64,000 nucleotides of DNA from Phyllobacterium myrsinacearum (GTDB lineage: Bacteria > Pseudomonadota > Alphaproteobacteria > Rhizobiales > Rhizobiaceae). This document shows positions 1 to 64,000 of this stretch, in pieces. The first letter of the stretch is position 1. Each line of letters starts with the position of its first letter. Location of the stretch: positions 620,001 through 684,000 of the forward strand of contig NZ_PVBT01000001.1 in assembly GCF_002980555.1 (NCBI RefSeq), in the 5' to 3' direction. A program made the position numbers and the translations under genes. The notes beneath the pieces were generated by a model. It was given only the letters and a program-made list of their open reading frames with translations. It searched no databases and had not been told where the DNA came from.

Positions 1-123
1 CGCCGCATCTATGGTGCTGATGGCCTGAAGGATGCTTTCTCGGAAGCTATCACATCGACAAGCATTGCGCGCCATGCGCCGACACCCATCCCCGAATTAG
101 AGGCCATTTTGGCCGCGCGTTGA
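1..123 (+). CDS. phnC: PhnC, phosphonate ABC transporter ATPase (C-terminal 40 residues only)
   Basis: An open frame enters from the left edge and stops at TGA 121-123, leaving 40 residues that end in PELEAILAAR. No ATPase motif is inside the window. The call rests on its place directly before phnD and two phnE genes on the same strand, and on a tail that resembles PhnC C-termini. PhnC would energise phosphonate uptake through the PhnE permeases. The stop codon touches a strong hairpin at 124-153. The call is inferred mainly from context. Confidence 0.7.
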   Translation, partial: RRIYGADGLKDAFSEAITSTSIARHAPTPIPELEAILAAR

Positions 124-153
124 GCATTTTCCGGCCATCAGGCCGGAAAATGC
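124..153 (+). repeat. Solo palindrome with the arm type of the 29893 repeat element
   Basis: GCATTTTCCGGCC (124-136), a four-base loop ATCA and the exact reverse complement (141-153) form a 13-bp perfect hairpin directly after the phnC stop. The 14 bases AGCATTTTCCGGCC also occur in both terminal arms of the 275-bp element at 29893-30167. The hairpin looks like that element without its core. Lying between phnC and phnD, it could also stabilise mRNA or cause partial termination, although no U-run follows. Confidence 0.75.
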
Positions 154-234
154 AGAGCAAATGGATCGGCTTGCCCACGTAACGGGCCCAAGTCCACATA
201 AAAAACTCTGGAAGCTTTGACAGGAGAGATAGTC

Positions 235-1149
235 ATGTTGCTTAAGAAAGCCCTTATGGGTGCGATTGCAATCAGCGCCATGTTTGCAGGCTCGATGGCT
301 CGTGCCGAAAACCTTGAAACCTTTCGCGTCGGTATCATCGGCGGCGAAAACGAAGCAGACCGTCTGCGCAACTACCAGTGCATCGTCGACAAGCTGCCAA
401 AGGTTCTCGGCGTCAAGGACGTCAAACTGTTCCCGGCGACGGATTATGATGGCGTCATCCAGGGCCTGCTCGGCGGCACCCTCGACTATGCGGAACTGGG
501 CGCTTCTGGCTTTGCCAAAATCTATCTGACCAATCCGAAGGCTGTCGAGCCGATCCTGACCACCGTCCAGACCGATGGCGCAACCGGTTACTACTCGATC
601 ATGGTTGCCCGCAAGGACAGCGGCATCAAGACGCTGGCCGACATGAAGGGCAAGAAGCTCGGCTTTGCCGATCCAGACTCCACATCCGGCTACCTCATTC
701 CGGTGACCTCGCTGCCGAAAGACATCAAGACCTCGGTCAAGGAGTATTTTTCCGAAACCGGTTTTGGCGGCGGCCATGAAAACCTCGTTCTCGCCGTCAA
801 GGACGGCAAGTTCGATGCCGGTACGACATTCGGCTCCGGCGTCGGTTCCTTCGATGAAGGCTACACGTCAGGCAATCTGCGCAAGATGGTCGACAAGGGT
901 CTGATCGACATGAAGGATTTCGTTGAACTCTGGAAGTCGCCGCTGATCCCGAACGGCCCGATCGTTATCCGCACCTCGCTGGATGCCGACCTGAAGAACA
1001 AGTTCAAGGCCTTCATGCTCGACCTGCCGAAGAGCGATCCTGCCTGCTTCGCAGCCACCATGGGCGGCGATTTCAAGAGCTATACTGAGGTCAACACCCA
1101 GTTCTATCAGCCCATCATCGACGCCCGCAAAGCGCAGATCGGCGGATAA
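235..1149 (+). CDS. phnD: PhnD, periplasmic phosphonate-binding protein
   Basis: This is the solute-binding subunit of the phosphonate ABC importer, 304 residues. A signal peptide (residues 1 to about 22, ending in SMARA) precedes a type 2 periplasmic-binding fold. VGIIGGENEADR is the start of the mature domain, and the segment around residues 65-85 (DYDGVIQGLLGGTLDYAELG) is typical of PhnD. ATG 235 is chosen because AGGAGA lies 7-10 bases upstream; an in-frame TTG at 217 has no such site. phnC precedes it and two phnE genes follow. A strong hairpin after the stop would keep this gene expressed above the permeases. Confidence 0.95.
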   Translation: MLLKKALMGAIAISAMFAGSMARAENLETFRVGIIGGENEADRLRNYQCIVDKLPKVLGVKDVKLFPATDYDGVIQGLLGGTLDYAELGASGFAKIYLTNPKAVEPILTTVQTDGATGYYSIMVARKDSGIKTLADMKGKKLGFADPDSTSGYLIPVTSLPKDIKTSVKEYFSETGFGGGHENLVLAVKDGKFDAGTTFGSGVGSFDEGYTSGNLRKMVDKGLIDMKDFVELWKSPLIPNGPIVIRTSLDADLKNKFKAFMLDLPKSDPACFAATMGGDFKSYTEVNTQFYQPIIDARKAQIGG

Positions 1150-1163
1150 GCCTGTCACGCATC

Positions 1164-1199
1164 ATCACGGCCAGTTCTGCGGATCTGGCCGTGATTTTG
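1164..1199 (+). terminator. Intercistronic hairpin with T-rich tail between phnD and phnE
   Basis: ATCACGGCCAG (1164-1174) pairs perfectly with CTGGCCGTGAT (1185-1195) around a 10-base loop and is followed by TTTTG. This is the form of an intrinsic terminator or mRNA-stabilising hairpin. It sits inside the operon, 15 bases after the phnD stop. Such hairpins after binding-protein genes commonly lower the output of the downstream permeases. Confidence 0.75.
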
Positions 1200-1227
1200 T
1201 TTGCGGGCACCTTGAAGGACGTGTGCA

Positions 1228-2187
1228 ATGAGCAGAACCGCTTCCCCTGAGTTGTCGTCCGACGGCATCCAGATCGAACGGCACTGGCAGGAGCTTGCCG
1301 GGCGCCGCCGTGCCTATAGCTGGATCATCGCCATAGGGCTGCTGGTGACGATTGCCGGGTCGCTGTGGTTTGCCAATGAATCCAATGCAGGCAAGTTTTT
1401 CGACCGTTTGCCGCATCTCTTCGATTTTGCCGGGGATCTGATCCCGCGCGACGGATGGGAAGTCTGGCGCGCCATGTTCGACCTGCCGTCGCCCTATTTC
1501 GACGGAAGCCTGAAGTACGACTACCCGGAAGGGCGGGTCTATCTCTTCGGCAGCTTCTACATGCCCGAATATTTCTACAAGATGCTGGAAACGCTCAATA
1601 TTGCGATTCTGGCGACACTCGCCGGTTTCATCTTCGGCTTCATGATCTGCTTTCTGGCGGCCAAGAATCTCGTGAAGAACCGCTTCATCCGGTTTGCCGC
1701 GCGCCGCTATATGGAAATCCTGCGCGCCTTTCCGGAAATCGTCATTGCCGGCTTCTTCGCCGCCATCCTGTCGCTCGGGCCGATTCCGGCCATGTTCGCC
1801 GTCGGCATCCATACGATCGGCGCTCTCGGCAAACTGTTCTTCGAAGTGGTCGAGAATGCCGACATGAAGGCGGATGAGGGGTTGCGCGCCGTCGGCGCCA
1901 ACTGGTTCGAGCGCGTCGGTTTTGGCATCGTGCCGCAGGTCATGCCGAATTTCATGTCCTATGCGCTGCTGCGGCTTGAGATCAACGTGCGCGCCTCGAC
2001 CATCATCGGCGCCGTTGGCGGCGGTGGTATCGGCGAGGAGCTGCGCCTGTCCATCGGGCGCGGTCACCAGGCCAAGACGCTGGCGATCATCCTGCTCCTG
2101 TTCGTCACCATCATTGCCGTGGATCAGTTTTCCGCATGGCTGCGCCGCCGCCTCGTTGGCGAGCAGGCCTTCACTGCCGGTGGTTAG
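1228..2187 (+). CDS. phnE: PhnE, phosphonate ABC transporter permease (first copy)
   Basis: This is an inner-membrane permease of 319 residues. A first membrane span is at about 31-49. The BPD_transp_1 domain begins near 120, and its EAA-type ATPase-contact loop is at about 206-240 (EVVENADMKADEG, then the GIVPQVMP turn). The glycine-rich GAVGGGGIG near 261-269 is usual for PhnE. A second, longer permease follows 9 bases after the stop, so the channel is probably a heterodimer driven by PhnC. ATG 1228 follows GAAGGACG at short spacing. Confidence 0.93.
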   Translation: MSRTASPELSSDGIQIERHWQELAGRRRAYSWIIAIGLLVTIAGSLWFANESNAGKFFDRLPHLFDFAGDLIPRDGWEVWRAMFDLPSPYFDGSLKYDYPEGRVYLFGSFYMPEYFYKMLETLNIAILATLAGFIFGFMICFLAAKNLVKNRFIRFAARRYMEILRAFPEIVIAGFFAAILSLGPIPAMFAVGIHTIGALGKLFFEVVENADMKADEGLRAVGANWFERVGFGIVPQVMPNFMSYALLRLEINVRASTIIGAVGGGGIGEELRLSIGRGHQAKTLAIILLLFVTIIAVDQFSAWLRRRLVGEQAFTAGG

Positions 2188-2196
2188 GATATTATC

Positions 2197-3531
2197 ATGA
2201 GCGCTATCACAGCCGACACCATTGCCGATTTCGAAACCCGGTATCCCGCCGTTTTCAATCCGCCGTTCTGGCGCCGTTTCATGCCTGTGCTGATTGCAGC
2301 CGGCATCGTGGCCTATGTGTTTTATTGCTGGTGGTTCTTTTCCATCGGCACCGTGCTTGCCGGCGGCCAGTGGCAGCGTGCCGAACTCTATGCCCGCGAC
2401 TGGGTGTCCTATGCCATCAAGACTACGGTTCGGCCGGGGCCGACGGGCGCAACCGTCAGCTATCCCCGGTTCTCCGAGCTGGGCGACAATCCGAACCCGA
2501 GCTGGGTGGTGAAGGACGGCAACAATGTCGCCATCCTCTTCGGTTCGGACAAGAAGCTCGACATCAACGATCAGCGCGTCATCGCCACGCGCGGCGGCGA
2601 GACCCTGACGGTGCTGCTGGCGGCAGACGGTGCCAAGCCGCAGGGACCGTTGCCAGGCTGGGCAACCCTCAAGGAAGACCAGGTGACGGTGAGTTTCGGC
2701 TTTGCCGGGCAGGCCGATATCATTCCGCAGCGGGTCGTGGTGAGCCGCCGGTTCCTCGGCTGGGCGAATTTCGTCTTCGATACGAGTTCGCCGTTCTGGG
2801 GGAAATCCTTCGGCGAGGTGGCCTCGCTGATCGTCAGCGGCGAGCGCATCAAGCCCGAAATGTCGAATGCATCGCTTGCCTTCGACAATATCTGGTTCAA
2901 CGCCTCGTGGCAGCACGGCGATGTCTGGACAAAACTGCTGCAGACCATTGTCATGGCCTTCATGGGCACGCTGATGGCGTCGCTGCTGTCGTTTCCGCTG
3001 GCCTTCATAGCCGCGCGCAACATCACGCCGAATGTCTTCGCCAACCAGATCACCAAGCGCTTCTTTGATTTCCTGCGTTCGGTTGACATGCTGATCTGGG
3101 CGCTGTTCTTCACCCGCGCTTTCGGTCCCGGACCGCTCGCCGGTATTTCGGCGATCTTCTTCACCGACACCGGCACGCTCGGCAAGGTCTATTCGGAAAC
3201 ACTTGAAAACATCGACGACAAGCAGCGCGAGGGCGTCAAATCCGTCGGCGCGTCGCCGGCCAATGTGCAGCGCTACGGTGTCCTGCCGCAGGTATTGCCG
3301 GTTTTTGCCAGCCAGGCGCTGTATTTCTGGGAATCCAACACCCGCTCGGCCACCATCATCGGTGCCATGGGGGCGGGCGGCATCGGCCTGAAATTGTGGG
3401 AAGCGATGCGCACCAACACCAACTGGCACAATGTCGCCTATATGGTCGTTCTCATCCTCGTCGTGATATTCATCTTTGACGGCATATCGAATGCGCTGCG
3501 CTCGCGTTTAAGTGGGAAGACGCAACATTAG
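2197..3531 (+). CDS. phnE: PhnE, phosphonate ABC transporter permease (second copy, long form)
   Basis: This 444-residue permease pairs with the preceding phnE. The first span (about 30-52) is followed by roughly 190 soluble residues before the conserved transport domain starts near 240. The EAA loop is at about 334-368 (ETLENIDDKQREG, then GVLPQVLP), with GAMGAGGIG after it. The large periplasmic insert is absent from the first PhnE. The stop TAG (3529-3531) lies inside the TTAGAGC end of the repeat element at 3528-3803, so the element provides the stop and possibly the present C-terminus. Confidence 0.92.
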   Translation: MSAITADTIADFETRYPAVFNPPFWRRFMPVLIAAGIVAYVFYCWWFFSIGTVLAGGQWQRAELYARDWVSYAIKTTVRPGPTGATVSYPRFSELGDNPNPSWVVKDGNNVAILFGSDKKLDINDQRVIATRGGETLTVLLAADGAKPQGPLPGWATLKEDQVTVSFGFAGQADIIPQRVVVSRRFLGWANFVFDTSSPFWGKSFGEVASLIVSGERIKPEMSNASLAFDNIWFNASWQHGDVWTKLLQTIVMAFMGTLMASLLSFPLAFIAARNITPNVFANQITKRFFDFLRSVDMLIWALFFTRAFGPGPLAGISAIFFTDTGTLGKVYSETLENIDDKQREGVKSVGASPANVQRYGVLPQVLPVFASQALYFWESNTRSATIIGAMGAGGIGLKLWEAMRTNTNWHNVAYMVVLILVVIFIFDGISNALRSRLSGKTQH

Positions 3532-3803
3532 AGCAAATTTTGTTTATGCGGAGCCAATTCTGTTTCCCGGATGGCGAGACAATCCACGCGGAAGGCAGCG
3601 AGGCCGATGTTTATCCATCGGACGACGCTATCTGACAAAGTGGGTGTCCGCCAGCCGGAAACCCGAAGGGCCGGGTGAATTTGGCCCAATTCCATTGGGT
3701 TTCGGCTTCGCCCGATGGACAGACATCGGTCTCGCCAAACCCCTCGATCTTGAGCCAAATTCCCTCCGGCAGAATGGCTCCGAATAAATAAAACTTGCTC
3801 TAA
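3528..3803 (+). repeat. 276-bp palindromic intergenic element, copy A
   Basis: The element runs from TTAGAGC to GCTCTAA. Its terminal arms of about 35 bp (3528-3562 and 3770-3803) are inverted repeats of each other with a few mismatches. The core, from TTCTG inwards, is nearly identical to the inverted copy at 63678-63953, and its first 120 bp match the copy at 29893-30167. GGCGAGAC/GTCTCGCC and CCGATGT/ACATCGG pairs give a nested palindrome. It fills the phnE-DUF1045 gap and covers the phnE stop codon. There is no transposase; it resembles a non-autonomous mobile or palindromic intergenic repeat. Confidence 0.9.
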
Positions 3804-3868
3804 ATCTCGACGTTCAAAGGCTTGTCATATTTGAAGCGTAACGCGAGACTGTTCCAGAGGAATCATCC

Positions 3869-4576
3869 ATGCGCTATGCAATCTATTTCACGCCGCCATC
3901 GGCCGACCCGCTATTGAAAGTGGCTGCAAACTGGCTTGGCCGCAACGCCTTTACCGGCCAGCCGGTACGGCCGCCGCAGATCCGCGATCTGGCGCATGAG
4001 GATTTTGCCCAGCTCACGGAGTCGGCGCGCCGCTACGGTTTTCACGCCACGCTGAAGGCGCCGTTCCATCTGGCTGAGGGGATCGAAGAGCGCGAGCTTC
4101 TTTCGGCGCTCATGCATTTTGCCTCCTCGATCGAGCCGGTGGAAATCCCCAAGTTGACCATCGCCAATCTTGACGGGTTTTTTGCCCTCGTGCCCGAAGA
4201 ACCGCTGGAGAAGCTGAACCAGCTGGCCAATGACGTGACGGTGGCTTTCGACCGTTTCCGCGCGCCGCCAAGCGAAGCCGAAATCAAGCGCCGCAACCCG
4301 GAAAACCTGTCGCCGGCCCAGCGCCGCAATCTGGAACAATGGGGCTATCCCTATGTTTTCGAGGACTTCCGCTTCCACATGACCCTGACTGGTCCGGTTC
4401 CCGAGCGTGACCGGCCCAAAATCGAACGTATTCTGAGTGAATTCTTGGAGCCAGTCCTCGAAGAGCCAGTCGAAATCAACAATCTCGCTTTGTTTACGGA
4501 AGCCGAGCCGGGCTTCCCCTTTGAAATTCACTCGCTGCATCCGCTGGCCGGAACCAACAGAAGAAAGACTGCCTGA
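3869..4576 (+). CDS. DUF1045 phosphonate-operon protein, two HxT motifs (2H phosphoesterase-like)
   Basis: A 235-residue cytoplasmic protein of the DUF1045 family, which is found in phn operons. Two H-x-T motifs are visible: HATL at residues 59-62 and HMTL at 170-173. This paired spacing is the signature of 2H phosphoesterases, which act on cyclic phosphates or 2',5'-type linkages. It lies 2 bases upstream of phnM and is followed by phnN. No phnP is seen in the window, so it may open the cyclic ribose phosphate made by C-P lyase. That role is inference. RBS AGAGGAATC precedes ATG 3869. Confidence 0.85.
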   Translation: MRYAIYFTPPSADPLLKVAANWLGRNAFTGQPVRPPQIRDLAHEDFAQLTESARRYGFHATLKAPFHLAEGIEERELLSALMHFASSIEPVEIPKLTIANLDGFFALVPEEPLEKLNQLANDVTVAFDRFRAPPSEAEIKRRNPENLSPAQRRNLEQWGYPYVFEDFRFHMTLTGPVPERDRPKIERILSEFLEPVLEEPVEINNLALFTEAEPGFPFEIHSLHPLAGTNRRKTA

Positions 4577-4578
4577 TC

Positions 4579-5718
4579 ATGTCCGCCGAATTGATCCTGA
4601 ACAACGCGCAAATCGTGCTCGAAAATGACGTCATCAAGGGGTCCGTGCTGATCCGTGACGGCAAGATTGCCGATATCTCGACGGGGACCGCAGCGGGCGG
4701 TGAAGATTTTGACGGTGACTATCTCATTCCGGGACTTGTCGAGCTGCACACGGACCATCTGGAAGGCCATTATGCGCCGCGTCCGCGCGTGCGCTGGAAC
4801 CCGATTGCCGCCGTTCTCGCCCATGACGCCCAGATCGCCACGTCGGGCATCACCACGGTGCTCGATGCGCTGCGCATCGGTCTCGACCGCGATGCTGATA
4901 TGTCCGCCGAAGAAATCCGCAAGCTGGCCGACGCGATCGAAGACAGCGTGCAGCAGGATCGCCTGCGCGCCGATCACTATTTCCACCTGCGCTGCGAAGT
5001 GTCGGTGGCCGACTGTCTCGATGGCTTCAAATTCTTCGACAATGACAGCCGGGTGCGGCTGGCCTCGCTGATGGATCATGCGCCGGGCCAGCGCCAGTTC
5101 GTCGATCTGGAAACCTATGCCTATTACTACCAGCGCAAGCTGAAGCTGTCCGATCTCGAGTTCAACGTGTTCTGCGAACAGCGCATGGAGGAATCGGCGC
5201 GCCATTCCGCACCGCACCGGAAGGCCATTTCCGAATTGTGCCGCGAGCGCGGCATCGTGCTCGCCAGCCATGATGACGCGACGACAGCCCATGTGGACGA
5301 GGCTGTAGAGCAGGGCATCCACGTGGCGGAATTCCCGACGACGCTGGAAGCGGCGGCTGCCTCCAAGCAGGCTGGCCTTGCCGTGCTGATGGGCGCGCCG
5401 AATGTCGTGCGCGGCGGTTCGCATTCCGGCAATGTCTCGGCGCGCGAGCTGGTCGAACATGGCCACCTCGACATCCTGTCTTCCGACTACATTCCGTTCA
5501 GCCTGATCCAGTCGACATTCTTCCTGAGCGACGTGGTCGAGGGGATTACCCTGCCGGATGCGGTGCGGCTGGTGACCAAGAACCCGGCCGAGGCGGTTGG
5601 TTTTGACGACCGTGGCGTCATCGAAATCGGCAAGCGCGCCGATCTGGTGCGGGTCCGCGTTGACGAGCACATTCCGGTCGTCCGCACGGTGTGGCGCGAA
5701 GGCCGCCGGGTGGTCTGA
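4579..5718 (+). CDS. phnM: PhnM, alpha-D-ribose 1-methylphosphonate 5-triphosphate diphosphatase
   Basis: This amidohydrolase-superfamily protein of 379 residues removes pyrophosphate from the ribose-triphosphate phosphonate intermediate before C-P lyase acts. The metal-binding HTDH motif is at 57-60, LASHDD near 230-235 and SSDYIPF near 300. A second copy of the product-release region, NPAEAVGFDDRG, is near the C-terminus. It starts 2 bases after the DUF1045 stop and overlaps phnN by one base (TGATG), so the three are translationally coupled. Confidence 0.95.
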   Translation: MSAELILNNAQIVLENDVIKGSVLIRDGKIADISTGTAAGGEDFDGDYLIPGLVELHTDHLEGHYAPRPRVRWNPIAAVLAHDAQIATSGITTVLDALRIGLDRDADMSAEEIRKLADAIEDSVQQDRLRADHYFHLRCEVSVADCLDGFKFFDNDSRVRLASLMDHAPGQRQFVDLETYAYYYQRKLKLSDLEFNVFCEQRMEESARHSAPHRKAISELCRERGIVLASHDDATTAHVDEAVEQGIHVAEFPTTLEAAAASKQAGLAVLMGAPNVVRGGSHSGNVSARELVEHGHLDILSSDYIPFSLIQSTFFLSDVVEGITLPDAVRLVTKNPAEAVGFDDRGVIEIGKRADLVRVRVDEHIPVVRTVWREGRRVV

Positions 5719-6344
5719 TGGCAGCGGCAACGATCGAGCGCGCACTCAACCCGGCATCGGCGCCGTTGCGCAACGGCGTGTTTGTCGCCGTTGTCGGCCC
5801 GAGCGGCGCAGGCAAGGACACGATCATGGATTTTGCCCGCGACGCGCTGCGCGGCCAGCCGGATTTTCATTTCGTGCGCCGCGTGGTGACACGGCCGTCA
5901 ACGGTCGATGCGGAAGACCATGACAGCCTGGGTGAGGAAGAGTTTCTGGCTGCGCAGCGGGCAGGGGCGTTCTGCCATTGCTGGGAAGCGCATGGTTTGC
6001 GCTATGGCTTGCCCGTCTCGGTGGATCAGAAGGTGGAACAGGGCGCAGTGGCCATTGCCAATGTGTCGCGCGGCGTGCTGCCCGCCTTGCGCCAGTCCTA
6101 TGCCAACTTCATCGTCGTGCACATTACCGCGTCGCCCGAGGTTCTGGCGCAGCGTCTGGCCGCGCGCGGCCGCGAGGATGCCGAGGAAATCAAGCGCCGG
6201 CTGATGCGGGCAGCACCCAATCCGTGCGATCCCTCCGATGCCGTCATGATCGACAATTCGGGCGAGGTTGCCGTTGCGGGCAGCGCCTTTGTCGCTGTGC
6301 TGAGGAAATCATCGGCATTTGCCGCCGTTTCCGAGCAGATCTGA
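5718..6344 (+). CDS. phnN: PhnN, ribose 1,5-bisphosphate phosphokinase
   Basis: A guanylate-kinase-like enzyme of 208 residues that phosphorylates ribose 1,5-bisphosphate to PRPP, returning the ribose moiety of the phosphonate pathway to nucleotide synthesis. Walker A GPSGAGKD is at residues 27-34, and RVVTRPST follows near 56. ATG 5718 is chosen because it overlaps the phnM stop; an upstream in-frame start at 5691 would lie inside phnM. A bidirectional terminator follows. Confidence 0.94.
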   Translation: MAAATIERALNPASAPLRNGVFVAVVGPSGAGKDTIMDFARDALRGQPDFHFVRRVVTRPSTVDAEDHDSLGEEEFLAAQRAGAFCHCWEAHGLRYGLPVSVDQKVEQGAVAIANVSRGVLPALRQSYANFIVVHITASPEVLAQRLAARGREDAEEIKRRLMRAAPNPCDPSDAVMIDNSGEVAVAGSAFVAVLRKSSAFAAVSEQI

Positions 6345-6366
6345 ACAAGACGCCATCGAGAAAAGC

Positions 6367-6395
6367 AAAAACCGGGGGCAAGCCCCCGGTTTTTC
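6367..6395. terminator. Bidirectional intrinsic terminator between phnN and the porin gene
   Basis: AAAAACCGGGGGC, two bases AA, then GCCCCCGGTTTTT make a G/C-rich stem flanked by an A-run and a T-run, so it works on both strands. It lies between the convergent phnN and porin genes. Confidence 0.9.
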
Positions 6396-6410
6396 TATTC
6401 TTCAGTCGCC

Positions 6411-7478
6411 TTAGAAATTGCGCTGGAAGCGGATCGTGCCGCCGAAAGCATCATCCTTGCCGCCATTGGCCAGCGAGGTGTCCTTCCGGTCGCCGTCAAA
6501 CTTGGTGTAATTCACTTCCGGCGTGATCGTGAAGCCGGGGACGAGTTCGTAGGCAACGTTCAAAGCCGCAGCGACGGTGCCTTCCGATTCGTAACCCACG
6601 AGGCCATTGACGGTTGCCTTGTCGGAAACCTTGGCGGCCAGTCCGCCCCAGGCAGCCCAGTCACCATGCCATGGCGCAAGGAAGTTGCGGTTGACGCGGG
6701 TGGTGTCGTAACCGGACTGATAGCCGCCCATGACGAAAGCGGAGAACGTGTCGGTGAACTTGAGGTCAAAGCGCAGCTTGCCGGCGAATTCTTCCACATT
6801 GGAGTCATAACCGCCGATGGCACTGACGCCGCCCCAGCCCTGCTCGAACTTCACACCGCCCATCAGGTGCGGCAGGTAGCTGTCGATGACATAGCCGGAA
6901 TAGCCGTCATTGGTCGAACCCTGTTCGGCGGCGACGATCAGCGACAAGCCATTGCCCGCAGCATAGGTATAGCTGACCTGATTGGTTGCCCAGCTGTTGT
7001 AGTTGATCACATCGTCATTGATGATGTTGCCGGCATAATTGGTCCACGAGCCGAAGATTTCATCGGCAACACCGATGCGGAAGCCGCCAAGCTCGATGAA
7101 GGCCTGCGGAATGGTGCCGCCGCTGTTCACGCCATTGGTGTATTCGAAACGGGTCTGGATGTAGGAGCGCAATGTGCCGAGTTCGGTTTCCGAACGGGCA
7201 TCGAAGCGGATTTCGGTGCGCAGATGCTTGTTCCAGGTGCCGAACTCGCCACCGCTGTAGACGTTGTCGCCTGCGCCAACGTCGTAACGCAGATAACCGC
7301 CAATCTTCAGGCAGGTTTCAGTGCCGGGGATGTAGAAGAAGCCCTTGCCATAAGCATCGCAGACGCGAACATACTCAACTGGTTCCGGCTCTGCCACGAC
7401 AATAGCATCCGCTGCGCGGGCGCCAGTAACGGCAATCAACGCTGCTGCTGAGCCAAGAAGAAAACCTTTGATGTTCAT
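6411..7478 (-). CDS. Alpha-type outer-membrane porin (Omp2-like)
   Basis: A 355-residue outer-membrane beta-barrel. The signal peptide ends near residue 22 (VTGARA). The mature start carries VCDAYGKGFFYIPGTETCLKIGGYLR, the two-cysteine entrance typical of rhizobial and Brucella porins. The C-terminus is RFQRNF, with terminal Phe for barrel assembly. GGAGG lies 7 bases before ATG 7478. It should form a general diffusion pore for small hydrophilic solutes. The Brucella omp2a/omp2b family is the nearest I recognise. Confidence 0.92.
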   Translation of the reverse strand: MNIKGFLLGSAAALIAVTGARAADAIVVAEPEPVEYVRVCDAYGKGFFYIPGTETCLKIGGYLRYDVGAGDNVYSGGEFGTWNKHLRTEIRFDARSETELGTLRSYIQTRFEYTNGVNSGGTIPQAFIELGGFRIGVADEIFGSWTNYAGNIINDDVINYNSWATNQVSYTYAAGNGLSLIVAAEQGSTNDGYSGYVIDSYLPHLMGGVKFEQGWGGVSAIGGYDSNVEEFAGKLRFDLKFTDTFSAFVMGGYQSGYDTTRVNRNFLAPWHGDWAAWGGLAAKVSDKATVNGLVGYESEGTVAAALNVAYELVPGFTITPEVNYTKFDGDRKDTSLANGGKDDAFGGTIRFQRNF

Positions 7479-7785
7479 CGAGAACCTCCATCCAAATCGA
7501 TAAATCTGTTTTAGGCCGTTTTTTACGGCGGTGTAAAACTGAAAAAATGCCGAACCGGCGGTTCGATAGACCTTGTTGCGGTTTTATCACGCTACTAAGA
7601 TTATGATGCCGGTTGCTGGCGCTGCTGTGCGAAAGCCGTGCTCCGGTGGACAAAACGGCTGCCGGGCATTATGAGAGGCGGCGCAAACCGTGGCGGCGGC
7701 GGCGAAAATCCCGCCCCTTTGACGCCACGCCGCGCAATCGTGAATTGCGCTGGCAGACCAGACAACCAATCGAGAGCATGCGGAC
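7479..7785. promoter_or_regulatory. Porin/dusA divergent upstream region
   Basis: This 307-bp gap separates the divergent porin and dusA genes. It is A/T-rich near the porin and holds a 15-bp palindrome CGAACCGGCGGTTCG at 7551-7565, about 75 bases upstream of the porin start. The palindrome could be an operator or part of the porin leader. No clear -35/-10 pair can be fixed by eye, and no gene is evident in the gap. Confidence 0.4.
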
Positions 7786-8802
7786 GTGGCAATGACGGCT
7801 GAACAGAACAATGGCTACACGCACAACCGCTTTGCGGTTGCGCCGATGATCGATTGGACTGATCGCCATTGCCGGACGCTGCACCGCCAGTTCACGCGTC
7901 ATGCCTTGCTCTACACCGAAATGATCGTCGCGGATGCGGCCATCCACGGCAACCGTGACCGCCTGCTGGGCTTTTCCAGCGCTGAGCATCCCGTTGCCCT
8001 GCAGCTCGGCGGCTCCGATCCGGCCAAGCTCGCAGAGGCGGCGCGGGTGGGAGAGACCTTCGGTTACCGCGAGATCAACCTGAATGTCGGCTGTCCGTCG
8101 GACCGCGTGCAGTCCGGCACCTTCGGTGCCTGCCTGATGAAGACGCCCGGTCTGGTGGCCGACTGCGTCGCGGCGATGAAGCGGTCGGTATCCATTCCCG
8201 TGACGGTCAAATGCCGCATCGGTGTCGATGATCAGGATATCGAACCGGCGCTCGACGATCTGGCTGGCGGCGTGTTCGCGGCCGGTGCGGACGCCCTGTG
8301 GGTGCATGCACGCAAGGCCTGGCTCAAGGGGCTTTCACCGAAGGAGAACCGGGATATTCCGCCGCTGGATTATGATCGCGTCTACCGGCTCAAGCGGCAA
8401 AACCCGAGTCAATTCATCGGGATCAATGGCGGCATTCAGACGCTCGATGAGGCGCTTCATCATTTGAATCATGTGGATGGGGTCATGCTCGGCCGCGCCG
8501 CCTACAACAATCCCATGCTGCTCGCCGACGTCGACAGGGCGATTTATGGCGATGCCCGTCCGGCGGCACCGGTCGATGCGATCATCGACCATATGTGCGC
8601 CTATGCCGACGCGCATGTGCGCCAGGGCGGACGCGTCTCGCATATTGCGCGCCACATGGTCGGCATGTTTCACGGCGCGGCCGGCGCGCGGCGCTGGCGC
8701 CAGATTCTGTCGACGGAAGCCAACAGGCCGGATGCGGACAGCGGCGTCATCCGCCGTGCCTATGCGGCCGTGCAGGCCGGATCGGCTGATCAGGCCGCCT
8801 GA
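7786..8802 (+). CDS. dusA: DusA, tRNA-dihydrouridine synthase
   Basis: An FMN-dependent reductase of uridines in the tRNA D-loop (positions 20/20a in DusA), 338 residues. APMIDWTDRHCR (about 19-30) starts the TIM barrel. The catalytic Cys is at 103 in NVGCPSDRVQSG, and VKCRIGVDD and HARKAWLKGLSPKENR are DusA signatures. Translation may begin at GTG 7786 or two codons later at ATG 7792; neither has a strong Shine-Dalgarno. It converges on the aspartic protease gene. Confidence 0.93.
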   Translation: MAMTAEQNNGYTHNRFAVAPMIDWTDRHCRTLHRQFTRHALLYTEMIVADAAIHGNRDRLLGFSSAEHPVALQLGGSDPAKLAEAARVGETFGYREINLNVGCPSDRVQSGTFGACLMKTPGLVADCVAAMKRSVSIPVTVKCRIGVDDQDIEPALDDLAGGVFAAGADALWVHARKAWLKGLSPKENRDIPPLDYDRVYRLKRQNPSQFIGINGGIQTLDEALHHLNHVDGVMLGRAAYNNPMLLADVDRAIYGDARPAAPVDAIIDHMCAYADAHVRQGGRVSHIARHMVGMFHGAAGARRWRQILSTEANRPDADSGVIRRAYAAVQAGSADQAA

Positions 8803-8809
8803 TTGCGTT

Positions 8810-9514
8810 CTATTCCGACAGGATCAGGCGATCGCCGCGCACGGAAAAACCGCTGAGGGTGTTGAGGAAATTCATGCCGAGCAGGCTGCCGTCCATGCGG
8901 CCCTCCTGCGCGACCATGGCACGGATGTTGCGCCGCACGATGGCGCCGATCCGGATTTCATCCAGCATGACGATGGCTGCGGTGGCAGAACCGTTCGCCG
9001 TCATGATCGGCGTCCTGTAGGCCAGCCTGTCCGGATTAAGGCCCGCCCGCCGCGCATCGTCATAGGAGAGCACGATGGACGACGCGCCGGTATCGACCAT
9101 GAAGCTGACAGACGCGCTGTTGACCGAGCCCTTGACCTCGAAATGGCCGTTTTCCGCCTTGGCCAGCGTCACCGTGACGGCGCCATCGCCGTCCCTTGCG
9201 GAAACCGGGCTGCCGGGAACGAGCCCCGCCGTGACGCGGTGGCCGATGTCCTGCAGTTCATAGCGATACTGGTAACCGGCAACCAGGGCCATCAGGATAA
9301 CCAGCCACATGGCCATATTGCGCAGGAAATGGCTGAGCGGAATACCGGACCCGAGCAGGCCCGCGGCAATCACGATGCCCCAGATGCTCATATAGGCAAG
9401 GCGGGCGAACTGGTCATTGGCCAGCCCCAGCGTCGTGCCGCTGCCAGTGTTGGCGATGAGAAGCAGGGTCGTTCCGGCGATGAGGGCGATGATGATCCAG
9501 AACAGGCGGGGCAT
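8810..9514 (-). CDS. Membrane-anchored retropepsin-like aspartic protease (TIGR02281 type)
   Basis: 234 residues with three hydrophobic segments (about 4-21, 40-56, 68-84), then a soluble domain with the clan AA aspartic motif DTGAS at 141-145 and VLSYDDARRAGL after it. A second flap region, GSLLGMNFLNTLSGF, is close to the C-terminus. Single-domain retropepsins of this kind are widespread in alphaproteobacteria, with unknown substrates. The start ATG overlaps the stop of the DUF1289 gene by one base (TGATG), implying coupled translation. Confidence 0.85.
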   Translation of the reverse strand: MPRLFWIIIALIAGTTLLLIANTGSGTTLGLANDQFARLAYMSIWGIVIAAGLLGSGIPLSHFLRNMAMWLVILMALVAGYQYRYELQDIGHRVTAGLVPGSPVSARDGDGAVTVTLAKAENGHFEVKGSVNSASVSFMVDTGASSIVLSYDDARRAGLNPDRLAYRTPIMTANGSATAAIVMLDEIRIGAIVRRNIRAMVAQEGRMDGSLLGMNFLNTLSGFSVRGDRLILSE

Positions 9515-9747
9515 CAGATGCCACCCTCCTTTTCGCGGGCCATGCGGGTGCGCCGGGTTTCGCGGCGCGGGCGGCGTTCGATGCTGTCGAGACGGGCGGG
9601 AAGGCCGGCCATGACAGTCCGGCGGTCATCCGGCGTCATCGTAAGCCATGCGCCTATCTCCTCGCGCGTGCGCCCGCAGCCGAAACAATAGCCGGTCTTC
9701 ATGTCGATGGCGCAGACGAGGATGCAGGGTGACTCGATGGTGCTCAT
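9514..9747 (-). CDS. DUF1289 small cysteine-rich protein
   Basis: 77 residues. The N-terminal half has the DUF1289 pattern: SPCILVCAID, GYCFGCGRTREEI and GAWLTMTPDDRR, with four cysteines that could bind a metal or an Fe-S cluster. The tail is Arg-rich (ERRPRRETRRTR). Function unknown. It is translationally coupled to the downstream protease gene. Confidence 0.85.
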   Translation of the reverse strand: MSTIESPCILVCAIDMKTGYCFGCGRTREEIGAWLTMTPDDRRTVMAGLPARLDSIERRPRRETRRTRMAREKEGGI

Positions 9748-9765
9748 ATCCCAGATTTGGTACAG

Positions 9766-10539
9766 TTAGACCGCAATCACAAGCCCGAGCAAAAGCGAAA
9801 TCGTTGCCAGTTGCTGCATGGCGCCCAATGTATCGCCGGTCTGCCCGCCGATCTTGTCGCGGCAGAGGGCCGCAAAACCATAAAACACCAATCCGGCCAG
9901 GCAGGCGGGAACAATCACGGCAAAAGGTCCTCCGGCTGCGCCATAGCCGATCACGAGAATGACCCCGCCGATGATCAGGCTGAAATTGGCGGCGTCTTCG
10001 GTCGGCGTGCCCGCGCTGTCGGCAACGCCGCCGGAGCGGGCGGAGGGGAGCATCTGCCAGAATTTGACCAGGATGGCCCGGCTTGCCGCCTCCGTTACCA
10101 CCAGAACGGCGACGGAGGCGAGGGGGCTGAGATCGCTGAGAATATCCATATAGAAGGCAACGCGCAGGAGCACGGAGAGGATCAGCGCGAGCGTGCCATA
10201 GGAGCCGATGGCCGAATCCTTCATGATCTCCAGCCGCCGCGCGCTGGTTTTCCCGCCATAGAAGCCGTCGGCAACGTCGGCAAGGCCGTCCTCGTGCAGC
10301 GCGCCGGTGACAATGATCGAGACGGTGACCAGCAACAGCGCGGTGACGAATTCCGGCAGGTCGAGGGTGTGTCCGACAAGGATGACCACCGCGGTGGGCA
10401 GGGCAATCAGCACCCCGGCCAGCGGAAAGCCGCGCACGGTGTCGTGCAGTGACCCCTGATAATCCTCGAACCATTGCGGCGAGACGGGCCAGCGCGACAG
10501 AAAGGCCAGCGCCCGCATTGTTTCCTTCACCAGTTCCAT
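9766..10539 (-). CDS. cobS: CobS, adenosylcobinamide-GDP ribazoletransferase
   Basis: A polytopic inner-membrane enzyme of 257 residues that joins adenosylcobinamide-GDP to alpha-ribazole, the last assembly step of coenzyme B12. FLSRWPV near the start and GALHEDGLADVADGFYGG, the metal-binding cobalamin synthase motif, identify it. The ATG at 10539 gives the family length and has AACAGG just upstream; a longer frame to 10668 would run through the cobT promoter region. It is divergent from cobT, which makes its co-substrate. Confidence 0.93.
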   Translation of the reverse strand: MELVKETMRALAFLSRWPVSPQWFEDYQGSLHDTVRGFPLAGVLIALPTAVVILVGHTLDLPEFVTALLLVTVSIIVTGALHEDGLADVADGFYGGKTSARRLEIMKDSAIGSYGTLALILSVLLRVAFYMDILSDLSPLASVAVLVVTEAASRAILVKFWQMLPSARSGGVADSAGTPTEDAANFSLIIGGVILVIGYGAAGGPFAVIVPACLAGLVFYGFAALCRDKIGGQTGDTLGAMQQLATISLLLGLVIAV

Positions 10540-10676
10540 GACCTGTTCCCGTTCAGCAAAGCCAGCGGCCGGGGGCGCGACATTCAATGCCGCCCGATGG
10601 CCTTTGCGTTTTGTCTGCCAAAGCTTATAGGACGTGCATCGATAATTTGCCATGAAGACTTGGTTCAAGGAATATC

Positions 10677-11693
10677 ATGACCACTGGCCTGCCATTTGAC
10701 GATTTTCGCACCCTCATCGAAACCCTGCCCGGACCGGACGAGGCGGCTGTCGCTGCCGTGCGCAAGCGCGATTCGACGCTGACCAAGCCGCCGGGCGCGC
10801 TGGGCCGCATGGAAGAGATCGTCGAGTGGCTGGCCGCATGGACGGGCCGTTCACGTCCGCAGGTGACGCGGCCGCTGGTGGCGGTTTTTGCCGGCAACCA
10901 TGGCGTGACCGCCAAGGGCGTTTCGCCCTATCCGTCGTCGGTGACGGCGCAGATGGTGGAAAATTTCGCGGCGGGCGGTGCCGCAATCAACCAGATCTGC
11001 ATTGCCAATGATCTCGGCCTGAAAATTTTTGATCTGGCGCTGGAGTATCCCACCGCCGACATCACCGAAGAAGCGGCCATGGACGAAAAGACCTGTGCCG
11101 CCACCATGGCCTTCGGCATGGAATCCATCGCGGGTGGTACGGACCTTCTGTGCATCGGCGAGATGGGCATCGGCAATACCACCATTGCAGCGGCGATTTT
11201 CCATGCGCTCTATGGCGGAACGGCGGAGGAATGGGTCGGACCCGGCACGGGCGCGACCACGGACGGCATGAAGCGCAAGGCCGAAGCGGTGCGCACGGCG
11301 GTGGCGCTGCATGGCGCGCACCTGAAGGACCCGCTGGAAGTGCTGCGCCGTCTGGGCGGGCGCGAGATCGCGGCGATGGCCGGTGCCATCCTGGCGACGC
11401 GTGCGGAACGAATCCCCGTCATCATCGATGGCTATGTCGCCACCTCGGCCGCTGCGATCCTGCATGCGGCCAACCCGGAAGCGATCGATCACTGCCTGTT
11501 CGGGCATGTCTCGGCGGAACCCGGCCATCGCAAGGTTCTGGAAAAGCTGGGCAAGAAGCCGCTGCTCGACCTTGGCATGCGGCTGGGCGAGGGGACGGGC
11601 GCGGCGCTGGCGGCGGGGATCGTCAAGGCGGCGGCGCTCTGCCACAGCGGCATGGCGACATTCGACCAGGCGGGTGTCAGCAACCGGGATTGA
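10677..11693 (+). CDS. cobT: CobT, nicotinate-nucleotide-dimethylbenzimidazole phosphoribosyltransferase
   Basis: 338 residues. The enzyme transfers phosphoribose from nicotinate mononucleotide to 5,6-dimethylbenzimidazole, giving the alpha-ribazole phosphate used by CobS. Family hallmarks are TKPPGALGRMEEI, AGNHGVTAKGVSPYPSSVT, GEMGIGNTT, the DGYV region and GHVSAEPGH; the catalytic Glu lies near the end in RLGEGTGAALA. It is transcribed away from cobS over a 137-bp gap in which I see no cobalamin riboswitch box. Confidence 0.95.
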   Translation: MTTGLPFDDFRTLIETLPGPDEAAVAAVRKRDSTLTKPPGALGRMEEIVEWLAAWTGRSRPQVTRPLVAVFAGNHGVTAKGVSPYPSSVTAQMVENFAAGGAAINQICIANDLGLKIFDLALEYPTADITEEAAMDEKTCAATMAFGMESIAGGTDLLCIGEMGIGNTTIAAAIFHALYGGTAEEWVGPGTGATTDGMKRKAEAVRTAVALHGAHLKDPLEVLRRLGGREIAAMAGAILATRAERIPVIIDGYVATSAAAILHAANPEAIDHCLFGHVSAEPGHRKVLEKLGKKPLLDLGMRLGEGTGAALAAGIVKAAALCHSGMATFDQAGVSNRD

Positions 11694-11715
11694 CAGCTGA
11701 TATTCGGCTCCCGCC

Positions 11716-14184
11716 TCAGAACCTTATCGTCAAATCAGCCTTGACGGCATTGTCGCTGGCGCGGGCGGAAAACGCGCCGGTATAGGTGAGGCCGATGGTG
11801 GTGGCCTTGCCGACATCGAAGGCAAGCCCGGCTTCGATGAGCGCGGTATCCTGCGCCATCGGCTGGCCGCTGACGGCAAAGCTTTCGCCGCCGCTGGCAA
11901 AGGCAAACTGCGCCTGCGGTGCCACATCGCCATAGGCATGGCGCCAGCCCGCCATGCCGCGCGCGGTGACGGTGGTGGCATTGCCAAGCGTGAAGGCGCG
12001 TGAGGCGCGCAGCCCCAGCGTCGTCGTGGTCAGATCCGTCGTTGCCGCTGGCGCCGACAGGGCAGCGATACCGCCGGTTTCGCTAAAACCATCGGTCTTC
12101 AGATGGGTATAGGCCGCCGCGGCAAAGGGTTCGAAGGCGGCATAGGGCGTATCGATGCGGTAGGCGGCTTCACCGAACAGCTGCACCGTGTTGGCGGAAT
12201 AACCGGCACTTTCCGTCTCATCAAGCGTACCGAAGGCAACCTTGCGGTGCGTGTCGATGGCGTGATGCGCCAGGATGGTGCCAAGGCTCAAGCTCAGCGC
12301 ATTGATGCTGGTGCCGCCATAGACACCGAGCTGATAGCTGTCGGCGGAGGTGGACGAGGCGGCGCCATGCAGCGATGTCGACCCGTAACCGGCGAGCACG
12401 CCAAGCCGCCATGTCCCGGCGATCAGAGAATCCACACCGGTAACGAAGCCGCCGGTGTTCCGGTCATAGGCTGCGGCATTGCCATCGCTGGCGCCATGGC
12501 TCCATCCACCATAGCCTTGCCCCCACAGCGCCGTGGTTGAAACGGCGCGTATCCGGCCGGACGCTGCTGCGCTGACCAGCCCGGCATCCTGCAACAGTGC
12601 GCCGCGCAGGCTGGCATGGGCTTCACCCGACAGGGCGTCATAGTTGAGCACGTCGCCCTTCTTCGACAACAGCACGGTGTCAAGCAGGCGGTTGCCGAGG
12701 CCAAGCTGCAGGACAGCATGGCCGGTGCTTTTCTGGTTCGGCGTGACCGCATCGACAAGAACGATGTTTTTGATCTGCTCCTCGCGCGGTTGTGTCTTTG
12801 CCTCGGCGGGGGCGATTTCGGCCTCCTGCAGATCGACTTTCAAGCCGTCAGCTTCCACCGGTTCGGGTGTTAATGCGACTGCCGGTTTTTCTGCCGTTTC
12901 GGGACGGGCGGGGGCTGTCAGCTTAAATGTCACGCTGACGGTCTTGTCGGTATAGGCAAGCGACGGCGTGATGTAATTATAATGCGGAAAGACAGCGTCG
13001 AACCGCCCGGTCACACCTTTTTCGGCCGTCAGGATGATAAAGTGTTTGTCGAAGAGGTTCTCGCTCTGCTCCTGGCTCAGCAATGTCCCGGCGCCTTCCA
13101 TGCGAACCTCGACCACCCCGCCCAGCAGAGTTGCACTGCCGGTTACGGCCAGCTGGTCCGAGTGGCTCAGGTCTGGCGACAGCTCGACATTGAAAGTGCT
13201 GCGCTGGTCAAAATGGACATTGCCGTCCGCATGCAATGTCCCGGCCGAATTGCCCGGCGAAACCGTGCCGCCCGCAAGCACCCGCAGATTGCGGATATGA
13301 CCGGTGCCGCTGAGCGTGCTGTTCCCGCCGAGTGTGATGTCGCCCGCGGTGCCGTTGACAACCGCATGGCTCGCATTGGTATCTGAGGCGCCGCCGGTCA
13401 GCGTGACATCGCCCGCCCCGCCGCTGGTCTCGACATTCAACCTGCCACCCGGATTGACCGTGATGGAGCCCGCCATTCCCTTGGCCTTGATCTTCAATAC
13501 GCCCTTATCATCGACACTGCTCTTTCCGATCCGGCCGGTGATATACGCGCCGCCCGCGCCGTGCACGGTGATGTCATCGACGACGCCCCCGGCCAGAACC
13601 CGCAACAAGCCGCCCGAACCGATCGTAACCGTGTTGATTTTACCCTTGCTTTCAAGCAGGCCGCCTTGGTGCACGATGACGTTGTCGGCTATGCCTCCGG
13701 TCAGGACGGCGAGCTTGCCGCCCATATAGATCGTGCTCGTGCCGATTTTGCCCCAGACAGACACATCGCCGCTATTCACCGTAACGTCGCCGGCTTGTCC
13801 TCCGGCCTCGACGTCCAGCTTGCCGCCAATGTTGATGGTGACGCTTTCTGCCGCTCCCTTGGCTCTGATCACTGCATAACCATCCCCATTGTTGATTTCG
13901 CCGGCAGCTCCGGTGTAACCGCCGTTCAGGATGACGTCGCTGACTTTGCCTTCAGCTTCAATCTCCAGCTGGCCGCCGGCATTGACCGTGACGGTCTCTG
14001 CTGTTTCAATGGCATTGATCCGCAGCACATCGTTCATGCCGACAATTCTGCTGTCAGCCCGCGCGATCGCCCCTGACCCGGCCAGCAGCAAGGCGGCGCA
14101 TCCACTGTGCAGGAGATGGTTGCGAAATCTAAAGCGGCGCGTCAAACGTGCGAATACGGTCGCAACTGCGGCGTGAAAAGACAT
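11716..14184 (-). CDS. Type Va autotransporter with AIDA-like repeat passenger
   Basis: 822 residues. The N-terminus has an extended basic stretch before the hydrophobic signal core (AALLLAGSGAIARA, to about residue 44). The passenger (about 45-330) is built of near-20-residue repeats such as VTVNAGGQLEIEAEGKV, typical of AIDA/ShdA beta-helix coils. A pertactin-like linker with GGTVSPGNSAGT and a Pro/Glu-rich region follow. The last 280 residues are the autotransporter barrel (WGQGYGGWSHG), ending in ADLTIRF with terminal Phe. Likely surface adhesion or autoaggregation; ligand unknown. Confidence 0.88.
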   Translation of the reverse strand: MSFHAAVATVFARLTRRFRFRNHLLHSGCAALLLAGSGAIARADSRIVGMNDVLRINAIETAETVTVNAGGQLEIEAEGKVSDVILNGGYTGAAGEINNGDGYAVIRAKGAAESVTINIGGKLDVEAGGQAGDVTVNSGDVSVWGKIGTSTIYMGGKLAVLTGGIADNVIVHQGGLLESKGKINTVTIGSGGLLRVLAGGVVDDITVHGAGGAYITGRIGKSSVDDKGVLKIKAKGMAGSITVNPGGRLNVETSGGAGDVTLTGGASDTNASHAVVNGTAGDITLGGNSTLSGTGHIRNLRVLAGGTVSPGNSAGTLHADGNVHFDQRSTFNVELSPDLSHSDQLAVTGSATLLGGVVEVRMEGAGTLLSQEQSENLFDKHFIILTAEKGVTGRFDAVFPHYNYITPSLAYTDKTVSVTFKLTAPARPETAEKPAVALTPEPVEADGLKVDLQEAEIAPAEAKTQPREEQIKNIVLVDAVTPNQKSTGHAVLQLGLGNRLLDTVLLSKKGDVLNYDALSGEAHASLRGALLQDAGLVSAAASGRIRAVSTTALWGQGYGGWSHGASDGNAAAYDRNTGGFVTGVDSLIAGTWRLGVLAGYGSTSLHGAASSTSADSYQLGVYGGTSINALSLSLGTILAHHAIDTHRKVAFGTLDETESAGYSANTVQLFGEAAYRIDTPYAAFEPFAAAAYTHLKTDGFSETGGIAALSAPAATTDLTTTTLGLRASRAFTLGNATTVTARGMAGWRHAYGDVAPQAQFAFASGGESFAVSGQPMAQDTALIEAGLAFDVGKATTIGLTYTGAFSARASDNAVKADLTIRF

Positions 14185-14537
14185 GAAATATAACTTCCAG
14201 TAAACATTGTTCCCAATACAGGCGTCAGTCGAAACGAAAAATACAATCGGAAAACAGTCGTAATATGCAATCTAGAGTTACAAATTCACAATAGTACGCG
14301 AAGTTCAAGCGCAACCTGGAAAAACCTGCGCCGTTTTTGCTGTCCGTGGCGGAAAATCCATAGAATTACATGCTTAGGGTTGTGCTTGGTATTCGCATTC
14401 TATTCCCGATAGTAGAAATTACGGATCACGGCGGGCAGATGAACTGGGCGCGATCAAGAATGCACAATCAGCAAACAAAGGGCAATGAAGATTGACCCTT
14501 GGGTTTGCCATGGTGCGGCGTCCTCAAGCGGTCCATG
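14185..14537. other. A/T-rich gap upstream of the autotransporter
   Basis: These 353 bp contain no credible ORF. Composition is clearly more A/T-rich than the flanks, consistent with the autotransporter promoter reading leftwards. No operator, terminator or RNA gene could be fixed by eye. Confidence 0.4.
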
Positions 14538-14963
14538 TCAGGATGCCTGCTTTGCCGCCAGCCGCTCCAGCAAATTCCGCAACATGTCCAGTTCCGCTTC
14601 CGTAAAGCCCGAGCGCAGCCGCGCATCATAGGCCATGGCGACACCCCGCAGGCGATGAAACATGGCGCGCCCGGTATCGGTCAGCTCGATCCGGTGGATA
14701 CGCCGGTTGTCCGGCGCGCGCTGGCGCAGCAAAAGACCTGCATTCTCCATGCCATTCAAATGATGCGTCAGCGTCGGTCCCTGAATGCCGACCTCATCGG
14801 CCAATTCCGATTGCATCCGGTGCCCGCCACGCATCAGCGCCAGCAGGACGAGCCAGACCGGTATCGACCCGCCCTCGGCAGCCAGAGCGTCGTCGAAGGC
14901 ACGGGAGGCGGTTTTGGCGGCGCGCGCCAGCAGCAATCCGATGGGTGTGTGCGCGGGTTCCAT
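14538..14963 (-). CDS. MarR-family transcriptional regulator
   Basis: 141 residues. The winged helix spans about 35-100, with QSELADEVGIQGPTLTHHLNGMENAGLLLRQ as recognition region and DNRRIHRIELTDTG as wing. ATG 14963 gives AAGGA a 6-base spacing; another ATG is one codon upstream. It is divergent from a small membrane protein gene. A palindrome between them (14988-14997) suggests autoregulation and control of the neighbour. Ligand unknown. Confidence 0.88.
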   Translation of the reverse strand: MEPAHTPIGLLLARAAKTASRAFDDALAAEGGSIPVWLVLLALMRGGHRMQSELADEVGIQGPTLTHHLNGMENAGLLLRQRAPDNRRIHRIELTDTGRAMFHRLRGVAMAYDARLRSGFTEAELDMLRNLLERLAAKQAS

Positions 14964-14987
14964 CATATTCCTTTGACATCGAATGAT

Positions 14988-14997
14988 TAGATATCTA
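14988..14997. promoter_or_regulatory. Candidate MarR operator TAGATATCTA
   Basis: A perfect 10-bp A/T-rich palindrome 25 bp upstream of the marR start, within the divergent promoter region shared with the gene at 15062. Size and position suit a MarR dimer half-turn site. Binding is inferred. Confidence 0.45.
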
Positions 14998-15061
14998 TAT
15001 ATTATCCGGACGCGTCCATCAAGGTACCCAAGCGCGTCAATCACCAACAGGGAGGTTCATC

Positions 15062-15415
15062 ATGCCAGTCTTTCTGATGATTTTGCTCGCCATTCACGTC
15101 TTGTCATCAATCTTTTGGGCGGGGTCGACATTTACGCTTGCGCGCACCGGCGGTGCGGGGAGCCAGCAGTTCTTCCGGCCGCAAATGGGCGCGGCAACCG
15201 TGGCCTTTCTGAGCGGCGCCACGCTGCTGGCGCTTTACCACGGCAGCTGGCTGTCAGGCTCGGAGACGGTTCTCGGGATCGGCATATTCACCGCCATTGC
15301 CGCCGCGGGTGTGCAGGGTGCATTGCGCAGAAGGCCGGAAATATCCCACCGCATCGCAGCCGGTCTGCTGGCGGTCACCGCCGTCTGCATGGTGATCGCG
15401 CGGTTTGCCGCCTGA
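15062..15415 (+). CDS. Small four-helix membrane protein
   Basis: 117 residues, almost entirely hydrophobic, with about four membrane spans (near 3-22, 44-60, 69-86, 95-115). AIHVLSSIFWAGSTF near the start resembles the haem-coordinating His region of CopD/DUF2269-like integral membrane proteins, but I cannot assign a family firmly. AGGGAGG gives a strong RBS. Divergent from the MarR gene and probably its target. Confidence 0.7.
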   Translation: MPVFLMILLAIHVLSSIFWAGSTFTLARTGGAGSQQFFRPQMGAATVAFLSGATLLALYHGSWLSGSETVLGIGIFTAIAAAGVQGALRRRPEISHRIAAGLLAVTAVCMVIARFAA

Positions 15416-15470
15416 GTGAACGGGACGATGCCACCGGCACGCGAGGCGCGTGCCGGTGGTATAATGGCGG

Positions 15471-15917
15471 CTAGAATTCCTTGCCGATTTTTGCGTCGAC
15501 TGAATGATTGCTGGCGCCGCGGATGACGAAGAAGAACAGGATTGCCGTCCACAGGATGGACTTTTCCGACCCTGCCCAGCCCTGTCCCTGCACGATCCAG
15601 TGGAAATAGACCGTCACGGCCAGCACGATTGTGGTGGCGAAGGCTGCCGGGCGTGTCAGCAAACCGAGCACCAGCAGGATGCCGCCGAAAAACTCCGTCG
15701 CCGCCAGCAAGGGCGACCAGAACACGCCGGGATAAAAGCCCAGCCCCTCGACCATGTCGATGGCGCCGAACGGGCTGGTGATCTTGCCTGAACCGTGCAC
15801 GACAAGTGCGCCGCCTGTGATGACGCGCAGAAGGGTTTCCGAGACTTGTGCGAGACCGGTGTAGATTCCGCCAAGAGCCGGAATGATCAGAGGACGGTTG
15901 TTTCCATTTGCGTTCAT
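15471..15917 (-). CDS. DoxX-family membrane protein
   Basis: 148 residues and four predicted spans. The DoxX pattern is visible in LLRVITGGALVVHGSGKITS, GVFWSPLLAATEFFGGILLVLGLLTRPAAFATTIVLAV and the final WTAILFFFVIRG. ATG 15917 follows GGGGAAG at good spacing. DoxX proteins are linked to quinone or thiosulfate redox functions or oxidative stress; the substrate here is unknown. It converges on the 15062 membrane gene. Confidence 0.85.
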   Translation of the reverse strand: MNANGNNRPLIIPALGGIYTGLAQVSETLLRVITGGALVVHGSGKITSPFGAIDMVEGLGFYPGVFWSPLLAATEFFGGILLVLGLLTRPAAFATTIVLAVTVYFHWIVQGQGWAGSEKSILWTAILFFFVIRGASNHSVDAKIGKEF

Positions 15918-16007
15918 AAAGCTTCCCCATGTGAACCTGTTGCAATGGGCCAGCAATGGCGGGGTGCCGTATAACGCGCAAATGACAATAAATTGAACCT
16001 GAGTGTT

Positions 16008-17531
16008 TTAGGCGACTTTTTTGGCGGCGGCGGATTTCGGTGCGGAATCCATGTTTTGCAGGACCCGCGCGCGCGGGAAAACCGCAAGCGCTTCCGTGCC
16101 TTCGCGCAATTTGGAGAAGAGGTGGAACTCGCCGTCATGCATGTGCACAAGCGCCTGCACGATGGGCAGACCGAGGCCCGTGCCCTGTTCGGCGTTCTTG
16201 ATGGCAATGGAGCCCTGTCCGAAGGCGGACAGGACCACCGGGATTTCCTCCGGCGGGATGCCAGGGCCGTTGTCGCGCACCGAGACATACTGCCCGCCAC
16301 CCGCCGTCCAGCCGACCTTGATGTCGATGCGGCCGTTCTGCGGGGTGAATTTCACCGCATTGGCCAGAAGGTTGAGGATGATCTGCCGCAGCGAACGCTC
16401 ATCGGCTTGCATCGGCCACATGCCGGTTTCGAATTGCGGCAGCAGCCGTATGCCCTTGTTGCGGGCTTTCAGATCCATCATGTGGATGCATTCTTCGGCG
16501 ATGTCGGTCAGGAGCAGCGGCTCCTCATTGATGGAGTAGCGGCCGGCTTCGATCCGGCTCAGATCGAGGATCTCGTTGATGAGATTGAGCAGATGGACGC
16601 CGGAGGCATGGATATCCCCGGCATATTCGCGATAGGTGCTGTTCTGGATGGGCCCGAGCACTTCCTTGGCCATGACTTCGGAAAAGCCGAGGATGGCGTT
16701 GAGCGGCGTGCGCAACTCGTGGCTCATGGAGGCGAGAAAGCGGGATTTGGCCAGATTGGCTTCCTCGGCGCGGCGGCGGCCTTCGTCGGACATGGCGTTG
16801 GCCGTTTCAAGTTCGGCAATCAGGGCGTCCTTCTCCGCCTGCAGGGCAAGAGAGACGGATACCGAGCGGTTAAGCCGTGTCGCCACAAGATAGAAGAAGG
16901 CCAGCCCCGCAAACAGCATGACAACCATCGTCGCCTGTATCGGGCTCTGCAGATGGCTCGTGGCGAGGATCGTATAGGTGATGACCGGCACGGTGAATGC
17001 CGCGAGAATGGCGGCGCGCAGGGCCGAGCAGATGATGGCGGTGATGGCCATGGCCAGGATCAGGACGACCGCCTGAATGACCGGAAACAGGCTGATACCG
17101 CAGGTGGAACAGCTCAGAAATGAAAAATAGGCCCAGCCCATGCTGGTGAGGAAGTGGCCGCCGAGATAGATGATCTGCCAGTTCTTGACCTGTTCATTGG
17201 TGATGCCGATTTTCTCAAGCCGGCGGGCGAGAAGGCCCAGGATCACATAGAGGCCAATCGTGATGCCGGCCCAGACCACCACGTCCCGGCCAAAGCCGGC
17301 GAGGACGCCGGCCACGGCAATCAGCGTGATGAACAGCGGCAGCATCGCCGCATTGACGATCAGCGCGCGGGTATGCATGAACAGCAGTTCGCGTTCGAAA
17401 TGCCTGATGCCCGCATGTTCCATCAAACGGTCGCGGGCACGGCGAACCACAACGGACAAATCCTTGTTGCGCGGCAGTTTTCGCCGGTCAACAATGTTTT
17501 TGTCTGCACTGATTGCGTCGAGTAATGCCAT
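16008..17531 (-). CDS. Membrane sensor histidine kinase (HisKA type)
   Basis: 507 residues. Six membrane spans occupy about residues 55-220, then a coiled segment (ALQAEKDALIAELE) leads to the dimerisation domain. The phosphoacceptor His is near 271 in SMSHELRTPLNAILGF. N-box NLLANAVKFTPQ, G1 DNGPGIPPEEI and G2 GTGLGLPIV complete the kinase core. No receiver domain is attached and no response regulator gene is adjacent, so it is an orphan kinase. The HisKA region resembles the PleC/DivJ/PdhS group of alphaproteobacteria, but that identity is uncertain. Confidence 0.88.
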   Translation of the reverse strand: MALLDAISADKNIVDRRKLPRNKDLSVVVRRARDRLMEHAGIRHFERELLFMHTRALIVNAAMLPLFITLIAVAGVLAGFGRDVVVWAGITIGLYVILGLLARRLEKIGITNEQVKNWQIIYLGGHFLTSMGWAYFSFLSCSTCGISLFPVIQAVVLILAMAITAIICSALRAAILAAFTVPVITYTILATSHLQSPIQATMVVMLFAGLAFFYLVATRLNRSVSVSLALQAEKDALIAELETANAMSDEGRRRAEEANLAKSRFLASMSHELRTPLNAILGFSEVMAKEVLGPIQNSTYREYAGDIHASGVHLLNLINEILDLSRIEAGRYSINEEPLLLTDIAEECIHMMDLKARNKGIRLLPQFETGMWPMQADERSLRQIILNLLANAVKFTPQNGRIDIKVGWTAGGGQYVSVRDNGPGIPPEEIPVVLSAFGQGSIAIKNAEQGTGLGLPIVQALVHMHDGEFHLFSKLREGTEALAVFPRARVLQNMDSAPKSAAAKKVA

Positions 17532-17665
17532 GCGCCCCGTTCCAGATCGCCGTTTTGTCTGCACTCCGGCAGCATTGCATCGCAAGCCTATTCATAAATG
17601 ATTAAAAGACCTTCAAATCTGCCAAATCGGCGAGGAGAATCAACCGGCATGGATGTGAGGCTGCG

Positions 17666-18316
17666 ATGAACGGGCGTTTTGGCCGCTACCGCCAGCGCTG
17701 GAGGCGTCCCGCGCAGCCGCCGCGTTCGCTGGCGAGGAAACTGGCCGACTATCTGCTGATGCTGGTGTTCTTCGCTCTGGTGGCGCTGTTGGCGGCGCGG
17801 TTGTCGGTGCCGCGCGAGGTGCGGGAGATAACCGGCAGGGCCTATGTCATCGATGGCGACACGGTGGTCGTGACGGGGCAGCATGTCCGCCTCAAGGGGA
17901 TCGATGCGCCGGAACTTGCCCAGCGTTGCGGCGAAGGGCAGGGCGGCTATGCCTGCGGGCAGGAGGCGCGGCAGGCGCTGGTCAGGCTGATCGATGGCCG
18001 GTTCATCCGCTGTGAGACAAGCGGGAAGGACAAGTACAGGCGCGATCTCGCTACCTGTTTTGCAGGCGATGCCGATCTCAACCGCGCCATGGTCGAGACC
18101 GGACAGGCCGTTGCCTATGGCGACTACCGCGACGCGGAAATGCAGGCGCGGACGGAACGAAAGGGTCTGTGGAAAAGTTCTTTCGACAGGCCGCAGGATT
18201 GGCGGAAACTGCACCAGCAGGACATCGAAACACCGCCGGAAGCGCGGAACCGGCTGGCCGATATCGTCAATGGCGTCTATGACTGGGTGCGTCAGAAATT
18301 GGGAGAGATCTGGTGA
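17666..18316 (+). CDS. Membrane-anchored SNase-domain (thermonuclease-like) protein
   Basis: 216 residues. A basic N-terminus and one span (about 29-46) anchor an SNase domain: GRAYVIDGDTVVVTGQHVRLKGIDAPEL carries the metal-binding Asp and catalytic Arg, and KDKYRRDLATCF and ERKGLW follow. The family cuts DNA and RNA, but many rhizobial members have unproven activity. Its stop overlaps the GTG start of the GST gene by three bases. Confidence 0.85.
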   Translation: MNGRFGRYRQRWRRPAQPPRSLARKLADYLLMLVFFALVALLAARLSVPREVREITGRAYVIDGDTVVVTGQHVRLKGIDAPELAQRCGEGQGGYACGQEARQALVRLIDGRFIRCETSGKDKYRRDLATCFAGDADLNRAMVETGQAVAYGDYRDAEMQARTERKGLWKSSFDRPQDWRKLHQQDIETPPEARNRLADIVNGVYDWVRQKLGEIW

Positions 18317-18924
18317 AACTATATGATGGAGGACGGGCGCCGAACCCGCGGCGCGTGCGCATATTTTTGGCGGAGAAGGGTGTCGAGGTGCCGCTCGTGC
18401 CCGTCGACATGGGCGCGCTGGGGCACCGCTCGGCCGAAGTGACCGCGCTCAATCCCATGCAGCGTCTGCCCGTGCTTGAACTCAATGACGGCACTGTCAT
18501 CACCGAGTCCGTGGCGATCTCCCGCTATTTCGAGGAAATCTATCCCGAACCTGCCCTGTTCGGCCGGGGTGCGGTTGGCAAGGCGCTGGTGGAAATGTGG
18601 CAGCGGCGGGTGGAATTGCACCTGTTTGCCAGCGTTGCCGCGGCCTTCCGCCATATCCACCCGGCGATGATCGAATGGGAGGTGCCGCAAATTCCCGCAT
18701 GGGGCGAAGCAAACAAGCCAAAGGCCCTGGCATTCCTGGATATTCTGGACAGGCAGCTTGCAACCAGCGCTTTCATCGCGGGCGATGACTATTCCATCGC
18801 CGATATTACCGGGCTTGTGGCCATCGACTTCTTCAAGCCTGCCCGGATTGAGATGCCGGGCCATGTCACCCATGTGAAACGCTGGTACGACGCCGTTGCA
18901 AGCCGGCCGAGTGCCAAGGCATGA
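18313..18924 (+). CDS. Glutathione S-transferase family protein
   Basis: 203 residues. The thioredoxin-like N-domain (LYDGGRAPNPRRVRIFLAEKG, then NPMQRLPVLELNDGTVITESVAISRYFEE) contains the cis-Pro and glutathione-binding ESVAI segment. The helical C-domain ends with GDDYSIADITGLVAIDF. GTG 18313 overlaps the end of the SNase gene, and the UDG-like gene starts 10 bases after the stop, suggesting one operon. The electrophile substrate is unknown. Confidence 0.88.
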   Translation: MKLYDGGRAPNPRRVRIFLAEKGVEVPLVPVDMGALGHRSAEVTALNPMQRLPVLELNDGTVITESVAISRYFEEIYPEPALFGRGAVGKALVEMWQRRVELHLFASVAAAFRHIHPAMIEWEVPQIPAWGEANKPKALAFLDILDRQLATSAFIAGDDYSIADITGLVAIDFFKPARIEMPGHVTHVKRWYDAVASRPSAKA

Positions 18925-18934
18925 GGCACTGAAC

Positions 18935-19555
18935 ATGCCAGCGGCGGCGCTTGACGTCCTTGCAGCGCAGATCAAGGCGTGCCGCCTGTGCCGGGATGCG
19001 CCACATTATCTGCCGCCTTTGCCGCATGAGCCCAATCCGGTCTGCGTGCTGTCGCAGACCGCGCGCATCGTCATCTGCGGGCAGGCGCCCGGTATCCGGG
19101 TTCACAACAGCGGACTGCCGTTCAACGATCCCTCGGGCGACCGGCTGCGCGACTGGCTCGGGGTTGATCGCGCCGCATTTTACGATCCGGACAAATTTGC
19201 CATCGTGCCGATGGGGTTCTGTTTCCCCGGCTATGATGCGCATGGCGGCGATCTGCCGCCGCGCAGGGAGTGCCGCCACGTCTGGCACGACCGGGTTTTC
19301 GCCGCCATGCGCCAAGTCGAGCTTATCCTGACAATCGGCCAGTATGCACAGGCCTACCACCTGGGAAAGCGCCGACGCGCCAGCATGACCGATACGGTTT
19401 TTCACTGGCAGGACTATTTCGATGCGGCGTCCGGGCCGGCCATTCTGCCCCTGCCGCACCCGTCCTGGCGCAACAGCGGCTGGCTGCGGCGGAATCCCTG
19501 GTTCGAGCAGAACGTTCTCCCTGTGCTCCGGCAGAAGGTCAGGATTCTAATTTGA
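18935..19555 (+). CDS. Uracil-DNA glycosylase family protein
   Basis: 206 residues. KACRLCRDAPHYLPPLP carries a Cys pair near the N-terminus. VICGQAPGIRVHNSGLPFNDPSGDRLRDWLG is the active-site region of COG1573-type UDGs, and LPLPHPSWRNSGW near the end is the DNA-intercalation motif. ATG 18935 is preferred because GAGG lies 8 bases before it. It may remove uracil from DNA, but the usual four-cysteine Fe-S set of families 4/5 is not evident. Confidence 0.85.
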   Translation: MPAAALDVLAAQIKACRLCRDAPHYLPPLPHEPNPVCVLSQTARIVICGQAPGIRVHNSGLPFNDPSGDRLRDWLGVDRAAFYDPDKFAIVPMGFCFPGYDAHGGDLPPRRECRHVWHDRVFAAMRQVELILTIGQYAQAYHLGKRRRASMTDTVFHWQDYFDAASGPAILPLPHPSWRNSGWLRRNPWFEQNVLPVLRQKVRILI

Positions 19556-19665
19556 CAGGTTTACGGATGAAATTTTTTTCAGATTTATAAAGTTTAGAAT
19601 AATTTTCTTGTACGGTGGGGGAATTACGGACCATAAAGTATCCCATTCCAAAGGGACAAGAGATC

Positions 19666-20145
19666 ATGGACAGACTCGACCGAAAAATTCTTCGCCTCCT
19701 CCAGGAGGATGCAACGCTTGCGGTGGCTGATGTCGCCAAGAAGGTAGGGTTGTCGACGACGCCGTGCTGGCGCCGTATCCAGAAACTGGAAGAGGATGGC
19801 GTGATCCAGCGCCGCGTTGCCATCCTTGATCCGGTCCGCGTCAATACGCGTGTCACGGTGTTCGTGTCGATCCGCACCGGGGCGCACAACAATGAATGGC
19901 TGAAGCGTTTTTCGGAAGTGGTGCAGGAGTTTCCCGAAGTGGTCGAGTTCTACCGCATGAGCGGCGACGTCGATTATCTCCTGCGGGTCGTCGTGCCTGA
20001 CATTGCCGCCTATGATGCCGTGTACAAGCGCCTGATCGCCAAGATCGACATTCGCGACGTGTCCTCGGCCTTTGCCATGGAGCAGATCAAGTACACGACG
20101 GAACTGCCGCTCGATTATATGAGCATCGAAAAGGAATCGGCCTGA
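19666..20145 (+). CDS. Lrp/AsnC-family transcriptional regulator
   Basis: 159 residues. The HTH (about 1-60) begins MDRLDRKILRLLQEDATLAVADVAKKVGLSTTPCWRRIQKLEEDGVI, and the RAM effector domain follows (SGDVDYLLRVVVPDIAAYD). The family senses amino acids. ATG 19666 matches family starts; AAGGGACAAGAG lies upstream. An A/T-rich stretch at 19556-19620 probably holds its promoter. No amino-acid gene is adjacent, so the regulon cannot be guessed. Confidence 0.9.
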   Translation: MDRLDRKILRLLQEDATLAVADVAKKVGLSTTPCWRRIQKLEEDGVIQRRVAILDPVRVNTRVTVFVSIRTGAHNNEWLKRFSEVVQEFPEVVEFYRMSGDVDYLLRVVVPDIAAYDAVYKRLIAKIDIRDVSSAFAMEQIKYTTELPLDYMSIEKESA

Positions 20146-20176
20146 CCGCCCCAGGCGCATAGGCCCGTCATGGCGC

Positions 20177-20806
20177 CTACGGCGCCGTGGTCGCGCCTGC
20201 GGCCTTGAGGATCAGCGCGATGCTGTTGCGGGCGATGCGCTCAAGGTCGGCCCGGATCATCCCGGCGCGGGCGCGCTGTGCAAGGCTGTGCTGCAGGGCG
20301 GCAAGCATGTCGGCGATGGCATCGATGTCGGTCGCGTCAGGCAATTGGGCGTCATCGCGCGCCGCCGCGATCCGGTCGCGGAAACGCGCGTCGGTGCGTG
20401 CGAGAGCAGCAAACAGTTCGGCGCCGATCAATGGGTCGGCCGTGGCCTCGCCGGTGATGACGCTGAGCACGGGGCAGCCGAGCGGGCGGTCGTCACCTTC
20501 CGAATAGATGGCAACAATCATCAAAAAATAGTCATTGAGCGCCTTTGCCAGCGAGCGCTCGCCAAAGAGGGCGCGGTTCCAGCGCTCGGCACTGTCATCG
20601 ACATAATGTGCGACGGCCCGCAGATAGATGGCGCGCTTGTTGCCGAAGGCGGCATACAGGCTTGGCCGCGCCATTTTCGTCGCCTCCGACAGGTGGTCGA
20701 GCGATGTGGCGGTGTAGCCGCGATGCCGGAATTCGAGCAGTGCGGCGCCGAGCGCAGCCTTGGCATCGTATTGGCGCGGACGGCCGCGGGCGGACTTCTC
20801 TTTCAT
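20177..20806 (-). CDS. TetR-family regulator
   Basis: 209 residues. KGRPRQYD-type basic N-terminus, then HTH at about 20-65 (LEFRHRGYTATSLDHLSEATKMARPSLYAAFGNKRAIY). The C-domain matches the TetR_C_33-like group (GDDRPLGCPVLSVITGEA). ATG 20806 is the family start; the upstream frame extends into the GAPDH promoter. It is divergent from the GAPDH gene 133 bp away and is its probable regulator. Confidence 0.87.
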   Translation of the reverse strand: MKEKSARGRPRQYDAKAALGAALLEFRHRGYTATSLDHLSEATKMARPSLYAAFGNKRAIYLRAVAHYVDDSAERWNRALFGERSLAKALNDYFLMIVAIYSEGDDRPLGCPVLSVITGEATADPLIGAELFAALARTDARFRDRIAAARDDAQLPDATDIDAIADMLAALQHSLAQRARAGMIRADLERIARNSIALILKAAGATTAP

Positions 20807-20939
20807 TTCTGTACCGTATCGCAATAAATTCGTTGCAAATATTTTTATGCGAAGTAGTCTAAAATTCAGCGGCACGGAAAGCAATCCCTCTTCAAAGATG
20901 AGGCGCGCCATTTCTCCGCCTGGACAAAAGGGACAATCG

Positions 20940-21947
20940 ATGACTGACAAAATCCGTATCGGCATCAACGGGTTCGGCCGCATTGGCCGGACGGTTTTGC
21001 GGGCCGCGATGGCGCGCGACGACGTTGAGATCGTGGCGATCAACGACCTGCTGCCAACCGATCATCTTGCTTATCTCCTCAAATATGACAGCGTGCATGG
21101 CGGTTTCCGGGGCAGCATAAGTGCCGCAGACGGCACGCTTGATATCAATGGCCGCACGGTCAGGGCGTTCAGCGAACGGGAGCCAGGCGCGATCGGCTGG
21201 GGCGAGGCGGGTGTCGATCTGGTCATCGAAGCGACCGGCCGGTTCCTGACAGGAAAAGCCGCGGAAGGACACCTTTCCGCAGGTGCGGGCAAGGTCCTGC
21301 TTTCGGCGCCGCCGGAGGACGACACACCGGTCTTCGTCATGGGCGTCAACGCGGCCGGCTATGCCGGTCAGAGCATTGTCTCGAACGCCTCGTGCACGAC
21401 CAATTGCGTGGCACCACTCGCCAAGGCGGTAAACGACGCTTTCGGGCTCGAAGAAGCGCTGATGCTGACGGTTCACGCCACAACGTCAAGCCAGAACACG
21501 GTCGACGGCGTGGCGCGCAAGGACTGGCGTTTCGGGCGCGGCATCCTCGAGAACATCATCCCGGCGACAACAGGTGCGGCGCGCATGGTCGGCAGGGTGG
21601 TGCCCGAATTGAATGGGCGGATCAACGGCATGGCGGTGCGTGTGCCGGTGTCTGACGTATCGATGATCGATCTCACATGCCGTCTCAGGGAAAACGTGTC
21701 CTACAAGGACATCTGCGCGATGATCCGCACGCAGGCGGCGAATGCGATGGCCGGAATTCTCGCCTATTGCGACGAACCCGTCGTCTCCACCGACATGCGC
21801 GGCAATCCGCATTCGTCGATCTTCGACGCGCTTGCCGGCATGCAGATCGAGGGCGGGTTGACCAAGCTCGTCGCCTGGTACGACAACGAATGGGGCTATG
21901 CCTGCCGTTGCCTTGATCTGGCGGCGCATATTTCGCGCGCCCGGTAG
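20940..21947 (+). CDS. Glyceraldehyde-3-phosphate dehydrogenase family enzyme
   Basis: 335 residues. Rossmann start RIGINGFGRIGR (5-16) and catalytic Cys152 in SNASCTTNCVAPL identify GapA/GapB/Epd-type enzymes. INDLLPTDHLAYLLKYDSVHG carries the acidic residue favouring NAD. The context (divergent TetR, no tkt or pgk) differs from the housekeeping rhizobial gap locus, so this is probably an accessory GAPDH or an erythrose-4-phosphate dehydrogenase. ATG 20940 follows AAAAGGGAC. Confidence 0.9.
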   Translation: MTDKIRIGINGFGRIGRTVLRAAMARDDVEIVAINDLLPTDHLAYLLKYDSVHGGFRGSISAADGTLDINGRTVRAFSEREPGAIGWGEAGVDLVIEATGRFLTGKAAEGHLSAGAGKVLLSAPPEDDTPVFVMGVNAAGYAGQSIVSNASCTTNCVAPLAKAVNDAFGLEEALMLTVHATTSSQNTVDGVARKDWRFGRGILENIIPATTGAARMVGRVVPELNGRINGMAVRVPVSDVSMIDLTCRLRENVSYKDICAMIRTQAANAMAGILAYCDEPVVSTDMRGNPHSSIFDALAGMQIEGGLTKLVAWYDNEWGYACRCLDLAAHISRAR

Positions 21948-21996
21948 GCGCTGCCTGGGAATCGGCCCGATCTCTCAGGCCGATGTCCCGGTCCGG

Positions 21997-22866
21997 CTAT
22001 TTCTCCAGCCGTGCGAGCAGGGACGATGTATCCCAGCGGTTCCCGCCCATGGTCTGCACCTGCTTGTAGAACTGGTCGACCAATGCGGTGACGGGCAGCT
22101 GCGCGCCGTTGCGGTCGGCCTCGTCGAGGCAGATGCCCAGATCCTTGCGCATCCAGTCGACGGCAAAGCCGAAATCGTATTTTCCGGCGTTCATGGTCTT
22201 GTGGCGGTTTTCCATCTGCCATGAGCCTGCGGCGCCCTTGGAAATGACCTCGATGACCTTCTCGATATCAAGGCCAGCCTTCTTGCCGAAATGAATGCCT
22301 TCGGCCAGCCCCTGCACCAGACCGGCAATGCAGATCTGGTTGATCATCTTGGTGAGCTGGCCCGCCCCGGCTGGACCCATGAGGCCGACCATTCTGGCAA
22401 AGGATTCGATGACCGGCTTTGCCCGGTCGAAGGCGTCCGATTCGCCGCCGACCATGACGGTGAGGACACCATTTTCGGCGCCGGCCTGGCCGCCGGAGAC
22501 CGGCGCGTCGAGAAAATGGAAGCCGCGCTTGCGCGCTTCCGCATCGAGTTCACGCGCCACTTCCGCCGATGCGGTCGTGTGATCGACAAAGATCGCGCCC
22601 TTCTTCATCGTATGGAACGCGCCGTTCTCGCCTGTGGTGACAGCCCGCAGATCGTCATCGTTTCCGACGCAGCAGAAGACAAAATCCTTGTCGGCAGCGG
22701 CTTCTCCGGGGGTCGGTGCATGGTTGCCGTGAAACGCATCAGCCCACTTCTTCGCCTTTTCGCCATTGCGGTTGAAGACGGTGACGTCATGGCCCCCACG
22801 AGTCTTCAGGTGACCCGCCATCGGGTAACCCATGACGCCAAGACCGATAAATGTGACTGTTGCCAT
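21997..22866 (-). CDS. NAD(P)-dependent beta-hydroxyacid dehydrogenase
   Basis: 289 residues of the 3-hydroxyisobutyrate/tartronate semialdehyde reductase family. Nucleotide motif FIGLGVMGYPMAGHL is at the N-terminus, substrate loop DAPVSGGQAGAENGVLTVMVGG in the middle, and the catalytic Lys region GAGQLTKMINQI follows. ATG 22866 has GAGGAAA upstream. The true acid substrate cannot be read from the sequence. Confidence 0.9.
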   Translation of the reverse strand: MATVTFIGLGVMGYPMAGHLKTRGGHDVTVFNRNGEKAKKWADAFHGNHAPTPGEAAADKDFVFCCVGNDDDLRAVTTGENGAFHTMKKGAIFVDHTTASAEVARELDAEARKRGFHFLDAPVSGGQAGAENGVLTVMVGGESDAFDRAKPVIESFARMVGLMGPAGAGQLTKMINQICIAGLVQGLAEGIHFGKKAGLDIEKVIEVISKGAAGSWQMENRHKTMNAGKYDFGFAVDWMRKDLGICLDEADRNGAQLPVTALVDQFYKQVQTMGGNRWDTSSLLARLEK

Positions 22867-22927
22867 TCCGTAATTTCCTCTGTCAGATAGGCTATGTGTT
22901 CGAAGGATTGCGGGAGAGGTTAGGACA

Positions 22928-25384
22928 ATGCGGCGGATCATCAAAGGCCTATTGTGGATTGTTTTTTCGCTCATACCGCTCGCCCTGATCGCAGGAGGCG
23001 CGGGTTACGTCTGGCTGGCGCGCTCGGTGGCCCCGGCCACCGGCGAGATGGTGCTGACGGACCTTGCGGCGCCCGTCACGGTGACGCGGGACAGGAACGC
23101 GGTGCCGCATATCGTCGGCAGCAATGTCGAGGATGTCCTGACCGCTCTCGGCTTTGTCCATGCGCAGGAACGCCTGTGGCAGATGGAGGTGACCCGTATG
23201 GCCGGGCAGGGACGCCTGTCAGAAATGTTCGGCGACAAGACGGTTTCCACGGACCGGTTTCTGCGCTCGCTCGGCGTCTATGAAGCGGCCGCCGCCTCCG
23301 CCGCTTCGCTCGATCCGGCCGACCGCAAGCGCATCGATGCCTATGTGCGCGGCATCAACGCCTTCATCAACAGCAAGGGGCGCCCGTTCGCCTCGAAATA
23401 TTCGCCTGAATTTGTCATTCTCGGCTACAAGCCGGATGAATGGACAGCCGCCGATGTGATCGTGACGCTGAAGATGATGTCCGTGACCTTGGCGGCCAAT
23501 ATCGATCAGGAGGTTTCGCGCCTTAAATTTGCCCGGCTGGGAATGACGGACGCGGAAATCACCGATCTCTTGCCGCCCGTGGCCGATGACGCACCGCCGC
23601 CGCTGCCGGACCTGAAGCAGCTTCTGGGCCTGCCAAGCGGACCGATCAGGACAGGCGCTTTGCAAGCCGAACAGCAGTTTGCTTCGCTCAACGCCGTCAT
23701 GTCGACCGGCGCATCGAACAACTGGGTGGTGGGCGGGGCGAAGACCGAAACCGGCAAGCCCATCCTGGAGAACGATCCGCACCTCGGGCTGACGGCGCCT
23801 GCCGTCTGGTACCTGGCGCATCTGGAAGTGAAGAATGCCGATGGCAGCAGCAAGAATCTCGTCGGCGTGACGCTTCCGGGCGTGCCTTTGGTACTGCTGG
23901 GGCGCAATGATCGCATTGCCTGGGGTTTCACCAATACCGGCGCCGACGTTCAGGATATTTTTGTCGAACGGATCAATCCGGCCAATCGCAACGAATATCA
24001 GACACCGGAGGGCTTTGCGCCGTTCCGCAGGCAGCCTGTCACCATCAAGGTCAAGGGCGGCAGTGATGTGACCTTCGACCGGCTGGTCACGCGGCATGGG
24101 CCGGTGCTGCCTGCGGATTACCGTGGTCTTGATCATTATCTGCCTGACAACACGGTGGCAGCGCTGGCATGGACCGCCCTTGCCGAGGACGACAGAACCA
24201 TATCGGCTGGCCTGAAACTCTGGGACTTTGCCAGTGTGGCGGATTTCCAGAACGGGATGCGCGATTTCGTCACGCCGATGCAATCGATCGTGATTGCCGA
24301 CGTCGACGGCAATATCGGACTGATCGCACCGGGCAGGGTGCCGGTCCGCGATCCGGCCAACCGGATCATGGGGCGTGCGCCGTCGCCGGGCTGGGATGCA
24401 ACCTATGACTGGAAGGGCACTATTCCCTATGAGGAGCTGCCCCGCCGCTATAATCCACCGGAGAATGTCATCGGCACGGCCAATACCAAGATGGTGGATG
24501 CGGCCTATCCGCATTTCCTGACGTTCGACTGGGACGAGACATGGCGGCTGGACCGGATCAAGGCGCTGATCTATGGCGCGGACAGACAATCGATGGAGAG
24601 CAACCGCAAGGCGCAGGGCGATGCCTATTCCAACGCCTATGCGGTGCTGGGGCCGGTGATGCTCAAGCTGATCGAAGGGCGAAAAGACATCGATCAGGCC
24701 GCGTTCAAACAGTTGAGCCAATGGGATTATGTGGAGGACCGCAACCGCATCGAGCCCTTGCTGTTCAATGCCTGGCTGCGCGCGGCCACCAAACGCATTG
24801 TCGAGGATGATCTCGGCGAAGCGTTCCCAACCTACTGGCAGGTCCGGGTATCGGCGATGCTGCGCTGGCTCGGGCCCAATCCGGCGCGCGACTGGTGTGA
24901 CGACGGGCGGACGCCGGAGAAGGAAAGCTGTGGCGACGTGCTTGCCCTGGCGCTGGCCGATGCCCTGAAAGATCTCGACGGGCGCCTTGGCGCGGACCGC
25001 TCGAAATGGAACTGGGGTGCGCTGCACTATGCCTATGGAGCGCACCGGCCGTTTGCGCAGGTCAGCCCGCTTGACCGCCTCTTCAATGTGGACGTACCGG
25101 CCTCCGGCGGGGCTTTCACGCTCGACCGTGCCAAGTCGCAACTCACGGATGAAAGCAATCCGTACCGCGCCACCCATGGCAGCAGCTATCGCGGGCTGTT
25201 CGATCTGGCCGATCTCAACCGGTCTACCTATATCCAGACCACCGGCCAGTCCGGCAATGTGTTTTCAGCCAATTATCGCGATTTTGCGCAGAAATGGGCC
25301 GATACGCAGGGAATTACCATCCCGACGGACGAAAAGGCCTATCAGGACGGATTGCTGGGGGTCTGGCGGTTGAAGCCGCAGTAA
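22928..25384 (+). CDS. Penicillin-acylase-family Ntn hydrolase
   Basis: 818 residues. The N-terminal hydrophobic segment (about 7-27) exports the precursor. The nucleophile Ser263 in GASNNWVV is exposed by self-cleavage between the small and large chains, which is the hallmark of the family; the beta-chain begins SNNWVVGGAKTETGKPILENDPHLGL. Members hydrolyse penicillins, acyl-homoserine lactones or other amides, so quorum quenching is one possibility and cannot be decided here. It is monocistronic, divergent from the dehydrogenase gene. Confidence 0.9.
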   Translation: MRRIIKGLLWIVFSLIPLALIAGGAGYVWLARSVAPATGEMVLTDLAAPVTVTRDRNAVPHIVGSNVEDVLTALGFVHAQERLWQMEVTRMAGQGRLSEMFGDKTVSTDRFLRSLGVYEAAAASAASLDPADRKRIDAYVRGINAFINSKGRPFASKYSPEFVILGYKPDEWTAADVIVTLKMMSVTLAANIDQEVSRLKFARLGMTDAEITDLLPPVADDAPPPLPDLKQLLGLPSGPIRTGALQAEQQFASLNAVMSTGASNNWVVGGAKTETGKPILENDPHLGLTAPAVWYLAHLEVKNADGSSKNLVGVTLPGVPLVLLGRNDRIAWGFTNTGADVQDIFVERINPANRNEYQTPEGFAPFRRQPVTIKVKGGSDVTFDRLVTRHGPVLPADYRGLDHYLPDNTVAALAWTALAEDDRTISAGLKLWDFASVADFQNGMRDFVTPMQSIVIADVDGNIGLIAPGRVPVRDPANRIMGRAPSPGWDATYDWKGTIPYEELPRRYNPPENVIGTANTKMVDAAYPHFLTFDWDETWRLDRIKALIYGADRQSMESNRKAQGDAYSNAYAVLGPVMLKLIEGRKDIDQAAFKQLSQWDYVEDRNRIEPLLFNAWLRAATKRIVEDDLGEAFPTYWQVRVSAMLRWLGPNPARDWCDDGRTPEKESCGDVLALALADALKDLDGRLGADRSKWNWGALHYAYGAHRPFAQVSPLDRLFNVDVPASGGAFTLDRAKSQLTDESNPYRATHGSSYRGLFDLADLNRSTYIQTTGQSGNVFSANYRDFAQKWADTQGITIPTDEKAYQDGLLGVWRLKPQ

Positions 25385-25389
25385 GCCGG

Positions 25390-26013
25390 TCAGGTGAGCG
25401 GTATCATCACGGCCTTCCGGTAAGCCGGGCGGGCCCTGAGGCGTTCATACCATGCGAACAGATGCGGATGATCGGGGCGCGTGATCGGCATCTCGAACCA
25501 GGCATAGGCAAAACAGCCGAGCGGGATGTCGCCGACACCGAAGTCTTCCCCGGAGAGATAGGGCTGGGAAGCCAGCGCCGCATCGGCGATTTCGAACATT
25601 GCGCTGCATTCGGCCAGACCCTTGGCCTTGGCGGCGTGATCCTGCTGGTCGGGCGCAAGTCTGACGGTATTCCAGAACACGTCGCGGAAGGGGCCGGCTA
25701 TGCTTGAGGTCGTCCAGTCCATCCATTTCTCGGCGCTGGCGCGGGCGGCGGGGTCTGCGATGAGCAGGCGGGCCTCACCGTATTTGGCCGCGAGATAGCG
25801 CACGATGGTGTTGCTTTCCCACAGGGCGAAGCCGTCGTCTTCAATGGCGGGCACGCGGCTGTTGGGGTTGATGGCGCGGTATTCCGGGCTGGCCACAATG
25901 CCATGGGCACCGCCAGCGGGAATGTTTTCATAGGGAATGGACAGTTCTTCGGCCGCCCAAAGCGCCTTTTTGACATTGGTCGAGTTACCGCGGCCCCAGA
26001 TTTTCAGCATCAT
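25390..26013 (-). CDS. Glutathione S-transferase family protein
   Basis: 207 residues. KIWGRGNSTNVKKALWAAEELSIPYE and NSRVPAIEDDGFALWESNTIVRYLAAKYG make the thioredoxin-like half with cis-Pro and the ESNTI glutathione site; the helical half includes GEDFGVGDIPLGCFAY. Two adjacent ATGs (26013, 26010) are possible. It follows the two amino-acid permease genes on the same strand with a 22-base gap, so it may be cotranscribed with them, although a functional link is not evident. Confidence 0.88.
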   Translation of the reverse strand: MMLKIWGRGNSTNVKKALWAAEELSIPYENIPAGGAHGIVASPEYRAINPNSRVPAIEDDGFALWESNTIVRYLAAKYGEARLLIADPAARASAEKWMDWTTSSIAGPFRDVFWNTVRLAPDQQDHAAKAKGLAECSAMFEIADAALASQPYLSGEDFGVGDIPLGCFAYAWFEMPITRPDHPHLFAWYERLRARPAYRKAVMIPLT

Positions 26014-26035
26014 TGTTTCTTTTCGGTCAGTTGAA

Positions 26036-26872
26036 TCAGCGTATGAGATGGCGGGTGATGCGGCGTTCCATCCAGTCCCAGATGTGACGCAATATTTCCA
26101 CCAGCAGCAGATAGATGATAGCGGCCCAGAGATAGGCCTGGAAATCGAAAGTCCGTGAATAGGCGAGTTTGGTGTAGCCCATGAGATCGTAGACGGTGAT
26201 CAGGGCGACGATGGCCGACCCCTTGATCATCAGGATGACCTCGTTGCCATAGGGGCGCAGGGCAACGATCAGCGCCTGCGGCAGGATGACCTTGCGGAAA
26301 GTGACGAATTTGGAGATGCCGAGGGAGGCTGCGCCTTCCCATTGTCCGACCGACACGCTCTGGATGGCGCCCCGTAATATTTCCGCCTGATAGGCCGCCG
26401 TATTGAGCGCGAAGGCCAGGAAGCCGCAATACCAGGCTTCGCGGAAGAACCACCACAGCCCGATTGTTTCGAGGAAACCGCGAAACTCGCTGACGCCGTA
26501 ATACATCAGGAAAACCTGGGCGATCAGCGGCGTGCCGCGGAAGAAATAGACATAGGCATAGGCGATCGCCGAGCCGATCCTGTTCTTGGTCATCCGGCCA
26601 TAGGCCACGGGGACCGACAGGATGGCCCCGAAAATAATGGAGCTGAACACCAGGGTCAGCGTGGTGACGAGGCCCTGCCAGTATTTCGGGCCATAGGTCT
26701 GGATGAGCACGATATCCCAGGCGGCATAGAGATCGAGGAGGAGCCCGATGATCAGCGCGGCCCAGAATGCGACAAGCACATGGCCGATGATCCGTGTCCG
26801 TGTCCAGCGTTTCGCCGGGGCAGGCGGACGCGACACGACGGCCGTGCGGGCGTTGAGGAAGCTTTCGGTCAT
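26036..26872 (-). CDS. Polar/basic amino-acid ABC transporter permease (HisM-like)
   Basis: 278 residues with a long cytoplasmic N-terminus, then five or so membrane spans. The HisM/ArtM-type BPD domain shows GTPLIAQVFLMYYG and the EAA loop EGAASLGISKFVTFRKVILPQALIVALRP. Its ATG overlaps the stop of the HisQ-like gene by four bases (ATGA). With that permease and the binding protein it forms an importer; the ATPase gene is not in this window. Confidence 0.92.
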   Translation of the reverse strand: MTESFLNARTAVVSRPPAPAKRWTRTRIIGHVLVAFWAALIIGLLLDLYAAWDIVLIQTYGPKYWQGLVTTLTLVFSSIIFGAILSVPVAYGRMTKNRIGSAIAYAYVYFFRGTPLIAQVFLMYYGVSEFRGFLETIGLWWFFREAWYCGFLAFALNTAAYQAEILRGAIQSVSVGQWEGAASLGISKFVTFRKVILPQALIVALRPYGNEVILMIKGSAIVALITVYDLMGYTKLAYSRTFDFQAYLWAAIIYLLLVEILRHIWDWMERRITRHLIR

Positions 26873-27579
26873 CGCCGCACTCCACTGGCTGTCGTGCGCC
26901 GTTCAATGGCATTGATCACGAAGGACGAGAGAATGGCGAGCACCAGGTAGATCAGGCACGCCGTGCCGTAGAACAGGAAGGCGTGCTTGGTCACGCGCGC
27001 CGCGACGCCCGTCTGGCGCAGGATATCGGCCAGTCCGATGGCGGATACCAGCGCCGTATCCTTCAAAAGGATCATCCAGAGGTTGGAAAGGCCGGGCAGG
27101 GCGACACGGATCAGTTGCGGCAGGACCACCTTCCACATCGTCTGGCCGTAGGAAAGGCCGATGGCATAACCGCCCTCATACTGGCCGCGCGGGATGGCGC
27201 GGAATGCGGACAGAAAAACCTCGCTGGCATAGGATGAAAACACGGCGCCCATGGCGAACATGCCGGCCAGAAACGAGTTGATTTCAATGGTTCCGGCAAA
27301 ACCCAAGAGCACGCCGAGCTTCTGGATGCCGATCTGTGCGCCGAAATAGACGAGAAACAGGGTGAGCAGCTCGGGCAGGCCACGAAAGATCGTGGTGTAC
27401 ATATTGGCCGCAAGCCGGATGGACGGTTCTTCGGCCTGCTTGCCGAGAGCTACGAAAAATCCGATGAGCAGACCGACCGGCAATGTCGCAAGCGCAAGAG
27501 TGACGGTCACCAGAATGCCGCTTGCTATGCTCAGGCCCCAGCCGCCTTCACCAAATCCCAACAACGCAATTGAGCCCAT
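26869..27579 (-). CDS. Polar/basic amino-acid ABC transporter permease (HisQ-like)
   Basis: 236 residues and about five spans. FRGLPELLTLFLVYFG and the EAA-type loop GGYAIGLSYGQTMWKVVLPQLIRVALPGLSN place it with HisQ/ArtQ permeases. Four-base overlap with the HisM-like gene. The binding-protein gene lies upstream, separated by two hairpins that probably reduce readthrough. Confidence 0.92.
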   Translation of the reverse strand: MGSIALLGFGEGGWGLSIASGILVTVTLALATLPVGLLIGFFVALGKQAEEPSIRLAANMYTTIFRGLPELLTLFLVYFGAQIGIQKLGVLLGFAGTIEINSFLAGMFAMGAVFSSYASEVFLSAFRAIPRGQYEGGYAIGLSYGQTMWKVVLPQLIRVALPGLSNLWMILLKDTALVSAIGLADILRQTGVAARVTKHAFLFYGTACLIYLVLAILSSFVINAIERRTTASGVRR

Positions 27580-27661
27580 AGGCTTCTTTCATTCTTTTGC
27601 GGACCATTCCCCAGTGCCCGATTTTTCGGGCCGGCCCGTCATTTTGAACTTAGAGATCGAC

Positions 27662-27709
27662 GGAGATGGCGGAAATCCGCCATCTCCAGTGCCGCTTCTG
27701 AAAAGAAGC
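27662..27709 (-). terminator. Paired hairpins after the binding-protein gene
   Basis: Two stems lie between the substrate-binding protein and its permeases. One is a GGAGATGGCGG / CCGCCATCTCC stem (27662-27687). The other is GCTTCT-GAAA-AGAAGC (27694-27709), directly after the stop. They likely stabilise the binding-protein mRNA and attenuate the permease genes. Confidence 0.65.
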
Positions 27710-27714
27710 CTTAG

Positions 27715-28503
27715 TTACTCGGCGCCATAAACGTCAAGCTTGAAGTACTTGTCGTTGATCTGCTTGTACTTGCCGTTCTTGCGGATCGCGGCGATGGCAT
27801 CGGAGAATTTGTCAGCCAGGGCCGTGTTGCCCTTCTTGACGGTTACACCGGCGCCCGGACCATGGATGACCGGATCCGGCGTGATCGTGCCGAGGAGCTT
27901 GCAGCACTTGCCGGCATCGCTGTCGAGCCACTGGCCGAGCACGACGGAGTCGTCCATGGCAGCGTCGATGCGGCCATTGGCCAGGTCGAGCTTATATTCG
28001 TCGGCGGTCGGATACATCTTGATGTCGGCGCCGCTGTACTTGGCTTCGGCAAAGTTGGAGTGGCTGGTCGATGCCTGCACGCCCAGCGTCTTGCCCTTCA
28101 GGGATTCCGGCGTGACGTCCTTCAGCTTGGAATCCTTCGGTACGGCAATGCCGGGAGGGGTGTTGTAGTACTTCTTGGAGAAATCGACCTTCTTCAGGCG
28201 CTCATCCGTGATGGACATGGATGCGATGATGGCATCGAACTTGCCGGCCTGCAGGGCGGGAATCATGCCATCCCAATCCTGGGTAACGAAGGTGCACTGC
28301 GCCTTCATCTCTTCGCAAAGCGCCTTGCCGATGTCGATGTCAAAGCCTTCCAGCTTGCCGTCCGGCGTCAGGTTGTTGAAGGGCGGGTAGGCTCCCTCTG
28401 AAGCGATGGTCAGCTTCAGGGCGTCCTCCGCATGGGCCGCTCCCATGGACAATGCAAAGGCAACGGCGGCAACGCCGAGTGCGAGACGCTTGGTGATACG
28501 CAT
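27715..28503 (-). CDS. Periplasmic amino-acid-binding protein (Lys/Arg/Orn-type)
   Basis: 262 residues. The signal peptide ends near 25 (GAAHA). The SBP_bac_3 fold shows LTIASEGAYPPFNNL, GFDIDIGKALCEEMKAQCTFV and LQAGKFDAIIASMSITDERLKKVDFS, closest to the LAO/HisJ group that binds basic amino acids. It feeds the HisQ/HisM-like permeases downstream. Specificity is inferred from family resemblance. Confidence 0.92.
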   Translation of the reverse strand: MRITKRLALGVAAVAFALSMGAAHAEDALKLTIASEGAYPPFNNLTPDGKLEGFDIDIGKALCEEMKAQCTFVTQDWDGMIPALQAGKFDAIIASMSITDERLKKVDFSKKYYNTPPGIAVPKDSKLKDVTPESLKGKTLGVQASTSHSNFAEAKYSGADIKMYPTADEYKLDLANGRIDAAMDDSVVLGQWLDSDAGKCCKLLGTITPDPVIHGPGAGVTVKKGNTALADKFSDAIAAIRKNGKYKQINDKYFKLDVYGAE

Positions 28504-28736
28504 TATTCAACCTCTCTTTTGTGGCCCGGCTGTTCCCCTGTTCTTTTGGACAGCCTTCCGGGCAAGGTCGCAGTTTTTTCGCTGCTCCTGACCGGCGATA
28601 TTCCCACTAGTTTTCTGATAAAAGCAACCGGGAATCTTTTACCAGCAGGCGATTCAGGGCGGCAAAACCACATAATTGTTTGTGCATTATATTTTTCTTG
28701 CGCAGCTTCCGCGCGAAACGTCATTTCATGGCGCGT

Positions 28737-29246
28737 TTAACGTGCAAGTCCCATCTCGCGCTCGATAAAGTCGGCCAATTCTGTCGTGTTATCGAGGTCG
28801 AAAACGGGAATCCGCTCACCTGCGACCGGGAAATCGCTGGCGATGGCGACCACGCTGGGATCATTCTGGGCCAGGTTCTCGCCGGACCGTCCTTCGCGCC
28901 GCCGTGTCTCGATCTTCTTGTGGCTTTCGCGCTTGTAGCCCTCGACCAGAACAAGATCGCAGGGGGCAAACCGCGCGACAATCTCCTGAAGTGTCGGCTC
29001 CGCCTCATCTGCCAGTTCGTGCATGAGCGCCCAGCGGCGGCCGGAAACAATGGCCACCTCGCCGGCGCCCGCCTTGCGGTGGCGGAAGGAATCGGTGCCT
29101 TCCTGATCGATGTCGAAATCATGATGGGCGTGTTTCACGGTTGCAATCTTCCAGCCGCGCCGCGTCAGTTCCGTGACGAGCTTCACCGTCAGCGTTGTTT
29201 TGCCTGAGTTCTTCCAGCCGGTGATGCCGAAGATGCGGTGGGTCAT
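28737..29246 (-). CDS. mobB: MobB, molybdopterin-guanine dinucleotide biosynthesis adaptor
   Basis: 169 residues. Walker A GWKNSGKTT is at 10-18, and KHAHHDFDID and LVEGYKRESHKKIE are MobB hallmarks. The protein binds GTP and assists MobA in adding GMP to molybdopterin. Its ATG overlaps the mobA stop (ATGA), so the pair is coupled. Confidence 0.94.
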   Translation of the reverse strand: MTHRIFGITGWKNSGKTTLTVKLVTELTRRGWKIATVKHAHHDFDIDQEGTDSFRHRKAGAGEVAIVSGRRWALMHELADEAEPTLQEIVARFAPCDLVLVEGYKRESHKKIETRRREGRSGENLAQNDPSVVAIASDFPVAGERIPVFDLDNTTELADFIEREMGLAR

Positions 29247-29884
29247 AGGCCTGGTTCCCCGTTCTGCTGTTCTGCAATCATCATTCGGGCCTGATCGAGA
29301 TCGCCGGGACGATTGATATTGAAGAAGGGATCGAATGAATCGCCTGATTGCGCCGTCATCAGCGGAAAATCCACCGTGCGGTGCGCGTGGTTTTCAATCC
29401 AGGTCCGCACCCGCCGGTTGTGCGGATCGCACAGCCATTGCTTCAGGTCCTCCTTCATCGCTACCGGCCAGAGCCCGAAGACCGGGTGCCATGTCCCATC
29501 GGAGACCGCGACGGCGATGTGATCCGGGGCATCGGCGATGGCGCCGCCAAGCCTGGCGGCGAGATCACGGGGGAAGAATGGCGTATCGGTGGCAACGGTC
29601 AGGATATGGGTGAAGGCAAGAGGGCTGCCTGCCGCCCATTCCATACCCGCAGCGATACCCGCGAGAGGGCCGGCAAACCCGGTGACGCTATCGGCGACGA
29701 CGGGAAGGCGCAGGCCGGAAAACTGCGAGGGATCGCCATTGCTGTTGATGGCCACGGCTTCGAGCTGGGGCGACAGGCGCCCGGCGATGAAATCAATCAG
29801 CCGCGCCGCGCCGAACGGCAGAAGCGCCTTGTCTTGGCCGTCCATGCGGCTGGAACGGCCACCGGCCAGAATAATCCCTGCCAT
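29243..29884 (-). CDS. mobA: MobA, molybdenum cofactor guanylyltransferase
   Basis: 213 residues. LAGGRSSRMDGQDKALLPFG (6-25) is the nucleotide-binding signature; NSNGDP and VATDTPFFP follow. It makes MGD-type molybdenum cofactor. ATG 29884 is chosen because the family motif starts there; the open frame continues upstream only because it runs through the repeat element. The element ends 8 bp before this start, and no good Shine-Dalgarno remains there. Confidence 0.92.
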   Translation of the reverse strand: MAGIILAGGRSSRMDGQDKALLPFGAARLIDFIAGRLSPQLEAVAINSNGDPSQFSGLRLPVVADSVTGFAGPLAGIAAGMEWAAGSPLAFTHILTVATDTPFFPRDLAARLGGAIADAPDHIAVAVSDGTWHPVFGLWPVAMKEDLKQWLCDPHNRRVRTWIENHAHRTVDFPLMTAQSGDSFDPFFNINRPGDLDQARMMIAEQQNGEPGL

Positions 29885-29892
29885 ACGCACGG

Positions 29893-30167
29893 CTAGAGCA
29901 TTTTCCGGCCGTATTGACCGTATTCTGTTTCTCGTCTGGCGAGACAATCCGCGCGGAAGGTGGCGAGGCCGATGTGGTTCATCGGACGAAGGCGCCTGAC
30001 AAAGCGGGTGTCCGCCAGACGGAAACCCGAAGGGACGGGGCCTGTTGCGCCAATTTCGGTGCAAAGCCACTCGCCCGCACGCAGAGTGCGGGTCTTCCTG
30101 TCTTTGCTTGATCTTGGCACAACATGCCTCCGTCAGAATAGATCAATACGGCCGGAAAATGCTCTAA
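29893..30167 (+). repeat. 275-bp palindromic intergenic element, copy B
   Basis: The ends are (C/T)TAGAGCATTTTCCGGCC and its complement; the arms match for the first 24 bases (29894-29917 against 30143-30166). The first 120 bp of the core resemble copy A (3528-3803). The right part diverges and carries its own hairpin CCCGCAC-GCAGA-GTGCGGG. It sits between moaA and mobA, separating genes that are otherwise expected to be adjacent. It supplies the moaA stop codon at its right end and stops 8 bp before mobA at its left end. Confidence 0.88.
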
Positions 30168-31198
30168 CCGCCGGTGACGCTCATGTGGCGCGACACTGCC
30201 GGGCGGTTGTGGCGGCGGTCGATGATGAAATCATGTCCCTTCGGCTTGCGGCCGATGGCTTCGTCAATGGCGTCGTTCAATAGGTCATTGCCTTCCGAGG
30301 CGCGCAGCGGCGCGCGCAGGTCGGCGGCGTCTTCCTGGCCCAGGCACATATAGAGCGTGCCGGTGCAGGTGAGGCGAACGCGGTTGCAGCTTTCACAGAA
30401 ATTGTGCGTCATCGGCGTGATGAAGCCGATGCGCCCGCCGGTTTCGCGGATTTGGGCATAGCGCGCCGGGCCGCCGGTCTTGTAGGGAATGTCATCCAGC
30501 GTGAATTGCCGGGCAAGGTCGGCCCTGACCATGGACAGCGGCAGATACTGATCGGTCCGGTCCAGATCGATCTCGCCCATCGGCATGGTTTCGATCAGCG
30601 TCAGGTCCATGTCGCGGCCATGGGCCCAGCGGATCATCTCGGGTATTTCCAGATCGTTGAACCCTTTGAGGGCCACGGCATTCAGCTTGACCCGGATGCC
30701 GGCCGCCTGTGCGGCATCAATGCCTTCCAGGACCCTGTTCAGATCGCCCCAGCGGGTGATGGCGTGGAATTTTGCCGGATCGAGCGTATCGAGCGATACG
30801 TTGATGCGTTTGACGCCGTGACCGGCCAGTTCAGCCGCATAACGGGCAAGCTGCGAGCCATTGGTGGTCAAGGTCAATTCTTCGAGAGCACCGCTGCGCA
30901 GATGGCGCGACAGCTCACCGATCAGGTGCATGATGTTCTTGCGCACCAGCGGTTCGCCGCCGGTCAGCCGCAGTTTTTTGACGCCCTTTTCAATGAAGGC
31001 GGTGCAAAGGCGGTCCAGTTCTTCCAGTGTGAGAAGGTCTTTCTTGGGCAGGAAGGTCATGTGCTCGGACATGCAATAGGTGCAGCGGAAATCGCAGCGG
31101 TCGGTGACTGACACGCGCAAATAGCTGATCGTTCTGCCGAAAGGATCAACCATCGGTGTTTGTACAGCCGGTTTCTCAAGCAATGCGATGTGGTCCAA
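30164..31198 (-). CDS. moaA: MoaA, GTP 3',8-cyclase
   Basis: A radical-SAM enzyme of 344 residues that begins molybdenum cofactor synthesis from GTP. CX3CX2C is at Cys35/39/42 ([10 protein letters not shown]), the second cluster site at [13 protein letters not shown], and the functional C-terminal Gly-Gly is present (MSVTGG). TTG 31198 is chosen because AAGGAGG stands 5 bases before it; the next ATG (31153) has no such site. The stop TAG lies within the TTAGAGC end of the adjacent repeat element. Confidence 0.93.
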
Positions 31199-31335
31199 GT
31201 CAACCTCCTTGAGAAGAGATAGGGTGGCGGCCGCGGCTTGTCCAGTCACTATAGGGTTATGGCGAGCGGGGATTGCCCACTTGCGACCAAATGCCGGGGC
31301 GCATAGAGAGAAGCGCACATGAAGGAGTATCTGCC

Positions 31336-31713
31336 ATGACCAATGCCTGGCCCAAGGAATTGCGGGTAAGCAAGGATCGCCGTTCCCTGACGATCGCATT
31401 CGATACCGGCGAAAGCTACACTTTGAGTGCGGAACTGCTGCGTGTGGCCTCGCCATCGGCGGAAGTGCAGGGGCATTCGCCCGAACAGCGCGTCACGGTT
31501 CCGGGCAAGATGAATGTCGAAATTGCCAAGATGGACCCCGTCGGCAATTATGCCGTGCGCATCACCTTCGACGACATGCACGATACCGGCCTTTTCAGCT
31601 GGGACTACCTGATCGACCTCGGCCGCAACCGCGATGAGCGCTGGCAGGCCTATCTCGATGAACTGGCGGCCAAGGGCCTGAGCCGCGAGCCCGTGGCCCG
31701 TCATCGCCATTGA
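31336..31713 (+). CDS. DUF971 (GBBH-like N-terminal domain) protein
   Basis: 125 residues consisting of one DUF971 domain: [41 protein letters not shown], and [19 protein letters not shown]. The fold occurs at the N-terminus of gamma-butyrobetaine hydroxylases and alone in bacteria, often near Fe-S or cofactor genes. ATG 31336 is preceded by GAAGGAG. Divergent from moaA. Function unknown. Confidence 0.88.
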
Positions 31714-32161
31714 TCGCTGCCGCTGGACAATAGCATCGCTATCCGCTCAGGCTTTCCCGTAGAAATATTTTCTCCAGAAGACTATCATATGCTTTGGCTG
31801 GTGTGCTCGAAGTACTTATAGATGCTATAGTAAATAACAGTAAAGTTACTTTGATACATTTCTACGATGCCGCCGCCCGGTCAATGTTTCGCGTCACTTG
31901 AGATGTGACATTATTGCATGTTCTGCAAAAGAATTGATTGTGTTCGGGGCGTGATGTGCGAATCGTTGTGAAAGCTGCGGTGAATCGCGTTAAATGAGCC
32001 AAAAGCCGACATGACGGCGTTCGATCGATGCACGCGAATATAAATCGAGGGGGCGGGTTATTGTTAAAAGATTGTAAATAGGATGCGGCGAAACTGGCTG
32101 TGAATCACCATTCGTGGCCTGCATCCGTTGCGGGCGTGACTGTACCATCTGGGCGAGCATT
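31714..32161. promoter_or_regulatory. Upstream region of the L,D-transpeptidase with three GANTC sites
   Basis: A 448-bp gap without a gene. The middle is A/T-rich. Three GAATC (CcrM-type GANTC) sites lie at 31960-31964, 31982-31986 and 32102-32106. A TTAA-N7-TAAA string near 32063 weakly resembles a CtrA site. GTCAC-N7-GTGAC near 31890 is an inverted repeat. No firm -35/-10 could be chosen. Confidence 0.45.
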
Positions 32162-34081
32162 ATGAATTCCTATTCGAAAAAGCATGCGATTTTTGTAGCT
32201 GCCATGTTGTCGGCCACAGCCATTTCCATGTCTCCGGCACTGGCCGCCGACAATTTGATGGAGTTCCTGTTCGGCAGCCGCCGCGTCGAGGCCCAGCGGG
32301 TCTATCCGCCGAAACCCGATCTGCCGAGGCAGCAGCAGCCCGTTGCCCGGGCCGCGCCGGTCAAGCGCGTGACGGTGACCGCACCGAAGAATTACGATTA
32401 CAAACCGGATGCGCTGGTGCGGGTGGACTTTTCCAAGATCGACCTGCAGTTGACGGCATCGGCCAACCAGAGCCGCGATTCCGCGCCGCAGATACCGCTG
32501 GAACAGTTCGGCCTGAAGTTCGAGCAGATCAAGGAAGCCCATATCCTGGCGGAAAAGGACATAGCGGACGCCATCGTTGCCTATTATGGCCTGAAACAGC
32601 AGCCCATCTGGACCTCATCCTATGATGTCTCGGCCAAGGCCAAGGCAGTCGCGGCGCTGTTCAATGCGGCGGGCGAGGCCGGACTTGATCCGAAGGACTA
32701 TGCGGTTAAGCTGCCGAGCGACGACTATGACCGGGCCAACATCCCGGCGCGGTTGAAGGAGCTGGCGGATTTCGAACTGACCATGTCGGCACGGGCACTG
32801 CGCTATGCCATGGACCAGGGCGATGGGCGCATCAATCCGAACCGGCTGAGCGGGTTCCACGATTTCGCCGTTGACCGGGTCAAGCCGCGTGCGGTGATCG
32901 AGCAGCTTGCGTCGGCCAGTGATGCCGCTGCGCTGCTCAAAAGCTTCGAGCCGCAGAACAAATGGTATGCGGAACTGAAGCAGAATCTGCATGAACTCGG
33001 CGGGGCAAGCTCCGAGCCGACGGTGCGCGTTGCCGCCGGTACGATGATCCGTCCGGGCGAAGAAAACCCGGAAATCCGCAACGTGGTCGCCTTGATCAAG
33101 GCGAAGGCGCCGAAGGATTTCCTCGCCAAGCACGAGGCGGTGCTGCAGGAGCATGAAAATGCGACGGTTTACGACCCGAGCCTGGTCGAGGCGATCAAGG
33201 ATTTCCAGACCAGCCAGGGCAAGAAGCCCGATGGCGTGATCGGGCGCGGCACCATCAGTGCGCTGCAGGGCGAGACCAACAGTTCCAAGCGTGACCGCAT
33301 TCTCTATTCCATGGAGCGCCTGCGCTGGCTGCCGCACGATTTCGGCAAGCGCTACGTCTTCATCAACCAGCCGGCCTACCGCGCCCAGTATTTTGACGAC
33401 AATACGGAAAAGCTGGCGATGAACATCGTGGTGGGTTCGCCGACCAACCAGACTTATTTTTTCGACAACACGATCCAGACCGTTGTGTTCAACCCCTCCT
33501 GGGGTGTGCCGCGGTCCATCATTCTCAATGAGATGATGCCGAAAATTCTCAATAACCCCTCCTATCTCGAAAACAGCGGCTACGAGGTCTATGACAAGTC
33601 CGGCCGTGTCATTCCATCAAGCGCGGTGGACTGGGCGCAGGTGGCTTCGAGCGGCGGCGGTGTCGGCATCCGCCAGAAGCCGAGCCTCGACAATGCGCTG
33701 GGCGAGCTGAAAATCCTGTTCCCCAACAGCCATGACATCTACATGCATGACACGCCGGCAAAGTCCTACTTCAAGCGGGATATGCGGGCGCTCAGCCACG
33801 GCTGTATCCGCCTGGAACGTCCGCGCGACATGGCTGCGGCCGTGCTCGGCGTGCCGGTCGAGGAACTGACCCAGTACTTTGGCAAGAACGAGCGCAGCGT
33901 CCGGGTCAAGGACCCGCTGCCGGTCTACGTCTCCTACTTCACCGCGTGGCCGGATGCCAGGACGGGCGCCGTCCAGTATTTCGACGACGTCTATCAGCGC
34001 GATCTCTACATGGAGAAGGCCATCGTCAAGACGACAGCCGTCCGCCAGGCGGATGGTCCGCAGACGACCGCAAAGCTCTAG
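32162..34081 (+). CDS. L,D-transpeptidase (YcbB/LdtD-like)
   Basis: 639 residues, exported (signal to about 28, SPALAAD). A scaffold domain (about 115-290) is followed by a peptidoglycan-binding domain (about 340-375, AIKDFQTSQGKKPDGVIGRGTISAL). The YkuD catalytic domain has its nucleophile at Cys548 in SHGCIRLERP. It forms 3-3 cross-links in peptidoglycan or anchors proteins to it. ATG 32162 starts a proper signal peptide; the RBS is weak. Cell-cycle control is possible given the GANTC cluster upstream. Confidence 0.92.
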   Translation: MNSYSKKHAIFVAAMLSATAISMSPALAADNLMEFLFGSRRVEAQRVYPPKPDLPRQQQPVARAAPVKRVTVTAPKNYDYKPDALVRVDFSKIDLQLTASANQSRDSAPQIPLEQFGLKFEQIKEAHILAEKDIADAIVAYYGLKQQPIWTSSYDVSAKAKAVAALFNAAGEAGLDPKDYAVKLPSDDYDRANIPARLKELADFELTMSARALRYAMDQGDGRINPNRLSGFHDFAVDRVKPRAVIEQLASASDAAALLKSFEPQNKWYAELKQNLHELGGASSEPTVRVAAGTMIRPGEENPEIRNVVALIKAKAPKDFLAKHEAVLQEHENATVYDPSLVEAIKDFQTSQGKKPDGVIGRGTISALQGETNSSKRDRILYSMERLRWLPHDFGKRYVFINQPAYRAQYFDDNTEKLAMNIVVGSPTNQTYFFDNTIQTVVFNPSWGVPRSIILNEMMPKILNNPSYLENSGYEVYDKSGRVIPSSAVDWAQVASSGGGVGIRQKPSLDNALGELKILFPNSHDIYMHDTPAKSYFKRDMRALSHGCIRLERPRDMAAAVLGVPVEELTQYFGKNERSVRVKDPLPVYVSYFTAWPDARTGAVQYFDDVYQRDLYMEKAIVKTTAVRQADGPQTTAKL

Positions 34082-34082
34082 G

Positions 34083-34409
34083 CTACCGGTTTTCGGACGG
34101 CGGTTCGACCTGCGGGTGTTCAAAAGCATCGCCGTCGCCCTGATCGAGAAAAAGCAGCGACGGGTTATGTCCCGCCGGCTTGAGATGGCTGACGACATGC
34201 AGCTGGTTGCCCGCATCGCGGTGGATGGAATAAACCAGTTCACCATCAAAACGCCTTTCCACCTTCCTGCTCTCGATGCGGAAACGCAGCGTCAGCGCCA
34301 CGAGGGCGAGCAGAAAGGCGGGCGGGACGATCAGCCAGAGCGCCTTGATCCAGTCGGGTGAGGATTGGAACGTGTCGAGCAGATTTGACCAGAAATTGTA
34401 ATTGTCCAT
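34083..34409 (-). CDS. Small single-span membrane protein of unknown function
   Basis: 108 residues. NYNFWSNLLDTFQSSPDWIKALW is an amphipathic start, then one span (about 25-45, LIVPPAFLLALVALTLRF) and a basic cytoplasmic tail. I do not recognise a family. ATG 34409 has AGGGAG at ideal spacing. A strongly structured element lies just upstream on the same strand, which makes this small gene more interesting than its size suggests. Confidence 0.7.
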   Translation of the reverse strand: MDNYNFWSNLLDTFQSSPDWIKALWLIVPPAFLLALVALTLRFRIESRKVERRFDGELVYSIHRDAGNQLHVVSHLKPAGHNPSLLFLDQGDGDAFEHPQVEPPSENR

Positions 34410-34464
34410 GTTCACTCCCTTGTTTCGCGAGGAAAGTGGCCACCCGAGGGTTATCCTCTGGTGA

Positions 34465-34612
34465 CCGGGAGGTTCATAAGCCGCCAACAGACGACCGCCA
34501 CGGCCTTTAAGCCGAAGCTCTGGACATACGCCGAGGCCCCCCCGGCCATAGAGCTGAGGAGGTGCCTTTGCGGTCGACACCGACCGCTGTTGGAGGGGTT
34601 ATGAAGCCCCAA
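34465..34612 (-). other. Multi-hairpin structured leader or ncRNA candidate
   Basis: A closing stem of about 20 bp joins 34471-34490 with 34587-34608 (CCAACAG/CTGTTGG plus TTCATAA/TTATGAA blocks). Inside it are three hairpins: CGGC-N6-GCCG at 34501-34514, AGCTCT/AGAGCT closing 34516-34555, and GCGGTCG/CGACCGC at 34570-34587. The region lies between the Anbu peptidase stop and the small membrane protein start, so on the minus strand it would be that gene's 5' leader. It does not match tRNA, SRP RNA, tmRNA or a riboswitch I recognise. Strand is inferred. Confidence 0.4.
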
Positions 34613-34695
34613 GACCGATCCGTTTCGACCGGCCTCATGGCGGACCATAATGGGAAAGTGAAGCGGGCGGAAGGGGTTAGGGCACCAGTTTGCAG

Positions 34696-35427
34696 CTAAT
34701 CGATCTCGAAGGAAGGCAGGCTCTGGAATGCCAGTTTCAGCGCCTGCGACCAGCCGTCGGAAATGGCCTCGTAATAGGGATCGTTGCGCTCGATGCGTTT
34801 TTCAAAGCCCAGTTTGAGGCTGTCGGCCGCGTAAAACTGCATGTCCAGGGGCAGGCCGACCGACAGGTTGGATTTCAGGGTGGAATCGAAGGACACCAGC
34901 AGCAGTTTGGTTGCTTCCTCGAATGTCATGGCCGGATCGTAGGAACGCACGATGATCGGCTTGCCGTATTTGTGTTCGCCGATCTGGAAGAACGGCGTGT
35001 CGGGCGACGATTCAATGAAGTTGCCCTCGGGATAGATCAGGAACAGGCGGGGCTCGCCGCCCTTGATCTGCCCGCCAAGAATGATCGAGGCGCCGAAGGA
35101 ATCGGCGCGCTGGCCGTTGGAATCCACGTCGTGGATCACATTCTTGATCGTATCGCCCACCAGCTTGGCCGTCTGGAACATCGAGGGCATGTCGAAGATC
35201 GATGGCGCGCGCTCGGACGGGATTTTGGTGCGCTCGTTGAGAATGCTGATCACGGTCTGCGTGGTGGCCAGATTTCCGGCGGACAGAAGCGTGATGACGC
35301 GGTCACCGGGCTTTGCCCATGTGTACATCTTCTTGAACGTGGAGATGTTGTCGACACCGGCATTCGTTCTGGTGTCCGACATGAACACAAGGCCACGGTC
35401 CAATTTAAGCCCGACGCAATAGGTCAT
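34696..35427 (-). CDS. Anbu, proteasome-related peptidase
   Basis: 243 residues of the Ntn-hydrolase beta-subunit fold. After Met removal the N-terminus is Thr2 (MTYCVGLKLDRGLVFMSDTRTNAG), matching the catalytic Thr plus the SDTRT segment of Anbu (ancestral beta-subunit). LFLIYPEGNFIESSPDTPFFQIGEHKYGKPI is characteristic. It is last in the classic four-gene cluster with ATP-grasp, alpha-E and transglutaminase proteins. The physiological substrate is unknown. Confidence 0.92.
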   Translation of the reverse strand: MTYCVGLKLDRGLVFMSDTRTNAGVDNISTFKKMYTWAKPGDRVITLLSAGNLATTQTVISILNERTKIPSERAPSIFDMPSMFQTAKLVGDTIKNVIHDVDSNGQRADSFGASIILGGQIKGGEPRLFLIYPEGNFIESSPDTPFFQIGEHKYGKPIIVRSYDPAMTFEEATKLLLVSFDSTLKSNLSVGLPLDMQFYAADSLKLGFEKRIERNDPYYEAISDGWSQALKLAFQSLPSFEID

Positions 35428-35458
35428 CGCGAATCCCGAATTTAAAAAATCCCGGCGA

Positions 35459-36256
35459 TTACTGCTCTACATTGAGGTCCACGGCAAGTGATTCCATGCC
35501 CGGACCGAAGCGCATGCCGGAAATGGGCGATGCTTCATTGTAATCCAAACCGCAGGCGATGCGCACATAATGTTCGTTCGGGCAGATATTGTTGGCCGCG
35601 TCGAAACCGACCCAGCCGAGCCCGTCAATATGGGCTTCCGCCCAGGCATGGGTGGCGGTCTGTTCGATGCTGTCGAGCATCATGAGATAGCCCGAGACAT
35701 AGCGGGCCGGAATTTTCAGGACGCGGGCAACGGCGAGGAAAACATGGGTGTGGTCCTGGCACACACCCGTTCCCAGCGTCAGCGCTTCCTCGGCCGTCGT
35801 GGCGATGTTGGTGGTGCCCGGCGTATAGGCGACGGCACTGTGCAGCGTGTCCATCAGCTCATGCATGAGCGCCAGCTTGTCGCCCTTGACGTTCAGGCTG
35901 GCGGCAAGCTGGCGGACGGCGTCACCCGGTCTTGTCAGTGCCGTTTCGCGCTCATAGAGCCAGGTCGGCATGAAATTATAGACCTTGCCGAGCACGCCGG
36001 AACGGTCTTCCGTCTCCACCTGGCCCGCGGCCTCGATGACCAGTTCCGTGGCGTCGCGGTTAAGCCGCACGAGCTGTGTCCGGTTGCCGTAACCATCGCG
36101 GTAATTCGCCTCCTGCTCGGCCCCGTGAACCGTCACGGTCCAGTCGATGACCTTCTGGCCGGGCGCGCTCGAGGGATGCAGGCGCAAACGCTGGACAGCA
36201 TATTGCACCGGGAAATCATACTGATAGCGCGAGGTGTGTTTGATGGTCAGGAGCAT
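35459..36256 (-). CDS. Transglutaminase-like cysteine protease of the Anbu cluster
   Basis: 265 residues. An N-terminal beta domain (LTIKHTSRYQYDFPVQYAVQRLRLHPSS) precedes the transglutaminase core with Cys in GTGVCQDHTHVFLAVAR, His in ATHAWAEAHIDGLGWVGFDAAN and the following Asp. ATG 36256 is preferred; a TTG at 36265 would overlap the alpha-E stop. Second from the end of the Anbu operon. Confidence 0.9.
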   Translation of the reverse strand: MLLTIKHTSRYQYDFPVQYAVQRLRLHPSSAPGQKVIDWTVTVHGAEQEANYRDGYGNRTQLVRLNRDATELVIEAAGQVETEDRSGVLGKVYNFMPTWLYERETALTRPGDAVRQLAASLNVKGDKLALMHELMDTLHSAVAYTPGTTNIATTAEEALTLGTGVCQDHTHVFLAVARVLKIPARYVSGYLMMLDSIEQTATHAWAEAHIDGLGWVGFDAANNICPNEHYVRIACGLDYNEASPISGMRFGPGMESLAVDLNVEQ

Positions 36257-36261
36257 GGCGT

Positions 36262-37203
36262 TCAATCGAAATTGTAGGCTTCGGCAATTTTGCTGCCCAG
36301 GCCGTATGTCTGATAGATCAGGTCGCTGAGAAACTCATGCAGGCCATTGTCGAAGATGGTGCGGATGTCGTTGTTTTCGAGCCGTGTCATGATGCTTTCC
36401 GCCATGTCATGGCACGCATGCCGCGTGCCGTAATCATTGGCGAGAAATTTGAGATTGTCGACGATATTCGAGTAACAGAAGTTCAGCGACCGCGGCATGC
36501 GCGCGTTGAGGATCAGGTAATCGGCGATGTTCACCGGATTGTATTCGACGTCATAGACCCAGCGATAGGAGCGGTGGGCCGAGACCGAGCGCAGGATCGA
36601 CTCCCATTGAAAATTGTCGAGTGTCGTGCCGACATAGGAAATCGACGGCAGCAGCACGTAATATTTCACGTCGAGAATGCGCGCCGTGTTGTCGGCCCGT
36701 TCGATGAACGTGCCGATGCGGGCGAAATTAAAAATCTCGTTGCGCAGCATCGTGCCGTGAAAGGCACCGCGGATGATGGCGGTTTCGCGCTTGATCTGGT
36801 CGAGGACGCGCGGAAGATCCGTTTCGGGAACCGCCGCGGCAAGCGTCGATTTGAGGATCATCCAGGTTTCGTTGACGCTTTCCCAGGCTTCGCGCGTCAG
36901 GGCCGTGCGCACCATGCGGGCATTGGACCGGGCCGTTTCGATGCAGGACATCACGCTCGACGGATTGCCAAGGTCGCGCAGCAGAAAATCCGAGACCAGG
37001 CTGGCATTGTATTCGCCATATTTGGCGTCATAGCCGATTTTCACCCCCGCGCTCATCAGCACGGAGGACCATTCCTCCGGCGCATCGGAGGTTTTCGTCA
37101 AAGCCATCCGCAAACCGGCATCGATCAGGCGTGCCATATTCTCTGCCCGCTCGATATAGCGGAACATCCAGTAGAGACCATTCGCGGTGCGGCCAAGAAG
37201 CAT
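36262..37203 (-). CDS. Alpha-E domain protein of the Anbu cluster
   Basis: 313 residues, all-helical. LLGRTANGLYWMFRYIERAENMARLIDAGLRMAL is the conserved alpha-E start, and RTALTREAWESVNETW and IGTFIERADNTARILDVKY follow. Alpha-E proteins partner circularly permuted ATP-grasp enzymes and are predicted to take part in peptide-bond formation or tagging. It lies between the ATP-grasp and transglutaminase genes. Confidence 0.92.
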   Translation of the reverse strand: MLLGRTANGLYWMFRYIERAENMARLIDAGLRMALTKTSDAPEEWSSVLMSAGVKIGYDAKYGEYNASLVSDFLLRDLGNPSSVMSCIETARSNARMVRTALTREAWESVNETWMILKSTLAAAVPETDLPRVLDQIKRETAIIRGAFHGTMLRNEIFNFARIGTFIERADNTARILDVKYYVLLPSISYVGTTLDNFQWESILRSVSAHRSYRWVYDVEYNPVNIADYLILNARMPRSLNFCYSNIVDNLKFLANDYGTRHACHDMAESIMTRLENNDIRTIFDNGLHEFLSDLIYQTYGLGSKIAEAYNFD

Positions 37204-37284
37204 GTTTTGGTTGATCCCTCTTTTATGTCTTGGTGGGGCCGTCTGTGGCAGCCCTTATTCCCCATTCAGGCCCATTCAAAATGC

Positions 37285-38697
37285 TCAGTCGTCGAGAACC
37301 CAGGTGTCCTTTGTCCCGCCTCCCTGGCTGGAATTGACCACGAGCGAGCCTTCCTTCAGCGCCACGCGGGTCAGGCCGCCCGGCGTGATGCGGATGCGGT
37401 CGGACACGAGGACGAAGGGGCGCAGATCGACGTGGCGCGGGGCCAGGCCCTTTTCCGTCATGATCGGCGTCGTCGACAGGGCGAGTGTCGGCTGGGCGAT
37501 GTAGTTTTTTGGATTGGCCTTCAGTTTCAGCGCGAAATCCTCGCGTTCCTGCTTGGTGGCCGCCGGCCCGACCAGCATGCCGTAGCCGCCCGAGCCATGA
37601 ACCTCCTTGACGACAAGGTCGGCGAGGTTTTCCAGCACGTATTTCAGCGTGTCCGGTTCGGAGCAGCGATGGGTCGGCACATTCTCGAGGATTGCCTTGC
37701 GCCCGGTATAAAACTCGACGATCTCCGGCATATAGGAATAGAGCGCCTTGTCGTCGGCGATGCCTGTGCCGGGAGCATTGGCGATGGTGATGTTGCCGGA
37801 GCGGTAGACATCCATGATGCCGGCAACGCCGAGCGCTGAATCGCGGCGGAAGGTGAGGGGATCGAGGAAGGAGTCGTCGACGCGCCGGTACAGCACGTCG
37901 ATGGCGCGGTTGCCTTCCGTGGTCCGCATCACCACCTTGCCATTTTCGATCTTGAGATCGCTGCCCTCGACAAGCTCGACACCCATCTGGTCGGCCAGGA
38001 AGGCGTGTTCGAAATAGGCTGAATTGTAGATGCCGGGGGTCAGGACGGCGATGGTCGGTGTGCCGTTGCAGCCGGGCGGGGCGACGGCGGCCAGGGATTG
38101 GCGCAGCTGTTTGGGATAGGTCTCGACCGGCCGCACCTTGATCTGCTGGAACAGCTCGGGAAACAGCTGCATCATGGTTTCGCGGTTTTCCAGCATGTAG
38201 GACACGCCCGACGGCGTGCGGGCATTGTCCTCCAGGACGTAGAACTGGTTTTCTTCGGTGCGCACGATGTCGACGCCGATAATGTGGGTGTAAACATTCC
38301 CCGGCGGGCGGAAGCCGACCATCTCCGGCAGGTAGGCATCGTTGTGGGTGAACAATTCGCGGGGAATGCGGCCCGCGCGGATGATTTCCTGGCGGTGGTA
38401 GATATCGTCGAGAAAGGCATTGAGCGCCATCACGCGCTGTTCGATGCCCTGCGACAGGCGGCGCCATTCATTGCCGGTGATGATGCGCGGGATGATATCG
38501 AACGGGATCAGGCGTTCTGCGGCTTCTTCATCGCCGTAGACGGCGAAGGTGATCCCGGTTTTGCGGAAGACATTTTCTGCATCGCGCGCTTTCTGCGCAA
38601 ACCGTTCCGGGTTCTGGGTATCAAGCCAGCATTGCAGTTGTTCATATGGCGGGCGTACCTGACCGCCGGTTTTGATCATTTCATCAAATGGCTTCAC
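37285..38697 (-). CDS. Circularly permuted type 2 ATP-grasp protein of the Anbu cluster
   Basis: 470 residues. GITFAVYGDEEAAERLIPFDIIPRII, RRLSQGIEQRVMALNAFLDDIYHRQEI, VLEDNARTPSGVSYMLENRE and KEVHGSGGYGMLVGP are signatures of this family, with the nucleotide-binding Asn/Glu and Lys residues. It would activate a carboxylate with ATP and ligate it to an amine. First gene of the Anbu operon; the region upstream (38698-38870) should hold the operon promoter. Confidence 0.92.
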   Translation of the reverse strand: MKPFDEMIKTGGQVRPPYEQLQCWLDTQNPERFAQKARDAENVFRKTGITFAVYGDEEAAERLIPFDIIPRIITGNEWRRLSQGIEQRVMALNAFLDDIYHRQEIIRAGRIPRELFTHNDAYLPEMVGFRPPGNVYTHIIGVDIVRTEENQFYVLEDNARTPSGVSYMLENRETMMQLFPELFQQIKVRPVETYPKQLRQSLAAVAPPGCNGTPTIAVLTPGIYNSAYFEHAFLADQMGVELVEGSDLKIENGKVVMRTTEGNRAIDVLYRRVDDSFLDPLTFRRDSALGVAGIMDVYRSGNITIANAPGTGIADDKALYSYMPEIVEFYTGRKAILENVPTHRCSEPDTLKYVLENLADLVVKEVHGSGGYGMLVGPAATKQEREDFALKLKANPKNYIAQPTLALSTTPIMTEKGLAPRHVDLRPFVLVSDRIRITPGGLTRVALKEGSLVVNSSQGGGTKDTWVLDD

Positions 38698-38870
38698 TCA
38701 TAATCCCCTTCACGCACGATCATTCAAGCGCGTTGGGAAAAAAATGCAAGCACATTCCGCTATTTACGCTGCAACGCGGATAATCGCCCAAAAAATGGGC
38801 AATGGTTGCGGATTTGAGGCAAATGGGCCGCTGCTTTCGTCTAAAGCATAGGCGGCAACACACCAAAGTG

Positions 38871-38896
38871 AACCCGGCCGCTGATGCGGCCGGGTT
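38871..38896 (-). terminator. G/C-rich hairpin after the BA14K gene
   Basis: AACCCGGCCGC, loop TGAT, GCGGCCGGGTT: an 11-bp perfect stem 27 bp past the BA14K stop, between that gene and the Anbu operon promoter. No clear U-run on either strand, so termination may be incomplete or Rho-aided. Confidence 0.6.
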
Positions 38897-38922
38897 CGTG
38901 AATCAAGCTGTTCCGTTTCGCC

Positions 38923-39429
38923 TTATCGTGAAACGCACTGGCGGCGCGGGCCGTTATTGGGCTGGTATGTATTGTCATAGGCCCGGTACGACCGGTAGCG
39001 GTTGTAGCACCAGCGTGTGTGATAGCTCGAGCCGCGGCTGACAACGCGGTCATTGTTGATGGCGTTGCCGATGATCAGGCCGCCTGCGAACGCCGCGAGC
39101 GGGAACCAGGCGCCATTATAATAGCGATAGCCGGGCCGGTAGTCGCGATATCCGCGATGCCCCCGGTACCAGTAGCGGTCGCCGCGCCATCCCCTGTTAC
39201 CGTGCCAGCCGCGATTGCCGCGCCAGCCGCGGTCACCGCGCCAATGGCCGCCACCGCCGCGCCAGCCATGGCGCATCCGCCAATTGCCGCCATCGCGCAC
39301 TTCCTTGACCGGATTCGAGCCTTCGATGGATAGGGGCACCATAGGGGCGGAATAACTGGCCACGGAGCTTGCGGAAACCATGCCAACCGACATGACGGCG
39401 GCAGTGAACAACGAAACAAGCTTTCTCAT
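38923..39429 (-). CDS. BA14K-family protein
   Basis: 168 residues. The signal peptide ends near 24. A Gly/Arg/Trp-rich repeat region (about 50-100, units such as [15 protein letters not shown]) precedes a hydrophobic segment [19 protein letters not shown]. The C-terminal BA14K motif is [17 protein letters not shown], ending in RRQC. The founding member is the 14-kDa immunoreactive lectin-like protein of Brucella abortus. AGGAGG precedes ATG 39429. Cell-surface or periplasmic; function unproven. Confidence 0.88.
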
Positions 39430-39613
39430 ATTTCCTCCTGAAATCCCGAAGATGCGTATCCTCGTTTTCATGAATGCGTGGAAACTCCAAATAATACACC
39501 TATTGGCGTAGTATCGATCAAAGTATGCAACGCATGATTGCAGACTTTGTTCCATTCGCAATCTTCGGACAATGTGCCGGCGAGAAAGCTAAGTCTTTCC
39601 GATTCAAGCAAAA

Positions 39614-40297
39614 TCAGGCGTTGACCGCATTGATCAGACGTTCGGCGAGGTCAACATTCAATTCACGATAGTGTGAAATGACCTTGCTCGGCCCATAGCT
39701 CGACACATGCAGGTCCGAATAGCCGAAATCCACGGCAACCACGGGAATGCCAGCGGCCTTGGCGGTGTCGATGTCCGTCCGGCTGTCGCCGATCATCAGG
39801 GCGCGGTCGCGGTCGCCGCCCGCCTTGGCAATGGTCTCGAAAAGGTGGCGGGGATCGGGTTTGCGGAACGCGAACGTGTCCGATCCGCAGATGGCGGCAA
39901 AGCGCTGCGTCTGCCCGAGCGCTGTCAAAAGGCTGACGGAAAGGCCCTCGAACTTGTTCGTGCACACGGCAAGCAGATAACCGGCCTTGGCAAGATTGTT
40001 CATCACGTCCTCCACGCCCTCGTAGAGCGCGGAATGACCGGGCATGTGCTTGCCGTAGTGCTCGAGGAAGAGACCGACCAGCCAGTCGAGCTGTTCCGGG
40101 CTGAGGATTTTCTGCTGTGCCTCGAATGCCCGCTCGATCATCACGCGTCCGCCTTGGCCGACGTAGCGGCGCAGGGCAACCGGATCGACTTTGTGCATGC
40201 CGGCCGCTTCAAGACAGTGGTTGAGACTGTCGAGCAGGTCCGGGGCGGTATCGACCAGGGTGCCATCGAGATCGAAAACAACAATAGGTTTGGACAT
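39614..40297 (-). CDS. gph: Phosphoglycolate phosphatase (HAD family)
   Basis: 227 residues. HAD motif I DLDGTLVDTAPDL (8-20), motif II VCTNK, motif III/IV RKPDPRH and MIGDSRTDIDTAKAAGIPVVAVDFGY give a Gph assignment. It hydrolyses 2-phosphoglycolate formed by DNA repair and oxygenase reactions. ATG 40297 is preferred over an upstream start at 40312. Divergent from rpiA. Confidence 0.9.
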   Translation of the reverse strand: MSKPIVVFDLDGTLVDTAPDLLDSLNHCLEAAGMHKVDPVALRRYVGQGGRVMIERAFEAQQKILSPEQLDWLVGLFLEHYGKHMPGHSALYEGVEDVMNNLAKAGYLLAVCTNKFEGLSVSLLTALGQTQRFAAICGSDTFAFRKPDPRHLFETIAKAGGDRDRALMIGDSRTDIDTAKAAGIPVVAVDFGYSDLHVSSYGPSKVISHYRELNVDLAERLINAVNA

Positions 40298-40441
40298 TAA
40301 GTGCACCTGCAAATTTGAGGTTCGAATGAGGATATCAGCGATTTATGCATTTCAGGCGTGGTACGATCCGCTAATGTCTGGGGCGAAATCATGTATCGAG
40401 CCTTGACCCGTCTGTCTGACGTGTTAGGGAGCCAAATGGAA

Positions 40442-40494
40442 CGAATGTGACATTCGCATCCCATTTTGACATCACGCACCATATGCGAATGTCA
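40442..40494. promoter_or_regulatory. Candidate rpiA promoter-operator with three CGAATGT half-sites
   Basis: CGAATGTGACATTCG (40442-40456) is a 15-bp perfect palindrome. A third half-site GCGAATGTCA is at 40485-40494, forming a 10-bp inverted repeat with TGACATTCGC (40448-40457). A consensus -35 TTGACA lies between them at 40466-40471, so a bound regulator would cover the rpiA promoter. Confidence 0.55.
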
Positions 40495-40541
40495 GAATCG
40501 GACCACTGGTGTCAAGTCAAAGCAGGGAGAGGGCGCCGAGG

Positions 40542-41237
40542 ATGGATGCCAGGACACTGAAGATCAAGGCGGCTGCCGAAGCGCTGACCTATGTGAAAAA
40601 TGGCATGCGCCTGGGTATCGGCACCGGCTCCACCGCTGAAGAGTTTGTTCGCCTTCTGGCGGAAAAGGTCGCCGCTGGCCTTGATGTCATCGGCGTGCCG
40701 ACATCGGAACGCACGGCGGCGCTGTGCCAGGAGCTTGGCGTCAGGCTGACCACGCTGGAGGAAACGCCGGTTCTGGATCTGACGATCGATGGCGCCGACG
40801 AGATCGGCCCTGAGCTTGCCTTGATCAAGGGCGGCGGCGGCGCGCTGCTGCGCGAAAAGATCGTGGCTGCCGCGTCGGCGCAAATGGTTGTGATTGCGGA
40901 CGAGTCGAAGAATGTCGAGGTGCTCGGCAAGTTCCCGCTGCCGATCGAAGTGAACCGTTTTGGTCTTGCGGCAACGAAAATCGCCATCGAAAAGGCGGCT
41001 GCCGCGCTTGATCTGTCCGGTTCCCTTACATTGAGGATGACGGGAGGCGAAGCATTTGTTACAGACGGCGGGCATTTGATCCTGGATGCATCTTTTGGCC
41101 GCATTCCGGATACAAGAGCGTTGTCAAACGCTCTGCACGCCATACCGGGCGTTGTGGAGCATGGACTATTTCTGGGGCTGGCGCGCGTGGCTATTCTGGC
41201 CGGTGCTGACGGCATACGAACACGAACACAGCCTTAA
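40542..41237 (+). CDS. rpiA: RpiA, ribose-5-phosphate isomerase A
   Basis: 231 residues. [37 protein letters not shown] and EVNRFG are the RpiA motifs, with catalytic Asp and Glu residues in the DGADEI and REK loops. It interconverts ribose-5-phosphate and ribulose-5-phosphate. ATG 40542 gives the family start. A DUF2059 gene follows 36 bp downstream, as is common in rhizobia. Confidence 0.94.
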
Positions 41238-41273
41238 CAGGCAAAGTCTTGAGAAAAACGGAGCAATAAATCC

Positions 41274-41888
41274 ATGAACCGAGCAACTGGCTTTCGCCGT
41301 TTGATTGCACCTCTGTCTGTCGCGATCATGCTGGGCAGTCTTTACACTGCACAGGCGCAGGAAATCACCGCATCGCATCTCTCCGCTGCCCGTGCCGCTA
41401 TCGCAGCGATCAAGGCAACCGATGCGTTCGACTCGATTCTGCCGGACGCGGCGCAGAACCTGAAAGCGCAATTGATCGACAAGGACCCCAATCTTGAGTC
41501 CATCATCAGTTCCACCGTTGACGAGCAGGCTCTGGCCCTGGCCGCCCGCCGTGTCGATCTCGAAAATGAAGCCGCCCGTGCCTACGCCGTTTCCTTTTCC
41601 GAGGAAGAGCTGAATGCCATCACCGGCTTCTACAATTCGCCGGCCGGCAAGAAGCTTCTGTCCGAAGGCCCGATCGCGACGCGCGAAGTCATGAAGGCTG
41701 CCACCATCTGGCGCAATGGCATTGCCCGCGATCTTGCGCAGGCCGTCGCCGAGAAAGTTGTCGCAGCCGCCGCAGCGACCGCACCGGTAACGCCAGCGCC
41801 AGAAACACCGGCAGCGCCGGAAGCGCCTGCCAAGGCCCCGGCAAAGGCACCGGCCAAGCCGGCAGCCCCTGCCAAGCCGAAGCCCTGA
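41274..41888 (+). CDS. DUF2059 exported protein with Ala/Pro/Lys tail
   Basis: 204 residues. Signal peptide to about 29 (YTAQAQ). The DUF2059 domain includes FSEEELNAITGFYNSPAGKKLLSEGP. The last 40 residues are a low-complexity PAPETPAAPEAPAKAPAKAP tail. Periplasmic, function unknown; likely cotranscribed with rpiA. Confidence 0.87.
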   Translation: MNRATGFRRLIAPLSVAIMLGSLYTAQAQEITASHLSAARAAIAAIKATDAFDSILPDAAQNLKAQLIDKDPNLESIISSTVDEQALALAARRVDLENEAARAYAVSFSEEELNAITGFYNSPAGKKLLSEGPIATREVMKAATIWRNGIARDLAQAVAEKVVAAAAATAPVTPAPETPAAPEAPAKAPAKAPAKPAAPAKPKP

Positions 41889-41912
41889 TCCTTTTGTCTT
41901 CCTGACTGTTTG

Positions 41913-41947
41913 CAAAGCCCGGTGTCAAAGCCGGGCTTTGTTCTTTT
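41913..41947 (+). terminator. Intrinsic terminator after the rpiA-DUF2059 unit
   Basis: CAAAGCCCGG pairs with CCGGGCTTTG (10 bp) around an eight-base loop, then TTCTTTT. A good Rho-independent terminator. Confidence 0.88.
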
Positions 41948-42010
41948 AAAGCGACGGGATAAAACCCATGTAAAGTGACCGGCAGCAGAACAGATTCGGA
42001 GTGCGTGTAA

Positions 42011-43402
42011 ATGGCGACCTATGACTATGACCTCTTTGTCATCGGCGGCGGGTCCGGCGGTGTCCGCGCGGGACGCCTGGCGGGAGCCATGGGCAAGCGG
42101 GTCGGGCTGGCGGAGGAATACCGCATGGGCGGTACATGCGTCATTCGCGGTTGCGTGCCCAAGAAGCTCTTTGTCTATGCCTCGCAATTCCAGGAGCATT
42201 TCGATGCGGCGGCCGGTTATGGCTGGACCGTCGGCAAGAGCACCTTCGACTGGCCGACGCTGATCGCCAACAAGGATCGCGAGATCGCCCGTCTGGAAGG
42301 GCTTTACCGCAAGGGGCTGGAAAACTCCGACGTGGAGATTTTCGAAAGCCGCGCTGTGCTGATCGACGATCACACGATTGAAATCCTCAAGACCGGCAAG
42401 CGGGTGACCGCTGACCAGATTCTGATCGCTGTCGGCGGCCATCCCAGCCCGCACCCCTCGCTGCCGGGCAATGAATTCTGCATCAGCTCGAATGAAGCGT
42501 TTCACCTGGATACACTGCCGAAAGCCATTGTCATCGAGGGCGGCGGTTACATCGCGGTGGAATTCGCCAATATTTTCCATGGCCTTGGCGTCGATACGAC
42601 GCTTGTCTACCGCGGCAGGGAGATATTGTCGCGCTTCGATCAGGATCTGCGCCAGATGCTGCATGCGGCCATGGCGGAGAAGGGCATTCATATCCGTTGC
42701 ACGGAAATCATCACCAAGGTCGAACGCCAGCACGACGGACGCAAACTGGTGCATCTGTCGGGCGGGGATGCCCTTGTTGCCGATCAGGTGATGCTGGCCA
42801 TCGGCCGCGTGCCGAACACGGCATCACTCGGCCTCGAGGCTGCCGGTGTTACCGTTGACGAGACGGGTGCAATCAAGGTGGACGGCTACTCGCGCACGAG
42901 CAGGCAAAACATCTGGGCGGTTGGCGATGTCACCAACCGGGTGCAGTTGACGCCGGTCGCCATTCATGAAGCCATGTGCTTTCTTGAGACCGCCTTCAAG
43001 AACAACCCGATGCAGCCGGATCACGCGCTGATTGCAACGGCGGTGTTTTCGCAGCCGGAGATCGGAACGGTTGGCTTGACCGAGCAGGATGCGGCACGAC
43101 AGTTCAAGGAGATCGAAGTCTACCGGGCCGTGTTCCGTCCGATGCGCAACACACTGTCCGGCAGTACCGAAAAGATGCTGATGAAGCTGATTGTCGACGC
43201 GGCAAGCCGCAAAGTGGTTGGTGCGCACATTCTTGGGCCCGATGCGGGCGAAATGGCACAGCTTCTGGCCATTCCCATGAAAGCCGGATGCACCAAGGAC
43301 GATTTTGACCGCACCATGGCGGTGCACCCGACGGCCGCCGAGGAACTGGTGACGATGTACAAGCCGACATACCGGATCGTCGACGGAGTGCGTGCCGGCT
43401 GA
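42011..43402 (+). CDS. gor: Gor, glutathione-disulfide reductase
   Basis: 463 residues. FAD motif VIGGGSGGVRAGRLAG, redox disulfide GGTCVIRGCVPKK, NAD(P) domain VIEGGGYIAVEFANIF and the C-terminal HPTAAEE with the catalytic His-Glu pair make this a glutathione reductase. It keeps glutathione reduced, which serves the two GST-family proteins and GFA-family protein found in this window. Confidence 0.94.
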   Translation: MATYDYDLFVIGGGSGGVRAGRLAGAMGKRVGLAEEYRMGGTCVIRGCVPKKLFVYASQFQEHFDAAAGYGWTVGKSTFDWPTLIANKDREIARLEGLYRKGLENSDVEIFESRAVLIDDHTIEILKTGKRVTADQILIAVGGHPSPHPSLPGNEFCISSNEAFHLDTLPKAIVIEGGGYIAVEFANIFHGLGVDTTLVYRGREILSRFDQDLRQMLHAAMAEKGIHIRCTEIITKVERQHDGRKLVHLSGGDALVADQVMLAIGRVPNTASLGLEAAGVTVDETGAIKVDGYSRTSRQNIWAVGDVTNRVQLTPVAIHEAMCFLETAFKNNPMQPDHALIATAVFSQPEIGTVGLTEQDAARQFKEIEVYRAVFRPMRNTLSGSTEKMLMKLIVDAASRKVVGAHILGPDAGEMAQLLAIPMKAGCTKDDFDRTMAVHPTAAEELVTMYKPTYRIVDGVRAG

Positions 43403-43435
43403 TATCGAGCCTTGCGCCGGTCAAGGCTCACGGGG

Positions 43436-44935
43436 TCACGCTAGCGGCGGCACGAACCAGCGCTGGAGTGCCTGCTCCAACCCATCCGTGCTGTCGCCAT
43501 CACCTGCCCAGGCAATGCAGGCATCCGGACGGATCAGCAGGGAAGGCCCCGCATCGGCGGCGATGCACCGCACCCTTCCTGTGCGGGCGGCAACGAGGCT
43601 GGAGGCCTTGCCGCCGGCGGATGCATCGAGAAAAACGCCCATCCCATCCTGCATCAGATCGTAAAGCGCGATACCGGCGTTGCCGTGGCTGACCGGCCGG
43701 TCGCCGGTCAGCCGGCCTACCTCGTCCCGTTCCGATCCGAGATCGTAACGGATGGAAAGGCCGCTCATCATCGCGCCGATGAAGCGGTTGACGTCGTCGA
43801 ACTGCAAGAGCTTGACGATGATGTCCCGCATCGCGCCCGCCTGCGGATCGGGCCGCATGATGGCCATCTGGGCAAGCGTGTTCGCCAGAACGGCTTCGGC
43901 GACGGGGCGCCGCTCATCCGTATAGGTATCAAGCAGGCTTTTGGGCATTTCGCCGCGAATGACCGCGGCGAGCTTCCAGCCGAGATTGGCGGCATCCACC
44001 AGCCCGAGGCTCAAGCCCTGACCGCCGAATGGCGTATGGATATGCGCGGCATCGCCAGCCAGCAGCACCCGCTCCTTGCGGTAGGTGTCGACAAGCCGCG
44101 TGTTGTCAGTCCACCGGCTCCCGCTTTCGAGTGCCTTGACGCGGACATCGGCACCGCTGACACGGCGCAGAACCGCTTCGATCTCCTCCCGCGTGACCGG
44201 CGCCTGCCGGTCCTGCGGCGGACCTGCAAACTCGATCATCACCAGCCGGCCGGGGAACGGCCCGTAGGAGAAGATGCCGCCCGGTGTGTGCCGCCAGCCC
44301 ATCGGGGCCAGGCGGCCCGGATGATCGATATCGGCAACAGCCTGGTAGAAGGTGGATGAGGGCGGCGTTCCGGGGAAATCGAAACCGGCCATCTTGCGGA
44401 TCGAACTGCGTCCCCCGTCGCAACCGGCGAGATAGGCGCAGCGAATGCGGTCCACGCCTGCCGGAGATGTCCATTCCACGTCAATGCCGTCGGTCTGCGC
44501 GATGAAGCGGGTGACATCGCAGCTGCGGCGGACATCGATTCCAAGCGCACATGCGCGGTCGGCCAGCATGGCTTCAAGGGCCTGCTGGTCCACGGGGCGG
44601 GCGCGGCGTTCCGGCTCGCTCTGCGCGTCCTTGCGGATCAGCGAGAGGCCGGCGAAATGGCCGCTATATTTCGACCCCTTGGCTCGCGGGTCCAGTCCGG
44701 ACTGCGCCATCGCGGCGAAACTGGCCGCCTCCGCAGCGGCGATGGCGGCCGTCATGCCGCGCCGCTGCAACGCCTCAAGCCCCAATGGTCCGAGCCCGCC
44801 GGCCTTCATTTCCAGGCTCGGCTTGGGCAGGCGCTCCAGAACGAGAACGCGCGCACCGCCCAAAGTCAGTTCGATGGCGGTTAGGAGCCCGACGGGTCCG
44901 GCGCCCACGACCACAACATCAATGGCATGTTTCAT
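43436..44935 (-). CDS. FAD-dependent aromatic-ring-hydroxylase-type monooxygenase
   Basis: 499 residues. VVVGAGPVGLLTAIELTLGGARVLVLER is the FAD Rossmann motif, YLAGCDGGRSSIRK the DG motif and LLAGDAAHIHTPFGGQGLSLGLVDAANLGWKLAAV the GD motif. It belongs to the PheA/TfdB/MhpA group, also used on polyketides and rifampicin. The C-terminal thioredoxin-like region binds no clear substrate. Divergent TetR gene with shared operators suggests inducible detoxification or catabolism. Confidence 0.9.
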   Translation of the reverse strand: MKHAIDVVVVGAGPVGLLTAIELTLGGARVLVLERLPKPSLEMKAGGLGPLGLEALQRRGMTAAIAAAEAASFAAMAQSGLDPRAKGSKYSGHFAGLSLIRKDAQSEPERRARPVDQQALEAMLADRACALGIDVRRSCDVTRFIAQTDGIDVEWTSPAGVDRIRCAYLAGCDGGRSSIRKMAGFDFPGTPPSSTFYQAVADIDHPGRLAPMGWRHTPGGIFSYGPFPGRLVMIEFAGPPQDRQAPVTREEIEAVLRRVSGADVRVKALESGSRWTDNTRLVDTYRKERVLLAGDAAHIHTPFGGQGLSLGLVDAANLGWKLAAVIRGEMPKSLLDTYTDERRPVAEAVLANTLAQMAIMRPDPQAGAMRDIIVKLLQFDDVNRFIGAMMSGLSIRYDLGSERDEVGRLTGDRPVSHGNAGIALYDLMQDGMGVFLDASAGGKASSLVAARTGRVRCIAADAGPSLLIRPDACIAWAGDGDSTDGLEQALQRWFVPPLA

Positions 44936-44951
44936 ATACTTGATCCTAATA

Positions 44952-45020
44952 TGTACTCAGTACATTTATATGGGATCAACCGACGCTTCGTGTCAATACA
45001 AAATTGTACTCAGTATACAA
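44952..45020. promoter_or_regulatory. Two TetR-type operators between monooxygenase and tetR
   Basis: TGTACTCAGTACA (44952-44964) is a perfect palindrome about a TCA centre, and the related TTGTACTCAGTATACAA is at 45004-45020. Both contain TGTACTCAGTA, are 52 bp apart and lie in the 105-bp divergent promoter region. They are the likely binding sites of the adjacent TetR regulator. Confidence 0.7.
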
Positions 45021-45040
45021 ATCGTGCTATCAGCACAGCC

Positions 45041-45679
45041 ATGACAGTGCCATCCGACCGCCGATCCCGTAAGCGCCTCGCCACCCGCCAAAGCATCTCC
45101 ATCGCTGCCACCCGGCTTTTCATGCAGCGCGGCTTCGATCATGTGACGGTGGACGAGATTGCGTCTGCCGCCGATGTCGGGCGGATGACCGTGTTCAATC
45201 ACTTTCCCCGCAAGGAGGATATGTTCTTCGACCGCGAGGAAGAGGGGCGCGAGATGCTGCGCAATGCTTTGCAGCGGCGCGAGCCGGGCGTCACTCCGGT
45301 CGAGACATTGCGCCTGCTGGCACACCGGCTGGCTGCGGAGGACGTTCCTTATCTGAGGTTTTCGGTCAGGAGCCAGGCCTTCATGGCGACGATCGAGGGC
45401 AGTGAAACCCTGAAGGCCCGGGCAAGGGCGATCCGCGACGAGCTTGCGCAGACCATCAGTCTGGCCCTGTCCGAGAGCGCGGGGCGGGAACCAGCCGATC
45501 CCGATGCCGATCTGGCCGCCGGGCTGCTTCTGGCGACTTGGACCACGGCTTTCGTCCAGGCGCACCGCTCCTTTCAGTTGAAACAGGATGCGCGGGAAGC
45601 GACGGCCGTCTTCCTCGGGCTTGTCGACCAGGGAACCCTCGGCCTGAAAGCCGCGATGGCAGGCACGCCCTACGCCTGA
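45041..45679 (+). CDS. TetR-family regulator of the monooxygenase
   Basis: 212 residues. HTH at about 15-60: ATRQSISIAATRLFMQRGFDHVTVDEIASAADVGRMTVFNHFPRKEDM. ATG 45041 is the first start after the second operator; the frame upstream passes through both operators. Divergent from the flavin monooxygenase, probably repressing both. Confidence 0.89.
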   Translation: MTVPSDRRSRKRLATRQSISIAATRLFMQRGFDHVTVDEIASAADVGRMTVFNHFPRKEDMFFDREEEGREMLRNALQRREPGVTPVETLRLLAHRLAAEDVPYLRFSVRSQAFMATIEGSETLKARARAIRDELAQTISLALSESAGREPADPDADLAAGLLLATWTTAFVQAHRSFQLKQDAREATAVFLGLVDQGTLGLKAAMAGTPYA

Positions 45680-45697
45680 ACAAGCACAGCCGTTCTT

Positions 45698-46582
45698 TCA
45701 GGCAACGCGTTGTTCGGCGCGGTGCGTTGCGCCGTGCGGCACCTTCCCGTGAAGCAGCCAGTCGATGACGGGCGGCCACAGGGTCGCGGCATGGTGTTTG
45801 CGGAAGAAGCCGAGGTGACCGATTGCGCCGCCGGTCGATTGTTCGGGGGATAGCCACAGCTGGTTTGTCGGCGCATTGCTGTAATGGGTCAAAAGGTGAT
45901 CGATTGCCTTCGGCGTTCCCCAGGGATCGTCGGTCAGTCCGACGGCAAGAAGGGGCGTGCGCACCGCGTGAAAATGCTTCGACTCCGGTGTTCTCGCATC
46001 GCCGAAAAGGAAGTTGGGATTGCGGCACCAGCGGGCCCAGTCCTGGAAGACGCTGCCGGGCAGTTCCTCGCCGATGCCGCTCCATTTGGGCACGCGTCCG
46101 AGCGAGAGTGCCAGGGGCAGGGCAAGGAAGTTCATCTTGGCAAAGACGGAAAACGGTTCGGCCGTATAGCGGTAATAGCCGGAGAGCGAGGCAAGCGATG
46201 TATAGCGGGCAAAGTCGGAAGACCGGTTGCTGAGGCCAAGCGCCAGGCCGCCATAGGAATGGCCGATGCCCACCAGCGGCCGGTCGCCGGCCGCGCGCCT
46301 GAGACTATCGGTCGCCGCGGGAAAGTCGAGCACGCCCCAGTCTTTCATGCCGAGGCGTGGGGTCCATCCCTTCGGCGTTCTGGATTTCGCGACGCCGCGA
46401 TAATCATAGGTCAGCACCCTGGAGGCGCCGCAATCGAGCAGTTGGTGGGCAAAGTGCCGGTAAAACGAGTTGGGAACAGCAGCGGCGGACGAGATCAGGA
46501 CGGCAGGCCCGTCGCCATTTCCGTCAAACATGCTGCCATGCAGGGGAAAGCCATCAGAGGCTTGAAAGGCAACGTCGCGCAT
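45698..46582 (-). CDS. Alpha/beta hydrolase (COG4757-like)
   Basis: 294 residues. VLTYDYRGVAKS follows the second strand and the nucleophile elbow is GIGHSYGG; the acid and His are probably in VGLTDDPWGTPKAI and GGAIGHLGFF. Predicted serine hydrolase of unknown substrate. ATG 46582 has GGAG at proper spacing. Convergent with the tetR gene. Confidence 0.87.
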   Translation of the reverse strand: MRDVAFQASDGFPLHGSMFDGNGDGPAVLISSAAAVPNSFYRHFAHQLLDCGASRVLTYDYRGVAKSRTPKGWTPRLGMKDWGVLDFPAATDSLRRAAGDRPLVGIGHSYGGLALGLSNRSSDFARYTSLASLSGYYRYTAEPFSVFAKMNFLALPLALSLGRVPKWSGIGEELPGSVFQDWARWCRNPNFLFGDARTPESKHFHAVRTPLLAVGLTDDPWGTPKAIDHLLTHYSNAPTNQLWLSPEQSTGGAIGHLGFFRKHHAATLWPPVIDWLLHGKVPHGATHRAEQRVA

Positions 46583-46778
46583 CGGCCGCTCCAATTTTGA
46601 CTTTGACGTTAACGTAAATCAAAAAGCCGCCAGCGACAATCTCGATTTCGTGTTTGCGCCACAAACCTTAACGGGACTGGTATATTGGGGATATTTCCAC
46701 TATATGAGCGCCTTCCGGAGCAACCGGAAAACGCAAACCACCGCTACCCAGTGCGGACAATAGAAAACAGGTGCAATA

Positions 46779-48158
46779 ATGACGAAGAACTGGACACCGA
46801 CTTCCTGGAGAGGCAAGCCAATCAAGCAGGCTCCTTTCTATCCGGACGCTCAGGCTGTGAGCGATGTCGAGGGCCGTCTTCGTACCTATCCGCCGCTGGT
46901 TTTTGCAGGTGAGGCGCGCAAGCTGAAGCGCCAGCTCGCAGCCGTGTCCAAAGGGCAGGGTTTTCTGTTGCAGGGCGGCGATTGCGCCGAGAGCTTTGCC
47001 GAGCATGGCGCAGACAATATCCGCGACTTTTTCCGCGTGTTCCTGCAGATGGCGGTTGTCCTGACCTTCGGTGCATCGCAGCCTGTCGTGAAGATCGGCC
47101 GCATTGCCGGTCAGTTCGCCAAGCCGCGCTCGGCCGATACGGAAACCAAGAATGGCATCGAGCTGCCGGTCTACCGCGGTGACATCATCAATGGCATGGA
47201 GTTCACCGAGGCTGCCCGCATTCCTGATCCGAACCGCCAGGAAATGGTCTATCGCCAGTCGGCTGCAACGCTGAACCTTCTGCGCGCTTTCGCCCAGGGC
47301 GGCTATGCCAACCTGGAGAACGTGCACCAGTGGATGCTCGGCTTCGTTTCGGACAGCCCGCAGGGTGAGCGCTATGAGTCACTCGCCCGCACCATCTCCG
47401 ATACGATGGACTTCATGCGCGCCGTCGGCATCACCTCTGAAACCAACCACACGCTGCGCGAGACGGATTTCTACACCAGCCACGAAGCCTTGCTGCTTGG
47501 CTATGAAGAGGCCTTGACCCGCGTGGATTCCACGTCCGGCGACTGGTATGGCACGTCAGGCCATATGATCTGGATCGGCGACCGTACGCGCCAGCCGGAC
47601 CATGCCCATGTGGAATACTGCCGTGGCATCAAGAACCCGCTTGGCCTGAAGTGCGGCCCTTCGCTGGAGCCCGATGGCCTGATCAGGCTGATCGATCTGC
47701 TCAACCCGGAGAACGAGCCCGGCCGTCTGACCCTCATTGCCCGTTTCGGCCATGACAAGGTGGGCGACCATCTGCCCAAGCTGATCCGTGCCGTGCAGAA
47801 GGAAGGCCGCGACGTGGTCTGGTCCTGCGATCCGATGCATGGCAACACGATCACGGCCAATGGCTACAAGACACGGCCCTTCGACCGTATCCTGAAGGAA
47901 GTCGAGGGCTTCTTCGCCGTTCATCATGCGGAAGGCACCTATCCGGGTGGCATCCACATCGAGATGACCGGCAAGAACGTGACGGAATGCACCGGTGGTG
48001 CACGGGCGATTTCGGCGGAAGATCTGTCCGACCGCTACCACACCCATTGCGATCCGCGCCTCAACGCCGACCAGGCGCTGGAACTGGCGTTCCTCGTTGC
48101 CGAGCTTCTCAAGAAGGAGCGCAATGCGCATCCGCAGAAGATCGCCGTTAACGGCTGA
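46779..48158 (+). CDS. Class II 3-deoxy-7-phosphoheptulonate synthase
   Basis: 459 residues of the plant-type DAHP synthase family. [49 protein letters not shown]-like [12 protein letters not shown] and [18 protein letters not shown] carry the PEP, metal and E4P binding residues. It commits PEP and erythrose-4-phosphate to the shikimate pathway. ATG 46779 follows ACAGGTGCAATA, a weak RBS. A 19-codon ORF at 46704-46763 lies just upstream, but it is not rich in aromatic codons. Confidence 0.95.
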
Positions 48159-48188
48159 TCCGTCTGAACGGCAGTCAAGAAATGTGAG

Positions 48189-48219
48189 GGGCGGTCTTTC
48201 CAAGGCCGCCCTTCGTTTT
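48189..48219 (+). terminator. Intrinsic terminator after DAHP synthase
   Basis: GGGCGGTCTT, loop TCC, AAGGCCGCCC, then TTCGTTTT: a 10-bp stem with one G-T pair and a U-rich tail. Confidence 0.88.
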
Positions 48220-48316
48220 GGGCGATGGGGCGACCGCGGCGGCCTGATCACGCATCTGTCAGAACGCCGGGCCGTTTTGGCTGGAAATTTATGTCTTTGG
48301 ATTCTATCAAGGTTCC

Positions 48317-49504
48317 ATGACAACAAAACCTTCGCGCCGAATCCGTCTGACAGCGTCTTTCCGTTCCTTCATCGAGAGCGAAGCCTCCGGTGGCATCATC
48401 CTGATGGTGGTGGCCGCGCTGGCGCTGGTCATTGCCAATTCACCGCTCAGTGACGGTTATTTCGGCCTTCTGAAGACCTATGTCGGCGGCCTGAGTATTC
48501 TTCACTGGGTGAATGATGCGCTGATGGCGATCTTCTTCCTGCTGGTCGGGCTGGAAATCAAACGTGAAATGATCAGTGGCCAGTTGTCGAGCTGGTCGCG
48601 GCGCGCATTGCCGGGCTTCGCTGCGGTCGGCGGCATGGTGGTGCCCGCCGCCATCTTCCTTGCCTTCAACGCCGGTACCGAAACGGCACGGGGCTGGGCC
48701 ATTCCGTCGGCAACGGATATCGCCTTCTCGCTCGGCGTGTTGTCCCTGCTTGGCTCGCGCGTGCCTTTGTCCCTGAAGGTTTTCCTGACAGCGCTTGCCA
48801 TCATCGACGATCTGGGTGCGGTTCTCATCATTGCGCTCTTCTACTCGGAAGGGCTGAATATTCCCGCCGTTGCCGGTGCCGCCGGTGTCTTCATCATCCT
48901 GATGGCCATGAACCGTCTCGGCATGGTGCGGCTCTGGGCCTATCTCGTCCTCAGCGTCATCCTGTGGATTCTGGTGTTCAAATCAGGCATTCACGCCACG
49001 GTGGCCGGTGTCCTCCTGGCGCTGACCATTCCGATGCGCGGGGCCAAGAATGGGCAGGCTTCGGCCGAATCGCCGCTGCTCAAACTGGAACATGCCATCC
49101 AGCCCTGGGTGGGCTTCGCCATCGTTCCGATCTTCGGTTTCGCCAATGCTGGCGTGTCCTTCAGCGGCGTCTCGCTGTCCAATCTTGCCGATCCCGTCCC
49201 CCTTGGGGTGGCGGCAGGCCTGTTCGCCGGCAAGCAGATCGGCGTCTTTGCCTTCGCGGTTCTTGCCATCAAATTGCGGCTGGCGGAGCGCCCGGCGGGT
49301 GCAAGCTGGTTCCAGATTTACGGGGTTGCGATGCTCTGCGGCATCGGCTTCACCATGAGCCTGTTCATTGGCCTTCTCGCCTATGCAAATTCGCCCTTGC
49401 TGCAGGATGAAACAAAGCTGGGCGTGCTGCTCGGATCGCTCCTGTCGGCGGTGATTGGCGCGGCGCTTCTGCGCGTGTCGCTGGTGCGGGCGCCGAAGGC
49501 GTGA
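48317..49504 (+). CDS. nhaA: NhaA, Na+/H+ antiporter
   Basis: 395 residues and about 12 spans. The ion-binding Asp-Asp pair is in [18 protein letters not shown], and [38 protein letters not shown] and [11 protein letters not shown] are NhaA motifs. It exports Na+ in exchange for protons under alkaline or salt stress. The gene stands alone after a terminator. Confidence 0.94.
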
Positions 49505-49573
49505 TTGCGCAAGGCACCGTCCGGCGCCAGGCCTAGAGCTGATCTTTTTCGTGTTGAGCGGGAGGCTGTTCTG

Positions 49574-49993
49574 ATGCCGGAATTGCATAATGGATCGTGT
49601 CTGTGCGGAGGCATCCGCTTCAAGACGCATGGCGAGCTGCGCGGGATTGTCTATTGCCACTGTTCGCAGTGCCGCAAGCAATCCGGCCATTTCTATGCGG
49701 CAACGAATGTACAGAAGGATGCCATCACCATCACGGGCGAGGAAAACATCAAATGGTATGCCGCCAGCGAATATGCGGCGCGCGGCTTCTGCCGGAATTG
49801 CGGATCGGTGATGTTCTGGAAACACCATGATCTCGATTACATCTCGGTGATGGCCGGTTCGTTCGACAAGCCGACCAGTCTCAAGGGAGAAGTGCATATT
49901 TTCGTCGGCGACAAGGGCGACTATTACGAAATCGGCGACGATCTGCCGAAATACGTGGCGAGCGGCGGCGGCATCGTGGTTGCAGGCGACTGA
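49574..49993 (+). CDS. GFA-family (glutathione-dependent formaldehyde-activating-like) protein
   Basis: 139 residues. Zinc-binding cysteines occur as GSCLCGGI, CHCSQCRKQSG and GFCRNCGS, the GFA pattern. Most GFA homologues are not true formaldehyde-activating enzymes. ATG 49574 is preceded by GGGAGG. The 70-bp gap from nhaA includes TAGAGC followed by TTCTG at the spacing of a repeat-element arm, a possible relic. Confidence 0.87.
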   Translation: MPELHNGSCLCGGIRFKTHGELRGIVYCHCSQCRKQSGHFYAATNVQKDAITITGEENIKWYAASEYAARGFCRNCGSVMFWKHHDLDYISVMAGSFDKPTSLKGEVHIFVGDKGDYYEIGDDLPKYVASGGGIVVAGD

Positions 49994-50071
49994 GGGGCCG
50001 GGAACGCGTGAAGGATTGACGCCGCCCGATCTGGCTTTATAGCTGCCGTTACGGACGGACGGGAGCACACC

Positions 50072-50422
50072 ATGCAGCGGCTAATACTGGCATTCGTCAA
50101 TTCCATGCGGGCACTGAGACATCTGGCGGTGCATGAAAAGGCGGTTCAGCAGGAACTCATCCTTTTCATCCTGTCGATCCCCATCGCAGCTGCCATCGCG
50201 CCGTCCGTGCTGGTTTTCCTGATTCTGACCGGCTCGGTGCTTATCCTGATCATGATCGAGGTGTTGAACACCGGCATTGAAGCGGCGTGCAACGCCGTGT
50301 CGCGGGATTTCCAGCGCGACATCCAGATCGCCAAGGATTGTGGATCTCTGGCTGTGCTGATCTCGGTTGTTCTCGTCGCCATCGTCTGGTTCTATACGCT
50401 CTGGCACGTATTTTTTTCCTGA
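50072..50422 (+). CDS. dgkA: DgkA, diacylglycerol kinase
   Basis: 116 residues, three spans. AFVNSMRALRHLAVHEKAVQQEL and MIEVLNTGIEAACNAVSRDFQ, with the catalytic Glu and Asn, define DgkA. It phosphorylates membrane diacylglycerol to phosphatidic acid. In a cell that also has PlcP-like phospholipase activity it could recycle the released diacylglycerol. Confidence 0.92.
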   Translation: MQRLILAFVNSMRALRHLAVHEKAVQQELILFILSIPIAAAIAPSVLVFLILTGSVLILIMIEVLNTGIEAACNAVSRDFQRDIQIAKDCGSLAVLISVVLVAIVWFYTLWHVFFS

Positions 50423-50466
50423 AACCGCGTGTGAGTCGCATTGTTCAATCTCCAGCGAAATGATAT

Positions 50467-52149
50467 ATGTTCAATATGAGCAAAAATCCTGACATCCTCC
50501 GTATCGCCATCGCCCAGCTCAATCCTGTCCTGGGTGACATCAAGGGTAATCTGGCAAAAGCGCGCGAAGCGCGCGCGGATGCGGCGCGGCAGGGCGCCGA
50601 TCTCATCCTGTTCACGGAGCTGTTCATTTCCGGTTATCCGCCGGAAGATCTGGTGTTGAAAGCAGCCTTCATCGAAGCCTGTGAAAAGGCAGTACGGGCG
50701 TTTGCGGCTGACACATCGGATGGCGGGCCGGGCGTGATTATCGGCACGCCGCTGCGGCGCGACAGCGGCCTGCACAATTCGGTCATGGTGCTGGACGGTG
50801 GCAAGGTCATAGCTGAGCGCTTCAAGGTGGACCTGCCCAACTATGGCGAGTTCGACGAGAAGCGGGTATTCCAGCAGGGGCCGATGCCCGGACCGGTGAA
50901 TTTCCGCGGTATCCGCATCGGCATTCCGATCTGCGAGGATATCTGGGGCGACCTTGGTGTGTGTGAAACGCTGGCCGAGAGCGGCGCGGAGATATTGTGC
51001 GTGCCCAATGGCTCGCCCTATTACAATGGCAAGGTGGATGTGCGCCATCAGGTGGTGCTGCGCCAGGTGATCGAGACCGGTCTGCCGCTGATTTTCGCCA
51101 ACCAGCTTGGCGGTCAGGACGATCTGATTTTTGACGGCGCGTCATTTGCGTTCAATCCGGACAAGACCATCGCTTTCCAGATGTCGCAGTTCGAACAGCA
51201 ACTGATCGTCACGACATGGCGGCGCGGCGAGGGCGGATGGTCCTGTTCGGGAGGCCCCATGTCGAAAATCCCCGAGGGTGAGGAGGCGCAGTACCGCGCC
51301 TGCATGCTGGGGCTGCGGGACTACGTCAACAAGAACGGCTTCAACGATGTGGTGCTCGGCCTTTCCGGCGGCATCGACTCGGCGATCTGCGCGGCCCTGG
51401 CCGTCGATGCGCTGGGCGAGGAGCGTCTGCGCGCCGTGATGATGCCCTATACCTATACGTCGAAGGATTCGCTGAAGGACGCCGAGGACTGCGCCAAGGC
51501 GCTGGGCTGCCGCTATGACATCGTGCCGATCTTCGAACCGGTGGAAGGCTTCCTGAAGGCGCTGGGCCCGATGTTCGAGGGCACCAATGAAGGCATCACC
51601 GAAGAAAATCTGCAAAGCCGGGCCCGTGGCACGATCCTGATGGCGATCTCCAACAAGTTCGGGTCGATGGTGGTGACGACGGGCAACAAATCGGAGATGT
51701 CGGTCGGCTATGCCACGCTCTATGGCGACATGAACGGCGGCTACAACCCGATCAAGGACATCTACAAGATGCAGGTCTATGCCATGTCGGAATGGCGCAA
51801 CGGGAATGTGCCCGCCGGCGGCCTCGGTCCATCGGGTATCGTCATCCCGGAAAATATCATCAGCAAGGCACCGTCCGCCGAGCTGCGGGAAAACCAGACG
51901 GACCAGGACTCGCTGCCGCCCTATCCGGTGCTCGACGATATTCTCGAATGCCTCGTCGAGAACGAGATGGGCGTGGACGAGATTGTCGAGCGCGGTCATG
52001 AGCGCAAGACGGTCGAGCGGATCGAGCACCTGCTCTATCTCGCCGAATACAAGCGCCGGCAGTCGGCGCCGGGTGTGAAGGTGACGCGCAAGAACTTCGG
52101 CCGCGACCGGCGCTATCCCATCACCAACAAGTTCCGCGATCGGGGGTAG
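50467..52149 (+). CDS. nadE: NadE, glutamine-dependent NAD+ synthetase
   Basis: 560 residues, two domains. The nitrilase-type glutaminase (about 10-260) has FTELFISGYPPEDL with catalytic Glu, FKVDLPNYGEFDEKR with Lys and PICEDIW with the Cys. The synthetase domain has LGLSGGIDSA as ATP P-loop and GNKSEMSVGYATLYGDM. It amidates NaAD to NAD. ATG 50467 or 50476 are both possible. Confidence 0.95.
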   Translation: MFNMSKNPDILRIAIAQLNPVLGDIKGNLAKAREARADAARQGADLILFTELFISGYPPEDLVLKAAFIEACEKAVRAFAADTSDGGPGVIIGTPLRRDSGLHNSVMVLDGGKVIAERFKVDLPNYGEFDEKRVFQQGPMPGPVNFRGIRIGIPICEDIWGDLGVCETLAESGAEILCVPNGSPYYNGKVDVRHQVVLRQVIETGLPLIFANQLGGQDDLIFDGASFAFNPDKTIAFQMSQFEQQLIVTTWRRGEGGWSCSGGPMSKIPEGEEAQYRACMLGLRDYVNKNGFNDVVLGLSGGIDSAICAALAVDALGEERLRAVMMPYTYTSKDSLKDAEDCAKALGCRYDIVPIFEPVEGFLKALGPMFEGTNEGITEENLQSRARGTILMAISNKFGSMVVTTGNKSEMSVGYATLYGDMNGGYNPIKDIYKMQVYAMSEWRNGNVPAGGLGPSGIVIPENIISKAPSAELRENQTDQDSLPPYPVLDDILECLVENEMGVDEIVERGHERKTVERIEHLLYLAEYKRRQSAPGVKVTRKNFGRDRRYPITNKFRDRG

Positions 52150-52353
52150 GGCTGATTGCATGTGCCGGGTGCGTGGTTCGAACCACGCACTGATCGCCCT
52201 GCAACCATCGTTTTTGACTACGACTTAAGTCTAGTGTTGCAATCGCGCCTCACTCTATTTTGAAAAGCGGCTGCACAAAAAATAGGCGCTTGGCGGCCGA
52301 TGGCGATTCACCTATAAGCCATCTCTCCGGCAATCAAGCCCGGGAGGTTTAGA

Positions 52354-52398
52354 ATGGCAGCTTTCCCAATGTCCCCTCGGGGCGGCGTCCGTTCCTGA
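52354..52398 (+). CDS. Putative 14-residue leader peptide
   Basis: ATG GCA... reads MAAFPMSPRGGVRS and then TGA. GGGAGG stands 6 bases before the ATG, one of the best Shine-Dalgarno sites in the window. A stem with an A-run and T-run starts 10 bp after the stop. This arrangement suits translation-coupled attenuation or a small-protein gene. Coding is not proven. Confidence 0.4.
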   Translation: MAAFPMSPRGGVRS

Positions 52399-52408
52399 CA
52401 CGTGATGA

Positions 52409-52430
52409 TGAAAAGCCTCAAGGCTTTTCA
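52409..52430 (+). terminator. Hairpin TGAAAAGCC-TCAA-GGCTTTTCA in the exporter leader
   Basis: A 9-bp perfect stem whose 3' arm contains TTTT lies just after the small ORF and 165 bp before the exporter start. It may terminate a short transcript or serve as an attenuator. Confidence 0.55.
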
Positions 52431-52595
52431 ATTGACTTCACCGGTCAAGAACACTCATCGCCGATATTGGCCTTTCCTGTATTCAGGCGAGTCGCCAAGC
52501 CAATTATGCCGCATTGATTTTATCGTTCTGTTGCGCGGCATTCTCATCTGAAATTCATATTTGAGGCCGGTGCGTTTTGGCACCGGACGATCGTC

Positions 52596-54410
52596 ATGGC
52601 ATTTTTACGTAACGCCTTGCGCGGCGGAGCCTTCCGCAGCGTTCTCGGATTCACCTGGGTTCACTGGCAAAAGCAGCCGGTGCGTCTGGCTATCATTCTT
52701 GGTGCAGTGCTGCTCTCGACACTGGCCGACGTGCTGACACCGCTCTATTCGGGGCGGCTGGTCGACGCGGTGGTCAATGGCGCGGCAACGGATGCCATCG
52801 CCTGGGATGCGGCGATGGCTGCGTTCTGGACCCTGATGGCCCTGTCGCTCGGCGCCATCATCCTGCGGCACGTCACCTTCATGACGATCGTCAAGCTGAC
52901 GTTGAAAATGATGTCGGAGATTGCTTCCGGCGCCTTCTTCCGTGTCCAGCGCTTCTCGACGGACTGGCATGCCAACAGCTTTGCCGGCTCGACGGTGCGC
53001 AAGATCACGCGCGGCATGTGGGCGCTCGACCTGCTCAACGATACGCTGCTGGTGGCCCTGTTTCCGTCGGTTGTCATGCTTGTCGGCTCGACCGTGCTGA
53101 TGGCCTGGTACTGGCCCATGATGGGCGTCATCATCGGCCTGGGATCCCTCGTGTTCGTCGGCGTCACGGTGGCGATGTCGCTCGGCTATGTCGCGCCGAT
53201 GGCAAGCCTTGCCAACCGCTGGGATACCAAGCTCGGCGGTTCGCTGGCGGATGCGGTCAGCTGCAACATGGTGGTGAAGGGTTTCGGCGCGGAAAAGCGC
53301 GAGGACGCACGGCTGCTGAAAGTTCTTGCCAAGTGGCAGGACCGGACGCGGCGCACGTGGATCCGCGGTACCCGCAACGGCACGACGCAGGGCTCGCTGC
53401 TGCTCATCCTGCGGGCATCGGTCATCGGCTTCGCCCTGTGGCTGTGGTCCAGGGGGCAGGCAAGTGCGGGTGACATCACCTTCGTGCTGACGTCGTTCTT
53501 CATCTTGCAGGGCTACCTGCGGGAAGTCGGCATGCACATCCGCAATTTGCAGCGTTCGATCAACGATATGGAAGAGCTTGTTGACATCCAGAGTCAGCCG
53601 CTCGGCATTGATGACCGGCCCGGCGCCAAGCCGATCCAGATCACCAATGGCAAGATCGTGTTCGACAATGTGACGTTCCACTACGGGGCGCACCGGGCAC
53701 CGCTCTATGACCGGTTCTCGGTGACGATCCGGGCGGGTGAGCGCGTCGGCCTTGTCGGCCATTCCGGCTCGGGCAAGACGACGTTCGTCAAGCTGATCCA
53801 GCGCCTGCACGATGTGAAGGCAGGGCATATCCTGATCGACGGTCAGGATATTTCCGATGTCACCCAGGCATCGCTGCGCCAGCAGATTGCCATCGTGCAG
53901 CAGGAGCCGATCCTGTTCCACCGGACGCTGGCCGAGAACATCGCCTATGCGCGGCCGACAGCCACGCAAAGCGAGATCGAGGAAGCGGCCCGGCAGGCCA
54001 GCGCGCATGACTTCATCATGGCCCTGCCGAAGGGCTATGGCACGCTGGTGGGTGAACGCGGTGTGAAGCTGTCCGGCGGCGAGCGTCAGCGCGTGGCCAT
54101 TGCCCGGGCTTTCCTCGCGGATGCGCCGGTCCTGATCCTGGATGAGGCAACGTCGAGCCTCGATTCGGAATCGGAGGTGCTGATCCAGCAGGCCATGGAA
54201 CGGCTGATGCTGGGCCGGACGACCCTGGTGATCGCGCACCGGCTGTCCACCGTGCGGGCGCTCGACCGGCTGCTGGTGTTCGACCATGGCAAGATCGTGG
54301 AAGAGGGCAATCACGAAGCCCTGATCCGCCTGAACGGCGGTATCTACCGCAGCCTGTTCGAACGGCAGGCGCTGGAACTGACCAAGGGCCTGGTTCTGGC
54401 CGACGACTGA
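52596..54410 (+). CDS. ABC transporter, fused permease-ATPase (exporter type)
   Basis: 604 residues. Six spans (about 25-325) form an ABC_membrane domain. The ATPase has Walker A GHSGSGKTT, Q-loop VQQEPILF, signature KLSGGERQRVAIARA, Walker B VLILDEATSSLD and the switch His in IAHRLS. It resembles MsbA/multidrug half-exporters that work as homodimers; the substrate is unknown. The ATG has a weak RBS partly inside a stable hairpin. Confidence 0.9.
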   Translation: MAFLRNALRGGAFRSVLGFTWVHWQKQPVRLAIILGAVLLSTLADVLTPLYSGRLVDAVVNGAATDAIAWDAAMAAFWTLMALSLGAIILRHVTFMTIVKLTLKMMSEIASGAFFRVQRFSTDWHANSFAGSTVRKITRGMWALDLLNDTLLVALFPSVVMLVGSTVLMAWYWPMMGVIIGLGSLVFVGVTVAMSLGYVAPMASLANRWDTKLGGSLADAVSCNMVVKGFGAEKREDARLLKVLAKWQDRTRRTWIRGTRNGTTQGSLLLILRASVIGFALWLWSRGQASAGDITFVLTSFFILQGYLREVGMHIRNLQRSINDMEELVDIQSQPLGIDDRPGAKPIQITNGKIVFDNVTFHYGAHRAPLYDRFSVTIRAGERVGLVGHSGSGKTTFVKLIQRLHDVKAGHILIDGQDISDVTQASLRQQIAIVQQEPILFHRTLAENIAYARPTATQSEIEEAARQASAHDFIMALPKGYGTLVGERGVKLSGGERQRVAIARAFLADAPVLILDEATSSLDSESEVLIQQAMERLMLGRTTLVIAHRLSTVRALDRLLVFDHGKIVEEGNHEALIRLNGGIYRSLFERQALELTKGLVLADD

Positions 54411-54415
54411 TCCTG

Positions 54416-54439
54416 TGGGCCGCGCGAAAGCGCGGCCCA
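54416..54439 (+). terminator. Hairpin TGGGCCGCGC-GAAA-GCGCGGCCCA after the ABC exporter
   Basis: A 10-bp perfect stem with a GNRA tetraloop and a weakly T-rich tail (TATTGATCTT) ends 37 bp before gltX. It may end the exporter message or stabilise its 3' end. Confidence 0.7.
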
Positions 54440-54476
54440 TATTGATCTTCACGCGCCGTTCCGATATGCCCGACGC

Positions 54477-55850
54477 ATGACCATCACCGTCCGTTTTGCA
54501 CCATCTCCGACCGGCTACATCCACATCGGCAACACGCGCACAGCCCTGTTCAACTGGCTGTTCGCGCTGAAGCACAATGGCCAATTGATCCTGCGTTTCG
54601 ACGACACCGACGTGGAGCGTTCGAAGGCCGAATATGCCGAAGCGACCGCCGCTGACATTGATTGGCTAGGCATCAAGCCGGTGCGGGTGGAGTACCAGTC
54701 GAAACGCTTTGCCTTTTATGATGCCGCCGTCGCGGCGCTGAAAGCGGCCGGCGTGCTTTATCCCTGCTACGAGACCCCGGACGAGCTTGAACGCAAGCGC
54801 AAGCTGCGCCTTGCGCGCCGCCTGCCGCCGGTCTATGGCCGCGACGCGCTGAAACTGACGGCGGAGGATCGCGCCAAGCTGGAGGCGGAGGGGCATCGCC
54901 CGCACTGGCGTTTCCTGCTTCCGAATTTCAAGGACGATCCGTTCGCGCCCGCCCGCACGATTGTGCATTGGGACGACATCGTACGCGGCGAGGAAACCGT
55001 CGATCTTGCTTCGCTTTCCGATCCGGTGCTGGTGCGCGAAGACGGTACCTATCTCTATACGCTGACCTCCGTGGTCGATGATATCGACATGGGCATTACG
55101 CACATCATCCGCGGTGATGATCACGTCACCAACAGCGGCGTGCAAATCTCCATTTTCGAAGCGCTTGGGGCGAAGGCGCCGGCGCTTGGCCATCATAACC
55201 TGCTGACGACAGTGTCGGGCGAGGGCTTGTCCAAGCGCACCGGCGCCCTGTCCGTCGGCAGCCTGCGCCGCGACGGCTATGAGCCGATGGCCGTGGTCAG
55301 TCTCGCCGTGCTGACGGGAACGTCGGAGAATGTGGTCGCCATGCCCGACATGGCGTCGCTCGCCGCAGTCTTCGATCCGAAGGCGACATCGAAATCATCG
55401 TCGAAATTCGATCCGGCGGAACTCGACACGCTGAACCGCACGCTGATCCATGCCATGCCGTTTGACGTGGCCGCGGAGCGTTTGCGGGAGATGGGCATTG
55501 ACGGGGACAAGGCCGAAGCCTTCTGGCTGGCGGTGCGCGGCAATCTCACGCGCGTTGCCGATGCGGCGCTGTGGTGGACGGTCATTCAGGACGGTCCCGT
55601 CAGTGACGAGCCATTGGCTGCAGAAGATCATGACTTCGTTGCGGCCGCCTTCGATGTTCTGCCGCAGGAGCCATGGAACCGCGAGACCTGGAAGCAGTGG
55701 ACGGAGGCGGTGAAGACCCAGAGCGGACGCAAGGGCAAGCCGCTGTTCATGCCCCTGCGCATTGCCCTTACTGGGCTGGCTTCTGGCCCGGAGCTCGCAG
55801 ATTTACTGCCCCTTCTTGGTCGGGAAGGAACGTTGGCCCGACGACCCTGA
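54477..55850 (+). CDS. gltX: Glutamyl-tRNA synthetase (short GltX2-like form)
   Basis: 457 residues. Class I signature [21 protein letters not shown] (HIGH as HIGN) and [11 protein letters not shown] (KMSKS variant) are present. Many alphaproteobacteria have two GltX proteins, one of which charges tRNA-Gln for amidation; the length fits the second copy, but which tRNA it serves cannot be read here. The last 83 bp overlap the end of the convergent DUF2865 gene. Confidence 0.93.
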
Positions 55851-56823
55851 CCTTGCGGTTGGGATCGATCGGTCTGTCCGGCGACAGCGGCTTCGGCTGT
55901 TCCGCTTCGACTTTCGGCACGGCGGGTGTGCCCAGCTGAATAATCGATGACGGTTTTTTCTCCGGCTCTACCACAGGCGCCGCCGGTTCGGCCTTTGCCT
56001 CGGCCGGTGCCGCCGGCTTGACCGGTTCGGGGTTTTTCGCTGGCCCCGCAGGGGGTAACGGTTCGGCCTTGACGGGTTCGACCGGCTTGATCGGTTCCGC
56101 TGGTTTGAGCGCGGGCTGTGTTTGTACAGGCGCCGGTTTGCTCGCGGGGGCCGCCGGTGCGGGTTGCTTGGCTATTTCCTTGGGATTTCCAAGCGTGGTG
56201 TAATTGCCTGCCGTGCGCTGGCAGGAGCATTGCGGTGTACCGTTGGCGCCGGCTTTCCTGAATTTGAACGCATTGGGCATATCCGTATAGGCCTGACCGC
56301 GCAGGGAAATCATCTGATCGACGGTTTCGCCGGTGGTCGAATGATAGAACAGTTTGGCGCCCGGGCATTGCGCCTGGCACTGTGCCTCGTCGCGGCCGAA
56401 ATTCTCCGCGCCCGTTGCATAGGAAATGGGGAAATAATAACCGTCGCAGGTGCGCACGCAGAGCGTCTGGTATTGCCCGCCATAGACCGGCGCGGTGCTC
56501 TCCAGCGGTTCGTCTTCAACCGGCCGCTGACCTCCGAGGACTTCATAGGGACGGCGCCGGGGCTCCGCATCGCGCGGCATGACTTCACGCGGCAGGACTT
56601 CGCGGTCGGGTTCGTAGGATGCCGAGCAATTGTTGGCGTCCATGGCAGCTTCCACCCGGTCGCGGCGCAGGTTCAGCTCATACTCGTCGGTGACGAAATC
56701 ATTGTCGAGTTCGCGCAGACGCTGTTCCATGCGGCTGCAAACGTCCGATTTGGCCGCCGCGAGCTGTGTTGACAACAGCAGCGTGCCCATGGCGAGTGCC
56801 GCGAAGTGTATGAACCGTTTCAT
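55768..56823 (-). CDS. DUF2865 exported protein with Pro/Ala/Lys-rich tail
   Basis: 351 residues. Signal peptide to about 24 (QLAAAK). A coiled Arg/Glu-rich segment, then the DUF2865 core [19 protein letters not shown]...[14 protein letters not shown] and CSCQ with conserved cysteines. A long low-complexity tail of [15 protein letters not shown] type follows. Periplasmic, function unknown. ATG 56823 starts the signal peptide. Its 3' end runs into gltX by 83 bp. Confidence 0.87.
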
Positions 56824-56915
56824 AGCGTCTAGTCCTGCAAGATCATGCGCAGCCAAACTGGCTGACTGCGCATGAACCATCCATGAACGTGCGGCAGCAA
56901 TAAGACGGCAGCGCG

Positions 56916-59213
56916 CTATTCCACGCGCTGCGAAGCCTCGACCACGGCCAGAGCCGTCATGTTGACGATACCGCGCGATGTCACCGACGGCGTCAGAATA
57001 TGCACCGGCTTGGCGGCGCCGAGCAGAATGGGCCCGACATGCAGTGCATCGGTGACCGTCTTGACGACGTTGAGCGTGATGTTGGCCGCATCGAGATTGG
57101 GGAAGACCAGGAGGTTGGCTTCACCGCTCAGGCGGGAATGAGGCAGGACACGTTCGCGCAGGATTTCCGACAGGGCGGAGTCGCCATGCATTTCGCCATC
57201 CTGCTCCAGATCCGGTGCCTTGGAGCGCAGGATTTCCGAAGCGGCGCGCATCTTGGCGGCACTTTCGGAATCGCGCGAACCGAAATTGGAATGCGAGAGC
57301 AGGGCTGCCTTGGGCTCGATGCCGAAGCGGCGGATTTCATTGGCAGCCAGAACCGTCTTTTCCGCGATCTCTTCGGCTGTCGGATCGATGCTGACATAGG
57401 TATCGGTCAGGAACAGCACGCCGCGCTGCGAAATCAAAAGGCTGAGTGCCGAGAAATTGCGGATGCCTTCAAGCTTGCCGATGATCTGGTCGACATTGCG
57501 CAGATGGCGCTCGAAACGGCCTTCGAGACCACAGATCATCGCGTCGGCTTCACCGCGCATGATGGCCAGGGCTGCAATCACCGTGCCGCTGGCGCGGACC
57601 ATGGTGCGTGCCACTTCCGGCGTGGTGCCGCGCCGCCCGGTGAGGTTCACCAGAAGGTCGACATAGTCGCGGTAGCGCGGATCGTCTTCCGGATTGATGA
57701 TGTCAAAATCGGTGCCGAGCTTGATCTTCAGGCCGTAGCGCTTGAGACGTGTCTCGATGACCTGCGGGCGGCCGATCAGCGTCGGGATGGCCGTGCCTTC
57801 CTCAAGCACGACCTGGGCTGCGCGCAGAACGCGCTCGTCTTCGCCATCGGAATAGATCACCCGTTTCTTCTCGGCAGTCCGTGCGGCGGTGAAGATCGGC
57901 TTCATGATCAGGCCGGAGCGGAAGACAAAGCGGTTCAGCTTGTCGAGATAGGTCTCGAAATCCTCGATGGGGCGGTCGGCCACACCGGTTTCCATGGCGG
58001 CCTTGGCCACCGCAGGCGCGATGCGCAGGATCAGGCGCGGATCGAACGGCGAGGGAATGAGATAATTGGGGCCGAAGGTCGGTGTTTCGCCGGAGTAGGC
58101 GCGCGCCGCCACGTCCGATGGCTCCTCGCGGGCAAGCGCCGCGATGGCCTTGACCGCCGCCATCTTCATTTCCTCATTGATCGCCCGCGCACCGCAATCC
58201 AGAGCGCCGCGGAAGATATAGGGGAAGCAGAGGACGTTGTTGACCTGGTTGGGGAAATCGGAGCGTCCGGTGCAGATCATGGCGTCGGGGCGTGCGGCGC
58301 GTGCTTCCTCCGGCATGATTTCCGGATTGGGATTGGCCAGCGCCATGATCAGCGGGTTCGGCGCCATCTGCTTCAAAAGGTCCGGCTTCAGGACACCTGC
58401 GGCGGACAGGCCGAGGAACACGTCGGCGCCGCCAATGACATCGGCCAGCACGCGCGCATCGGTCTTCTGGGCATAGACGGATTTCCAGCGGTCCATCAGG
58501 GTGTTGCGGCCGTCATAGACGACGCCGTCGAGATCGCAGACCCAGATGTTGTTGCGGTTGGCGCCGAGCTTGACCAGCAGGTTGAGGCAGGCGAGCGCCG
58601 CCGCACCGGCGCCGGACGCGACGATCTTGACTTTCGACAGATCCTTGCCGGCCAGCTCCATGCCGTTGAGGATGGCGGCGGCGACGATGATCGCCGTGCC
58701 GTGCTGGTCGTCGTGGAACACCGGAATGTTCATCCTGGCGCGCAGGATCTCCTCCACGTCAAAACATTCCGGCGCCTTGATGTCCTCAAGGTTGATGCCG
58801 CCAAAGGTCGGTTCGAGCGCGGCAACGACATCGACGATCTTGTTGATCTCCTGCGCGTCAATCTCGATGTCAAAGACGTCGATGTCGGCGAATTTCTTGA
58901 ACAGAACCGCCTTGCCTTCCATCACCGGCTTAGAGGCGAGGGGCCCGATATTGCCAAGGCCAAGGACGGCGGTGCCGTTGGAGATGACGGCGACGAGATT
59001 GGCGCGGCTGGTATAATCGGCTGCCGTGGCGGGATTTTCATGAATGGCCAGGCAGGGAGCGGCGACACCGGGAGAATAGGCAAGGGCAAGATCGCGCTGA
59101 TTTCCAAGCGGCTTCGTCGCCTGGATCTCCAGTTTCCCCGGCTGCGGAAAGCGGTGGTAAAACAGGGCGCTTTCTTCGAGGTCGGACTGGTTGGGCGAAT
59201 TGTCCTTGGCCAT
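56916..59213 (-). CDS. maeB: NADP-type malic enzyme with phosphotransacetylase-like C-terminal domain
   Basis: 765 residues. The malic domain (about 1-160; [25 protein letters not shown] with metal Asp) and NAD(P) domain ([10 protein letters not shown]) cover the first 420. The remainder is PTA-like ([26 protein letters not shown]). Such hybrids are the Dme/Tme enzymes of rhizobia, converting malate to pyruvate; the PTA part is catalytically silent and probably binds acetyl-CoA. ATG 59213 follows GGAGG. Confidence 0.95.
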
Positions 59214-59357
59214 GGATAAGATCCTCCGGAAATTGGCTGGTCGCAACTTGGGATTTGCGATTCAATCTTTTTAGCATGCATAAATGACATGAAGAGCCAT
59301 AAATGAAGTCCATTTTGTTACAAGTGTTTATCGCAGGAAACCATAGACTTTTTAGCG

Positions 59358-59375
59358 GCGTCATAAGACTGTGAC
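59358..59375 (+). promoter_or_regulatory. Candidate PHO box upstream of plcP
   Basis: GCGTCAT-AAGA-CTGTGAC gives two heptamers with the 4-bp spacing of PhoB sites; they match CTGTCAT at 5/7 and about 5-6/7. A further CTGTCAG is at 59389-59395. It lies 66 bp before the plcP start. PhoB control of plcP is known in Sinorhizobium meliloti. Confidence 0.55.
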
Positions 59376-59440
59376 ATGAATCAGGTTTCTGTCAGGCCAG
59401 AGGTACCGATGCGTACCGGCGCTGAACGGAGATCAGCCTC

Positions 59441-60262
59441 ATGGTTGAGCCAGAGACACGTAAGTTTCGCACGCTCTTTTTGTCCGATGTGCATCTTGGT
59501 TCCAAAGGCGCCAAGGCGACCTTCCTCCTGGACTTCCTGAAATATCACGATGCGGATACGATCTATCTGGTCGGCGATATCGTCGATGGCTGGCGTCTGC
59601 GCCGCAGCTGGCACTGGCCGCAGGAGCACAACGACATCGTGCAGAAGCTGCTGCGCAAGAGCCGCAAGGGCGCCCGCATCCTCTACATCGCCGGCAACCA
59701 CGACGAATTCCTGCGCGATTTCCAGGGCACGCATTTCGGCGGCATCGAGGTCATGGACCGTACGATGCACGAAACCGCTGACGGCCGTAAATTTCTCGTG
59801 ATCCATGGCGACCAGTTCGACGTCGTCGTGCGCAATGCCCGCCACATCGCCTATCTCGGCGACTGGGCCTATGACGCGGCGCTGGCCATCAACACCATCA
59901 TGAACAAGGTGCGGCGCATGCTCGGGCTGCGCTACTGGTCGTTCTCCGCCTGGGCGAAATTCCGGGTGAAGAAGGCCGTCAACTTCATCGGTTCCTTCCA
60001 GACCGTCGTTTCCGACGAGGCCCGGCGCATCGGCGCCGATGGCGTCATCTGCGGCCACATCCACCACGCCACCATCGAACAAATCGATGGCATCGAATAT
60101 ATCAACACCGGCGACTGGGTTGAAAGCTGCACCGCCATTGCCGAACATCACGACGGCAAGATGGAACTCATCTCCTGGACGCATCTGATCGGGGAAAAGG
60201 CCGGCTTTGCGCCTGTCGTCAAACTCGAGGACAAGCGTCCCAAGGCGGCGAATGCGGCCTGA
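59441..60262 (+). CDS. plcP: PlcP-like metallophosphoesterase (phospholipid remodelling)
   Basis: 273 residues of the calcineurin-like COG2908 family. Metal motifs are SDVHLG, GDIVDGWRLRRSWHWP, GNHDE, HGDQFD and GHIHH. PlcP of S. meliloti cleaves phosphatidylcholine to diacylglycerol in phosphate starvation. The glycosyltransferase downstream and the candidate PHO box agree with that role. UDP-2,3-diacylglucosamine hydrolase (LpxH) is the alternative for this fold. Confidence 0.87.
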   Translation: MVEPETRKFRTLFLSDVHLGSKGAKATFLLDFLKYHDADTIYLVGDIVDGWRLRRSWHWPQEHNDIVQKLLRKSRKGARILYIAGNHDEFLRDFQGTHFGGIEVMDRTMHETADGRKFLVIHGDQFDVVVRNARHIAYLGDWAYDAALAINTIMNKVRRMLGLRYWSFSAWAKFRVKKAVNFIGSFQTVVSDEARRIGADGVICGHIHHATIEQIDGIEYINTGDWVESCTAIAEHHDGKMELISWTHLIGEKAGFAPVVKLEDKRPKAANAA

Positions 60263-60289
60263 ATGGCGTCTCCTGCAGGGATCGATCCG

Positions 60290-61348
60290 ATGAACAGGCT
60301 GGTCATCGTCTCCGATGCCTGGCATCCGCAGGTCAATGGCGTGGTGCGCACCCTGACCCAATTGCGCGAGCAGATGGAGGCGCGGGGCGTCGAGGTGACG
60401 ATCATCTCGCCCGCGGACTATCCCTCGGCTCCGTGTCCCACCTATCCGGAAATCCGTCTGGCACTGACCTATCCCGCCGCAGTGAAGGCCCGGATCGAGG
60501 CATTGCAGCCTGCCTTCGTGCATATCGCCACGGAAGGCCCGCTCGGCATCATGGCGCGCCGCGCCTGCCTGAAGAACAAGTGGCGCTTCACCACCAGCTT
60601 TCATACGCGCTTTCCCGAATATCTGCGCGAGCGCCTGCCCATTCCGCTGGCCTGGACCTATGGCTTTCTGCGCCGGTTCCACAATGCCGCCGAAACCTGC
60701 CTTGTCCCGACGCAGTCCATCTATGAGGAACTGACCGAGCGCGGCTTCGACACGCTGCGCGTGTGGACGCGCGGTGTCGACCGCGACCTGTTCCGGCCGC
60801 AGGCGGATGTCGATCTCGGCCTTGCGCATCCCGTTTTCCTGTGCGTCGGCCGCGTTGCGCCGGAAAAAAATCTTGAAGCCTTTCTGGCGCTCGATCTGCC
60901 GGGTACCAAACTTGTCGTCGGCGACGGGCCGGATATGGATGAGCTGAAGCGCAAATTCCCCGACGCGGTGTTCGCCGGCAAGAAGGAGGGCGAGGAGCTT
61001 GCCCGCCACTATGCGGGCGCCGATGTCTTTGTTTTCCCCAGCCGCACCGACACGTTCGGCCTGGTGCTGCTGGAAGCGATTGCCTGCGGGCTGCCGGTCG
61101 CCGCCTATCCGGTGGCGGGGCCGAAGGATGTCATCGGCGCGACGGGCGCGGGCGTTCTGTCGGCCGATCTGCACGAGGCGGCGCTGGGCGCCCTGGCCAT
61201 GGGGAGCGTCGATCCCGACACCACTCTCCAGGGATTCAGCTGGGAAGCCTGCGCCGATATATTCGAGGATATTCTCACGGCGATTGCCGGTGCCAAGCCG
61301 CAGCTCGGCCACGAAGCGAAGGCGGCGCGCATTGCGTCTGCCGGCTAA
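60290..61348 (+). CDS. agt: GT4 glycosyltransferase (Agt-like, diacylglycerol glycosylation)
   Basis: 352 residues. VSDAWHPQVNGVVRTL is the donor-site start of SqdX/Agt-type enzymes, SFHTRFPEYLR follows, and the GT4 EX7E region reads FPSRTDTFGLVLLEAIACG. The Agrobacterium homologue adds glucose or glucuronate to diacylglycerol. Its place 27 bp after plcP makes a diacylglycerol-to-glycolipid pair. ATG 60290 has AGGG upstream; ATG 60263 directly after plcP is the alternative. Confidence 0.85.
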   Translation: MNRLVIVSDAWHPQVNGVVRTLTQLREQMEARGVEVTIISPADYPSAPCPTYPEIRLALTYPAAVKARIEALQPAFVHIATEGPLGIMARRACLKNKWRFTTSFHTRFPEYLRERLPIPLAWTYGFLRRFHNAAETCLVPTQSIYEELTERGFDTLRVWTRGVDRDLFRPQADVDLGLAHPVFLCVGRVAPEKNLEAFLALDLPGTKLVVGDGPDMDELKRKFPDAVFAGKKEGEELARHYAGADVFVFPSRTDTFGLVLLEAIACGLPVAAYPVAGPKDVIGATGAGVLSADLHEAALGALAMGSVDPDTTLQGFSWEACADIFEDILTAIAGAKPQLGHEAKAARIASAG

Positions 61349-61484
61349 TCTATATTTTCTGCGTTTATGATAATTGAGTTGGAAAACTTCCAGTGTTTCT
61401 AGGCAGTTGCGGCAAATCGTGATATTTCGGAATACGGTTAGTTGATATTCGTGCGCCGCTCCTCGATCCTCCGAAAGTCCCTCC

Positions 61485-62687
61485 ATGACAGCCGCCACTG
61501 CGGACACTTTTCACGACAAGCCGTCTCGGTTCGAGTTTCGGCTGGCTCTGGCTTATTTTGCGATTTTCATCTCAAGCGGCCTGCATCTGCCTTACTTTCC
61601 GCTGTGGCTGGAATTCCGTTCGCTGTCGCCGACGGAAATATCGATCGTCCTGTCCATGCCGCTGTTCGTGCGCGTCATCGCCGCACCGCTGGTATCCATT
61701 CTGGCCGACCAGTCCAGCGACCGCGCACATATCCTGACCATGGCCACCATTCTGGCGGTGATCGTTGCGGCGTTCTATTTTCTGCCGTTCAATTTCTTCG
61801 GCATTCTGGTCGTGTCGCTGTTGCTTGCCGCACCGTGGACATCGCAGGTTCCGCTGGCCGATACGATTGCGCTTTCGGGCGTGCGCCGCTACGGCGCGGA
61901 TTTCGCCAGGATGCGCGTGTGGGGGTCCATCGCGTTCCTGCTGGCTTCCTTTGCCGGCGGCGTGCTGATCCAGCATACGGGCGAGTGGATCATCCCGACG
62001 GTGCTGCTGGGCGCGCTGGTTGCCGCATGCGGCATGAGTTTCGTGGTGCCGCGCATCGGCAAGCCGCGCCGCCTGTCGCCGCTGTCGGATATCGACATGG
62101 CCGATGCGGGCAGGGCGCTGCGCCGTCCGGCCTTCGTCACCTTCCTGATCGCCACGGGGATCACCCAGGCAAGCCACGCCTATGGTTACAGTTTTTCGGC
62201 CATCTACTGGAAGTCCATCGGCATTGAGGAGACGGTGATCGGGGCGCTGTGGTCCATCGCCGTGGTGGCCGAGGTGATCATGTTCACCTGCTTTCGCCGG
62301 GTATTCGGACGCCTGCATCCGGCACGCGTGCTGATGATCGGCTCAGCCGTCGCCATATTCCGCTGGACGGTCTTCCCGCTGATCGTGCCGGCAGGTCTCG
62401 GCGTCGCCGGCTTTTTCGTCGTGCAGAGCCTGCACGCCTTCTCGTTCGCCCTGTCTTTCCTCGGCATGCAGAAAATGATCGCCATGACCATTCCCGAGGA
62501 GAAGGGTGGAACGGCGCAGGGCATATCCACCTTCTTCATCGGCACGTCGCTGGCCATCATCACCATGGTGTCCGGACCGCTGTACAGCGCCACCGGCATC
62601 TATGGCTTCTATGCCATGGTGGTGCTGGCGGCGGCCGGACTTGTTCTTGCCAATGTGTCGCTGAAGCTGGAGCAGCGCGAGCGCTAG
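61485..62687 (+). CDS. MFS transporter (HcaT/3-phenylpropionate-like)
   Basis: 400 residues, 12 spans. MFS_1_like pattern: YFAIFISSGLHLPYFPLWL in span 1, DQSSDRAHILTM loop 2-3, RMRVWGSIAFLLASF in span 5, and SFLGMQKMIAMTIPEEKGGTAQGI. The group imports nucleosides or aromatic acids; the substrate here is unknown. It ends convergently with the epimerase gene, and the two stop codons share the palindrome CTAG. Confidence 0.88.
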   Translation: MTAATADTFHDKPSRFEFRLALAYFAIFISSGLHLPYFPLWLEFRSLSPTEISIVLSMPLFVRVIAAPLVSILADQSSDRAHILTMATILAVIVAAFYFLPFNFFGILVVSLLLAAPWTSQVPLADTIALSGVRRYGADFARMRVWGSIAFLLASFAGGVLIQHTGEWIIPTVLLGALVAACGMSFVVPRIGKPRRLSPLSDIDMADAGRALRRPAFVTFLIATGITQASHAYGYSFSAIYWKSIGIEETVIGALWSIAVVAEVIMFTCFRRVFGRLHPARVLMIGSAVAIFRWTVFPLIVPAGLGVAGFFVVQSLHAFSFALSFLGMQKMIAMTIPEEKGGTAQGISTFFIGTSLAIITMVSGPLYSATGIYGFYAMVVLAAAGLVLANVSLKLEQRER

Positions 62688-63667
62688 CCCCAAAGCTCCG
62701 ATTGCGGCGGCGACACGTGGCTGCCCTCAAAGACGAGGCCGGGCTGGCGGTCCTCTTTCAGGATCAGCGGGCCGTCGAGATCGACGAAGTCGGCATCCTG
62801 TGCCACGAGCATAGCCGGCGCCATGGCCAGGGACGTGCCCACCATGCAGCCGACCATGATGCCGAACCCGAGTTCGCGCGCCCGTTTCTGCATGCGCAGG
62901 GCTTCGGTCAGCCCGCCTGTCTTGTCGAGCTTGATGTTGATGCTGTCATAGCGGCCGAGAAGGGTGTGCAGATCGTCCGTACCGTGGGCGCTCTCGTCGG
63001 CACACAGGGGGACGGGGTGCGGGATTGCCGAGAGAATGCCGTCCTTGCCAGCCGGAAGCGGCTGTTCGATGAGCACGACCCCGGCCTTTGCGGCGGCCAG
63101 CATGTGCCGGACGATATTTTCGTCGGTCCAGCCCTCATTGGCGTCGAGAATGATGCGGCTGTCGGGCGCGGCTTGCGCCACGGCCCATATGCGTTCCTCG
63201 TCATCCTCGCCGCCGACCTTGACCTTGATGACCGGACGGCCGGACAGGGCACGGGCCGAGGCAGCCATGGTTTGCGCATCGCCGAAGGAAACGGTCACGG
63301 CCGTGGTCAGGGCTTTGAGCGGCGGCAAACCGACGAGATCGGCAACACGCCGGCCGGCCCGTCTGGCTTCGAGATCCCAGAGGGCGCAATCGACGGCATT
63401 GCGGGCAGCACCAGCGCCAATCAGGCCGGCAATGTCAGCGCGCGTTGCACCGGCGGCAAGTGCACTGCGCAGTTTTTCAATTTCGGCACAGACGGAATCG
63501 AGACTTTCGCCATAGCGGGCATAGGGAACGCATTCGCCGCGCCCGGTATATGGTCCGTCGCGCAGGGTACAAACCACCACGGCTGCTTCCGTCTTGGAAC
63601 CCCGCGAGATGGTGAACGTTCCGGCAATGGGCCAGCGTTCAACGGTAATCTCCATATTAACAGTCAT
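62684..63667 (-). CDS. Enolase-superfamily dipeptide epimerase / N-acyl-amino-acid racemase (DgcA-like)
   Basis: 327 residues. The muconate-lactonising subgroup residues are visible: KVKVG with catalytic Lys, LDANEGW with metal Asp, EQPLP, ADES and KLDKTGG with the second Lys. L-Ala-D/L-Glu epimerases and DgcA belong here; cell-wall peptide recycling or D-glutamate use are the likely roles. The repeat element C begins 10 bp upstream of ATG 63667. Confidence 0.87.
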   Translation of the reverse strand: MTVNMEITVERWPIAGTFTISRGSKTEAAVVVCTLRDGPYTGRGECVPYARYGESLDSVCAEIEKLRSALAAGATRADIAGLIGAGAARNAVDCALWDLEARRAGRRVADLVGLPPLKALTTAVTVSFGDAQTMAASARALSGRPVIKVKVGGEDDEERIWAVAQAAPDSRIILDANEGWTDENIVRHMLAAAKAGVVLIEQPLPAGKDGILSAIPHPVPLCADESAHGTDDLHTLLGRYDSINIKLDKTGGLTEALRMQKRARELGFGIMVGCMVGTSLAMAPAMLVAQDADFVDLDGPLILKEDRQPGLVFEGSHVSPPQSELWG

Positions 63668-63677
63668 TATGTGCGCC

Positions 63678-63953
63678 TTAGAGCCTTTCCTGCTTAAATA
63701 GAATCGTTCTGCCGGAGGGAATTTGGTTCAAGGTCGAGGGGTTTGGCGAGACCGATGCCTTTCCATCGGGCGAAGCCGAAGCCCGATGGGATTGGGCCAA
63801 ATTCACCCGGCCCTCCGGGTTTCCGGCTGGCGGACACCCACTTTGTCAGGCAGCGTCGTCCGATGGGTAAACATCGGCCTCGCTGCCTTCCGCGTGGATT
63901 GTCTCGCCATCCGGGAAACAGAACTGGTTCTATTTAAGCAGGAAAGGCTCTAA
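63678..63953 (-). repeat. 276-bp palindromic intergenic element, copy C
   Basis: An inverted copy of the element at 3528-3803, with core nearly identical. The ends are TTAGAGCCTTTCCTGCTTAA and its complement; the arms match for 26 bases (63678-63703 against 63928-63953), while sharing only TTAGAGC and TTCTG with the arms of the other copies. Its left end stands 10 bp before the epimerase start and probably carries or displaces that promoter. Nothing recognisable lies between 63954 and the window end. Confidence 0.9.
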
Positions 63954-64000
63954 TTGCTACAGTGACATCAAGTCAGAGACTCGATATGTGTGGGGATGTT

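Follow-up and report, generated by a model that had tools for sequence, protein, structure and literature searches.

How do the two arms of a palindromic repeat remain matched to each other when the arms differ from one copy to the next? The question is raised by three copies, A, B and C, in a 64,000-nt stretch of the Phyllobacterium myrsinacearum genome (hereafter the window). The copies lie where the original prediction had placed them, A with 276 nt, B with 275 nt and C, on the minus strand, with 276 nt. The outer TTAGAGC that had been described as common to them holds in general, the exception being the left end of copy B, which reads CTAGAGC. The parts of the copies are listed below; G000 is the P. 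myrsinacearum genome itself, other G numbers are further genomes and L numbers are loci.

3529..3802, plus strand: copy A, complete element with its two terminal TAs (body 3531-3800); in G003 the site is empty and has one TA
3535..3555, plus strand: left arm of copy A, 21 nt, A class, followed by an extra unpaired base at 3556
3562..3662, plus strand: left hairpin of the copy A core (consensus fold, approximate limits)
3670..3770, plus strand: right hairpin of the copy A core (consensus fold, approximate limits)
3776..3796, plus strand: right arm of copy A, 21 nt, from arm parsing
29894..30166, plus strand: copy B, element; left hairpin as in the others, right hairpin different
29900..29920, plus strand: left arm of copy B (inner limit approximate)
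30140..30160, plus strand: right arm of copy B (inner limit approximate)
63679..63952, minus strand: copy C, complete element with its two terminal TAs; G003 (L056) has a copy at this site, as does G014 (L091), there with changed arms
63926..63946, minus strand: left arm of copy C in element orientation, C class, from the sequence
63685..63705, minus strand: right arm of copy C in element orientation, from the sequence

When the left arm is compared with the reverse complement of the right, the arms pair at 18 of 21 positions in copy A and at 20 of 21 in copy C; the 28-nt ends of copy B are 96% complementary. Copies A and C match at 87% over 277 nt. The fold predicted for all three is a closing stem around two large hairpins, and its z values of -9.6 to -13.5 against shuffles are not those of chance. 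G000 holds 10 copies with a full-length match to the A core, one further copy with about 82 bp inserted into its core, two that have the B core instead, and three fragments or core-poor palindromes. The B-like core outside the window lies at C1:738911-739131 (95%), and the arms of the two copies with this core are unlike each other. By arm class, five copies in G000 belong to the G class, four to the C class and two to the A class.

A Family of Palindromes With Variable Arms

The three copies are members of a palindrome family of about 275 bp with matches in all 21 Phyllobacterium genomes searched. Across 247 genomes of the bacterial family to which the genus belongs, matches occur in at least 28, of which 24 lie outside the genus at 68-83% identity; this is a lower bound, with at most three candidates scored per genome. 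Five Phyllobacterium plasmid records and one from Aminobacter carry the element, and a search of phage records gave no match. The layout reads TA-GAGC, 21 variable bases, GTTCTG, a core of two big hairpins, CAGAAC, the matching 21 bases and GCTC-TA. Between the left arm and GTTCTG there is usually one extra unpaired base, which keeps a constant register in 109 of 114 copies, 83 of them with an A there, and is visible by eye in several other genera too. A TA precedes GAGC at 95 of 114 left ends and 88 of 114 right ends. In other genera, both arms are present, paired and of different sequence at 15 of 24 loci judged by eye, the remainder having one arm or being unparsed.

The main arm sample comprises 114 parsed full copies from 19 genomes. 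They were drawn from among the matches listed; more existed, and at least two listed full-length matches lie outside the sample. A full core match was present at 118 of the 126 loci tried. The eight others are L011 and L012, which together form one interrupted copy, L013 and L020, which form a single B-type copy, L014 (copy B itself), L015, L052 and L053. Removal of the duplicates L033 and L054, of L062 (a parsing miss) and of L133 (truncated left arm) left 114. Locus L247 (G017:C42), which combines a C-class left arm with an A-class right arm in one copy, was excluded as it lies at a contig end, and its unlike arms are likely the result of a mis-join there.

Across this sample, the arms agree inside a copy and differ across copies as had been predicted from A, B and C: identity is 0.876 within and 0.491 between copies, in the separate comparison of arms and cores that had been proposed. 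The lowest within-copy value is 0.71. Between copies, the median is 0.476 and the 95th percentile 0.81, and only five of the 114 copies have a within-copy value below that percentile. The copies of G000 do not mostly carry one arm sequence, nor is identity within copies as low as between them, the two outcomes that had been named as counter-evidence. The arms are, however, not private to each copy. Single linkage at 0.75 yields 16 arm classes, six of them present in several genomes, with 33, 29, 22, 8, 7 and 5 copies plus ten singletons.

The closing stem also covaries. For an alignment of 46 copies (47 were picked for diverse arms and L142 was omitted), both partners have changed in 26 of the 32 pairs of the outer stem, and pairing holds in 92.7% of cells. 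The covariation score is 0.591, compared with 0.163 for shuffled and at most 0.132 for slid partners, a contrast to be read with the fact that relatedness alone can beat shuffles. None of 500 shuffles reached any of five stem measures; with partners displaced by 1-3 columns, pairing falls to 35-43%. The inner hairpins are far less variable than the outer stem.

One asymmetry concerns GANTC at arm positions 17-21, which occurs in the right arm of 48 of the 114 copies, in the left arm of three and never in both; in copy C it lies within 63685-63705. Any connection with CcrM methylation would be a guess.

Insertion as a Single Unit

The variable arms might have been there before the core, and the original prediction considered that a common core had been inserted into different pre-existing palindromes. 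Empty sites speak against this. Flanks were joined at one TA and searched in relatives, and 20 sites were read, chosen among those aligning in one piece. In all 20 the alignment crosses the junction with no arm sequence in between; a single TA stands exactly at the junction in 13, and seven have no TA there. The occupied counterparts of these sites show YTA on the left in 17 of 20 and TAR on the right in 17 of 20. Since the empty sites align straight through, arms and core arrive together as one unit with a duplicated TA. Terminal inverted repeats in many copies (10 with the full core in G000 plus variant cores; 114 parsed with 21-nt arms) are accompanied by insertion into empty sites with target duplication, and we regard the family with high confidence as a MITE-like mobile palindrome. 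At about 275 bp, the element is likely to encode no protein.

Several insertions appear recent. Of ten G000 insertions tested, nine are absent from G003, the closest by flank identity among seven genomes searched, suggesting that most of the tested copies are young. In these nine copies, 18-20 of 21 arm positions pair (the mean of all copies is 18.4). The site of A is occupied in G000, holds a remnant in G009 and is not occupied in G003, G014 or G008, and that of C is occupied in G000, G003 and G014 and not in G009, G008 or G004. These patterns conflict with the overall similarity of the genomes and could stem from precise loss, from independent insertion or from gene flow. Among flipped orthologs there is one weak match, and L254 looks inverted relative to L063.

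No clear preference for stop codons emerged. The codon at the element edge is in frame behind at least 100 open codons at 44 of 228 ends (22 and 29 in the other frames), no clear excess over random YTAR sites of the same DNA (152 of 956). In seven of ten G000 copies (L001-L004, L007-L009), an open frame of 155 codons or more ends in frame at the TAG of one element edge. At L106 (G001) and L126 (G012), the element lies at the 5' end of a gene that reads as sdhC from its translation and the right arm supplies an in-frame ATG; the variable arm may encode a new N-terminus of this sdhC-like gene. The orientation of copies shows no bias relative to local GC skew (p = 0.31), and hence a replication-fork, single-strand route gains no support from this weak test.

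Arms Stay With the Locus While Cores Can Be Exchanged

If arms were replaced as pairs through hairpin-templated repair, the other option that had been raised, orthologous copies should differ in arm class. No class change is seen at 11 orthologous loci (15 comparisons, some non-independent; L234, which has a 2-nt deletion in the left arm, and the remnants L239, L253 and L254 were omitted). Nine ortholog pairs show eight arm differences in 378 positions, where flank identities predict 24; L006/L091 and L056/L091, with five differences each, are among the 15 comparisons and outside this count. Mismatches between the left and right arm are unchanged in the ortholog in 24 of 28 cases (11 loci, one comparison each) and in 26 of 32 over all 15 comparisons. 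The retained mismatches and the few arm differences indicate that arms are preserved at their locus and undergo no rapid correction, and replacement in pairs finds no support at these loci.

Two candidates for an arm class change at one place were rejected. The insertion points of L120 and L121 differ, and the L008 site is empty in G003, so that both L120/L121 and L008/L092 are read as separate insertions.

The same data bear on rapid arm-to-arm copying, by quasi-palindrome correction or template switching, as the process behind the likeness of the two arms in a copy. Both arms have changed in concert at one column in L006/L091 and one in L106/L126. The former, an identical T to G change in both arms of L091 relative to L006, would be a trace of such copying unless L091 is a separate insertion. 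At L239 both arms have perhaps changed together, and by our reading its outer left arm equals the right arm after a core deletion. The mismatches that orthologs share unchanged argue against rapid copying, as does the extra left base, kept in nearly all copies and, by eye, in several other genera. We therefore consider it improbable as the general explanation; local copying between arms may contribute.

Selection on RNA is a further reading, in which the element would be a transcribed structured RNA or a terminator whose closing stem varies by compensatory change. The strong fold and the covariation are as expected for such an RNA, and some copies lie at gene ends. A strand-specific RNA should leave a bias in wobble mismatches, which number 114 and 125 on the two strands without bias, next to 57 transversions. 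Moreover, the arms of young insertions, which differ in sequence, are as well paired as those of other copies, arms hardly change in place between orthologs, and a scan of the window against Rfam gave no match at gathering scores. Taken together, we judge this reading very improbable.

In contrast to the arms, the core can change at a fixed locus. Between L058 (G004) and L127 (G018), the flanks are 96-98% identical and the arms agree at 42 of 42 positions, whereas the cores are 88.6% identical, every difference lying inside the core. The closest core to that of L127 is L124 from the same genome (G018), which has another arm class, at 95.9%; as the two are not identical, the L127 core is no simple mis-assembly of L124. 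Both share a one-base deletion that, among the 46 aligned copies, is found in L124 only (L127 is outside the alignment). In this one clear case, which comes from two draft assemblies, the core was exchanged while the arms stayed, a third option beyond the two of the original prediction. Similarly, L006 agrees with its ortholog L056 at 42 of 42 arm positions, yet its closest core is that of L003, a copy of another class in its own genome (98.2% vs. 91.8%). Core replacement is not the rule, since three ortholog pairs (L038/L068, L074/L080 and L102/L109) keep their cores at 99% or more.

Other orthologs differ in core modules. The core of L236 is 84 bp longer than that of L065, and the core of L234 is 82 bp longer than that of L038 (two extra hairpins by eye in these longer cores), while L237 has lost the right hairpin. 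Core-poor remnants stand at the site of A in G009 (L239), at the site of L127 in G001 (L253) and at the site of L063 in G010 (L254). Further repeats also lie in orthologous regions: at L238 (G020, site of L069) there is a different palindromic repeat of the CTAGTGG...CCACTAG type, and at L240 (G009) and L248 (G008), both at the site of L009, there are longer intergenic repeats in which GTGGTTCG motifs and inverted stretches occur.

Statistics over all pairs of copies show how far arms and cores are linked. Core identity and arm identity correlate at r = 0.12, so that simple descent of whole elements from one recent parent fails and arms and core have partly separate histories, as had been suspected. 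With 'same arm' defined as identity above 0.8, mean core identity is 0.923 for pairs of the same genome and arm (55 pairs), 0.894 for the same genome and different arms (445), 0.880 for different genomes and the same arm (455) and 0.872 for neither (5486); L051, which belongs to G015, was labelled G011 in these pair statistics, a label that no other copy carries. The nearest neighbour by core has the same arm class in 33 of 114 copies and the same genome in 34 of 114, where chance gives about nine each. For the 27 copies of four genomes assembled into 4-6 contigs, the correlation is r = 0.30 overall and r = 0.52 within genomes, where five alike A-class copies of G014 have perhaps raised it. 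The linkage of arm and core is therefore partial, as expected after recent amplification, yet cores cross between arm lineages, according to these statistics and the one clear ortholog case.

Proposed Mobilisation by a Paired Stem

We propose that these repeats are non-autonomous MITE-like palindromes with lineage-marking arms, recombining cores and stem-dependent mobilisation. As the empty sites show, the element inserts as a single unit, mostly at YTAR, and duplicates the TA. Its body is predicted to fold into a closing stem (GAGC, 21 bp and GTTCTG), in which the covariation is seen, around the two large hairpins. The arms mark old lineages and, as seen at orthologous sites, stay with the locus, and cores pass between lineages through recombination of copies, probably by gene conversion that halts where unlike arms start. 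Mobilisation may then act as a filter: if only copies with a paired stem are moved, arms would stay complementary while their sequence is nearly free. What the machinery would read is the stem in its paired or folded state, including the constant TA-GAGC foot, the constant inner GTTCTG and the extra unpaired base, and not the arm sequence.

This filter is preferred because in-place arm copying is contradicted by the retained mismatches and strand-specific RNA selection by the absence of a wobble bias. Other features in keeping with it are the constant foot and inner hexamer, the additional unpaired base, the well-paired young copies and the fact that no insertion sequence with such ends has been found so far. 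Counting against the explanation is that arm and core are not fully independent (the 33 of 114 copies, against nine by chance, and the r = 0.52 within genomes). The seven of 20 junctions with no TA, an extra base that is not invariably A and the origin of the one clear core replacement in two draft assemblies weigh on the same side. For the explanation as a whole, we see the chances as about even. A stricter version, in which the ends are recognised by structure alone, is tentative and on balance doubtful. Here, any pairing 21-bp arms would work and drift as matched pairs, cores would be shuffled, and an enzyme of the Rhizobiales would mobilise folded DNA and duplicate the TA.

Alternatively, the copies could be ordinary MITEs of several terminal-repeat subfamilies, each with its own sequence-specific, TA-duplicating transposase of the IS630 or IS5/IS427 type that has since been lost from many genomes, with cores shared by recombination. 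The six multi-copy arm classes, each in 4 to 13 genomes, resemble such subfamilies; the ten singleton classes and the large variation within classes do not. YTAR with duplication of the TA is the target reported for IS711 in the part of the literature consulted (PMC2266754). Candidate transposase families are present in some relatives, with PF13358 in 5, PF13340 in 9 and PF01609 in 12 of 21 genomes. However, G000 (a 44-contig assembly), despite its young insertions, gave no match to any of the four families searched, PF13358, PF13340, PF01797 and PF01609. Thus, neither the cognate DDE_3 transposase of IS630/Tc1 elements nor, for IS5 (IS427-like) elements, a PF13340 or PF01609 transposase with the same ends is found there.

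Transposase loci and arm matches were also scanned for shared ends and arms. Among 29 transposase loci scanned outside PF01609, 16 have a repeat pair, none starting with TA-GAGC, and 13 have no pair; the repeat pairs of eight transposase loci in G014 read TA-GGACGTG/TA-GGAGGCG. All 12 matches to G-class arms in G000 fall in six known copies. C-class arms gave 31 matches in 26 Rhizobiales-type loci (of 38 loci with arm matches, the other 12 being judged outside Rhizobiales by title and left out). Thirty of the matches run into TTCTG and 21 have a partner arm within 420 nt, and eight of the other ten reach the end of the sequence. With the G-class arms in G000 and the C-class arms in these 26 loci, no autonomous partner was seen, and the stretches beyond L264 and L287, the two that were read, showed no transposase. 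A lost transposase, or an enzyme outside the four searched families, may be involved. We consider separate subfamilies with their own transposases unlikely, though a serious competitor to a stem-dependent mobilisation.

Both L264 and L287, from a Sinorhizobium metagenome-assembled genome, have the same arm class and TTCTG followed by a different interior, which in L264 continues into a shared CCCGAAGGGCC linker.

Relation to Known Elements

Limited literature searches, mostly of titles and with few subscription papers, found no published description of paired hypervariable arms. ERIC/IRU, Correia/NEMIS and RUP are each known by one consensus terminal repeat. In the Phyllobacterium element, by contrast, a single core is flanked by arms of many unlike sequences, complementary within each copy, and cores pass from copy to copy. 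The Rhizobium-specific intergenic mosaic elements (RIME) are mosaic palindromes of rhizobia and thus an alphaproteobacterial neighbour, likened here by description only. In REP/RAYT, IS200/IS605 and integron attC systems, the enzyme reads a hairpin and not a long sequence. The TA duplication of the Phyllobacterium element differs from the behaviour of all three, and, unlike for REP/RAYT and IS200/IS605, a Y1 transposase (PF01797) has no match in 21 Phyllobacterium genomes. These systems nevertheless serve as a working analogy for the reading of structure.

The closest known kind are the TA-type MITEs, that is ERIC/IRU, Correia/NEMIS and RUP, which in the review's sections on them are likewise small, mostly without a protein, built of long stem-loops and bounded by TA ends with target duplication (PMC2229807). 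According to the same sections, an end match to a known IS has been proposed for RUP only. Bru-RS1 and Bru-RS2 of Brucella, a related genus, are palindromic repeats of 103 and 106 bp that are reported hot spots of IS711, whose YTAR target with duplicated TA recalls the sites found here (PMC2266754, PMC10800456). They are less than half the size of the Phyllobacterium element and the descriptions in the parts of these papers that deal with them leave arm variation unmentioned, which sets them apart by description. CIR of Caulobacter and Brucella resemble it in being alphaproteobacterial and in having two hairpins, TA ends and GANTC, here in one stem loop of an element of about 110 bp with a linker between the hairpins. 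As described in the review's account, CIR lack a stem formed by the two ends (PMC2229807), in contrast to the closing stem with variable arms, and they are likewise set apart by description.

Implications

The replacement of a core between orthologous loci and the switches of modules document, in natural genomes, how short dispersed repeats of bacteria recombine with each other. Transposable elements normally keep the sequence of their terminal repeats, since the transposase binds them by sequence. At the transposon ends studied here, it is complementarity, not sequence, that recently mobile elements conserve. Whether mobilisation reads structure or sequence thereby becomes a testable question.
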